A stretch of 36,557 nucleotides of DNA from a virus, in IMG/VR virus record IMGVR_UViG_3300043449_001668, positions 1-36,557 of that record. One strand, given 5' to 3'. The notes beneath the pieces are model-generated. The model had not been told where the DNA came from and ran no database searches. It saw nothing but the letters and a program-made list of their open reading frames with translations. Positions 1 through 36,557 of this stretch are shown piece by piece. Each line of letters opens with the position of its first letter. The stretch's first letter is position 1. A program made the position numbers and the translations under genes.

Positions 1-127
1 GCCCCAGGCTTCTGATGTGAGCACTCACTCATCTAGCCTGGATGCTGATAGCTTGCAGCTATAGACTTTGGCTTGTTGATAGGGGGGAGGGGGTCTGGCT
101 GGCGCTGTAAATTTGACGGACCCTCCT
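1..127. repeat. Left copy of 127-bp exact terminal repeat
   Basis: This stretch is identical to positions 36431-36557, the last 127 bases of the window. The simplest reading is a circular assembly or circularly permuted genome whose ends overlap. A length of exactly 127 equals a common largest k-mer in short-read assemblers, so it is more likely an assembly overlap than a physical terminal repeat. The sequence itself is gene-free and leads into the terminase operon. Confidence 0.95.
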
Positions 128-185
128 CCCCACCGAAGAAAGGAAAAAGGCTTACACTAGAGGCACTTTCCCGCCAGGAGAAAAA
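1..185. other. Non-coding leader upstream of the terminase genes
   Basis: No gene is seen here. It holds inverted repeats at 17-28 (GTGAG-CA-CTCAC) and 48-62 (ATAGCT-TGC-AGCTAT), TGATAG at 46-51 and 77-82, a G-rich run at 82-93 and a partly complementary pyrimidine run at 121-134. Its position directly before the terminase genes would suit a packaging site or an operator region, but neither can be shown from sequence alone. I could not find a convincing sigma-70 promoter for the long structural operon here. Confidence 0.5.
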
Positions 186-479
186 GTGAATTTGCCAAAG
201 ACGCTTCCGAAGACGGATACGGTCAAGATCCGTGAGCTAAAGGACATGCTGCTAAAGTCCGGCGGCAAAAACGTAGTGCAAAAGGTGATCGAGATCGCCC
301 TCGATGACGGCCACCCCGGTCAAATGGCGGCGCTTAAGATGTGCATGGACCGCACGCTTCCGACCAGTCTGTTTGATAAAGAGAAGGGGCAGCGGTCAGC
401 GGTCACAATCAATATCACAGGGCTGGGCGAAGCGCCTACTGTCATCGACGCCACTACAGGAGATGTCACCGATGTCTAA
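186..479 (+). CDS. Putative terminase small subunit
   Basis: A 97-residue protein at the head of the packaging genes. The segment GHPGQMAALKMCMDRTLP (near residues 41-58) resembles small phage proteins often found directly before the large terminase. By position it would recognise the packaging site and hand DNA to TerL. The start is GTG at 186, chosen because AGGAG at 176-180 lies five bases upstream. The gene overlaps the next one by eight bases. No helix-turn-helix is obvious by eye, so the terminase role rests mainly on synteny and the remembered motif. Confidence 0.6.
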   Translation: MNLPKTLPKTDTVKIRELKDMLLKSGGKNVVQKVIEIALDDGHPGQMAALKMCMDRTLPTSLFDKEKGQRSAVTINITGLGEAPTVIDATTGDVTDV

Positions 480-645
480 TTGGATCGTCACCTTCAAAAA
501 AGCCAGCCACCTAGACGAGCGCCAATATCTGGTGGCGCCCGAGGACATCCCGGCGCTGCTGCGCCAGTTGCTCGCCCGCTATCCAGATTACGCCCCTGAG
601 GACAGTATCGTCATCCGGCCCACTGAGATGATTCATTATGAGTGA
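472..645 (+). CDS. Small conserved-looking protein between the terminase genes
   Basis: A 57-residue protein of unknown function (MSNWIVTFKK start). The ATG at 472 is preceded by AGGAG at 458-462. It overlaps the end of the small-terminase gene, and its own end overlaps the start of TerL (ATG at 638), so the three are probably translationally coupled. The sequence is mixed alpha/beta with a Tyr- and Pro-containing middle and no cysteine pairs or membrane segment. A packaging accessory role is a guess from position only. Confidence 0.65.
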   Translation: MSNWIVTFKKASHLDERQYLVAPEDIPALLRQLLARYPDYAPEDSIVIRPTEMIHYE

Positions 646-1897
646 CCTCAATTTCAGTCTTCTGCCCTGGCAGCAGGAGGTTTACAAGTCGGATGTCCGA
701 TTCAAGGTCATCGCAGCCGGGCGGCGGTGTGGCAAATCACGTCTGGCGGCAACGGCCCTGATCATTGAGGCGCTCAAATGTCCGCCGGGTAGCGCAGTGC
801 TGTACGTCTCCCCGACGATGGGGCAGTCGCGCCAGATTATTTGGGACTTGCTGCTGGATCTGGGCCGCGAAGTGATCTCGGGCAGTCATGTGAACAACCT
901 GGATATCACGATGATCAACGGCGCGCGCATCTATGTGCGCGGCGCAGACCGGCCCGACACGCTGCGGGGCGTCTCCCTCACCTTTGCGGTGCTCGACGAG
1001 GTGGCCGACATCAAGCCAGAAGCCTGGGAGCAGGTGATTCGGGCGTCTTTGTCGGACAAAAAAGGGCGGGCGATGTTCATCGGCACGCCAAAAGGCAGAA
1101 ATTGGTTCTACGATCTATTTAAGCTAGGCCAATCAGATACAGATTCTGACTGGAAAAGCTGGCATTTTACGACAAAAGACAACCCGCTCATCGATCCGAC
1201 GGAGATTGAGTCAGCCAAGAAGACCCTATCGAGCTTCGCGTTCAAACAGGAGTACATGGCCAGCTTCGATAACGCTGGGTCGGACGTGTTTAAGGAGGAG
1301 TGGATCAAGTATGGCGAGGAGCCGCAGCAGGGCAGCTACTTCATCGCCATCGATTTGGCTGGTTTTGAGGAAGTGGCGCGTCAAGCGGCCAACGCCAAGA
1401 AGCGATTGGACGAGTCGGCCATCGCGGTGGTTAAGGTGACGGAGGATGGCAAGTGGTTCGTCAAGGAAATTGAGCACGGGCGCTGGGATGTGCGGGAGAC
1501 GGCGGTCAAGATTTTGATGAAAATCCGCGATTACCGGCCCATTAGCGTCGGAATTGAGCGGGGAGCGCTGAAAAACGCGGTTTTGCCGTATTTGAGCGAT
1601 CTGATGCGCAAAAATGACATCTATAGCCACATCATTGACTTGACGCACGGCAATAAGAAGAAAACGGATCGCATCATTTGGGCCTTGCAGGGGCGCTTTG
1701 AGCATGGGAGAATCGTGCTCAACAGCGAACAAGACTGGTCGGACTTTTTGGACCAAACGCTTATGTTTCCGGCTCAGGGAGTCCATGACGATCTTCCTGA
1801 TGCTCTATCATATATAGACCAGTTAGCGGTTACGTCTTATTTCGAGGCCGATGAAGACGACGAATGGCAACCGCTTGATGTAATTTCGGGAGTCTGA
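638..1897 (+). CDS. terL: Terminase large subunit (ATPase-nuclease)
   Basis: A 419-residue packaging motor that hydrolyses ATP to pump DNA into the prohead and cuts it with a C-terminal RNase H-fold nuclease. Visible motifs are Walker A AGRRCGKS (27-34), Walker B AVLDE (D120, E121) and the coupling motif FIGTP (147-151). Nuclease acidic residues are D239 in FIAIDLAG, E307 in VGIERGA, and D384, D385 and D388 in the DDLPD stretch. The length is at the short end for the family but both domains are complete. It starts inside the preceding gene and is followed by the portal gene after one base. Confidence 0.95.
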   Translation: MSDLNFSLLPWQQEVYKSDVRFKVIAAGRRCGKSRLAATALIIEALKCPPGSAVLYVSPTMGQSRQIIWDLLLDLGREVISGSHVNNLDITMINGARIYVRGADRPDTLRGVSLTFAVLDEVADIKPEAWEQVIRASLSDKKGRAMFIGTPKGRNWFYDLFKLGQSDTDSDWKSWHFTTKDNPLIDPTEIESAKKTLSSFAFKQEYMASFDNAGSDVFKEEWIKYGEEPQQGSYFIAIDLAGFEEVARQAANAKKRLDESAIAVVKVTEDGKWFVKEIEHGRWDVRETAVKILMKIRDYRPISVGIERGALKNAVLPYLSDLMRKNDIYSHIIDLTHGNKKKTDRIIWALQGRFEHGRIVLNSEQDWSDFLDQTLMFPAQGVHDDLPDALSYIDQLAVTSYFEADEDDEWQPLDVISGV

Positions 1898-1898
1898 C

Positions 1899-3929
1899 AT
1901 GGAGCCAAACGAATTCTACGAACCTTCAGAGGGCGACAAGGAGCTTCTAGCATTCGTTACGGACCACTGCGACCGCTGGCGCGAATGGCGCGACACGAAC
2001 TACCTGGAGGCGTGGCTTGAATATGAGCGCATCTTCCGTGGCGAATGGGCTGCGGAAGACAAGATGCGCGAATCGGAGCGCTCCAAGATCCTCACCCCCG
2101 CCACGCAGCAAGCCGTGGAGACGCGCCACGCGGAGATCATGGAAGCGATCTTCGGCCAGGGCGAGTTCTTCGACATCAGCGACGACATCAAGGATGTCAA
2201 CGGCAATCCGCTAGACGTTGAAGCCCTCAAGGCCCAACTGATGGAGGACTTCAAGCAAGACAAGATCAGAAAGTCCATCGATCAGATCGAGCTGATGGCC
2301 GAAATCTACGGCACGGGCGTTGGCGAGATCATCGTCAAGACCGAAAAGGTCTTCGTGCCCGCTACGCAGCCGATTCCGGGCCAACCGGGCCAAGCGGCCA
2401 TTGGTGTGGTGGAGAAGCCCCGCATCGCGGTCAAAATCGTGCCGGTCAACCCCAAGAACTTTCTCTTTGACCCCAACGGCACCTCGATTGAGGACTGCCT
2501 GGGCGTAGCCGTTGAGAAGTATGTCTCGATGCACAAGGTAGTCGAGGGCATGGAGCGGGGCATCTACCGCAAAGTGAACATCCAACCTGCGGCCGAGGAC
2601 ACCGATCTGGAGCCCACGCAGGAGATCAGCCAGTATTCCAGCGACAAGGTGCGTCTCTTGACGTACTACGGCCTCGTGCCGCGCGAGTATCTCAAATCGG
2701 CCGAAGAGAACGAAGTCGAGGATCTGTTTCCTGAAGATTCTGCGGCCGACGAGTACAGCGACTTGGTCGAAGCCATCGTGGTGGTGGCAAACGACGGCTA
2801 TCTTCTGAAGGCCGAAGAAAACCCGTACATGATGAAGGACCGCCCGGTGCTGTCCTATCAAGATGATACGGTGCCCAACCGCCTCTTGGGCCGGGGCACG
2901 GTGGAAAAAGCCTACAACATGCAAAAGGCCATCGACGCCGAGGTGCGTAGCCACCTGGATTCGCTGGCCCTGACGACCGCGCCCATGATGGCAATGGATG
3001 CCACACGTCTGCCGCGCGGTGCGAAGTTTGAAGTGCGCCCGGGCAAGGCGATCTTGACGAACGGCAATCCCAACGAGATCTTGTTTCCGTTCAAGTTCGG
3101 CAATACGGACGGCGCGAATCTGACGACAGCCAAGGACTTTGAGCGCATGCTGCTGCAATCGACGGGCACGCTCGATGGCCAGGGCATGGTCACGCAAGGC
3201 GCGCGCGACGGTGCGGGCCTTTCGCTGGCGGTGGCGACCATCATCAAGAAGTACAAGCGCACGCTGGTGAACTTCCAAGAAGACTTCCTGATCCCATTCA
3301 TCCAGAAGGCGGCGTTTCGCTACATGCAGTTTGATCCTGAGCGCTATCCGTCGGTGGACATGAAGTTCATCCCGACAGCCACGCTTGGCATCATCGCCCG
3401 CGAGTACGAGCAGCAGCAGTTCATTGGCCTGTTGCAGACGCTGGGCCCGGACACGCCTGTTCTGCCGCTGCTCTTGAAGGGCATTCTGTCTAATAGCAGC
3501 CTCACTAACCGCTACGAACTGATCGCGGCGCTGGAGCAGATGGCCGCACCCAATCCTGAAGCTCAGCAGATGCAGCAGATGCAGCAGCAGCTTGCCCTGC
3601 AAGCGGCCCAGGCGCAGATTGCAGTGAGTACGACGCAGGCTGAACAAAATCGGGCGGAAGCTACCAAGCTGATGACCGAAGCGCAACTGATGCCGCAGGA
3701 AGTGCAGGCCAAGGTAATTGCCTCGACAACCAAGAACCTGCCTGCGGGCGGGGAGTCGGCGGAGTTCGATAAACGTGTGAAGATTGCCGAGCTGATGCTC
3801 AAGGAAGCGGACATCAAAAACAAGTCCAAGATCGTTGAGCTTCAGATGGCCGAGAAGCAAAATAAAGTCTCGGGGATGGAACAAGACTTCTTGGACGAGT
3901 TGACCAAGGAGCTGGGCAATGGACGTTGA
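1899..3929 (+). CDS. Portal protein (head-tail connector)
   Basis: A 676-residue protein directly after TerL, in the normal place for a portal. Portals form a dodecameric ring at one capsid vertex, dock the terminase and later the tail. The N-terminal part is charged and alpha-helical (WLEYERIFRGEW near residues 41-52). The central region has the mixed clip/stem character of podovirus portals. The C-terminal quarter is a Gln-rich helix (QQMQQMQQQ near 557-565) followed by long charged helices, which suits a barrel or coiled-coil extension. The last 11 bases overlap the collagen-like fibre gene. Assignment rests on position, size and overall resemblance. Confidence 0.85.
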   Translation: MEPNEFYEPSEGDKELLAFVTDHCDRWREWRDTNYLEAWLEYERIFRGEWAAEDKMRESERSKILTPATQQAVETRHAEIMEAIFGQGEFFDISDDIKDVNGNPLDVEALKAQLMEDFKQDKIRKSIDQIELMAEIYGTGVGEIIVKTEKVFVPATQPIPGQPGQAAIGVVEKPRIAVKIVPVNPKNFLFDPNGTSIEDCLGVAVEKYVSMHKVVEGMERGIYRKVNIQPAAEDTDLEPTQEISQYSSDKVRLLTYYGLVPREYLKSAEENEVEDLFPEDSAADEYSDLVEAIVVVANDGYLLKAEENPYMMKDRPVLSYQDDTVPNRLLGRGTVEKAYNMQKAIDAEVRSHLDSLALTTAPMMAMDATRLPRGAKFEVRPGKAILTNGNPNEILFPFKFGNTDGANLTTAKDFERMLLQSTGTLDGQGMVTQGARDGAGLSLAVATIIKKYKRTLVNFQEDFLIPFIQKAAFRYMQFDPERYPSVDMKFIPTATLGIIAREYEQQQFIGLLQTLGPDTPVLPLLLKGILSNSSLTNRYELIAALEQMAAPNPEAQQMQQMQQQLALQAAQAQIAVSTTQAEQNRAEATKLMTEAQLMPQEVQAKVIASTTKNLPAGGESAEFDKRVKIAELMLKEADIKNKSKIVELQMAEKQNKVSGMEQDFLDELTKELGNGR

Positions 3930-6045
3930 AAGCCTCGCTAAACAGCTAATCCTCAAAGGGATGACCGAGGAACAGCAAAAGGCTGTTCTGGAGTCCATTC
4001 GCAGCACGATGGCCAAAAGCCGCGAGCTGCAAAAGCAAAAAGTCGGTGAGCAAGCCCAGCTTGTCATCCAAGCGCTGAAAAAAATCGAGTCGGATATCAA
4101 GTCCCGCTACGATGAAGTCGGCAACAAGATTGAGGAGCGCGTTGCTTCCATCAAGGATGGCAAAGACGGTCGCAATGGCACTAATGGGCGAGATGGCCGC
4201 GCGGGGCGCGACGGTATGCCGGGCCCGATGGGCCCTAAAGGTGCCGACGGACGCAACGGAACGGATGGCCGCGACGGTGAGGATGGTGTCTCCGTCACCG
4301 ACGCGCACATTGACTTTGACGGCTCACTCATTATCAGCCTGTCCTCAGGTCGCACGATCAACGTGGGAGAAGTGGTTGCCCCCGATCTGGCCGAGAAGAT
4401 CAAGGTCATCACCAACGGCGGCGGCACCTCGCAGTCGGTGCTCGATACGCTGGCAAGCCTACAGACTCAAATCAACAACCTGATCCCCAGCCAGACGGGC
4501 AATGCAGGGAAATATCTCACTACGGATGGCTCTACGCTATCTTGGGGCACTATTGTCGGCGGCTTGACCTATCAGGGCACTTGGAACGCCAGTACCAACA
4601 CCCCAACATTGGCTTCTGGTGTTGGCACGAACGGCTATTACTACATCGTCTCCACGGCGGGCTCGACCAATCTGGACGGCATCACTGATTGGCAGATTGG
4701 CGATTGGTTGCTCTTTAATGGCACCGTTTGGCAAAAGATCGACCAAACTGATGTCATCACAGCCATTGCTTCGGCGGATGCGAGCGTTACAGTCACGACG
4801 ACGGGGTCATCTGTTGATCTTGCGGTTCAGACCTCGCCTCGCTTGATCGCGCAAGTGAGGAACGAGACAGGCTCTACGCTGACTAAAGGCACGGTTGTCT
4901 ATATCAATGGCGCGTCGGGCAATAAGGCGACGGTGGCTAAGGCGCTGGCCACCAGCGATGCGACATCCGCTCAGACGTTCGGTTTGGTCCGCGCAGATAT
5001 CTCGAACAATCAAAACGGCTACGTCATTTTAGCGGGCGAACTCGATGGTCTGGATACGTCTGCTATCGCGGCAGGCACTCAGCTATATTTAAGCTCAAGC
5101 ACTGCGGGTGCGTATACGACTACTAAGCAATACGCGCCTAACCATCTGGTGTATGTAGGTGTTGTGACCCGCAGCCATGCAACGCAGGGCGTCATTGAAG
5201 TTCGTATCCAGAACGGGTACGAAATGGACGAGCTGCACAATGTCTCGGCCCAGAGCCCCACTAACGGCCAAGTCTTGATCTATAACGAGAGCACCTCGCT
5301 GTGGGAAAAGCATACGCTGACAGATGGTACGGGCATCAGCATCACTGAAGGCGCAGGCTCGATCACCATCACCAACAGCGCGCCAGATCAAACTGTATCG
5401 CTTACGGGTGCGGGTACTACGAGCATTAGTGGCACGTATCCGAGCTTTACGATTACGTCCAACGACCAATACGTCGGCACCGTTACTTCAGTAGGTGGCA
5501 CGGGCACCGTCAACGGCATCACGCTGACGGGCACGGTCACCTCCAGCGGAAACCTCACACTGGGCGGCACGCTTTCAGGCGTCAGCCTGACGACGCAAGT
5601 GACGGGCACGTTGCCGATTGCTAACGGCGGTACGGGTCAGACGACAGCCAACACGGCCTTCAATGCCCTGGCCCCGAGCCAAACGAGCAACTCAGGCAAG
5701 TTTCTGACGACCGACGGCACCAATACATCCTGGGCGGCTGCTGGGTCTACGATCTCTAACGACACTTCTACTTCTACGAACGTCTATCCGCTGTTTGCGA
5801 GTGCAACAAGTGGGTCTGCCACGACGGTCTATACGAGCAACGCCAAGTATCTCTACAAGCCCAGCACGGGTGAGCTGAGCGTGACGGTTCCTCGGGCCAG
5901 CAATGGCATCGTGGTCAACTCGCAAACCATCTCCGAGAACTACACGATTGCCTCGGGCGACAACGGAGGCTCGTTCGGCCCGGTTTCTGTTGCTTCGGGA
6001 GTCACTGTGACTGTTTCTTCTGGCTCTGTCTGGACGGTTGTATGA
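3919..6045 (+). CDS. Collagen-like tail fibre protein
   Basis: A 708-residue fibre. Residues 1-75 are helical and charged and could be the virion anchor. Residues 81-123 are an unbroken run of about fourteen Gly-X-Y triplets (GKDGRNGTNGRD and onward, with PGPMGPKG in the middle), the signature of a collagen triple helix. The rest is rich in Thr, Ser, Gly and Asn, with repeated TLSWG/TSWAA-type blocks at two SQT-x-GKxLTTDG repeats (near 191-210 and 586-605), as in beta-helical fibre shafts. The start overlaps the end of the portal gene, and the stop overlaps the next fibre gene (ATGA at 6042-6045), implying coupled translation. It probably trimerises and carries distal receptor-binding parts. 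Confidence 0.88.
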   Translation: MDVESLAKQLILKGMTEEQQKAVLESIRSTMAKSRELQKQKVGEQAQLVIQALKKIESDIKSRYDEVGNKIEERVASIKDGKDGRNGTNGRDGRAGRDGMPGPMGPKGADGRNGTDGRDGEDGVSVTDAHIDFDGSLIISLSSGRTINVGEVVAPDLAEKIKVITNGGGTSQSVLDTLASLQTQINNLIPSQTGNAGKYLTTDGSTLSWGTIVGGLTYQGTWNASTNTPTLASGVGTNGYYYIVSTAGSTNLDGITDWQIGDWLLFNGTVWQKIDQTDVITAIASADASVTVTTTGSSVDLAVQTSPRLIAQVRNETGSTLTKGTVVYINGASGNKATVAKALATSDATSAQTFGLVRADISNNQNGYVILAGELDGLDTSAIAAGTQLYLSSSTAGAYTTTKQYAPNHLVYVGVVTRSHATQGVIEVRIQNGYEMDELHNVSAQSPTNGQVLIYNESTSLWEKHTLTDGTGISITEGAGSITITNSAPDQTVSLTGAGTTSISGTYPSFTITSNDQYVGTVTSVGGTGTVNGITLTGTVTSSGNLTLGGTLSGVSLTTQVTGTLPIANGGTGQTTANTAFNALAPSQTSNSGKFLTTDGTNTSWAAAGSTISNDTSTSTNVYPLFASATSGSATTVYTSNAKYLYKPSTGELSVTVPRASNGIVVNSQTISENYTIASGDNGGSFGPVSVASGVTVTVSSGSVWTVV

Positions 6046-7010
6046 CCCTCGTACTTAACGGCACTACTGGCGTTTCTTCTGTTGATGGCTCCGCCTCGAC
6101 GCCTGCTATTCAAGGTAACGACTCCAACACCGGCGTCTTCTTCCCTGCTGCTGACACGGTGGCTATTGCTACGGGCGGCACGGAGAGGGCTCGGGTTGAT
6201 AGCTCGGGCAACGTCGGCATCGGGATGACGCCGAGTGCATGGGCCAGCACTTGGAAGCCTATTCAACTCGGATCAGGCGCAGCGTTCTCTGGTAGGACGG
6301 ATAACGTTCAAGTCGCGTACATGAACGCGAACAGCTACAGAGGCGCATCGAACTGGACGTATGTAGGCTCCGGCAGGGGGGCGATGTACCTGCAAGATGA
6401 CGGCATGCACATTTGGTACAACTCGGCGTCCGGCACCGCAGGCAACACGATTAGTTGGACGCAGGTGGCTCAAATAGATACTAGCGGGAACCTGCTGGTG
6501 GGGAAGACCACGACATCTACAAGTAGTGGTATTGGATATGTAGCACTTGCGACGGGCGAAACTGCCGCAGTCATGTCGGCAAGCGCAAATACAACCACCA
6601 CCAATGCTATCTATTCGACGGGCGCAAGCGCTTATCGTTTTTATGTCGGTCTTGGTGGCACCGTGTATGCCACCAGCACAACCATTACCGGGATTTCTGA
6701 TCAGCGCTTGAAAGAAAACATCCGCGATCTCGATGATGGGCTTGATGCGGTTTTGGCATTGAAGCCGCGCAAATTTGATTGGAAAGAAGGTAAGGGCGCG
6801 AACATCAAGAATGCTCGCGGGTTTATCGCTCAAGAGTTTGAGACGGTATTCCCCGACATGATCGAAGAATGGCGTGACCCCGCCCCAAATGGCGAAGAGC
6901 CGTACAAAGCGGTTAACGCCAACTTGATCCCCACGCTGGTCAAAGCCATTCAAGAACTCAATGCCAAGGTCGAAGCGCTTGAAGCTCAACTTGCAGGAGC
7001 CGCACGATGA
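6042..7010 (+). CDS. Tail fibre with C-terminal S74-type chaperone domain
   Basis: A 322-residue protein. The N-terminal two thirds are low-complexity Gly/Ser/Thr sequence typical of fibre beta structure. From about residue 218 it reads SDQRLKENIRDLDDGLDAVL and later GFIAQEFE, the pattern of the intramolecular chaperone (peptidase S74) domain that trimerises fibres and then cuts itself off. The extreme C-terminus is a short coiled coil (AIQELNAKVEALEAQL). Start and stop both overlap neighbours by four bases, so it belongs to the coupled fibre run. The Ser-Asp pair at the start of the domain (SDQRLKENI) fits the usual autocleavage site. Confidence 0.87.
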   Translation: MTLVLNGTTGVSSVDGSASTPAIQGNDSNTGVFFPAADTVAIATGGTERARVDSSGNVGIGMTPSAWASTWKPIQLGSGAAFSGRTDNVQVAYMNANSYRGASNWTYVGSGRGAMYLQDDGMHIWYNSASGTAGNTISWTQVAQIDTSGNLLVGKTTTSTSSGIGYVALATGETAAVMSASANTTTTNAIYSTGASAYRFYVGLGGTVYATSTTITGISDQRLKENIRDLDDGLDAVLALKPRKFDWKEGKGANIKNARGFIAQEFETVFPDMIEEWRDPAPNGEEPYKAVNANLIPTLVKAIQELNAKVEALEAQLAGAAR

Positions 7011-7594
7011 GCCAAGTCAAGATTCAGGGTAACGTTAGCGGCACGGGCATCTTCACAATTGCCTCGCCCAACAGCAACAACAACCAGACCCTGACGCTGC
7101 CGGATGCGACGGGGACGTTCTTGACGAATGCTGCACAAAGCATTCCTAAAACCGCGTTGCCTACAGGTTCTGTTTTGCAGGTGGTGCAGGTCAACTACTC
7201 GACACAAGTATCTTGGTCTTCGCAGGATGTTGAAACATTTATCTATCAGTGCGCAATAACGCCGACGGCATCGTCTTCAAAGATCGTTGCCATCGCAGCG
7301 GTTGGCGGATTGAGTAACGGCGGCAGCGGGAGATTGTCTGGTCGTATTCGTTGGGATACGTCATCTGGTGGCACAAGCGGAACGCAGATTGCGGGCCTGA
7401 CGCAAATTGCCCTTGCCGGAGCCGGAACTTCTTATCTCGGGGCAATGGCGATGACGGGCCTGTCTGCCGCTGTTGGAACTACGTCCACTTTATATTTTAA
7501 AGTAACGATGACCAAAGGGGATAGCGCAGGGACAATGTATGCCTGTCAGTACGGGTCCGAATCGCAACTGACGCTCATGGAGATCGCGGCATGA
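7007..7594 (+). CDS. Putative tail fibre or tail tip protein
   Basis: A 195-residue Gly/Ser/Thr/Ala-rich protein (MSQVKIQGNVSGTGIFTIAS) with no membrane segment or cysteine cluster apart from two isolated Cys. The N-terminal block with TLTLPDATGTFLT is common in phage fibre proteins. The C-terminal part looks like a beta-sandwich tip domain. It overlaps the neighbouring fibre genes by four bases on each side. A receptor-contacting tip is likely from context, but the domain itself is not recognised. Confidence 0.7.
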   Translation: MSQVKIQGNVSGTGIFTIASPNSNNNQTLTLPDATGTFLTNAAQSIPKTALPTGSVLQVVQVNYSTQVSWSSQDVETFIYQCAITPTASSSKIVAIAAVGGLSNGGSGRLSGRIRWDTSSGGTSGTQIAGLTQIALAGAGTSYLGAMAMTGLSAAVGTTSTLYFKVTMTKGDSAGTMYACQYGSESQLTLMEIAA

Positions 7595-7854
7595 AGCACG
7601 AAGCCATTTATAAGCTGAACCCATCGGTGACCGCGATTCGCGGTGATGTTGCTTACGACGCCGACGGCAACGAGGTCGCCTACGACAAGGCTGCGGTAGA
7701 TGCGTATGTCGAGGCTAACGCATATAGGAACCGCCGCGCCGCAGAGTACCCGTCCTACGCGGACCAGTTTGACCTGCTCTACCACGGCGGTTATGACGCA
7801 TGGAAAGCCGCAATTCAGGCGGTGAAGAACAAGTACCCGAAAGGTCAAGCATGA
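7591..7854 (+). CDS. Small tail-associated protein, XkdW-like
   Basis: An 87-residue protein. The C-terminal half (AAEYPSYADQFDLLYHGGYD, then WKAAIQAVKNKYPK) matches a pattern common in small proteins next to phage tail fibres, often labelled XkdW-like. The N-terminal half carries GDVAYDADGNEVAYDK, another recurrent motif. It is probably a fibre-associated or assembly factor. It is embedded between two fibre genes by four-base overlaps. Confidence 0.65.
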   Translation: MKHEAIYKLNPSVTAIRGDVAYDADGNEVAYDKAAVDAYVEANAYRNRRAAEYPSYADQFDLLYHGGYDAWKAAIQAVKNKYPKGQA

Positions 7855-8990
7855 GCATCGTAAAAGCCAACACCTTCCAAGACGCCAGCGGCGGCAGCAA
7901 TGCTGTCTTCTCCGGCGTTGCCAATCCGCCCAACTCGATGGGCTTCCGCAACCGCATCATCAACGGCGATATGCGGATCGACCAGCGCAATGCTGGGGCA
8001 AGTGTGACGCCGACTGCGTCTAACACTTACACGCTTGATCGCTGGAACACCATACTGACGCAATCCTCAAAGTTTAGCGTTCAGCAAAACGCTGGAAGTG
8101 TGACACCCCCTTCTGGTTTTTCAAAGTATTTAGGGGTCACTTCGCTATCGGCTTACAGCGTTCTCACGGGCGACGCTTTTTCTGTCATTCAGTACATTGA
8201 AGGCTTTAACACGGCGGATCTTGGCTGGGGGGCGGCTGGCGCACAAACGGTGACGCTTTCGTTTTGGGTTAGAAGTTCTTTGACCGGGACATTTGGCGGC
8301 ACTTTGCGGAATGGTGGTGGTACACGGAGTTACCCATTCACATATACGATCAGCGCGGCCAACACGTGGGAGCAGAAGACCGTCACTATCGCTGGTGACA
8401 CCGCTGGCACTTGGGCGGCAGATAACACTGCGGGCATCGGGGTGCAATTTAGTCTTGGTGCTGGATCAACGTACACAGCGACCGCAGGCGCATGGGCGAC
8501 TGGCTTGTATGTTTCCGCCACGGGCGCAACCTCCGTAGTCGGCACCAACGGCGCAACCTTCTACATCACCGGCGTCCAACTGGAAGCTGGCTCTGTCGCC
8601 TCGGCCTTTGAGCGCCGCGACTACGGGCGCGAGTTGATGATGTGCCAGCGGTACTTCTGCAAATCATTCGCAACAGAAACTGCTCCAGCACAAAACGCTG
8701 GTCTGCTGGGGTCTGTCTATTTTGGCCAGATCGCAGGAGCTTCAACAACCCAAACGATTACCGGGGCGCGTTTCCCGGTAACCATGAGGGACGCGCCTTC
8801 AACGATCACGATATTTAATCCTTCGGCGGCAAACGGCCAAGTGAGGGCCGTAACTGGGGCGGATTGGTCTGCCACAACGCTTGCCAGCGCAACAGGTCAA
8901 AACGGGTTCGGCTTGTTTGCAACTTCCCCGGCAGGGGTTGGAACTGGTGCAGCCGCTGCGTACCACTATTCAGCCAGCGCGGAGCTTTGA
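7851..8990 (+). CDS. Putative tail fibre / receptor-binding protein
   Basis: A 379-residue protein. The start chosen is ATG at 7851, overlapping the previous stop (ATGA). Earlier in-frame starts would run into the upstream gene. Near the N-terminus, GFRNRIINGDMRIDQRNAGA is a motif seen in many phage fibre and carbohydrate-binding proteins. It is followed by a jelly-roll-like region (FWVRSSLTGTFGG, ITGVQLEAGSVASAFERRDY) that resembles carbohydrate-binding beta-sandwich modules. The ending is Gly/Ala-rich. It may provide glycan specificity for the adsorption apparatus. Confidence 0.78.
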   Translation: MSIVKANTFQDASGGSNAVFSGVANPPNSMGFRNRIINGDMRIDQRNAGASVTPTASNTYTLDRWNTILTQSSKFSVQQNAGSVTPPSGFSKYLGVTSLSAYSVLTGDAFSVIQYIEGFNTADLGWGAAGAQTVTLSFWVRSSLTGTFGGTLRNGGGTRSYPFTYTISAANTWEQKTVTIAGDTAGTWAADNTAGIGVQFSLGAGSTYTATAGAWATGLYVSATGATSVVGTNGATFYITGVQLEAGSVASAFERRDYGRELMMCQRYFCKSFATETAPAQNAGLLGSVYFGQIAGASTTQTITGARFPVTMRDAPSTITIFNPSAANGQVRAVTGADWSATTLASATGQNGFGLFATSPAGVGTGAAAAYHYSASAEL

Positions 8991-8992
8991 AG

Positions 8993-9151
8993 ATGACAAC
9001 CTACAAGCTAAATCTTGATGGCAGCTACGCTTTGAAATTTATCGAAGGTGTCGAAACTGGGGAGTGGCATAACACCAAAACCAGCGCCGAGTATCTCGCG
9101 TGGCTGGCCGAGGGCAACGAGCCGCTGCCTGCGGAAACGCCAAAGGAGTAA
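8993..9151 (+). CDS. Small hypothetical protein after the fibre run
   Basis: A 52-residue protein (MTTYKLNLDGSYALKFIEG). GGAG at 8981-8984 lies eight bases before the ATG at 8993. It has a short beta-type N-terminus, then TSAEYLAWLAEGNEPLPAE, a pattern often seen at the end of small phage tail-associated proteins. No function is assigned. It is likely co-transcribed with the fibre genes. Confidence 0.65.
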   Translation: MTTYKLNLDGSYALKFIEGVETGEWHNTKTSAEYLAWLAEGNEPLPAETPKE

Positions 9152-9154
9152 ACC

Positions 9155-9385
9155 GTGGAGCCGGAAATCGACCCCATAAAATACGGTGCCATGTGGCAGC
9201 GCGTACAGGACTACGAGCGCCGCTTTGAGGTCATCGACAAGAAGCTCGACAAGATGGAGCGCCAGATCGAGGAGCTGCTGGCTCTTGCCAACAAGGGCAA
9301 AGGCGGCTTCTGGATGGGTATGACCATCGCGTCAATGGTCGGCGGGGCAGTTACCTGGGCCACAGGACATTTCAAAAATGTTTGA
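9155..9385 (+). CDS. Coiled-coil membrane protein (XhlA-like)
   Basis: A 76-residue protein starting at GTG 9155, preceded by AGGAG. Residues 14-47 form a charged heptad-rich coiled coil (RRFEVIDKKLDKMERQIEEL). Residues 51-69 are a single hydrophobic segment (FWMGMTIASMVGGAVTWAT). The architecture resembles XhlA-type phage membrane proteins that assist holins, and also small ejection or anchor proteins. It overlaps the next tiny membrane gene by eight bases. A lysis role is possible, but the main lysis genes lie 12 kb away. Confidence 0.6.
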   Translation: MEPEIDPIKYGAMWQRVQDYERRFEVIDKKLDKMERQIEELLALANKGKGGFWMGMTIASMVGGAVTWATGHFKNV

Positions 9386-9470
9386 CTGGTTTCTGGCCTT
9401 CCTGTTCGCGGCCCTTTTGGTGGCCTGCATGCTGGCGTTCATCAAATTCGCTTTCTGGATGTACATGTAA
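9378..9470 (+). CDS. Tiny single-span membrane protein
   Basis: A 30-residue peptide (MFDWFLAFLFAALLVACMLA start) that is almost entirely one transmembrane helix ending in FWMYM. It overlaps the end of the preceding membrane gene and its TAA overlaps the next ATG (TAATG at 9467-9471). Such tightly nested frames support it being real despite its size. It may be a pinholin-like or membrane-regulatory peptide, but no family is recognised. Confidence 0.55.
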   Translation: MFDWFLAFLFAALLVACMLAFIKFAFWMYM

Positions 9471-9934
9471 TGCTAGATCCAATAACTGCATTCGCCACGG
9501 CGCAAGCTGCGGTGGCTGGCATCCAGAAAGCCCTGAAACTTGGTAAGGACATTCAGGGGCTTGTCGGCGAGTTCGGCAAGTTTTTCGACGCCAAGGATGC
9601 GGTGCAGAAAGCCGCAAACGATGCGGGCAAGAAGGGCCAGTCCGACACTGGCAAGGCGATGGAAATTGTCATGCAGGCTAATGCCTTGCGCGAGGCCGAG
9701 GAACAGCTAAAGCACCAATTGGTCTATGGGGGCTACCCGGAACTCTGGGAAAACATGCTCCGAGAGCGGATGAAAATTCGCCAAGCTCGTGAAAAAGCCG
9801 AGCGAGAAGCAAAAATAGCCCGCCGACGACTCGTTTCTCAGCGCATCTTTTACGCGCAAATTGTCGGCGGCACCATCGTCGTCGTCATTTTCGGCGTTCT
9901 CATCGTCCTCATCATCCGACAGGCCACCCAATGA
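9470..9934 (+). CDS. Helical protein with C-terminal membrane anchor
   Basis: A 154-residue protein. Residues 1-50 are Ala-rich amphipathic helix. Residues 95-122 are strongly basic and coiled-coil-like (RMKIRQAREKAEREAKIARR). Residues 129-149 are a clear membrane span (AQIVGGTIVVVIFGVLIVLI). The topology would leave a long cytoplasmic or virion-internal helix on an anchor. It belongs to the membrane-protein trio at 9155-9934. Function unknown; a role in virion membrane penetration or lysis control is inference. Confidence 0.65.
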   Translation: MLDPITAFATAQAAVAGIQKALKLGKDIQGLVGEFGKFFDAKDAVQKAANDAGKKGQSDTGKAMEIVMQANALREAEEQLKHQLVYGGYPELWENMLRERMKIRQAREKAEREAKIARRRLVSQRIFYAQIVGGTIVVVIFGVLIVLIIRQATQ

Positions 9935-10167
9935 ACCCTGAGCTTCAAAAATATTACGAAGAACGATTTAGCTTGTTTTCTCAGCAAGGCTGGGTCGATC
10001 TGATGGAAGATGTTGACAAAATGCTAGAGTCGCTAAACAATATTTCTACGATTGATGACGCAAACGCCTTACAATTTCGCAAAGGCGAGTTATCAATCTT
10101 GCTGTGGCTGAAAAATCTCAAGCAGATCAGCGAGCGAGCATACGAGGACTTAAATGCCAATGTATGA
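9931..10167 (+). CDS. Small helical structural-region protein
   Basis: A 78-residue, mostly helical acidic protein (MNPELQKYYEERFSLFSQQG; LMEDVDKMLESLNN). No cysteine, membrane segment or known motif is seen. It overlaps the preceding gene by four bases and the following zinc-ribbon gene by 14. Small helical proteins here in podovirus maps are often minor virion or assembly factors. That is position-based only. Confidence 0.6.
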   Translation: MNPELQKYYEERFSLFSQQGWVDLMEDVDKMLESLNNISTIDDANALQFRKGELSILLWLKNLKQISERAYEDLNANV

Positions 10168-10375
10168 ATTTGTCTGCGAATGCGGACAACGAATTGAGCG
10201 GCTGGCCAGATATGGCGAGCCGGTTCAGTGTGCGTGCGGTAGAAATGCCGCGCGCGTTATGAGCGCCCCAGCGTTCAAACTTGAAGGGTGGTCTGGGCAC
10301 TTTCCGAGCGAACACGGTCGGTTTGAGCGCAAGCACCTGGAGAAGTTGAACGCAGAGCGCAAAGCCAACTCATAA
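10154..10375 (+). CDS. FmdB-like zinc ribbon protein
   Basis: A 73-residue protein. MPMYEFVCECGQRIERLARY, then QCACGR and VMSAPAFK, follow the FmdB zinc-ribbon plan, with C8, C10, C26 and C28 as likely zinc ligands. The tail is basic and helical (FERKHLEKLNAERKANS). FmdB-like ribbons are common in phage structural regions, where they may bind nucleic acid or act as minor head proteins. It sits just before the scaffold gene. Confidence 0.7.
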   Translation: MPMYEFVCECGQRIERLARYGEPVQCACGRNAARVMSAPAFKLEGWSGHFPSEHGRFERKHLEKLNAERKANS

Positions 10376-10426
10376 GCAGCAATGCCGAGTTGAATCTCCT
10401 ACAACCAAGATTGGCAGGAACCCAAT

Positions 10427-11167
10427 ATGTTGATTGACAAAGAAACTGAGTTGCCCAGCGAAATCGAAGCTGAAGAACCCAAACCCGAGGCCCCTGAGAT
10501 TCCCGAGAAGTATCGGGCTAAAAGTCTTGAAGAGGTCATTCGCATGCACCAAGAGGCTGAAAAGCTCATTGGCAAGCAGGCGCAAGAAGTGGGGGAAGTT
10601 CGCAAGCTCGCCGATGAACTCTTAAAGCAGAACCTCAGTTCAAAGCAACAACCTATTCAAGAAGATGAGCCGGAAGTAGATTTCTTTGAGAATCCCCAGA
10701 AAGCTGTTCAAAAGACCGTTGATAAACACCCGGATGTGCTCGCAGCGCGCCAAGCGGCTGCGGATTTCAAACGGATGCAGACTCAGCAAAAGCTCGCACA
10801 AGAGCACCCTGATTACGCCCAGCTAGTCCAAGATCCCGAGTTCGCAGCTTGGATCAAAGGCTCGCCAGTGCGTATTGGCCTCTATGCAAAAGCCGATGGT
10901 GAGTTTGACTTTGATTCGGCCAATGAACTGCTCTCGACCTACAAACAAATTCGCGGCGTTAAGACCAAGCAGACTGAAGAGGCGGGAGACGCCGTCAGGA
11001 AGCAGAATCTCAAAACCGCGCAGGTGGATGTGGGTGGCTCTGGAGAAAGCTCCAAGCGAGTCTATCGCCGCGCTGACCTTATCAGGCTCAAGATGACTGA
11101 TCCTTCCCGCTACGAAGCACTAAGTGACGAAATCATGAAGGCTTACGCAGAGGGACGGGTTCGTTAA
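10427..11167 (+). CDS. Putative scaffolding protein
   Basis: A 246-residue acidic, charged, helical protein immediately upstream of the capsid gene, the classic place for a scaffold. The N-terminus is Glu/Pro-rich (TELPSEIEAEEPKPEAPEIP). It is followed by EKYRAKSLEEVIRMHQEAEK, a motif common in podovirus scaffolds, and long coiled-coil stretches. The C-terminus is basic (RRADLIRLKMTDPSRY), as expected for capsid-binding ends. It would guide coat assembly and then leave the prohead. Confidence 0.82.
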   Translation: MLIDKETELPSEIEAEEPKPEAPEIPEKYRAKSLEEVIRMHQEAEKLIGKQAQEVGEVRKLADELLKQNLSSKQQPIQEDEPEVDFFENPQKAVQKTVDKHPDVLAARQAAADFKRMQTQQKLAQEHPDYAQLVQDPEFAAWIKGSPVRIGLYAKADGEFDFDSANELLSTYKQIRGVKTKQTEEAGDAVRKQNLKTAQVDVGGSGESSKRVYRRADLIRLKMTDPSRYEALSDEIMKAYAEGRVR

Positions 11168-11194
11168 ACCCATTCTTTTTTGGAGATTTCACTT

Positions 11195-11260
11195 ATGGCA
11201 AACACCGCCTTTTCCCCGACTAATAGTGTCACGACCACTTCCGCAGCGAACTTCATCCCT
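11195..11260 (+). CDS. Major capsid protein, exon 1 (22 codons)
   Basis: This is the N-terminal arm of the coat protein, MANTAFSPTNSVTTTSAANF then IP, starting at ATG 11195 with TGGAG upstream. Unspliced reading adds only Ser-Leu before TAA at 11267-11269. The next capsid residues, EIWSDEIVAAYKKN, appear 591 bases later in phase 0. NFIPEIWSDE is a familiar N-terminal motif of podovirus coat proteins, so the split sits in its middle. The last six bases, ATCCCT, pair with GGGGAT at 11275-11280 to form the intron's P1 helix, with the expected U-G wobble at the 5' splice site. Confidence 0.88.
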
Positions 11261-11851
11261 AGCCTGTAAATTTTGGGGATTTAAAACCTTCTCTGAATAA
11301 CTGGGAGCAAACTTCGGGTGTTGTAACCAGAGGGAACACGATTGAACAACGACGCAGTTCACGCTAAGGAGGCGTATGAAGCGACTAAGTTGGAAGTACA
11401 TTGCAGGTTTGATAGACGGTGAAGGCTGTCTTGATGTACAGATCACCAGCGGGATTTACGTGCGGCCAAGAGTTCGAGTTGGACTGGCCGACAACTGCAA
11501 GATGCTCTTGCAGATGTTGCACGCAAATCACGGCGGTTCTCTGATCACAAGACCAAGCACGAACCCGAACTGGCAAAGTTCAACGTCTTGGGAACTGTGT
11601 GGGTATACGCTGGTATGCCCGTTCCTTAGAAACTTTGCCAACCACATGTTTATCAAGCATGAACAGGCCAAATTCCTTCTTGCGTTAGAAGGGATACTGA
11701 AAGGCAGACAGGTCGCCGATGAGGCAAGACAGTTTGTCGTAGATGAGCTAAAAGCAATGAAGCGTGACCCGCACAGACTAAGTGAGAGGGCGCAAGAAAG
11801 ACTGATGTCTCTCTTGTGATGCGATAGTCGGGCCGACTTTTTAGTCGGTGG
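11261..11851 (+). ncRNA. Group I self-splicing intron in the capsid gene
   Basis: A 591-nt intron. The 5' exon end AUCCCU (11255-11260) pairs with GGGGAU (11275-11280), giving P1 with a U-G wobble at the splice site. The adjacent AAAUUUU (11268-11274) pairs with the 3' exon start GAAAUUU (11852-11858) as P10, so both exons line up on one continuous guide. The intron ends in G (11851). A perfect P9-like hairpin, CCGACU-UUUU-AGUCGG, lies at 11833-11848, and UAGUC at 11825-11829 looks like the 3' strand of P7. GACUA at 11383-11387 could be its partner; GUUCACGCUAAG at 11357-11368 also resembles the conserved core, so the core fold is not settled by eye. The endonuclease gene fills the likely P8 loop region. 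Confidence 0.88.
11376..11819 (+). CDS. LAGLIDADG homing endonuclease (intron-encoded)
   Basis: A 147-residue protein with a single LAGLIDADG motif, YIAGLIDGEG (8-17). E16 occupies the catalytic acidic position, normally Asp or Glu. One motif means it probably acts as a homodimer, like I-CreI, cutting an intronless capsid allele at the exon junction so that the intron copies itself in. The middle is a beta-rich DNA-binding region (VRPRVRVGLADNCKMLLQML) and the C-terminus is helical (VVDELKAMKRDPHRLSERAQ). A strong AAGGAGG at 11366-11372 precedes ATG 11376, so it is translated from its own site rather than fused to exon 1. It may also help intron folding, as some maturases do. Confidence 0.9.
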   Translation: MKRLSWKYIAGLIDGEGCLDVQITSGIYVRPRVRVGLADNCKMLLQMLHANHGGSLITRPSTNPNWQSSTSWELCGYTLVCPFLRNFANHMFIKHEQAKFLLALEGILKGRQVADEARQFVVDELKAMKRDPHRLSERAQERLMSLL

Positions 11852-12760
11852 GAAATTTGGAGTGATGAGATTGTTGCCGCCTACAAGAAGAACCTTGTGC
11901 TGGCGAACCTCGTCAAGCGCATGAACTTCAAGGGCAAGAAGGGTGACACGGTCAACATCCCGTCGCCTGCTCGTGGCTCTGCCAACGCTAAGGCTGCAAC
12001 TGACGCCGTGACCCTGATCGCTGAGAGCGACAGCAACATCCAGGTGCTGATCAACAAGCACTACGAGTACAGCCGCCTGATCGAAGACATCGTCGAAGTT
12101 CAAGCCCTGACCTCGCTGCGCTCGTTCTACACCGAGGACGCTGGTTACGCTCTGGCTCGTCGTATCGACACCGATCTGGTTCAACTGGGCCGCGCTTTCA
12201 ACGGCGCTACCGTTGGCACCGACGACTATGCTACCAGCAACACCGCTACCAAGGCGTACATCGGCTCGGACGGCACCACTGCCTACAACAGCACGACCTC
12301 TAACGCCGCTGCTCTGACTGATGCTGCTATTCGCCGCACCATCCAGCGCCTGGATGACAACGATGTCCCGATGGACAACCGTTTCTTCCTGATCCCTCCG
12401 TCTAGCCGTAACACCCTGATGGGGCTGGCCCGCTACACCGAACAAGCCTTCATCGGCAACGGTGATGCGATCCGCAACGGCGAAATCGGTCAACTCTACG
12501 GCATGGCCGTCTTCGCCTCCACCAACGCCGACACCGGCGCGGGCAACACTGGCGCTGACCGCATCTGCCTGATGGGCCACCGTGACGCGATGGTGCTGAT
12601 TGAGCAACTGGGCATCCGCTCGCAGACTCAGTACAAGCAGGAATACCTGGGCACGCTGTTCACCGCTGACACCATCTATGGCGTCAAGGCTCTGCGTACC
12701 TCGGCTACCAGCACTGCGTCCAACGCTTCTGCCGCCTTCGCTCTGGCCGTTCCGGCCTAA
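11852..12760 (+). CDS. Major capsid protein, exon 2 (302 codons)
   Basis: The bulk of the coat protein. Joined to exon 1 it gives a 324-residue protein beginning the second part with EIWSDEIVAAYKKNLVLANL. Capsid-type features include GDTVNIPSPARG, a long spine-helix region (YEYSRLIEDIVEVQALTSLR) and a late stretch LGTLFTADTIYGVKALRTSA. The codon use is strongly biased toward GC-ending codons, consistent with high expression. A start at GTG 11897 is the first start codon inside this exon but would drop the conserved arm and has no ribosome site. The gene is followed by a strong terminator. Confidence 0.9.
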   Translation, partial: EIWSDEIVAAYKKNLVLANLVKRMNFKGKKGDTVNIPSPARGSANAKAATDAVTLIAESDSNIQVLINKHYEYSRLIEDIVEVQALTSLRSFYTEDAGYALARRIDTDLVQLGRAFNGATVGTDDYATSNTATKAYIGSDGTTAYNSTTSNAAALTDAAIRRTIQRLDDNDVPMDNRFFLIPPSSRNTLMGLARYTEQAFIGNGDAIRNGEIGQLYGMAVFASTNADTGAGNTGADRICLMGHRDAMVLIEQLGIRSQTQYKQEYLGTLFTADTIYGVKALRTSATSTASNASAAFALAVPA

Positions 12761-12766
12761 TGAACA

Positions 12767-12799
12767 GCCCCCTGGCCACAAGCCGGGGGGCGTCTTTTT
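12767..12799 (+). terminator. Rho-independent terminator after the capsid gene
   Basis: A ten-base-pair stem (12767-12776 with 12782-12791, one G-U pair) closes a CACAA loop and is followed by GTCTTTTT. It lies seven bases after the capsid stop codon, so it probably attenuates transcription and keeps capsid mRNA above downstream genes. Its apex GGCCACAAGCC is identical to that of the next terminator. Confidence 0.9.
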
Positions 12800-12811
12800 A
12801 AGGAGATTGAA

Positions 12812-13135
12812 ATGGCTGCTGCTTCCGCTATTACTTCCCGTCGTGGTAACGACCAGTTCCGGGGTATTTTCTCCGATACCTGGGCCGTCACCTGCACGCT
12901 CAACTCGGCTTCTGTGGCCGATCAAGGCGCTGCTACCGATACCGTGGCTGTCCCGGGCGTCGCCCTGGGCGATATGGTGATCGGCATGTCCGCTGGCGTG
13001 GATGAGGCCGGCCTTGTGCGCCGCGCTTACGTCTCCGCTGCTAACACGGTGACGATTGCGACCACCAATACCACTGGTGGCGCTGTTGATCTAGCGTCAA
13101 CGACCGTTAAACTGGTCATTGCTCGCATGGTGTAA
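12812..13135 (+). CDS. Putative head decoration protein
   Basis: A 107-residue, Ala/Thr/Val-rich beta protein (MAAASAITSRRGNDQFRGIF), lacking cysteine except one. AAGGAG precedes its ATG. It is bracketed by two terminators and directly follows the capsid gene, which is where small capsid-decorating proteins usually sit. The alternating pattern VTIATTNTTGGAVDL suits a small beta-barrel. The role is inferred from position and composition. Confidence 0.65.
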   Translation: MAAASAITSRRGNDQFRGIFSDTWAVTCTLNSASVADQGAATDTVAVPGVALGDMVIGMSAGVDEAGLVRRAYVSAANTVTIATTNTTGGAVDLASTTVKLVIARMV

Positions 13136-13138
13136 ACG

Positions 13139-13164
13139 ACAGGGGGCCACAAGCCCCCTGTTTT
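13139..13164 (+). terminator. Rho-independent terminator after the decoration gene
   Basis: A perfect nine-base-pair stem (13139-13147 with 13153-13161) has loop CACAA and a downstream TTTT. It lies just after the stop of the decoration-like gene. The same 11-base apex GGCCACAAGCC occurs in the terminator at 12767-12799, suggesting duplication or a shared evolutionary source. It probably sets a second step-down in transcription. Confidence 0.85.
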
Positions 13165-13177
13165 ACAAGGAATATAC

Positions 13178-13387
13178 ATGGCAACCTTTCGCTGCCTTCA
13201 GAGTGGTAATACGGTGACGTTCACTCTTCAGCATGACATTGATTCCATGAGAGGCCACCCCGGCTACGTTCGCGTGGACGAGCCCGCCCCCATGCAGCCA
13301 GAGCATGACCCCAATGCTCAGCGCGTGCATACACCCCTGACCGCGCCGCCCAAACCGCGTGGTCGTCCTCGTCGCGTTAGCATTTAA
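13178..13387 (+). CDS. Small hypothetical protein of the head-tail region
   Basis: A 69-residue protein (MATFRCLQSGNTVTFTLQHD) with an N-terminal beta domain and a Pro/Arg-rich tail (PKPRGRPRRVSI). The tail resembles an AT-hook-like basic extension (PRGRPRR) that could bind DNA. AAGGA precedes the ATG. The position between decoration and joining proteins suggests a minor virion component. No family is recognised. Confidence 0.65.
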   Translation: MATFRCLQSGNTVTFTLQHDIDSMRGHPGYVRVDEPAPMQPEHDPNAQRVHTPLTAPPKPRGRPRRVSI

Positions 13388-13397
13388 GGAGAACGCT

Positions 13398-13589
13398 ATG
13401 CCAATGGTTGGTGGTAAAAAGTATCCCTACACTACAGCGGGCAAAAAGGCCGCTAAAGTAGCCAAAGTGATGGGGGAGTACAAAGAAGGTACTCTACACT
13501 CCGGCAAAAAAGGCCCTGTCGTTAAGTCCCGCAAGCAAGCGGTGGCTATTGCTATGTCCGAAGCTGGCATGGCCAAAAAGAAAAAATGA
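13398..13589 (+). CDS. Small basic protein, DUF6496-like
   Basis: A 63-residue Lys-rich protein. The motif VMGEYKEGTLHSGKKGPVVK then SRKQAVAIAMSEAG is the recurrent DUF6496-type signature found in small phage and bacterial proteins. The ATG at 13398 is preceded by AAGGAG. The C-terminus is AKKKK, and the net charge suggests nucleic acid binding. It overlaps the next gene by four bases. Function unknown. Confidence 0.75.
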   Translation: MPMVGGKKYPYTTAGKKAAKVAKVMGEYKEGTLHSGKKGPVVKSRKQAVAIAMSEAGMAKKKK

Positions 13590-13879
13590 AGACGCCCGCT
13601 TGGACGCGTAAAGAAGGAAAAGCGCCCTCTGGCGGCTTGAACGCCAAGGGGCGCGCGTCTTATAATGCGGCTACCGGGGGCAATCTCAAAGCCCCGGTGA
13701 AGTCAGGCGACAACCCTCGACGGGCCTCCTTTTTAGCGCGGATGGGCAACATGCCCGGGCCGGAATACAAGGATGGGGAGCCGACACGACTTCTCTTGTC
13801 CTTGAGGGCCTGGGGCGCGTCGTCCAAAGCGGACGCTAAGGCGAAAGCCAAGGCGATCTCGGCAAGGAACAAGAAATGA
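13586..13879 (+). CDS. Small basic protein, DUF6321-like
   Basis: A 97-residue basic protein. TPAWTRKEGKAPSGGLNAKG then RASYNAATGGNLKAPVKSG is a pattern recalled for DUF6321 phage proteins, usually next to the DUF6496-like gene as here. The tail is Ala/Lys-rich (KADAKAKAKAISARNKK). Overlaps of four bases on both sides imply coupled translation. The pair may be virion DNA-associated proteins, which is inference. Confidence 0.72.
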   Translation: MKTPAWTRKEGKAPSGGLNAKGRASYNAATGGNLKAPVKSGDNPRRASFLARMGNMPGPEYKDGEPTRLLLSLRAWGASSKADAKAKAKAISARNKK

Positions 13880-14523
13880 CGTACCTTGAGATGATCAACG
13901 ATGTGCTCACGCGCTTGCGTGAGACACCTGTCGCTACCAATAGCGAGACGACATACTCGGCGTTGATCGGCAAGTTTGTCAACGATGCCAAGCGCCAAGT
14001 CGAAGACGCCTACACCTGGAATGCTCTTGAGCAGGTCATTCAGGTGAATACGGTGGCGAACACCTATGTCTATTCGCTCACTGGCGCAGGCCAGAAGTTC
14101 CGCCTGGAAGACGCGATCAACGTCACCTCCAACGTGACGCTACGCAACATTTCCTACGAGTGGATGAACCGTCGCCAGAACTTTGCGACGCCTGTTTACG
14201 GCATCCCGTCCGAATTCATCTTCGACGGCGTGGATGGTAATGGCGACGCCAAGGTGACGCTGTACTCGCGCCCGGATGGCGTCTATAACCTGCAATTCAC
14301 GCTGAACATCCCGCAAGCGTCGCTGACGGCTGATGGCACGACTGTCTTGGCCCCGGATGTGCTGATCGTGCAAAACGCCTATGCTCGCGCATTGGCCGAG
14401 CGCGGCGAAGACGGGGGGATGACCTCCTCGGAAGCCTATCAACTGTATCGCTTGATGCTGTCAGACTACATCGCTCTAGAAGCCTCGCGCTTTCCCGACT
14501 ACGACGCCTTTGAAGCCGTATGA
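13876..14523 (+). CDS. Putative tail tube protein A / head-tail adaptor
   Basis: A 215-residue protein. The N-terminus TYLEMINDVLTRLRETPVAT with NDAKRQVEDAYTWNALEQV is typical of gp11-like adaptors in T7-type short tails, which bind the portal and form the upper tail. The middle is beta-rich (GVYNLQFTLNIPQASL) and the end is helical (EAYQLYRLMLSDYIALEASR). The partner is probably the product of 14520-16064, with which it overlaps by four bases. Family identity is from remembered pattern and order. Confidence 0.75.
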   Translation: MTYLEMINDVLTRLRETPVATNSETTYSALIGKFVNDAKRQVEDAYTWNALEQVIQVNTVANTYVYSLTGAGQKFRLEDAINVTSNVTLRNISYEWMNRRQNFATPVYGIPSEFIFDGVDGNGDAKVTLYSRPDGVYNLQFTLNIPQASLTADGTTVLAPDVLIVQNAYARALAERGEDGGMTSSEAYQLYRLMLSDYIALEASRFPDYDAFEAV

Positions 14524-16064
14524 GCGAACCGATCTCCACCTACAGCATCTCAGCGCCGGGTTTTTACGGCCTGAATACTCAAGACTCGCCTCTTGATTTG
14601 AATGCTGGCTTTGCCCTTGTTGCCAACAACTGCATCATTGATCAGTACGGCCGCATTGGCTCGCGTAAAGGGTGGGCCCGTGTTAACGCCAGTTCTGGTG
14701 ACCTGGGGGCCAACCCCATCGGTGTTATAGCCGAGCTAATACAGACGGACGGTACGACCACTGTACTATTCGCTGGCAATAACAAGCTGTTCAAATTGGA
14801 CGGTTCTAACGCCGTTGTCGAGCTGACCTACGGAGGCGGGGGCACTGCTCCTACGATCACGGCAAATAACTGGTCCTGCGCCGCGCTCAATGGCATTATG
14901 TACTTCTTCCAAGAAGGCTATACGCCCTTGATCTACGATCCGGCGGTCAGCACGACGACTTATCGCCGCGTAAGCGAGAAGACGGGCTACGCTGGCACAG
15001 TGCCTTCGGGCAATATCGTCATCTCGGCATACGGGCGTCTTTGGGTGGCCGACACGACGACGGATAACACGACGATCTCGTTTTCTGATCTCCTCTCAGG
15101 CCATGTTTGGACTGGCGGCACCTCTGGCACGCTAGACATCAATAAGGTCTGGCCCAGTGGCGCGGACAACATTACCGGCCTTGCAGCGCACAATAACTTC
15201 CTGATCATCTTCGGTTCGCGTCAGATTCTGGTCTATTCGGGCGCAACTGCGCCTTCGACTATGACGCTGTATGACACGGTCGGCGGCATTGGCTGCATCG
15301 CCCGCGATTCGATCCAGAACACAGGCAAGGACGTTTTGTTCCTGTCCAACTCTGGCGTGCGCTCATTTGCTAGGACGATTGTGGAGAAGTCAGCCCCTCT
15401 GGGGGACTTGTCCAAAAACGTGCGAAGCGATCTGATGAACATCATCAGCGGCGAAACGCTGACAAACGTCAAGTCGGTCTATTCGGAGAAGGAAGCCTTC
15501 TACCTATTGACGCTGCCGTCAGTCAAAGAAGTCTATTGCTTTGACACTCGCGTGCAGTTGCAGGACGGATCGTTTCGTGTCACGACTTGGGACTCGATTG
15601 AGCCTACGGCACTGCTTTCGCGCAAGAATGGCGACGTACTGATTGGCAAGACGGGCTACGTCGGCAAGTACACCGGCTATCAAGACTACCAGTCTGCGTA
15701 CCGGATGCAGTACTTTACAAACCATGCCGACCTTGGAAATCAGAACGTCACGTCGATCCTCAAGCGTCTGAAAGTCATCGTGATCGGCGGCTCTAACCAG
15801 TACGTCACCGCTAAGTGGGCTTTTGACTTTTCGGCTAACTACCTATCGGCCAACATGCTAATCCCGACTCAGGGCGAGTCGGAATACGGCATTGCTGAGT
15901 ACAACATCGCTGAATACTCGGATGGCGTTGCGCTGCAACAGCTTCAGACTCCGGCCAGCGGTAGCGGCAAAGTTGTGCAAACTGGCTACGAATCAGATAT
16001 TAACGGCGCTTCTATGTCGATCCAGAAGATCGAGATTCAGGCTAAGGAAGGAAAAGTATCGTGA
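14520..16064 (+). CDS. Putative tail nozzle / tail tube protein B
   Basis: A 514-residue protein rich in beta structure. The N-terminal SISAPGFYGLNTQDSPLDLN and NNCIIDQYGRIGSRKGWARV resemble the gp12-like nozzle proteins of short-tailed phages. Regular repeats of NNFLIIFGSRQILVYSG type suggest a beta-propeller body. It follows the adaptor gene with a four-base overlap. The nozzle would extend the tail through which DNA leaves. The identification is moderately sure. Confidence 0.75.
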   Translation: MSEPISTYSISAPGFYGLNTQDSPLDLNAGFALVANNCIIDQYGRIGSRKGWARVNASSGDLGANPIGVIAELIQTDGTTTVLFAGNNKLFKLDGSNAVVELTYGGGGTAPTITANNWSCAALNGIMYFFQEGYTPLIYDPAVSTTTYRRVSEKTGYAGTVPSGNIVISAYGRLWVADTTTDNTTISFSDLLSGHVWTGGTSGTLDINKVWPSGADNITGLAAHNNFLIIFGSRQILVYSGATAPSTMTLYDTVGGIGCIARDSIQNTGKDVLFLSNSGVRSFARTIVEKSAPLGDLSKNVRSDLMNIISGETLTNVKSVYSEKEAFYLLTLPSVKEVYCFDTRVQLQDGSFRVTTWDSIEPTALLSRKNGDVLIGKTGYVGKYTGYQDYQSAYRMQYFTNHADLGNQNVTSILKRLKVIVIGGSNQYVTAKWAFDFSANYLSANMLIPTQGESEYGIAEYNIAEYSDGVALQQLQTPASGSGKVVQTGYESDINGASMSIQKIEIQAKEGKVS

Positions 16065-16807
16065 GCGACTACGTTCAAAGCACCAATTTTGCGACCAAAG
16101 ATGCGTTGTCCTCGGGCAACCCGCTCAAGATCGTCAAGGGCACGGAGATTAACACCGAGTTTGCCAACATCGCTATTGCGGTGGCAACTAAGGCGGATTT
16201 GGCTTCGCCGACGTTTACGGGCACACCTTCCCTGCCAACTGGCACGACGGGCGTTACTCAGACGTTTGGCAATAGCTCGACAGCGTTGGCCACGACAGCA
16301 TTTGTGCAGGCCGCGCTGGCGGCGCTGTATCCTGTTGGGTCAATATATACCAACGCCACGAACAGTACCAACCCTGGTACGTTGCTTGGCTTTGGCACCT
16401 GGACGGCGTTCGGCGCGGGCCGCGTCATGGTCGGCTTTGACTCCGGTAACGCGCTTTTTGATACAGCTGAGGAAACTGGCGGCAGCGCGGACGCGGTCAC
16501 GGTCAGCCACACTCACACGGCCACGGTAACTGATTCTGGGCACCGCCATGAGCTAGCCGCTAACGTCTCTATTGGCTCCGTATTCCCTAACACTACGGTA
16601 ACTTCATCTAATCAAATCGCAGCTAACGCATGGGCGTCTAACAGCGAAAGTTACATTTTTGCGGGTACTTCTACAGATGCCACGATTGGACGTAGCAGCA
16701 ATGAGACGACAGGTATCAGCGTAGCAAACAGCACGACTGGCTCGTCTGGCACCAACGCCAACTATCAGCCGTATATCACTGTGTATATGTGGAAGCGGAC
16801 GGCGTGA
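16061..16807 (+). CDS. Putative receptor-binding tail fibre
   Basis: A 248-residue protein beginning at GTG 16061. AAGGAAGG lies just upstream. The sequence KTEINTEFANIAIAVATKAD-like N-terminus (GTEINTEFANIAIAVATKAD) is followed by SPTFTGTPSLPTGTTGVTQT, a common shaft motif. Next comes YPVGSIYTNATNSTNPGTLL with FGTWTAFGAGRVMVG, the phage collar/fibre tip signature. Several His residues (VSHTHTATVTDSGHRHE) could bind metal as in T4-type tips. The C-terminus NYQPYITVYMWKRTA is the usual ending of this tip fold. It is a strong candidate for host recognition. Confidence 0.82.
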   Translation: MSDYVQSTNFATKDALSSGNPLKIVKGTEINTEFANIAIAVATKADLASPTFTGTPSLPTGTTGVTQTFGNSSTALATTAFVQAALAALYPVGSIYTNATNSTNPGTLLGFGTWTAFGAGRVMVGFDSGNALFDTAEETGGSADAVTVSHTHTATVTDSGHRHELAANVSIGSVFPNTTVTSSNQIAANAWASNSESYIFAGTSTDATIGRSSNETTGISVANSTTGSSGTNANYQPYITVYMWKRTA

Positions 16808-17097
16808 TTACTCATCACTTCAGCGACGGTCTATACGCCAAGCAGGCGACATTTCCTGCGGGCGTCGGCATTTTGAAGCACACGCATGACTTTAGCCATC
16901 TGTCGATTTTGGCTAAGGGCAAGGTGGCCGTACTGAAGGGTGAGGTTGTGGAGATTATCGAAGCACCTGCTTGCATTGAGATCAAAGCGGGCGTAACGCA
17001 CGGCGTAAAAGCGCTGACTGATTGTGTTTGGTTTTGTATCCACGCAACGGACGAGAAAGACGTGTCCAAAGTGGATAAAGTTTTGATGGGAGTTTGA
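16804..17097 (+). CDS. Small cupin-fold protein
   Basis: A 97-residue protein. The start is GTG 16804, overlapping the preceding stop (GTGA). GILKHTHDFSHLSILAKGKV matches the first cupin motif with its paired histidines, and CIEIKAGVTHGVKAL the second. It should form a small metal-binding beta-barrel. Such cupins occur next to phage tail genes, perhaps as a virion or assembly component, or modifying a small molecule. No substrate can be predicted. Confidence 0.75.
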   Translation: MITHHFSDGLYAKQATFPAGVGILKHTHDFSHLSILAKGKVAVLKGEVVEIIEAPACIEIKAGVTHGVKALTDCVWFCIHATDEKDVSKVDKVLMGV

Positions 17098-17098
17098 C

Positions 17099-18154
17099 AT
17101 GCCTATTACCGCAGCCAGCGTTCTTGCAGGAGGGCAGATTCTTGGCGGTCTGCTAGGGGGCAGTTCTGCCCGCCGCGCCGCCCAGGCCCAAGCCCAAGCG
17201 CAGATTGAAGCCGCTCGCATTGCCGCTGAAGAGGCGCGCTTTCGCCCTGTAGGCATCACGACGCGCTTTGGTCAGTCGGCATTTGAGTACGGGCCGGATG
17301 GCCGTGTCTCGGGTGCTGGCTATCAACTCGCGCCCGAGTTTCAGGCGTACCAGCAGCGTTTGTTGGGGTTGGCGGGTCAAGGGCTGACCCAGGCCGAGAT
17401 GGCTCCTCAGCAGTTCGCGCCACTGACCGGCGCGGGCGCGCGCCTCTTTGGCCTTGGCGAGCAGTACCTAGCCGAGACGCCCGAGCAAGTTGCCGCTAAG
17501 TACATGGCAGGCCAACAGGCTTTGCTAGCCCCCAGCCGCGAGCGCCAATACGCTCAGTTGCAAAACCAGTTGTTCCAGACGGGGCGCGGCGGTTTGGCTG
17601 TTGGCGCTACGGGCCTGCGCCCAGGTGGCGGACAGGGCCTGGGCGCAACCAACCCCGAGCTGGAGGCATATTACAACGCCCTTGCTCAACAAGACGCTGC
17701 ATTGGCCGCTCAGGCCCAGCAAGCGGGACAACAGCAGTTGGCATTCGGCACGGGCCTCTTTGGCACCGGCGCGCAACTGTACGATCTGTACAGCCGTGGC
17801 CAAATGGGCGCTCTCGGGCCTTATCAGGCTTATCTGGGTGGCGTTCAGAGCCTTGAGGCGTTGGGCCAACAACCTTTGGATGTGGGCATCAATATCGGCG
17901 CTAAGGGGATGAGCCCCTCGGCTGCTAGTGCTCAACTCTACGGCGGTCTGGGCGCGGCTAAAAGTGCTTATGACGCTGCCGCCTACAACCCGTTTGCTAC
18001 GGCGCTGTCGTCTTTCACATCTAACCCGGCGGCAGTCCGTGGTTTGCAAGGGATGTTCGGAGGGACGCCTGCTGTCAGTGGGTTCGGCGCAGGCGGCTAC
18101 GGCGCAGGCGTAAATCCCTACTCGGGCGAGTTCATGGGTTCTTTGGGGTTCTAA
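17099..18154 (+). CDS. Putative internal virion protein A
   Basis: A 351-residue Gly/Ala/Gln-rich protein. The N-terminus is a hydrophobic Gly-rich segment (ASVLAGGQILGGLLGGSSAR) followed by a long Ala/Gln helix (AQAQAQAQIEAARIAAEEAR). The rest repeats QQ-rich helices and Gly-Tyr turns. It is the first of three consecutive proteins in the place of podovirus ejection proteins, which enter the cell with the DNA and form a conduit. No catalytic motif is seen. Confidence 0.7.
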   Translation: MPITAASVLAGGQILGGLLGGSSARRAAQAQAQAQIEAARIAAEEARFRPVGITTRFGQSAFEYGPDGRVSGAGYQLAPEFQAYQQRLLGLAGQGLTQAEMAPQQFAPLTGAGARLFGLGEQYLAETPEQVAAKYMAGQQALLAPSRERQYAQLQNQLFQTGRGGLAVGATGLRPGGGQGLGATNPELEAYYNALAQQDAALAAQAQQAGQQQLAFGTGLFGTGAQLYDLYSRGQMGALGPYQAYLGGVQSLEALGQQPLDVGINIGAKGMSPSAASAQLYGGLGAAKSAYDAAAYNPFATALSSFTSNPAAVRGLQGMFGGTPAVSGFGAGGYGAGVNPYSGEFMGSLGF

Positions 18155-18155
18155 C

Positions 18156-19442
18156 ATGGCCACTAACATCGTCCAATCCCTGTTTGGCGTGACGCCTGAG
18201 ATGTACCAGCAGCAACAAGCTGCTATAGCAGACAAGCGTGCGTATGATCTCGCGCAGCTCAACCCCATGCAACGCGCCGAGTTCAATATCGCTCGCGGCG
18301 CTTATCAATTGGCCGGTGCGCTTGGCGGCACTGATCCTGCGCTGCAACTGATCAGTTTTCGTCAGTCGGTCGCTCAACAAATCGATCCGACTGATCCCGA
18401 ATCCATCCAGGCGGGCATCCAAGCCCTAAAAGACCGCGATCCGCAAGGCGCCATGATGCTGGCGCAGGAGTACCGCAAAGCGCTTGAAAGTGGCGCTCTG
18501 GTATCCCAGCGCGAGGCTGCTGCGCTTGCCTCTGAAGCTGCGGCTAAACGCGAGAAAACGCAAGCTATCCCAGCGGACATTTTGAAGGCGCGTGAGATTG
18601 CTGCACTGCAATCGCAACGTGATTTGTTGGCTACGAGTGGTGGCGAAGCTCAGCAGATTGCTCTTATCGATCGGCAAATCGCAGCGCTAGGCGAGAAGCC
18701 TATGGTCGTCTCAAAAGGCAGCACAGTAGTTGACGCCAGAGGCAACGTGATCTATCAGGGCCCCGACGCGGAAAAGTACTCAGCTTTCGCCCGCGAACTG
18801 ATTGATGCTGGACTGACCCCTGGCACGCAACCGTTTCAAAATCGCATGTTGGAATACGTCGCCAACAAAGCGAAGGGCGCGGCCAAGGGCACCGGCAACG
18901 TCACAATCGGCGGGATTACGGTTGACACTGGCGCGGCAGCAAAAGCGGCGGCAAAAGTTATTGGTGAAAATGTCGCCAACATCGAAAACCAGTACTCGCT
19001 GCAAACAGCTTTCAAAGATGCCATTGGCCTTGTAGACCAAGGCATCTACGGCGGCGCATACGGCCCTGAAAAACAGTTTGTGGCAAAATTTACGGGCATC
19101 GGCGACAAGAAAAAAGTGGAGAACACCGAAGTCTTCATGGCTAACATCGGTGAAATCGTTATCCCGCGCCTTCAACAGTTTGGTGGTAACGACTCTAATG
19201 AAGAGCTGAAGTACCTGCAAAAAGTTGTTGCGGGCGATCAGCGCGTGGAGCCTGCTGCAATGCGGCGTATTTTGCAAAGCGCCGAGCGCAAGGTTCAAAA
19301 CAATATCGCGCGGTTGTTGAAACAGGCCGAAGCGGCTAAAGGCGGCGCGGAACTGCCGACGGCGCCCGCCCAAGCAGCGCCTCCAACACCTACAAAACGG
19401 TATAACCCTAAAACGGGCAAAATCGAGCCTATTGGAGACTGA
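18156..19442 (+). CDS. Putative internal virion protein B
   Basis: A 428-residue, largely helical protein (MATNIVQSLFGVTPEMYQQQ; QAAIADKRAYDLAQLNPMQR). Long Ala/Glu/Lys coiled-coil stretches occupy residues 100-170. The C-terminus turns Pro/Thr-rich (PAQAAPPTPTKRYNPKTGK). The N-terminal pattern with LAQLNPMQRAEFNIARGAYQ is recurrent in ejection proteins of podoviruses. It lies between two other candidate ejection proteins. No lytic transglycosylase motif is seen here. Confidence 0.7.
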   Translation: MATNIVQSLFGVTPEMYQQQQAAIADKRAYDLAQLNPMQRAEFNIARGAYQLAGALGGTDPALQLISFRQSVAQQIDPTDPESIQAGIQALKDRDPQGAMMLAQEYRKALESGALVSQREAAALASEAAAKREKTQAIPADILKAREIAALQSQRDLLATSGGEAQQIALIDRQIAALGEKPMVVSKGSTVVDARGNVIYQGPDAEKYSAFARELIDAGLTPGTQPFQNRMLEYVANKAKGAAKGTGNVTIGGITVDTGAAAKAAAKVIGENVANIENQYSLQTAFKDAIGLVDQGIYGGAYGPEKQFVAKFTGIGDKKKVENTEVFMANIGEIVIPRLQQFGGNDSNEELKYLQKVVAGDQRVEPAAMRRILQSAERKVQNNIARLLKQAEAAKGGAELPTAPAQAAPPTPTKRYNPKTGKIEPIGD

Positions 19443-19443
19443 T

Positions 19444-21096
19444 ATGTCAACCTTTGTCCAAGTAGGTAACGACGTTATTGAATTCCCCGATGGGATGACC
19501 GACGAACAAATCGCGCAAGCGATTTCTGGGGGAGCTGTTCCCGCGCCCCAGAGCGCGCCGTCTTCAGGATTTTTGATGGGTCTGAAAGATCCGATCAGCG
19601 GCGGCGCTCAATTGCTACCGCGCGCATTGGCAGGCGTCACAAGCCTGGGCGGCGTGGCGCCTAACCCGGTTAGCAAGTTTTTTTCGGAAGAAGCTAAACG
19701 AGTTGACGAAATGGTGCGCGCAGAGGAGCAGGCATACCAAGCGCAACGAGAGCCTGGGTTTGATGTTGCTCGGCTTGCAGGTAACATTCTTAACCCCGCC
19801 AGTTTTACTCCCGCCGCTCGTGCCGCTCAACTAGCGCGCGCCAGAGGCTTGGGGACTACCGGGCAAGCCGCAGCGGCTGGCGTTGTTGGCGGCGCTACGC
19901 AACCTGTCGTTAGTGGCGAAGATTTTGCGGGACAAAAGGCCGAGCAGATTGCGCTGAGCGCCGTCACAGGGCCTTTAGGGGAGAAAGTTGTTGCGGGCGT
20001 AGGCAGGGCGCTAAACCCGTTAGTTTCTAAGGCCGAACAAACGATGCGTGACTTAGGGATTCGGCCTACAACGGGGCAGACGCTTGGAGGTCAGTTCAAG
20101 GCAATTGAAGAATTCGCGCAAAACTTGCCTTTGATTGGCTCTAGCATTGAAAACGCCAGACAGCGCACGCTGTTCAACTTCAATAAAGCGATCATCGACA
20201 AAGCTCTCAAAAAAGTCGATGAGAAACTGCCCGCCGATGTGATTGGCCGCGACGCCGTCGCGTATGCGTCGGATCAGGTGTCAAAACAATACGACGATGT
20301 GCTGGCTAAGATGAGCTTCGACTTGGATTTTGCTACGACAAGCAAGATTCTGAATGCCTTGAGCACGGCAAAAAATTTGTCCCCCGCGCAGCGGCAAGAT
20401 ATCGTAACTGCGCTAAACGACACCGTTCTGCAAAAGTTTGCGGGGCAAAAACTCGACGGGCAAACTTACAAAGGTATTGAGTCGGATCTACGCAAGAAAG
20501 CCAGCAACTACATGAATAGCACGCTGGCCTCCGAGCGAGAAGTAGGCGAAGCGCTATCGGGCGTTTTGGGGGTGTTGAAAAAAGAACTCTACTCTCAGAA
20601 CCCTAAACAAACCTCCAAGCTGCGCCGGATTGACAGCGCGTACAGTGATCTGTCGGTTATCAATGTGGCGGCGGCAAACTCGGGCGCGGAAAGCGGTGTG
20701 TTCACCCCTAAGCAATACTCAACCGCAGTTCGCCAACAAGACCAGACGCGCCGAAAGACGGCGTTTGCGAAAGGCCGTGCGAAAGGGCAGGAAGAGTCCG
20801 ATGCGGCGGTAGCCGTGCTAGGCGATACGGCGCGCTCTACCCTAGAAGGTCGTATTGCAGCGTCCGCCGTGGGCGGTCTGGGGATGCTTTCTCAGCCGCA
20901 ATTTGCTGTTCCTGCGGCAGTGGCGGTGCCTGCAATGTACAGCCCCGGCGGCCAAGCTATCCTAGACGCCATTTTGCGTTCGCGGCCCGAGTTGGCGCGG
21001 CAAATTGGCGGCATGCTGTCGCAGCAATCCGCACCTTTGGGTGGCGTTGTGCTGCCAAGCGCGGTTGGGCAATACAACTTATCTGAGCGCCGGTGA
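19444..21096 (+). CDS. Putative internal virion protein C
   Basis: A 550-residue protein starting at ATG 19444, with TTGGAG upstream. It opens MSTFVQVGNDVIEFPDGMTD then EQIAQAI, a motif recalled at the N-terminus of many phage internal proteins. The central part is mixed helix with Lys-rich segments. The C-terminus is Ala/Gly/Pro-rich and hydrophobic (GGLGMLSQPQFAVPAAVAVP), suited to membrane interaction after ejection. It is the last of the structural operon before the lysis genes. No peptidase or transglycosylase residues are obvious. Confidence 0.7.
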   Translation: MSTFVQVGNDVIEFPDGMTDEQIAQAISGGAVPAPQSAPSSGFLMGLKDPISGGAQLLPRALAGVTSLGGVAPNPVSKFFSEEAKRVDEMVRAEEQAYQAQREPGFDVARLAGNILNPASFTPAARAAQLARARGLGTTGQAAAAGVVGGATQPVVSGEDFAGQKAEQIALSAVTGPLGEKVVAGVGRALNPLVSKAEQTMRDLGIRPTTGQTLGGQFKAIEEFAQNLPLIGSSIENARQRTLFNFNKAIIDKALKKVDEKLPADVIGRDAVAYASDQVSKQYDDVLAKMSFDLDFATTSKILNALSTAKNLSPAQRQDIVTALNDTVLQKFAGQKLDGQTYKGIESDLRKKASNYMNSTLASEREVGEALSGVLGVLKKELYSQNPKQTSKLRRIDSAYSDLSVINVAAANSGAESGVFTPKQYSTAVRQQDQTRRKTAFAKGRAKGQEESDAAVAVLGDTARSTLEGRIAASAVGGLGMLSQPQFAVPAAVAVPAMYSPGGQAILDAILRSRPELARQIGGMLSQQSAPLGGVVLPSAVGQYNLSERR

Positions 21097-21097
21097 A

Positions 21098-21715
21098 GTG
21101 ACCGACGAGAAGATCAACCACAATAGCTTAATCGAGAAGGTTCTTGGATACGTCGATTCTCCGTTTAAGCTGTTTGCCATCTTGCTCATGGCGGTCTTTG
21201 CGTTTGTGGGCTACTTCGTTTGGCAGAACCAAGCGTTTCTATTGGGTGCCTACAAAGAGCAGCAAAAGCTGCCAGCCATTGCAGAGGATAGGGTAGAGGA
21301 TGCGGCGGCGCACCTATTCAAGAACACCGACGCTGCGGTGGTCGCCATCTTCAAGGTCAATCCCATGTTTGGCACCCGCGTCCTGCATCGCGCATACACA
21401 AAACAGGGGCGGGAGAAGACTCACGAGGGGCTGGATGTCGGGCTGTTTACCGCGAATGCTGCCAACAACCGCGATGTTGTGGCGCTCATGGCAGGCGAGA
21501 TCCCGTGCAGCCACTACAAAACGGCCCAGAGCGAGATCGGTCTGTGGTACATCGAGAAGGGCGTCACCTACGGGTGCCGCGTTGGCGTGCCGCCAGAACC
21601 GGGCAAACTGGTCGGGCAGATTACTGTAGGCTGGAGGGAAGAACCCCCGGACGTTGATCAGTATCGCGTTCTCTTGCAGATTGCCGCAACCATGCTTTCA
21701 AGGAGTAAACAGTAA
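21098..21715 (+). CDS. Membrane-anchored protein of the lysis region
   Basis: A 205-residue protein, start taken as GTG 21098, just two bases past the preceding stop. Residues 24-42 are one membrane span (KLFAILLMAVFAFVGYFVW). The remaining 160 residues form a soluble domain (AAVVAIFKVNPMFGTRVLHR; GLWYIEKGVTYGCRVGVPPE) with a GAF-like feel but no firm match. Its stop overlaps the holin start. It could be a holin partner, an antiholin or a sensor of cell state. The ribosome site is weak, so the exact start is uncertain. Confidence 0.6.
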   Translation: MTDEKINHNSLIEKVLGYVDSPFKLFAILLMAVFAFVGYFVWQNQAFLLGAYKEQQKLPAIAEDRVEDAAAHLFKNTDAAVVAIFKVNPMFGTRVLHRAYTKQGREKTHEGLDVGLFTANAANNRDVVALMAGEIPCSHYKTAQSEIGLWYIEKGVTYGCRVGVPPEPGKLVGQITVGWREEPPDVDQYRVLLQIAATMLSRSKQ

Positions 21716-22200
21716 TGGACTGGCTTAAACAGATTGCGCCCACCGTGGCGTCCGCGCTTGGAGGTCCACTGGCCGGGATGGCAGTATCTGCTATCTCCAA
21801 GGCTATTGGGGTGGACGAGGACAAGGTCAGCGACCTAATCAAAGACAACAAGCTCACCGCCGAGCAGATCGCGCAGGTCAAGCTGGCCGAAATCGAACTC
21901 CAGAAGCAGGCGCAAGAGCTGGGGCTGAACTTTGAAAAGCTGGCGGTAGAGGATCGCAAGAGCGCGCGCGAGATGCAGGCTACGACCCGGTCTATCGTGC
22001 CGCCTGCGCTCGCTGCGATCGTTACTATTGGCTTTTTTGGAATCCTCGCCATGATGATGTTTGGCAAGGTGGACGGTAACAACCCGACGATCCTGATGAT
22101 GCTAGGTTCGCTCTCCACCGCCTGGACGGGCATCATCGCCTACTACTTCGGATCGTCTGCTGGATCGCAAGCCAAAACTGAAATGCTGGGGAAAAAATGA
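21715..22200 (+). CDS. Holin
   Basis: A 161-residue protein with an amphipathic N-terminal helix (WLKQIAPTVASALGGPLAGM), a charged coiled-coil middle (ELQKQAQELGLNFEKLAVED) and two C-terminal membrane spans near residues 94-116 and 124-146. It sits directly before the endolysin with a four-base overlap, the expected place for a holin that opens the inner membrane. The architecture matches the 3TM-type phage holin family as remembered. Confidence 0.8.
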   Translation: MDWLKQIAPTVASALGGPLAGMAVSAISKAIGVDEDKVSDLIKDNKLTAEQIAQVKLAEIELQKQAQELGLNFEKLAVEDRKSAREMQATTRSIVPPALAAIVTIGFFGILAMMMFGKVDGNNPTILMMLGSLSTAWTGIIAYYFGSSAGSQAKTEMLGKK

Positions 22201-22706
22201 AAGAGAACTTCGACACCGCACTAGAACACGCTCTTAAGTCGGAGGGTGGTTTCGTAAATCATCCCCGCGATCCAGGAGGCATGACCAACCTGGGCGTTAC
22301 CAAGCGCGTCTGGGAAGAGTGGGTCGGCCATGAGGTAGACGAGAAGGCCATGCGCGGACTGACCGCAGAGATCGTAGCGCCCATGTACAAAGCCAAGTAC
22401 TGGGACCGGGTGCGCGGCGATGATCTGCCCGCTGGAGTGGACTATGCGGTCTTTGACGCGGCGATCAACAGCGGCCCCGGCCGCGCAGCCAAGTGGCTGC
22501 AAACGGCGGTAGGCGCTGTGCCTGACGGCTCAATTGGCGCGGGCACGCTGGCTAAAGTTGCCGCTATGGACCCGCAAGAGATCATCAAGAAGTACCAGGA
22601 AACGCGGCTGGCGTTTCTGGAGTCCCTACCGACCTGGGATACGTTCGGCAAAGGCTGGGGCCGACGGGTTGCCGAAGTTCAGACGGCTGCTTTGCATATG
22701 GCGTAG
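22197..22706 (+). CDS. Endolysin, GH108-type muramidase
   Basis: A 169-residue cell-wall hydrolase. The N-terminus has SEGGFVNHPRDPGGMTNLGV, the signature of glycoside hydrolase family 108, with E16 the likely catalytic acid. The second half (VDYAVFDAAINSGPGRAAKW; GSIGAGTLAKV) matches the predicted peptidoglycan-binding region paired with this family. No signal peptide is seen, so release depends on the holin. Its last 81 bases are antisense to the end of the leftward operon (22626-22847). Confidence 0.9.
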   Translation: MKENFDTALEHALKSEGGFVNHPRDPGGMTNLGVTKRVWEEWVGHEVDEKAMRGLTAEIVAPMYKAKYWDRVRGDDLPAGVDYAVFDAAINSGPGRAAKWLQTAVGAVPDGSIGAGTLAKVAAMDPQEIIKKYQETRLAFLESLPTWDTFGKGWGRRVAEVQTAALHMA

Positions 22707-22847
22707 GGCCTGATAGGTCAGGCGCGTCTCGGCCATCGCCACCAAGGCGTGTTCTAGGGCGTCGTCCATGCGCCCCTCGATGGCGGCGTTGTGAAGGTCT
22801 TTGAGGGCCTTTTCGGCCATTATGCAGGGGTATGAATAGTCGATCAT
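22626..22847 (-). CDS. Last small gene of the leftward operon
   Basis: A 73-residue protein starting at ATG 22847, overlapping the upstream stop (ATGA). EKALKDLHNAAIEGRMDDAL and HALVAMAETRLTYQALRHMQ are helical. The end is antisense to the endolysin gene, whose coding may constrain it. An alternative start is ATG 22820 (MAEKALKD). No function is recognised; the coupling with upstream genes supports it being real. Confidence 0.55.
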   Translation of the reverse strand: MIDYSYPCIMAEKALKDLHNAAIEGRMDDALEHALVAMAETRLTYQALRHMQSSRLNFGNPSAPAFAERIPGR

Positions 22848-23047
22848 GCGCGTGAATAAACGTGAAAGTACCGGATGTTGGCGCTGACGCCGGGGATATG
22901 GCCGATGTCGCGGCCTTGCTTTCGGGCCGTCTCGACGACCTCGCTCTGGCGCATGGATAGTAGCGCGCCGTTGTCCTTGGCGAAGATGGAGGGTCTTGGA
23001 TCGTCTTTCCAATGGAAAGGACTGCCAGGTGGGCACTTACATTTCAT
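22844..23047 (-). CDS. Small basic hypothetical protein
   Basis: A 67-residue protein (MKCKCPPGSPFHWKDDPRPS). The N-terminal CKC pair and WKDDPRPS are followed by SEVVETARKQGRDIGHI, a helix. It overlaps both neighbours by four bases (ATGA junctions). It may be a small regulatory or host-directed protein of the early operon, which is inference from context. Confidence 0.6.
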   Translation of the reverse strand: MKCKCPPGSPFHWKDDPRPSIFAKDNGALLSMRQSEVVETARKQGRDIGHIPGVSANIRYFHVYSRA

Positions 23048-23391
23048 TTCCTTCTTCCTTGTGTTCTAAACGATGTAACCCCGGCCTTGCGTCCAATAGT
23101 GCTGATCATGCTATCGCACAGGCCAAACTCGACGGCAATGGCGGAGTGCTTAACGCCCTCTTTCAGCCGCGCAATAATTTTCTCATTCCTCTGAGTCAAC
23201 TCCACCCGCCTAGCAACCGCCCGCATGTGGGGCTGCATGTGCTTCTTAATGGTCTTGACCAGTCCGTCGTCCATCTCGTATGTGGAAAAACGGTGACCGC
23301 AGCAAGTGCATTCGCGGCGGCGGCGCAGCATGGCGTCCACCATCCGGCTCTCGAGAACCTGCGTGTCCCGCCCGCACTTAACACAGTTCAT
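23044..23391 (-). CDS. NrdR-like zinc-ribbon protein with HTH domain
   Basis: A 115-residue putative DNA-binding regulator. Residues 1-39 (MNCVKCGRDTQVLESRMVDA, then RRRRECTCCGHRFSTYE) copy the zinc ribbon of NrdR, the ribonucleotide reductase repressor, with C3, C6, C28 and C31 as ligands and the RRRR/RFSTYE signature. The ATP-cone that senses dATP in NrdR is absent. Instead, residues 66-103 look like a helix-turn-helix (TQRNEKIIARLKEGVKHSAI, then VEFGLCDSMISTIGRKAGV). It is therefore a hybrid regulator. It could act on host nrd genes or on phage promoters; neither is shown. It is in the middle of the leftward coupled operon. Confidence 0.8.
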   Translation of the reverse strand: MNCVKCGRDTQVLESRMVDAMLRRRRECTCCGHRFSTYEMDDGLVKTIKKHMQPHMRAVARRVELTQRNEKIIARLKEGVKHSAIAVEFGLCDSMISTIGRKAGVTSFRTQGRRK

Positions 23392-23534
23392 GCAAGCAGA
23401 AAATAGATCACAACACCCGCCAGAACGGGCACGCCCCAGAATTTCATGTTCTCACGCAACTCTTCGTCAAGCGCCAGCGGGATAAGCGCCAGCATGGAGA
23501 CGAAGAGGATCAGGAGGGTGAAGGTTAAGATCAT
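23388..23534 (-). CDS. Small two-span membrane protein
   Basis: A 48-residue protein (MILTFTLLILFVSMLALIPL start) with two predicted membrane segments, residues 2-20 and about 33-47, separated by a short charged loop ALDEELRENMKF. Start and stop both overlap neighbours in ATGA junctions. It is too short for standard gene calling yet well supported by coupling. Role unknown. Confidence 0.6.
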   Translation of the reverse strand: MILTFTLLILFVSMLALIPLALDEELRENMKFWGVPVLAGVVIYFLLA

Positions 23535-23710
23535 GCTTGCCCCCTTGCGCGGATAGCGGCGACTTGCTCCAGCGCCTTCAGCAGTCGCTTGTTCTCCGCG
23601 TGCAAACGGCGCAGCTCGGCGGCGGCTTGTTCGGCAATGAATACAGGGATACCGCAGTCATCAAGAAAATCAGCCAGCCGCAGCGCGTCGGGTTGCTCAG
23701 TGATAGACAT
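23531..23710 (-). CDS. Small coiled-coil protein (paralogue-like module)
   Basis: A 59-residue protein. DALRLADFLDDCGIPVFIAE and AAAELRRLHAENKRLLKALE make a helical coiled-coil. The segment AAAELRRLHAENKRL is identical to part of the gene at 26479-26739, so the two appear to share a duplicated module. The stop overlaps the membrane-protein gene. Function unknown. Confidence 0.65.
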   Translation of the reverse strand: MSITEQPDALRLADFLDDCGIPVFIAEQAAAELRRLHAENKRLLKALEQVAAIRARGQA

Positions 23711-23978
23711 AGAGCACCCCCAGCAAATAGCCCATCACAAACGCCACCATCGGATGTTGAATAAACGCAAGCCAACGGCGTCGGCGTAGTCGGGCTGAAT
23801 ATGGCGTTGCCTCAATTTTTTCCGCCACACTATCCTTGCCCATCATCTTTACCATTTTGTCCATCGCTGTGATAGCAATGCCGCGTTGCTCTGCGACTGC
23901 TTTGTCAGTGATGTAGGTTTGATAAAGAAGTCCGATGGCGTCTTCAAGAATTTGAATGTTTTCTGCTTGCGTGTTCAT
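23697..23978 (-). CDS. Small helical protein with C-terminal membrane span
   Basis: A 93-residue protein (MNTQAENIQILEDAIGLLYQ; VAEQRGIAITAMDKMVKMMG), mainly helical. The C-terminus HPMVAFVMGYLLGVLYVYH is hydrophobic and could anchor it in the membrane. The ATG at 23978 overlaps the upstream stop. It overlaps the next gene by 14 bases. Function unknown. Confidence 0.6.
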   Translation of the reverse strand: MNTQAENIQILEDAIGLLYQTYITDKAVAEQRGIAITAMDKMVKMMGKDSVAEKIEATPYSARLRRRRWLAFIQHPMVAFVMGYLLGVLYVYH

Positions 23979-24508
23979 TCTCCACCCCCGATCCCGTGGG
24001 CGCGCTCGATGGCGCGGGCAAAGGCAATGGCGTCTTCCTCGCGGGTAATGTGCATCGGCCATCCGTACCAAATGTCGGCCACCTCTCCATCCGTCAGCGG
24101 CTGGCGCTGGGGCGGGGCGGTGTCTGAGTGAGCGCGCCAGTGGGTTACGTTGGCGTACTGCGGGTCGATGAACTTCTCGCCAATACCCGAACCACTCCAC
24201 CATAGGTCGCCGTCAGCTTGCGGCAGCACACCACACAAAACAGAACCGTCCCCCATGAGGATGTCTAACTCGTCACCCGGCGGGTATGGCTCTGTGATTG
24301 GTGTCCACGCCACCGGCTCCTGCCGCTCGGCCTGCTCGATGGCGAGGCGCAGGGCGTCTGCCGCCTCAGTAGCTACCTTGTGCGGATACATGGTCACAAT
24401 CGGACCGCCGTCCCTTGGCTTCCTGACCTGGATCTTAGTTTCGGGATTCTCATACCGGGCCAGCGTTTCCAGCGCCTCCAGCGCCTGCTTCATTGCGTCG
24501 ATGCTCAT
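23975..24508 (-). CDS. DUF551-like phage protein
   Basis: A 177-residue protein. The N-terminus MSIDAMKQALEALETLARYE is a common start of small phage proteins. The middle reads VAWTPITEPYPPGDELDILM, then DLWWSGSG and VTHWRAHSDTAPP, the DUF551 pattern of a small beta domain with conserved Trp residues. The C-terminus REEDAIAFARAIERAHGIGG is a helix. DUF551 proteins are common in phages but have no known role. Confidence 0.72.
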   Translation of the reverse strand: MSIDAMKQALEALETLARYENPETKIQVRKPRDGGPIVTMYPHKVATEAADALRLAIEQAERQEPVAWTPITEPYPPGDELDILMGDGSVLCGVLPQADGDLWWSGSGIGEKFIDPQYANVTHWRAHSDTAPPQRQPLTDGEVADIWYGWPMHITREEDAIAFARAIERAHGIGGGE

Positions 24509-24675
24509 AGCCGTGCCTCCGGCATATCGCTTGGATAGTCATCGCGCTTAGGAAATGGCCAAGGATTGCGTAAGCGTTGCAGCTCTTCTTCCTGCTTCTG
24601 GAGCTTGGCGTAGGCTTCCTTGGCAAACTTCACCAAATTGTCGTGCTCCCACGACTCAAAGTACGGGGCGCTCAC
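24505..24675 (-). CDS. Small hypothetical protein (GTG start)
   Basis: A 56-residue protein starting at GTG 24675, overlapping the stop of the upstream gene (GTGA). It reads SAPYFESWEHDNLVKFAKEA and EELQRLRNPWPFPKRDD, a short coiled coil followed by a Pro-rich tail. Its stop overlaps the DUF551-like start. No family is recognised. Confidence 0.62.
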   Translation of the reverse strand: MSAPYFESWEHDNLVKFAKEAYAKLQKQEEELQRLRNPWPFPKRDDYPSDMPEARL

Positions 24676-24839
24676 AGCCAGCCTCCGACGACGGCAATTA
24701 ACAAGCCGAACAGAATCACGCCAAATATGCCCGTTACTACTTTATCGGCGAAAGATAGTGGAGTTGGCTCAGTGTAAATGCCTCCTCGATGCCCGGGACC
24801 GAATGCTTCTTCCATAGTGCGGGGGAAACGGGTTTTCAT
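24672..24839 (-). CDS. Small protein with C-terminal membrane segment
   Basis: A 55-residue protein (MKTRFPRTMEEAFGPGHRGG). Residues 36-54 are hydrophobic (GIFGVILFGLLIAVVGGW) and form one membrane span. The RTMEEAFGP motif and the following TEPTPLSFADKVV recur in small phage membrane proteins as I recall them. Both ends overlap neighbours. Role unknown. Confidence 0.65.
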   Translation of the reverse strand: MKTRFPRTMEEAFGPGHRGGIYTEPTPLSFADKVVTGIFGVILFGLLIAVVGGWL

Positions 24840-25027
24840 GGTCGTTTAGCTTCCTTTAGGATTTCGATACGTTCTCGACTGGCGCGCAGCGTTGTGTAGC
24901 GCTGGTGCAGCCGCTCCAATACCGTCAGACGACGGTGCGTTATGCGCTCGTCTTCCAGCAGGCGCAGCACCTGCTCTTCGGACAAGTCCGCAAGAACCTC
25001 GTTAAGTTTTCGCCAGGAAAGTGCCAA
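24836..25027 (-). CDS. Small helical protein (TTG start)
   Basis: A 63-residue basic helical protein reading from TTG at 25027 (ALSWRKLNEVLADLSEEQVL). GGAG at 25035-25038 lies seven bases upstream and supports the rare start. The sequence LLEDERITHRRLTVLERLHQ is strongly amphipathic. It overlaps the upstream gene by 26 bases in another frame. Possibly a small DNA-associated or regulatory helix protein; no family recognised. Confidence 0.6.
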   Translation of the reverse strand: MALSWRKLNEVLADLSEEQVLRLLEDERITHRRLTVLERLHQRYTTLRASRERIEILKEAKRP

Positions 25028-25163
25028 TTTTCTTCTCCATATCGTCGATTAATCGCTCCAGCGCCGCGCGGCGCTTGGCTATCGAGTTAGCCCGCCGCAC
25101 AACAATCTTCATCTCAGCCTGGGCGGCCTTCATCTTCGCGCGCCACAAATCAATACGTCTCAC
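25002..25163 (-). CDS. Small basic helical protein after the helicase
   Basis: A 53-residue protein starting at GTG 25163 (RRIDLWRAKMKAAQAEMKIV), overlapping the helicase stop (GTGA). The whole length is a charged amphipathic helix (ANSIAKRRAALERLIDDMEK). It may be a helicase cofactor by position only. Confidence 0.6.
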   Translation of the reverse strand: MRRIDLWRAKMKAAQAEMKIVVRRANSIAKRRAALERLIDDMEKKIGTFLAKT

Positions 25164-26482
25164 TTGAGTTCCTCCATTGCAATGTCTGATAGCGCGCGCT
25201 TGTCGTGTAGCGCCGCCCAAATCTTTTCGTCTACCGTTTTGTTGGTGAGCATGACGTAGCACCAGACGTCATGGCGCTGCCCGGATCGATGCAAACGTCC
25301 GAGGGTCTGCTCGTACAGTTCCAGCGACCAAGGCAGGGACAGGAAAACGATTTTTGATCCTCCAAACTGCAAGTTAAGCCCGTGCCCGGCTGATTTCGGA
25401 TGCACCAGTAGCAACTCGATTTGCCCGGCGTTCCACCGTTCCACGGCACGGTCATCATCCAGCGTCTGAGCTTGCGGATAACGGCGACGAAGTTCCGCCA
25501 GCTCCTCTTGATAGGTGTACGCGATGAGAGTATTGGCATGTTGGTTCTCTTGAATCAACTCGTCAAGACGATCAAATTTGTGGCCGCTAAACCACACCGA
25601 TTTTTGTGTCACAATGAACTTACCGGGCGTGATGGAGGGGCTACTATTCGTTTCATAAACAAAGCCCGACGCCATCTGTTGCAACTTTCCTGTTACAACG
25701 CCCGCATTGACCGCAATCGCTTTGGCGTCGGGGAACTCGACGACAAAGTTCTTTTTCATCTCGTTGTACTTGGTCATGTCCATGTCGCAGCGCACCTCGA
25801 CCGTGTGCAGCGGCGGCAATTTGTCTTTGTACTCGCCCGGCTCCAGCACGAACGTGGCGGGCTTGATCTTCTCCATGACCCGCGCCAGCGAACCAGGGCG
25901 CGGGGCCCAATCGCCAAACTCCTTGTTCATCAGCACAAAGTACGTCTGCATGAACGCGCCTTTGGAGCGCCCCAGAAGCGTCTGATCGACGATCTTGCAC
26001 TGGCCAAACACGTCCTCCAGGCCGTTGCTGGTGAACGAGCCCGTAAGCCCCCAGCGAATACGGCAATCGAGCACCTTAGACAGAGCCTTGAACCTAGCGC
26101 CAGAAGGGTTTTTTAGGCGCGTGAGTTCGTCAAAGACTACACCGTCGAACGTTGGGTTCAGACTAGCCAGCCACTGGATGTTGTCGTAGTTGATCACGAC
26201 GACCTGCGCGTTCAGGGCCGCCTTGCGCTGGGCTGGCGTGCCCACGGCGACGGCAAGCTGTAGGCCAGGGGCCCACTTCGGCGCCTCGACGGGCCACACG
26301 TCGGTGCAGACGCGCTTGGGGGCGAGCACCAGCCAACGCTTGACCACGCCGTTGTCCAGCATCGCCTTCATGGCCGTGAGCGTGATCGCCGTCTTGCCTG
26401 CGCCCACTGGCGCAAGGATCATCGCCCTGTCGTGTTCGTACAGGAAGTCGGCGGCTGTCTCTTGATAATCACGCAGCTTCAT
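25160..26482 (-). CDS. SNF2-family DEAD-like helicase
   Basis: A 440-residue ATP-dependent helicase or translocase. Motifs in order: KLRDYQ at the N-terminus (2-7), Walker A APVGAGKT (24-31), VFDELTRLKN as motif II (117-125), GLTGSFTSN as motif III (145-153), then in the second RecA-like domain the KSAGHGLNLQ stretch and QTLGRLHRSGQ (motif VI) near the end. Phage SNF2 proteins of this kind commonly act in replication or recombination. It overlaps genes on both sides by four bases and follows the VRR-NUC nuclease in the same operon. Confidence 0.92.
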   Translation of the reverse strand: MKLRDYQETAADFLYEHDRAMILAPVGAGKTAITLTAMKAMLDNGVVKRWLVLAPKRVCTDVWPVEAPKWAPGLQLAVAVGTPAQRKAALNAQVVVINYDNIQWLASLNPTFDGVVFDELTRLKNPSGARFKALSKVLDCRIRWGLTGSFTSNGLEDVFGQCKIVDQTLLGRSKGAFMQTYFVLMNKEFGDWAPRPGSLARVMEKIKPATFVLEPGEYKDKLPPLHTVEVRCDMDMTKYNEMKKNFVVEFPDAKAIAVNAGVVTGKLQQMASGFVYETNSSPSITPGKFIVTQKSVWFSGHKFDRLDELIQENQHANTLIAYTYQEELAELRRRYPQAQTLDDDRAVERWNAGQIELLLVHPKSAGHGLNLQFGGSKIVFLSLPWSLELYEQTLGRLHRSGQRHDVWCYVMLTNKTVDEKIWAALHDKRALSDIAMEELK

Positions 26483-26739
26483 TTGATGTTTTGTCTAGCG
26501 GCCAGCATCTGAGCAAGCGTTTGCTCATTTCCCTGCGCTACCTGAAGCTCAATCTTCAGCCGCTTATTTTCCGCATGAAGTCGGCGCAGTTCGGCGGCGG
26601 CCTCGTGTCGCCAGTCTTCCGTGTTGCAGGACTCGCACTGCGGATCAGTTCGGCCTCTATCCTTGTATGCAGGCAGGCAGCGGCAGTAGTCCTCGCCAAT
26701 CTCATCAGCCAGTCTCAAGGCTTCCGGTTGTTTTTCCAC
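26479..26739 (-). CDS. Small protein with Cys cluster and coiled coil
   Basis: An 86-residue protein, start taken as GTG 26739 with AGGGG just upstream. YCRCLPAYKDRGRTDPQCES then CN gives four or more cysteines in a C-x-C ... C-x-x-C pattern that may bind zinc. It is followed by AAAELRRLHAENKRLKIELQ, a coiled coil shared almost exactly with 23531-23710. The end overlaps the helicase start (ATGA). Function unknown. Confidence 0.62.
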   Translation of the reverse strand: MEKQPEALRLADEIGEDYCRCLPAYKDRGRTDPQCESCNTEDWRHEAAAELRRLHAENKRLKIELQVAQGNEQTLAQMLAARQNIK

Positions 26740-26747
26740 AATGTCCC

Positions 26748-27023
26748 CTAGATAAGTTCTCTCGCCCACCCATCTACTTGTTCTTTCGTCCACAGGCACG
26801 CGTACTTCTGTTTCAGACGCGCCATGTCAGAGCAGAAGATCTTCTGCAACTCCGACAGCCGACCGCCTTTGGTCTTGAGTTCGACGAACCATGTTGTGCC
26901 ATCGGGCATGCATGCGATACGATCCGCGACCCCACGCTGGTTGGGCGATGTGAACTTGTACGTCTTGCCGCCCATGCGCTGGACTGTCCAGTCGAAGTGC
27001 TTTTCGATCTCGGCTTCTTTCAT
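26748..27023 (-). CDS. VRR-NUC domain nuclease
   Basis: A 91-residue protein. GVADRIACMPDGTTWFVELK and TKGGRLSELQ form the VRR-NUC core: Asp in VADR, Glu and Lys in FVELK, and the following Gln. Standalone VRR-NUC proteins in phages act as structure-specific nucleases, often beside SNF2 helicases as here. The ATG at 27023 was chosen over GTG 27032 since the predicted leftward transcript begins at about 27024. That would make the mRNA leaderless. Confidence 0.88.
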   Translation of the reverse strand: MKEAEIEKHFDWTVQRMGGKTYKFTSPNQRGVADRIACMPDGTTWFVELKTKGGRLSELQKIFCSDMARLKQKYACLWTKEQVDGWARELI

Positions 27024-27030
27024 GGCCCGC

Positions 27031-27060
27031 ACTGTATCACACTAAAAAACTTTTGCACAA
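27031..27060 (-). promoter_or_regulatory. Predicted leftward promoter for the VRR-NUC/SNF2 operon
   Basis: On the minus strand, -35 TTGTGC (27055-27060) and extended -10 TGATACAGT (hexamer 27031-27036) are 18 bases apart. The expected start near 27024 is one base before the ATG. The -35 overlaps that of the rightward promoter, so the two should compete. Confidence 0.55.
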
Positions 27061-27081
27061 GATATTTTTCTGTGCTACAGT
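27053..27081 (+). promoter_or_regulatory. Predicted rightward promoter for the replication operon
   Basis: TTGCAC (27053-27058), a 17-base spacer and TACAGT (27076-27081) with an upstream TG make a good extended -10 sigma-70 promoter. Transcription would begin near 27088 and reach the GTG at 27107 after a short leader carrying AGGA. Confidence 0.65.
27055..27075. promoter_or_regulatory. Palindromic operator candidate between -35 and -10
   Basis: GCACA (27055-27059) and TGTGC (27071-27075) are inverted repeats spaced by 11 bases, spanning the rightward promoter spacer and touching both -35 elements. A repressor bound here would shut off both operons. The CACA...TGTG form recalls NrdR boxes but is three bases longer, so a link to the NrdR-like protein is only a hypothesis. 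Confidence 0.45.
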
Positions 27082-27106
27082 TGGGCCTCAACAACAGGAA
27101 ACGACA

Positions 27107-28228
27107 GTGCAACACTCAAAGATCGTCGGCGGCTCTACCGCCAAGCGCGTGATCAACTGCCCTGGCAGCGTGGCCCTGGTGCAGCAAATGCCCCCACAGC
27201 CCAGCAGCAAATACGCCGACGAAGGCACGCTGCTGCACAACGTGATCAGCGAACTGCTCGACAGCGACACCGCAGTGCCCGAGGACTTCTTGGGCACCAA
27301 GTACAACGAGCAGGAACTCACGCAAGACCTCATCGACGAGAAGCTGTTGCCGGCTTTGGCGGCCCTCGACGAGATCGATCCCGACGACCGCATGCAGTAC
27401 GCCGTCGAGACGCTGGTGAACTTCGGCGACCTGCTGCCGGGCGTGTTCGGCTCGACCGACTTTCTGGGCCGCCTCGACGACAAGGCCATCGTGCTGGACT
27501 GGAAGTTCGGCGATGGCGTGATGGTCGAGGCCGAGGAAAACGAGCAGCTCATGTTCTACGCCGCAGCGGCGATGCGTACCGCGCATTGGGTCTTCGATGG
27601 CGCGACCGAGATTGAACTCATCATCGTGCAGCCCCCGTCGATCAAGCGCTGGGTGGCTACGCCCGAGCGCATCAAGCAGTTCGAGCGCGAGCTGGTCGCG
27701 GCTGTCAAGACTGCCCAAAAACCGGACGCCCCCTTGAAGACGGGCGATCACTGCCGCTGGTGCGCTGCCAAGCCAGTCTGTCCGCAGATGAACGGGGCGA
27801 TTGAGCGCGCGACGCGCCTGAAGATCAAAGAGTTGAGCGTTGAGCAAGTCAATCTGATGCTCTCGCAAGCGGACATCTTGGAAGACTGGATCAAAGACCT
27901 GCGCGCTTTGGCCTTCCAGATGGTGGAGAAGGGCGGCGTCAAACTGCCCGATCACAAACTTGTGGCCAAGCGCGCCACACGTTCCTGGGTGAGTGGTGCT
28001 AAAGAGGCACTGCTGGCCCTGGGGCTTACCGAATCTGAGTTGATGGAGATGGCGTCCCCGGCGCAAGTCGAGAAGATTCTTAAAAAGAAGAAGCTCGCCA
28101 TGCCCGAGGACATCACTGTCGCCATCAGCTCGGGTAGCACCCTCGCGCATCGGAGCGATCCGAGGCCGGAGGTGCTTCAACTTGGCGCTCAATTGAAGAG
28201 CGCTTTTTCTAAACTTGGAGTTCAATAA
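27107..28228 (+). CDS. Cas4/RecB-like nuclease (DUF2800)
   Basis: A 373-residue protein starting at GTG 27107, with AGGA seven bases upstream. The nuclease core shows FGSTDFLGRL (D118), IVLDWKFGDG (D131, K133) and ENEQLMFYAA (Q147), the RecB-family motifs. C18, C216, C219 and C225 are placed as in Cas4/AddB-type 4Fe-4S nucleases. DUF2800 proteins usually precede an SSB-like gene and a polymerase, as here. It probably processes DNA ends for replication or recombination. Its stop overlaps the next start (TAATG). Confidence 0.88.
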   Translation: MQHSKIVGGSTAKRVINCPGSVALVQQMPPQPSSKYADEGTLLHNVISELLDSDTAVPEDFLGTKYNEQELTQDLIDEKLLPALAALDEIDPDDRMQYAVETLVNFGDLLPGVFGSTDFLGRLDDKAIVLDWKFGDGVMVEAEENEQLMFYAAAAMRTAHWVFDGATEIELIIVQPPSIKRWVATPERIKQFERELVAAVKTAQKPDAPLKTGDHCRWCAAKPVCPQMNGAIERATRLKIKELSVEQVNLMLSQADILEDWIKDLRALAFQMVEKGGVKLPDHKLVAKRATRSWVSGAKEALLALGLTESELMEMASPAQVEKILKKKKLAMPEDITVAISSGSTLAHRSDPRPEVLQLGAQLKSAFSKLGVQ

Positions 28229-28860
28229 TGTCCAATCTCGTAACTTTCTCTGGTGCTAACCTTCCCGCAGTCGCAACGCTGTCAACCTCGCTTCGTGCTA
28301 TCAACACGGACGTGGGCGGCATCGGTGCCGGTGTGGCCATCCTCAAGATGGACAAGACCGGTCACTGGGTGTTCGGCGCGGATCAAACCGAAGTCGAAGA
28401 CGGCTCCCTGTGGGCCATCAACCCCTTCTCGTTCGTCCACGGCTACATTGCCTGGGGCGACGGCGAGGTGCTCGGCGAGAAGATGGTCAGCGTGAGCCAG
28501 CCCCTGCCCGAACTTGACGCTGCCCCGCCTAACGCTAAGAAGGGCTGGGAAGTGCAAGTCGGTTTGTCGTTGAAGTGCATCTCCGGTGGCGACAAAGGCA
28601 CCGAAGCGCGTTTCACGACCACGTCTGTCGGCGGCAAGCGCGCCGTGCAGACCCTGGCCGTCGCCTTGGCCGATCAGGTCGAGAAGGATCAGGACAAGCC
28701 TGTGGCGATTGTGCTGCTCAAAAAGGAGCACTATCAGCATAAATCATATGGTAGAATATTTACACCCGTTTTTGAGGTTATTGAGTGGGTGAGCATGGAC
28801 GGAGAGCCTAACGCAGAAGAAGGCGGGTCTGCCCCGGCGCGCCGTCGTCGAGCGGGCTAA
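28228..28860 (+). CDS. Putative single-stranded DNA-binding protein (DUF2815-like)
   Basis: A 210-residue protein between the Cas4-like nuclease and the polymerase, where DUF2815 SSB-like proteins normally sit. Aromatic residues are spread through beta stretches (GHWVFGADQT; LWAINPFSFVHGYIAWGDGE). The C-terminus is acidic then basic (DGEPNAEEGGSAPARRRRAG) rather than the pure acidic tail of bacterial SSB. It would coat single-stranded DNA during replication. A strong terminator follows. Confidence 0.72.
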   Translation: MSNLVTFSGANLPAVATLSTSLRAINTDVGGIGAGVAILKMDKTGHWVFGADQTEVEDGSLWAINPFSFVHGYIAWGDGEVLGEKMVSVSQPLPELDAAPPNAKKGWEVQVGLSLKCISGGDKGTEARFTTTSVGGKRAVQTLAVALADQVEKDQDKPVAIVLLKKEHYQHKSYGRIFTPVFEVIEWVSMDGEPNAEEGGSAPARRRRAG

Positions 28861-28866
28861 TCCGTA

Positions 28867-28898
28867 GCCGCTCTGCGGTGACGTAGAGCGGCTTTTTT
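28867..28898 (+). terminator. Rho-independent terminator after the SSB-like gene
   Basis: GCCGCTCT (28867-28874) pairs perfectly with AGAGCGGC (28885-28892) and is followed by six T. It would reduce transcription into the polymerase genes, so either read-through or an uncharted promoter serves the HNH and polymerase genes. Confidence 0.88.
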
Positions 28899-28917
28899 AC
28901 CTGACAGGAAGCACAAG

Positions 28918-29460
28918 ATGGAAGAAGTATGGCGAGACATTCCGGGATACGAAGGACGGTACCAAGCCAGCACCTTTGGCCGAATTCGATCTTTGCCGCG
29001 TGTGGAGTTCCGAAAGAACGCTTACGGCGGCTACGCTAACTGGGCGTATAGAGGTCGCATCTTGCGGGCGCGGCCTAAAGAGAGTGGGCATCTGAACGTT
29101 AGCCTTGGCGCGCGCAACACAAAAAAAGTGCACCGCTTAGTGCTAGAAACTTTTGTCGGGCCGTGCCCTGCGGGGCTAGAGTGCCTCCATGCCGATGGCG
29201 ACCCGACTAACAACCGAATCGGCAATTTACGTTGGGGCACTCGCGTAGACAACCGCGCGGATATGCGAACGCACGCGCAGCTCTACCGACGTAGGCAAGG
29301 CGCCACATGGCTGTCAGAAGACACTATACGCGCTATCAAAAGAGACCTCGCCGATGAAGCGCGCCCCACGCAAAAAGTGTTGGCTAAAAAATATGGCGTG
29401 CACTACAACACCATAGGGAATATAAATCGAGGCTTCACTCACAAATGGGTGGCCGCATGA
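28918..29460 (+). CDS. Free-standing HNH homing endonuclease (NUMOD4-HNH-HTH)
   Basis: A 180-residue protein. WRDIPGYEGRYQASTFGRIR (5-24) is a NUMOD4 DNA-binding motif. VHRLVLETFVGPCPAGLECL, H91, then GDPTNNRIGNLRWGT (94-108) forms an HNH_3 nuclease core. The C-terminus KVLAKKYGVHYNTIGNINRG (153-172) is a helix-turn-helix. It sits between the SSB-like gene's terminator and the polymerase gene, which it overlaps by four bases. Such genes home into essential phage genes, so the target may be the polymerase region of related phages. Confidence 0.9.
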   Translation: MEEVWRDIPGYEGRYQASTFGRIRSLPRVEFRKNAYGGYANWAYRGRILRARPKESGHLNVSLGARNTKKVHRLVLETFVGPCPAGLECLHADGDPTNNRIGNLRWGTRVDNRADMRTHAQLYRRRQGATWLSEDTIRAIKRDLADEARPTQKVLAKKYGVHYNTIGNINRGFTHKWVAA

Positions 29461-31367
29461 TTCTCTGGGTTGACTTTGAAACGAAGTCCGAAGTAGACCT
29501 GTCTGCTCACGGGGTCTACAACTACGCGCAGGATGCAAGCACCGATGTGCTGTGCATGTCCTACGCCTTCGACGACGAGGACGTGCAGACCTGGGTGCCT
29601 GGGCAACCGTTCCCCGAGCGCGTCAAGAACCACGGCGGTCAGATTCGCGCGCACAACGCCGCATTTGAACGCCTGATCTTTTGGTATGTCTTGCAAATCA
29701 ATTTTGGGCTGGAGCAGTTCTACTGCACCGCTACACAAGCCCGCGCCAACTGCGCGCCGGGCGGCCTAGAAGACGTGGGCCGCTTTGCTGGCGCGTCGAT
29801 GAAGAAAGACCATCGCGGCGCGCATCTCGTGCGCCAGTGCTGCATCCCGCCCTACAACACCGAACTCATCCCCGAGCTAATCCAGTACTGCGAGCAGGAC
29901 GTCCGGGCGATGCGCGCCGTCAGCAAGGGCATGCGCGACCTCTCGGCCGAAGAGCTGGCTGATTACCACGTCAACGAGCGGATCAACGACCGTGGCGTGC
30001 TGGTCGATGTTGACTTATGCAAAGCCGCGATCAAGTATGCACAGGAAGAACTCGTGGAGATCGAAAACATCGTTGCCGAGGTGACGAAGGACGAGATCAC
30101 CAGCGTGCGCTCGCCTAAAATGCGCGAATGGGTGCTAGAGCGCGTCGGGCCGCGTGCCAAGGCGCTGATGAAGCGCGAGGATAAGTATTCGATTGATAAA
30201 ACGGTGCGGGCTAATTTGCTCGCAATGGAGGATCCCGATGAAGTACCGCCCGACGTTGCTGAAGTTATCCAATGCGCGGACGACCTCTGGGCGTCTTCGG
30301 TTGCGAAGTTCAGCCGCCTTGCACAACTTGCTGATGCACAGGATGGTCGAGTGCGCGGGGCCTTCGTCTTTGCCGGAGGAAGCGCCACCGGCCGCGCCAG
30401 CTCCTACGGAGCCCAAGTTCACAATTTCACTCGCAAATGTGCCAAGGAACCCGAGGCTGTTAGAGCTGCAATGGTCAGAGGCCATGCAATTGTTCCACGA
30501 TTTGGGAAGCGCGTTACAGATGTCCTACGGGGAATGCTCAGGCCCGCACTGATCCCGGCCAAGGGCAAGCAGTTCGTCGTGGCCGATTGGTCGGCTGTTG
30601 AAGCGCGCGTTACGCCCTGGGCCAGCATGGAGCCTCAAGCCGAAGAGGTGCTCAACGTCTTTCGCGCCGGGCGTGACATTTACATCCGCGAGGCGGCGGG
30701 CATCTACCGCATCCCCGAGTCGCAGATCGGCCCTGAGTCCGACGAGCGCCAGATCGGCAAGGTGGCCATCCTGTCGCTGGGCTTTGCCGGTGGCGTGGGC
30801 GCCTTCGCCTCGATGGGCCGCAACTACGGCATCCATATGCCCGAGTCCGACGCCCGTCGCATTGTGGACGCATGGCGCAGGGCAAACTCTTGGGCGGTGG
30901 CGTACTGGCAAAAGCTGGAAGAGGCTTACACCCGGGCGATGCGAAACAAGGGGCACGAGTTCAAAGCCGGGCGCGTGACCTATTTGTTTGACGGACAGCA
31001 TCTTTGGTATGTATTGCCGTCAGGCCGCATACTTTGCTATCCATTTGCCCGGCTGGAGCCTGAGGGCGTGACCTACGCCAAGGCTTCGTGGAAACCCGCA
31101 GCCGATGCAAAAGAGTGGCCTCGGGCGCGGTTGTGGAAGGGTTTGGCGTGTGAAAATATCACCCAGGCCATTGCGAACGACTTGCTTCGCAACGCATTGC
31201 GCCATGTGGATGAGGTCGTTGCCCATATCCACGACGAAATCGTCCTCGAAACGAATGATCCGCAAGCCGTAGAGAACCTCAAACGTGTCATGTGTACAGC
31301 GCCCGCGTGGGCGCAGGGCCTGCCTCTCAACGCAGGCGTCAAAACTATGGAGCGCTACAGCAAATGA
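29457..31367 (+). CDS. DNA polymerase, family A with 3'-5' exonuclease
   Basis: A 636-residue replicative polymerase. The start is ATG 29457, overlapping the HNH stop (ATGA); an ATG four codons earlier is in frame but less likely. The exonuclease has WVDFET (D6, E8), AHNAAFE (66-71) and YCEQD (D148). The polymerase has motif A VADWSAVEAR (D377), motif B RQIGKVAILSLGF (R431, K435, F443) and motif C HIHDE (D593, E594). At the position of Pol I Tyr766 there is Phe, and at that of Phe762 there is Leu. All catalytic residues are present. It probably works with the primase-helicase next door. Confidence 0.94.
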   Translation: MILWVDFETKSEVDLSAHGVYNYAQDASTDVLCMSYAFDDEDVQTWVPGQPFPERVKNHGGQIRAHNAAFERLIFWYVLQINFGLEQFYCTATQARANCAPGGLEDVGRFAGASMKKDHRGAHLVRQCCIPPYNTELIPELIQYCEQDVRAMRAVSKGMRDLSAEELADYHVNERINDRGVLVDVDLCKAAIKYAQEELVEIENIVAEVTKDEITSVRSPKMREWVLERVGPRAKALMKREDKYSIDKTVRANLLAMEDPDEVPPDVAEVIQCADDLWASSVAKFSRLAQLADAQDGRVRGAFVFAGGSATGRASSYGAQVHNFTRKCAKEPEAVRAAMVRGHAIVPRFGKRVTDVLRGMLRPALIPAKGKQFVVADWSAVEARVTPWASMEPQAEEVLNVFRAGRDIYIREAAGIYRIPESQIGPESDERQIGKVAILSLGFAGGVGAFASMGRNYGIHMPESDARRIVDAWRRANSWAVAYWQKLEEAYTRAMRNKGHEFKAGRVTYLFDGQHLWYVLPSGRILCYPFARLEPEGVTYAKASWKPAADAKEWPRARLWKGLACENITQAIANDLLRNALRHVDEVVAHIHDEIVLETNDPQAVENLKRVMCTAPAWAQGLPLNAGVKTMERYSK

Positions 31368-33598
31368 ATTTCGTTGACTTCATCGCAGGACTGGCCCCTG
31401 ATGGGGAAACCGCCCTCTTCGTGCAGCAAAAACTCATCGGTGGCAACTACGCCGATGGCAAACCCAAGGCGACGTGGCCCGCCTATCTCAAACCCAAAGG
31501 CAAGGGCGCGTGGTTTGGCAACACGGGTAGCTTCATCATCGACCGCTTCAAAGACGGCGTGCCAAGCGCCAGCAAAGTCAACTGCGAGTATGTGCTTGTG
31601 ATGATGCTGGACGATATCGGCACCAAAGCCAAAGAGCCACCGCTCGCGCCAACGTGGAAGATCGAAACGTCGCCGGGTAACTTCCAGTGGGGCTACGCCT
31701 TCTCTGAGCAGCCCACGAAGGCCGCTTTCGTCGCCGCCATGAGCGCCATCGCCGAGGCAGGCTATACCGATCCCGGCGCAAGCAACGCCGTGCGAAATTT
31801 TCGTCTGCCCGATTCCGTGAACCATAAACCGGGCATGAATGGCTTTAAGGCCGTGCTCGTGCATTTTGACCCGAAGGTCGAATACACGCTGGAGGAAATC
31901 TGCGAGGCCCTGGGCGTGACGCCGCACGCCGAGCAGTCCGACGTGCTGCGCCCGATTCGCATGGATGACACGGGCCAGGACGACGTGATGACATGGCTGT
32001 CCTCTCAAAACTTGCTTCTCTCGCGTCCGAATCACGAAGGCTGGGCGGGCGTCGTGTGTCCCAACAGCGCAAACCATACCGACGGCAACGTCGAGGCGCG
32101 CTACATGCCCCTGAACCGGGCCTTCTGCTGTTATCACGGCCACTGCACGCACCTGGACTCGAACGTGTTCCTCCAGTGGGTCGCCGACAACGGCGGCCCC
32201 AAGCACACGCCCGGACTGCGCGAGGACGTGCTGGCCACGGCGATGGATGCGGCCCTGTCAAAACTCACGCCCACGAGCGAATACCCAAACGAAGCGGCTA
32301 TCGTCGTCGCGGAAATTGAGCGCAAGGAAGCCGCGCGCCTGGAAAAAGAGGAGTGGTGGGATCGCTTTGCGTACATCCAGGAGGACGACGCCTACTTCGA
32401 CATGCAGGACCGCCGTGAGCTGTCGCGTAGCACGTTCAACGCCCTCTTTCGCCATATCGGCTGCAAGTCCATTCACAACGGCCGCAAGATCGAACCCGCC
32501 GTGTCCTATGACGAGAACCGTCAGGCCAAAGGCGCAAAGGCCCTCGTGGGGATCACCTACGCCGCCGGCCAGGGCGAGATCGTGCAGCGTCAGGGGCACG
32601 AATACGGCAACCGCTGGCGCAACGCCCGCCCGCAACCCGTGCCGGGCGATGTGTCGATCTGGCTGCGTCACGTCGAGCGCCTTATACCGATTGAGTTTGA
32701 AAGAGAGCATCTTTTAAATGCTTTAGCGCATAAGGTGCAGTTCCCTGGCCATAAGATCAATCACGCTATCCTCATGGGCGGCAACCCCGGTTGCGGCAAG
32801 GACACGCTCTTTGCGCCCTTCTTCTGGGCCATCGGCGGGGCCTCTAAGACCAATTGTTCCCTCGTGAAGAACGAGGACATTACTTCGCAGTGGGGCTATT
32901 CCCTGGAATGCGAGGTGATGGAGATCGCCGAGCTTCGACAAACCGAGGCCAAAGACCGCCGGGCGCTGGAAAATCAGCTCAAGCCCATCATCGCCGCGCC
33001 CCCGGAGCTTTTGCCTGTCAACCGTAAGGGCCTGCACCCGTATATGGCCCTGAACCGCGTCTTCGTCGTCGCATTCTCCAACGAGCGCGCCGCGATCACC
33101 ATCCCGTCCGAAGATCGCCGCTGGTTTTGCCTGTGGGCGGACTTGCCGCGCCTGCCGGAAGAGGACGCCGTGGCCCTATGGAACTGGTATCTGCACCGTG
33201 GCGGCTTTGCGGCCGTGGCGGCGTATCTGCACACCCGTGACGTGTCCGCCTGGAACCCGACCGCACCGCCGCCTATGACTGAAGCGAAGGCCATCATGGT
33301 CGAGCACGGGATGAGCACAGCCGAATCGACGCTTGTAGACATGATGCAGCGCCGTGTAGGGGACTTTGCAGCGGGTGTGATCGGGGCCCCCTTCCATGCA
33401 CTTTGCGACCGGGCGCAGGCGCATATGCCCGCTGGCGTGAAGGTGCCCCAGGCCGCGCTATTTCACGCCCTGAAGGAAGCGGGCTGGGTTGACCGTGGCC
33501 GGATCAAGTCGCGGGAATACATGAACAAAAAGCAGGTGTTCTGCGCTCCCGACATGGCAGAGAAATCCGATTCTGAACTTCGGAGGATCGTCGCGTGA
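31364..33598 (+). CDS. Primase-helicase (AEP-like primase with SF3/D5 helicase)
   Basis: A 744-residue replication protein starting at ATG 31364, overlapping the polymerase stop. The N-terminus shows archaeo-eukaryotic primase traits: VMMLDDIG (D83, D84), GNFQWGY (105-111) and VRNFRLPDSVN (143-153). A zinc-like cluster follows (C232 to C261: CPNSANH, then CCYHGHC). The C-terminal half has Walker A GNPGCGKDT (473-481), the acidic VMEIAEL region (518-524) and FSNE (571-574), typical of SF3/D5 helicases. It likely opens DNA at the origin and primes synthesis. Confidence 0.88.
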   Translation: MNFVDFIAGLAPDGETALFVQQKLIGGNYADGKPKATWPAYLKPKGKGAWFGNTGSFIIDRFKDGVPSASKVNCEYVLVMMLDDIGTKAKEPPLAPTWKIETSPGNFQWGYAFSEQPTKAAFVAAMSAIAEAGYTDPGASNAVRNFRLPDSVNHKPGMNGFKAVLVHFDPKVEYTLEEICEALGVTPHAEQSDVLRPIRMDDTGQDDVMTWLSSQNLLLSRPNHEGWAGVVCPNSANHTDGNVEARYMPLNRAFCCYHGHCTHLDSNVFLQWVADNGGPKHTPGLREDVLATAMDAALSKLTPTSEYPNEAAIVVAEIERKEAARLEKEEWWDRFAYIQEDDAYFDMQDRRELSRSTFNALFRHIGCKSIHNGRKIEPAVSYDENRQAKGAKALVGITYAAGQGEIVQRQGHEYGNRWRNARPQPVPGDVSIWLRHVERLIPIEFEREHLLNALAHKVQFPGHKINHAILMGGNPGCGKDTLFAPFFWAIGGASKTNCSLVKNEDITSQWGYSLECEVMEIAELRQTEAKDRRALENQLKPIIAAPPELLPVNRKGLHPYMALNRVFVVAFSNERAAITIPSEDRRWFCLWADLPRLPEEDAVALWNWYLHRGGFAAVAAYLHTRDVSAWNPTAPPPMTEAKAIMVEHGMSTAESTLVDMMQRRVGDFAAGVIGAPFHALCDRAQAHMPAGVKVPQAALFHALKEAGWVDRGRIKSREYMNKKQVFCAPDMAEKSDSELRRIVA

Positions 33599-33831
33599 TC
33601 CGTTTCCCGACTGTCAAGGAATCCGAGGCCGAGGTGCTTCGGATCGTGGGTAATGGCAACATGTCTGCCGGGCTGCGCGAAGTGATCGAAATCTATCGCC
33701 AGCTATGGGAGATAGGCTACCGTCCGACCGTGCCTTTGAAGTTCTTCATCCGGCAGTGGGCAAAGAAAAAGCCCCCGGTGAAGGGGGCTAAAAGATGGTC
33801 AACTGTGCCGCCCGAGTATAACCCGAAGTAG
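33595..33831 (+). CDS. Small protein at the end of the replication operon
   Basis: A 78-residue protein starting at GTG 33595, overlapping the primase stop (GTGA). EAEVLRIVGNGNMSAGLREV then IEIYRQLWEIGYRPTVP is helical, with a basic C-terminus (KFFIRQWAKKKPPVKGAKRW). Its coding sequence contains a hairpin that acts as a terminator for the opposing leftward operon. No family recognised. Confidence 0.65.
   Translation: MIRFPTVKESEAEVLRIVGNGNMSAGLREVIEIYRQLWEIGYRPTVPLKFFIRQWAKKKPPVKGAKRWSTVPPEYNPK
33765..33789 (-). terminator. Leftward terminator inside the 33595 gene
   Basis: On the minus strand AGCCCCC-TTCACC-GGGGGCT is a perfect seven-pair stem followed by TTTTT (33766-33770). It lies downstream of the leftward operon ending at 33852 and stops it before it runs into the replication genes. 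It is inside an opposite-strand coding region, so one sequence serves two uses. Confidence 0.85.
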
Positions 33832-33851
33832 GAAGGCGAGTAAAGCGTAAG

Positions 33852-34124
33852 TCATTTAAGCGCTGCCTCCACAATCTCCTGTATATCCATGCATTGGTAT
33901 ACTGCGTACTCTTTCGGGCCTACTTGAGCTTGCATAGCATGCAGGCGAATCCGGTGTAAAGCCTCCCATGTCTTATCCGGCGCTTCTAAGCGCTTACGCA
34001 GCGCGTGAATTACAGGCTCTAATCGTCGGGTTCGATCCGCATACCCTTTGGCTTCTAACTCAAGCGCCGTTAGGGCATCTAGTACAAGCTTTCGGTCGGG
34101 GTTCATTTCGAGCGCGTAATTCAT
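33852..34124 (-). CDS. Small helical protein, last gene of right leftward operon
   Basis: A 90-residue helical protein (MNYALEMNPDRKLVLDALTA; EAKGYADRTRRLEPVIHALR). ATG 34124 overlaps the upstream stop. The C-terminal GPKEYAVYQCMDIQEIVEAA is a second helix. No motif is recognised. It is followed by the terminator at 33765-33789. Confidence 0.62.
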   Translation of the reverse strand: MNYALEMNPDRKLVLDALTALELEAKGYADRTRRLEPVIHALRKRLEAPDKTWEALHRIRLHAMQAQVGPKEYAVYQCMDIQEIVEAALK

Positions 34125-34324
34125 AAGTTACAAGCCCTCCCGACTGCTGCCTCCAAGCGCAGCAGTTGCGCGTCGCCGAGCATCTCGTAGATTTCAACCC
34201 CGCCTACCTTGGCAGACAGGATGATCACGAAAGGATCCACGCCCGGACTGGTCATTGTGGGCGGTTCGCCTTCGTCGATGTCGACCTCGACGTCAATATC
34301 AAAGCCCCAGGGTCGGACGATCAT
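34121..34324 (-). CDS. Small acidic beta protein
   Basis: A 67-residue acidic protein (MIVRPWGFDIDVEVDIDEGE) with alternating beta residues and an ending YEMLGDAQLLRLEAAVGRAC. Both ends overlap neighbours by four bases. Acidic small proteins in early operons sometimes mimic DNA or bind host proteins, but there is no specific evidence here. Confidence 0.62.
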   Translation of the reverse strand: MIVRPWGFDIDVEVDIDEGEPPTMTSPGVDPFVIILSAKVGGVEIYEMLGDAQLLRLEAAVGRACNL

Positions 34325-34647
34325 GCGGCCTCCTGCACGACTTCAGGACTTGACGGATCGAGCATGGGCGCTGCGCGGTTGGCAAACGAATACTCAACCG
34401 AAGCCAAGCTCAGGCGCTTATCGTTGAGCGCTTCATACTGGCGCAGATATTCGCCGGTAGTCATACCGGGCATAAAAGCCGGGTAATCGCGGATCGAGCT
34501 ATTGTAGTTGCGGTGGCCCTTAGGCCGGGGCAGCTTAGGGCCTTTCAACCCCTTAGATTTATCAATTTTCGCAAGTAAATCATGGATGCCCTGCGCCTTT
34601 TCAGGGCTTACATTGAATCGGGCGCGGTTGTGAGTAATGGTAATCAT
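34321..34647 (-). CDS. Small basic hypothetical protein
   Basis: A 108-residue protein (MITITHNRARFNVSPEKAQG). The middle is strongly basic (KSKGLKGPKLPRPKGHRNYN), then comes MPGMTTGEYLRQYEALNDKR. It overlaps both neighbours (ATGA junctions). The sequence suggests nucleic acid binding by charge only. Confidence 0.62.
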   Translation of the reverse strand: MITITHNRARFNVSPEKAQGIHDLLAKIDKSKGLKGPKLPRPKGHRNYNSSIRDYPAFMPGMTTGEYLRQYEALNDKRLSLASVEYSFANRAAPMLDPSSPEVVQEAA

Positions 34648-34811
34648 TTTTGCGTTTCCTCAATTGATTCGATTTCCCATAGGGCATCGTTAATATAATG
34701 GTTGGATTCAACTTCTTTCCAGGCTTTCGCATCCGCCTCTTCTTGCGTCTCTGCTTCCACCGTTACCGTGATGTAACTGGTGCGGCGATACTCAACTTCA
34801 TAGGTTTTCAT
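34644..34811 (-). CDS. Very small acidic protein
   Basis: A 55-residue protein (MKTYEVEYRRTSYITVTVEA), with a beta hairpin followed by an acidic helix (ETQEEADAKAWKEVESNHYI). It resembles small phage proteins with the TYEVEYRRTSYITVTVEAET start, as I recall. Start at ATG 34811 overlaps the upstream stop, and its own stop overlaps the next start. Confidence 0.65.
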   Translation of the reverse strand: MKTYEVEYRRTSYITVTVEAETQEEADAKAWKEVESNHYINDALWEIESIEETQK

Positions 34812-35065
34812 GCTGTCTGCTCCTCTTTCATGTGCTTTGCAATTTCGTACCAGTTGACATCGGACAGGAATGCCAAGGCGTAATCGCGCCCCAGGCCCTC
34901 TTGCGTGGTGTCTTCAATCAGTTCTTCTGCGTAAGCTTTCAGGTCGTGCCCTAGATCGTAAGCCTCCTGCTCATAGTCGAACCAGTCCGGCCCGCCGTCG
35001 AAGATTTCAAGATTAACGCGCCAGGTGGCATAGTTGGTCCAGCCGTTGTATGTGGTGTCGGTCAT
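34808..35065 (-). CDS. Small conserved phage protein (NGWTNYATW motif)
   Basis: An 85-residue acidic protein. TYNGWTNYATWRVNLEIFDG is a motif I recall from many unrelated phages and plasmids. The rest is helical (DLGHDLKAYAEELIEDTTQE) with a final NWYEIAKHM. The family has no established role. It starts at ATG 35065 and overlaps the next gene by four bases. Confidence 0.75.
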   Translation of the reverse strand: MTDTTYNGWTNYATWRVNLEIFDGGPDWFDYEQEAYDLGHDLKAYAEELIEDTTQEGLGRDYALAFLSDVNWYEIAKHMKEEQTA

Positions 35066-35068
35066 GGT

Positions 35069-35236
35069 TTAGCCTTTCTGTGAGGGATTGAAACGAGGCG
35101 CGCGGTGCGACAGGGCGAAGTGTGCATGCGGCTCATCAGCGCGGAACAGGTCTAGCCACTGCTGGGCGGTGTCGGGCGAACAGGCGCGCTCCATGCGCCA
35201 GTACCCGGTAATGGGGTTGAATCGCCAGAGGTTCAT
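35069..35236 (-). CDS. Small aromatic-rich protein
   Basis: A 55-residue protein (MNLWRFNPITGYWRMERACS), rich in Trp and Phe, with DTAQQWLDLFRADEPHAHFA as a helix. ATG 35236 is supported by GGAG upstream and by overlap with the tiny membrane gene. The pattern NPITGYWRMER suggests a small beta hairpin. Function unknown. Confidence 0.62.
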   Translation of the reverse strand: MNLWRFNPITGYWRMERACSPDTAQQWLDLFRADEPHAHFALSHRAPRFNPSQKG

Positions 35237-35307
35237 GGTTTCATGCTCCAGAAGTACAGGACGAAGGGAAGGGACAGGATGGCCGAGATGATCAGGGCGT
35301 CGCGCAT
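35233..35307 (-). CDS. Tiny membrane peptide
   Basis: A 24-residue peptide (MRDALIISAILSLPFVLYFW) that is nearly all one membrane helix. GGGAG precedes the ATG at 35307, and the stop overlaps the next start (ATGA at 35233-35236). It is too short for routine calling; ribosome site and overlap are the support. Confidence 0.5.
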   Translation of the reverse strand: MRDALIISAILSLPFVLYFWSMKP

Positions 35308-35310
35308 GGC

Positions 35311-35511
35311 TTAGGCTCCCTTCACGTTTTGTTTCGCGAGGTCGTACATTGACCAGCAATCACGGCCCGACCAGTGGTTGAGGTCGTCAGGGTCAGCGAC
35401 AAGGTGCGCAACTTCGCGCAGCACATAGAAGTTAAGCCGGTCATCTTCGGCGCGGGGGAATTGGTATTGGAGCCACTTCTCGAAAAAGCTCATGTATTCG
35501 GCGTGGGTCAT
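35311..35511 (-). CDS. Small hypothetical protein
   Basis: A 66-residue protein (MTHAEYMSFFEKWLQYQFPR) with a helical N-terminus and DRLNFYVLREVAHLVADPDD. ATG 35511 is preferred because AAGGA lies ten bases upstream; GTG 35529, overlapping the previous stop, is an alternative. No motif is recognised. Confidence 0.6.
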   Translation of the reverse strand: MTHAEYMSFFEKWLQYQFPRAEDDRLNFYVLREVAHLVADPDDLNHWSGRDCWSMYDLAKQNVKGA

Positions 35512-35525
35512 GGTGCGGGTTTCCT

Positions 35526-35702
35526 TCACTTGTTTGCCGTCAGGGTGTCGAACTGGGCGAGCGCTTGCGCCACGAAATCGGCCGCGCCTTCATCGTTCAG
35601 AAAATCGATCACGTTGTCGCGGTGATCGGCCACGGCGTCAGTGTCGAGCGCCACGTCAGCGCTGCGGCGGGCGAAATCTAGGGCTTGTTGCAAGGTCAGC
35701 AT
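35526..35702 (-). CDS. First gene of the right leftward operon
   Basis: A 58-residue acidic helical protein (MLTLQQALDFARRSADVALD; NVIDFLNDEGAADFVAQALA). ATG 35702 is chosen because AGGAG at 35710-35714 lies seven bases upstream; the ATG two codons earlier sits too close to it. It follows the iteron region, and TGTGGTCA-type sites cover its leader, so it is probably early and autoregulated or origin-linked. Confidence 0.65.
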   Translation of the reverse strand: MLTLQQALDFARRSADVALDTDAVADHRDNVIDFLNDEGAADFVAQALAQFDTLTANK

Positions 35703-35764
35703 GGTCATTCTCCTGTAGGTTACTGTGACCACAATCAGCGGTTTTTGCTGCTGCGGTGACCACA

Positions 35765-35792
35765 AGTGTAAAGGATTCTGTAATGCTGTCTG
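35765..35792 (-). promoter_or_regulatory. Predicted leftward promoter of the right operon
   Basis: On the minus strand CAGACA (35787-35792), a 16-base spacer and TACACT (35765-35770) form a moderate sigma-70 promoter. The start would fall near 35758, on top of the TGACCACA at 35757-35764, so the octamer-binding protein could regulate it. Confidence 0.45.
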
Positions 35793-35941
35793 TCACCTAC
35801 GCGACAGTAAATCTAGGTGCTTTCCCGAGTGTGGTCATTGTGGGTCATTGTGTGGTCATGTTTTTGTAAGAGATGATTTGGCAAATCGGCCGGAGAGCGA
35901 GCACTGGCGCGGGTGTCGCAACTTGTGGTCATGTGGTCATG

Positions 35942-35977
35942 TGTTTATTCTTAGAGAAATAAAAATATAATATATAG
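35942..35977. other. AT-rich segment between convergent iterons
   Basis: A run of about 36 bases that is over 85% A+T, including TATAATATATA (35966-35976). It lies between the plus-oriented iterons ending at 35939 and the minus-oriented ones starting at 36022. It could be a duplex-unwinding element of an origin. TATAAT here is also a possible -10, but no good -35 accompanies it. Confidence 0.55.
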
Positions 35978-36181
35978 GAGCGCCGCAACGCCGCGACGTT
36001 CTGGCGCCAACTCCAACTCGATGACCACACGACCACAGTGACCACACGTTGTTTTTGCGCCACGCGCTAGATCGCGTCAAATGGGCTTGTAAGGCGATTC
36101 TTTGCGGATGGCCACCTTGGTATGGACCGACGCTCGATCGCAGCGCCTGCGCGTTTTCAGGCACTAAAGTACTACGCATAT

Positions 36182-36239
36182 TGAACGCAGTTGATATGAC
36201 GTTCAGCAATATGGTTTGCCTACGTATGCGGGTACGTAG
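36182..36239. repeat. Two inverted repeats in the control region
   Basis: TGAACG (36182-36187) is inverted as CGTTCA (36200-36205). CTACGTA (36220-36226) is inverted as TACGTAG (36233-36239) with a six-base gap. Neither has a T-run, so they are operator or structural candidates rather than terminators. Confidence 0.6.
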
Positions 36240-36247
36240 TTGGGTAA

Positions 36248-36348
36248 TGCGAATCATTCTCGTTTACGGGTATGGGCAGAAAGGTCCGCCCGCCTTTCAC
36301 CCCTGCGCTGATCGCCTCCAGGCTAAACGTAAATGAGAATCATTCGCA
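36248..36348. promoter_or_regulatory. Pair of Fur-box-like sites in inverted arrangement
   Basis: The arms 36248-36268 and 36328-36348 are reverse complements at 19 of 21 positions. The right arm contains AATGAGAATCATT, a perfect inverted repeat around GAA, and TGAGAATCATTCGCA matches the 15-base Fur consensus (TGATAATCATTATCA) at 12 positions. The left arm has AATGCGAATCATT. Between them lies a smaller hairpin GAAAGG/CCTTTC. Host Fur binding is plausible. Confidence 0.5.
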
Positions 36349-36405
36349 TCTGGTGGATGCTTGTCTATCAATCCCGCCAGCCTGATCGCTTTTGCCTATC
36401 AGTTA

Positions 36406-36417
36406 GTGTGCGCTCAC
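36406..36417. promoter_or_regulatory. Half-palindromic operator-like site
   Basis: GTGTGCGCTCAC here resembles the perfect palindrome GTGAGCACTCAC at 17-28 (also 36447-36458), at 10 of 12 positions, 41 bases apart on the circular map. CTATCA at 36365 and 36396, and TGATAG at 46 and 77, add a second repeated motif in the same stretch. They may be regulator sites for the structural operon or part of a packaging signal. Confidence 0.35.
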
Positions 36418-36430
36418 TTCATGGCCATGT

Positions 36431-36557
36431 GCCCCAGGCTTCTGATGTGAGCACTCACTCATCTAGCCTGGATGCTGATAGCTTGCAGCTATAGACTTTG
36501 GCTTGTTGATAGGGGGGAGGGGGTCTGGCTGGCGCTGTAAATTTGACGGACCCTCCT
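36431..36557. repeat. Right copy of 127-bp exact terminal repeat
   Basis: Identical to 1-127. It joins the control region at the right end to the terminase operon at the left end, so the two gene-free stretches are continuous on the circular map. Confidence 0.95.

Follow-up and report, generated by a model that had tools for sequence, protein, structure and literature searches.

In a podovirus-like phage, the gene for the major capsid protein (MCP) is almost certainly interrupted by a mobile group I intron carrying a LAGLIDADG endonuclease, an element that would both splice and home. The window, which is the complete stretch of DNA analysed and a whole virus record of 36,557 bases, contains terminase, portal, tail, lysis, helicase, exonuclease, DNA polymerase, and primase genes. 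The group I assignment, put forward in the initial annotation, is supported by compensatory changes in the diagnostic helices and by the intronless allele found in relatives. BLASTN found no match to the region among 50,697 phage records. A DNA helicase gene (phrog_62, 2e-123; window 25160-26482) is located on the minus strand, opposite to the other main genes.

Capsid gene and limits of the insertion

By its PHROG and Pfam matches the interrupted gene is that of the MCP, as exon 2 alone matches the phrog_267 major head protein (7.7e-42) and Pfam PF19821, Phage_capsid_2 (1.5e-12). Reading of the frame bears out the annotated first exon of 22 codons with a stop two codons into the intron: Ser and Leu codons are followed by TAA at 11267-11269. 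The junction was surveyed in the best 80 IMG/VR relatives of exon 2, 77 of which have a readable junction. It is uninterrupted in 75 of the 77, where E, Q, K, or D comes after F-I/V-P, and the remaining two (L047 and L050) contain the same intron at the same base as the window. The limits of the insert, 11261-11851, and its last base, G, are fixed by the empty site of the intronless relatives. Removal of the intron restores NFIP-EIWSDE, and the earlier proposals that the coat protein resumes with this motif after 591 bases and that the intron ends in G both agree with the relatives, in which the reading is unbroken (75/77 readable junctions). A coat protein starting instead at GTG 11897 is unsupported, all 75 uninterrupted relatives continuing upstream of the junction. 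It follows from the sequence that capsid production would depend on splicing, and very efficient splicing would be needed, since few phage genes are expressed as strongly as that of the capsid. Coordinates of all features are collected in Table 1.

Table 1. Features of the interrupted MCP gene, its intron, and the intron-encoded endonuclease (window coordinates).
Feature	Position	Strand	Details
MCP exon 1	11195-11260	+	22 codons from ATG 11195, MANTAFSPTNSVTTTSAANFIP; ends ...NFIP, last codon CCT
P1 5' strand AUCCCU (exon)	11255-11260	+	pairs with 11275-11280; 99% of cells paired and both-sided changes in 21 homologues
Group I intron	11261-11851	+	591 nt, after Pro22 codon; terminal G at 11851
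P10 guide	11269-11274	+	pairs with exon 2 11852-11857; 6/6 pairs in window
P1 3' strand, internal guide GGGGAU	11275-11280	+	U-G at splice site
P3 5' strand CCUUCUC	11287-11293	+	pairs with 11784-11790; 100% of cells paired, 5/7 pairs covary
P4	11301-11330	+	11301-11304 with 11327-11330; invariant save one G-U change
P5, capping P4	11307-11310 with 11321-11324	+	covaries
P6	11334-11360	+	11334-11337 GAAC with 11357-11360 GUUC; nearly invariant; found by MFE and RNAalifold
Shine-Dalgarno-like AAGGAGG	11366-11372	+	ahead of endonuclease ATG; from sequence
LAGLIDADG homing endonuclease ORF	11376-11819	+	147 aa, single motif
P7 5' strand C-[A bulge]-GACUA	11774-11780	+	codes HRL of endonuclease; pairs with 11825-11830
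P3 3' strand	11784-11790	+	inside endonuclease ORF
P8 hairpin	11792-11817	+	11792-11797 with 11812-11817, extended inward; 97% of cells paired, six of six pairs covary
P7 3' strand UAGUCG	11825-11830	+	
P9 hairpin GCCGAC/GUCGGU	11832-11849	+	87-92% of cells paired, 5/6 pairs covary
MCP exon 2	11852-12760	+	starts GAA 11852, EIWSDE...

Helices of the ribozyme core

A search with the inserted ORF as query gave 65 loci, and in 58 of these, the window included, splice sites and core were placed from sequence anchors and the exon frame, yielding 31 distinct helix sets. P1 and P3 to P10 are present across this comparison, with compensatory changes in P1, P3, P5, P7, P8, and P9, including the pseudoknot typical of group I introns that is formed where P3 and P7 cross. 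Over the 31 sets, all P3 cells (100%) are paired, single positions showing as many as five pair types, and pairing reaches 97% in P8 and 92% in P9. The corresponding values for P1 (99.5%) and P7 (100%) are biased upward by the way these helices were placed, P1 sites in homologues having been picked by complementarity and P7 strands by GACT/AGTC motifs. Changes at the pair beside the P7 bulge, which is C-G, A-U, G-C, or U-A among homologues, are free of that placement bias. P4 and P6 provide no covariation evidence because they are nearly invariant.

Exon 1 and the P1 guide covary. At the splice site, a U-G pair is found in 31 of 31 distinct sets, where it and the terminal G were also conditions of the site search and therefore not independent; in the window, the splice-site U and terminal G are fixed by its own empty-site relatives. 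P1 (AUCCCU with GGGGAU, U-G wobble) and P10 had been described as contiguous on one guide, and both were found so, the P10 guide directly adjoining that of P1. P10 pairing over homologues is 82-83% (82% vs 72% in shuffled sequences).

A separate MAFFT alignment of 21 ORF-excised introns showed 94.6% of cells paired, compared to 77.6% after shuffling. Changes on both sides were seen at 27 of 49 pairs in the same alignment, and the covariation score was 0.441 vs 0.128 for shuffled alignments. None of 500 shuffles, which ignore sequence relatedness, reached any of the covariation measures, and pairing fell to 37-48% when strands were slid by one to three columns as a control. RNAalifold recovered P1, P3, P4, P5, P6, P8, and P9 unaided. 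The minimum free energy (MFE) fold of the window's ORF-excised sequence contains the same helices (z -2.1) and is modestly better than shuffled sequences, 5 of 200 of which fold as well.

The initial annotation had looked to the Rfam group I model for confirmation, which it does not give: RF00028 matches neither the window, whatever the threshold applied, nor the LAGLIDADG introns of 29 relatives. The scan of the window and these 29 related loci produced one group I match, a second intron in locus L113 (81.4 bits), and detection of this compact intron indicates that the search itself works. RF00028 covers 253 positions and is a detection model, not a defining feature. The endonuclease ORF and its leader (11361-11773, ∼0.4 kb) separate P6 from P7, and this split of the core is most likely the cause of the miss; the folded core is evident once the ORF is excised and homologues are aligned. 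The L113 match (3564-3834) is itself ORF-less and follows the LAGLIDADG intron of the same MCP gene after ∼70 nt, giving this locus twin introns in one MCP.

An endonuclease frame that overlaps the core

That the ORF encodes a LAGLIDADG endonuclease, as annotated, is borne out by profile, Pfam, and predicted-structure matches. The family profile matches PDB structures derived from I-CreI and I-MsoI (best 2.5e-14), and PF00961 (LAGLIDADG_1) is detected in all 33 members (E no higher than 0.1, best 2.4e-9), the window protein alone scoring below the Pfam cut-off. Its AlphaFold model (pLDDT 94.6) matches I-CvuI and I-CreI, with a Foldseek E of 1.5e-7 to I-CvuI. The motif is AGLIDGEG with the catalytic acid E16, replaced by D in one member. 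Single-motif LAGLIDADG enzymes act as homodimers, and the window enzyme is therefore expected to be dimeric. The window protein also matches phrog_5046 (2.7e-15), a family labelled 'HNH endonuclease', while being LAGLIDADG by fold and motif.

The description of an intron with an endonuclease thus stands, with a refinement besides the Rfam miss: the ORF is not confined to a core-free peripheral loop. The codons at its end (...H R L S E R A Q...) double as the P7 5' strand, the P3 3' strand, and P8, the P8 hairpin being wholly inside the frame. Codon choice shows the RNA constraint on this end of the ORF, since Leu135 is encoded by CTA or CTG only (28 and 3 of 31) and Leu4 of the same proteins mostly by TTA. 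An alternative placement, with the ORF in P8 and GCGACUA at the ORF start (∼11380) as P7, was rejected, as these bases are unconserved and the Arg and Leu codons vary. At the ORF end, CACAGACUAAG is base-conserved and the neighbouring P3 covaries, placing P7 there.

In a set of relatives (L116, L118-L120, L123-L127, L130, L131, L138-L140, L142, and L144) the P7 strands lie 170-190 nt apart instead of ∼50. Here the endonuclease frame seems to continue through P8 with Cys-x-x-Cys motifs, which suggests an added zinc-binding domain inside P8. A scan of bacterial genomes found distant LAGLIDADG proteins only, about a third identical or less over long stretches. Two pattern scans for ORF-less versions of the window intron found none, the sole return, on the L137 contig, being its ORF start.

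Alternatives, mobility, and known systems

LAGLIDADG genes are also found in inteins and group II introns (PMC12350094), and split genes around endonucleases occur in phages. Yet it is extremely improbable that the insert is one of these other elements, or a free-standing endonuclease gene dividing the MCP into two proteins. The in-frame stop after two codons means that it cannot be an intein, and the helices, including the P3/P7 pseudoknot, are of group I type. Against two separate proteins, no ribosome-binding site is evident before GTG 11897 and the exon 1 residues are present in all relatives. Also very unlikely, if slightly less so, is that the capsid gene is broken in this record alone, whether by an intron that has decayed or lost activity or by a chimeric assembly. 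This virus contig is known from DNA alone and its intron is unrecognised by Rfam, but it retains the full set of core helices, the two splice sites, P10, and an endonuclease ORF that is intact, and 30 further distinct introns, drawn from many contigs, preserve the structure through compensatory changes.

At every placeable junction the intron lies at the same capsid motif, between (F/Y/L)-(I/V/T/L)-P and E-x-W, in capsids with identity to the window MCP as low as 23-30%. The exon 2 motif, E-x-W/Y, belonged to the placement rule, and the failing loci were inspected apart: L121, in which P1 was not placed, splices to FVPEIYS in an independent placement, and L099, for which no frame was found, has GAAGTATGGAGT after its P9, the same capsid motif. 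The Pro codon is CCT in 58 of 58 intron loci, where CCT was required for P1 placement, vs 10 of 75 intronless relatives (CCA in 48). The independent placement required the final T only and gave CCT in all loci but L107 and L137, where a chance upstream hairpin was picked. Formation of the splice-site U-G pair requires the U of this codon. Two explanations fit: the intron can enter CCT alleles alone, or its arrival brings donor sequence along. The MCP reading frame past the intron is likewise short, at 24-99 aa, in five loci (L107, L110, L133, L136, and L142); some of these may hold further introns and others may be cut by the contig end.

In the MCP tree, the window belongs to a well-supported 29-row clade whose other 28 members are all intronless, and it adjoins the intronless L001 (96% identical). 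Its nearest intron relative (79% intron identity) sits in a different MCP clade. This patchy distribution fits gain by homing, with intron loss in many relatives as a possible alternative; it comes from biased sampling, since MCP similarity defined one set and endonuclease similarity the other. Endonuclease identity exceeds MCP identity in 82% of locus pairs, which is by itself no proof of transfer, since rates may not be equal for the two proteins.

Taking the MCP intron as a mobile group I element, we infer the following course of splicing, dimerisation, cleavage, and homing. The intron RNA would fold into a standard group I core within the MCP mRNA, and P1 and P10 would align both exons on one guide. 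With a guanosine cofactor the intron would excise itself, joining codon 22 (CCU) to GAA and giving the full capsid protein. The endonuclease would be translated from its own ribosome site within unspliced RNA and, as a dimer, would cut intronless MCP genes at the conserved FIP-E-W site, repair of which would copy the intron in. A wider reading, held only tentatively and in our view doubtful, is that a capsid-site-specific lineage spread among very distant phages via the FIP-E-W codons, with an endonuclease that may serve as a weapon against co-infecting intronless relatives and a C-terminal tail shaped by the ribozyme core.

A single intron family occupying one codon of capsids with identities down to 23-30% would offer a natural series well suited to work on splicing efficiency, homing range, and co-evolution of guide and exon. 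There is also a practical gap: the standard Rfam model is blind to these introns, and annotations of viral metagenomes may therefore show MCP genes as truncated.

Group I introns in capsid genes are already known. Tuc2009, a lactococcal phage, has one in a capsid-subunit gene, as cited in PMC3706429. The endonuclease resembles the group I intron enzymes I-CreI, I-MsoI, and I-CvuI in fold, size, and a single AGLIDGEG-type motif; it differs in its ∼20% identity, its target, and a C-terminal part encoded by the ribozyme core. The intron-encoded endonuclease of PhiPA3, another phage, is reported in PMC11620839 to contribute to competition between co-infecting phages, and by analogy the window enzyme may have such a role. 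No description of this intron lineage or of a recurrent MCP insertion site was found in the one literature collection searched, and the window intron apparently belongs to an undescribed site-specific family. A close likeness in kind is the mycobacteriophage LittleE, whose major capsid gene has a group I intron with a LAGLIDADG-type (I-CreI-like) homing endonuclease; RT-PCR and N-terminal sequencing demonstrated its splicing (Pope et al. 2013, PMC3706429). The LittleE intron is ∼820 bp, with the endonuclease on the opposite strand, and interrupts a different capsid in a Mycobacterium phage, whereas in the window family the ORF lies in the sense strand and overlaps the core, and the insertion site is fixed at FIP-E.
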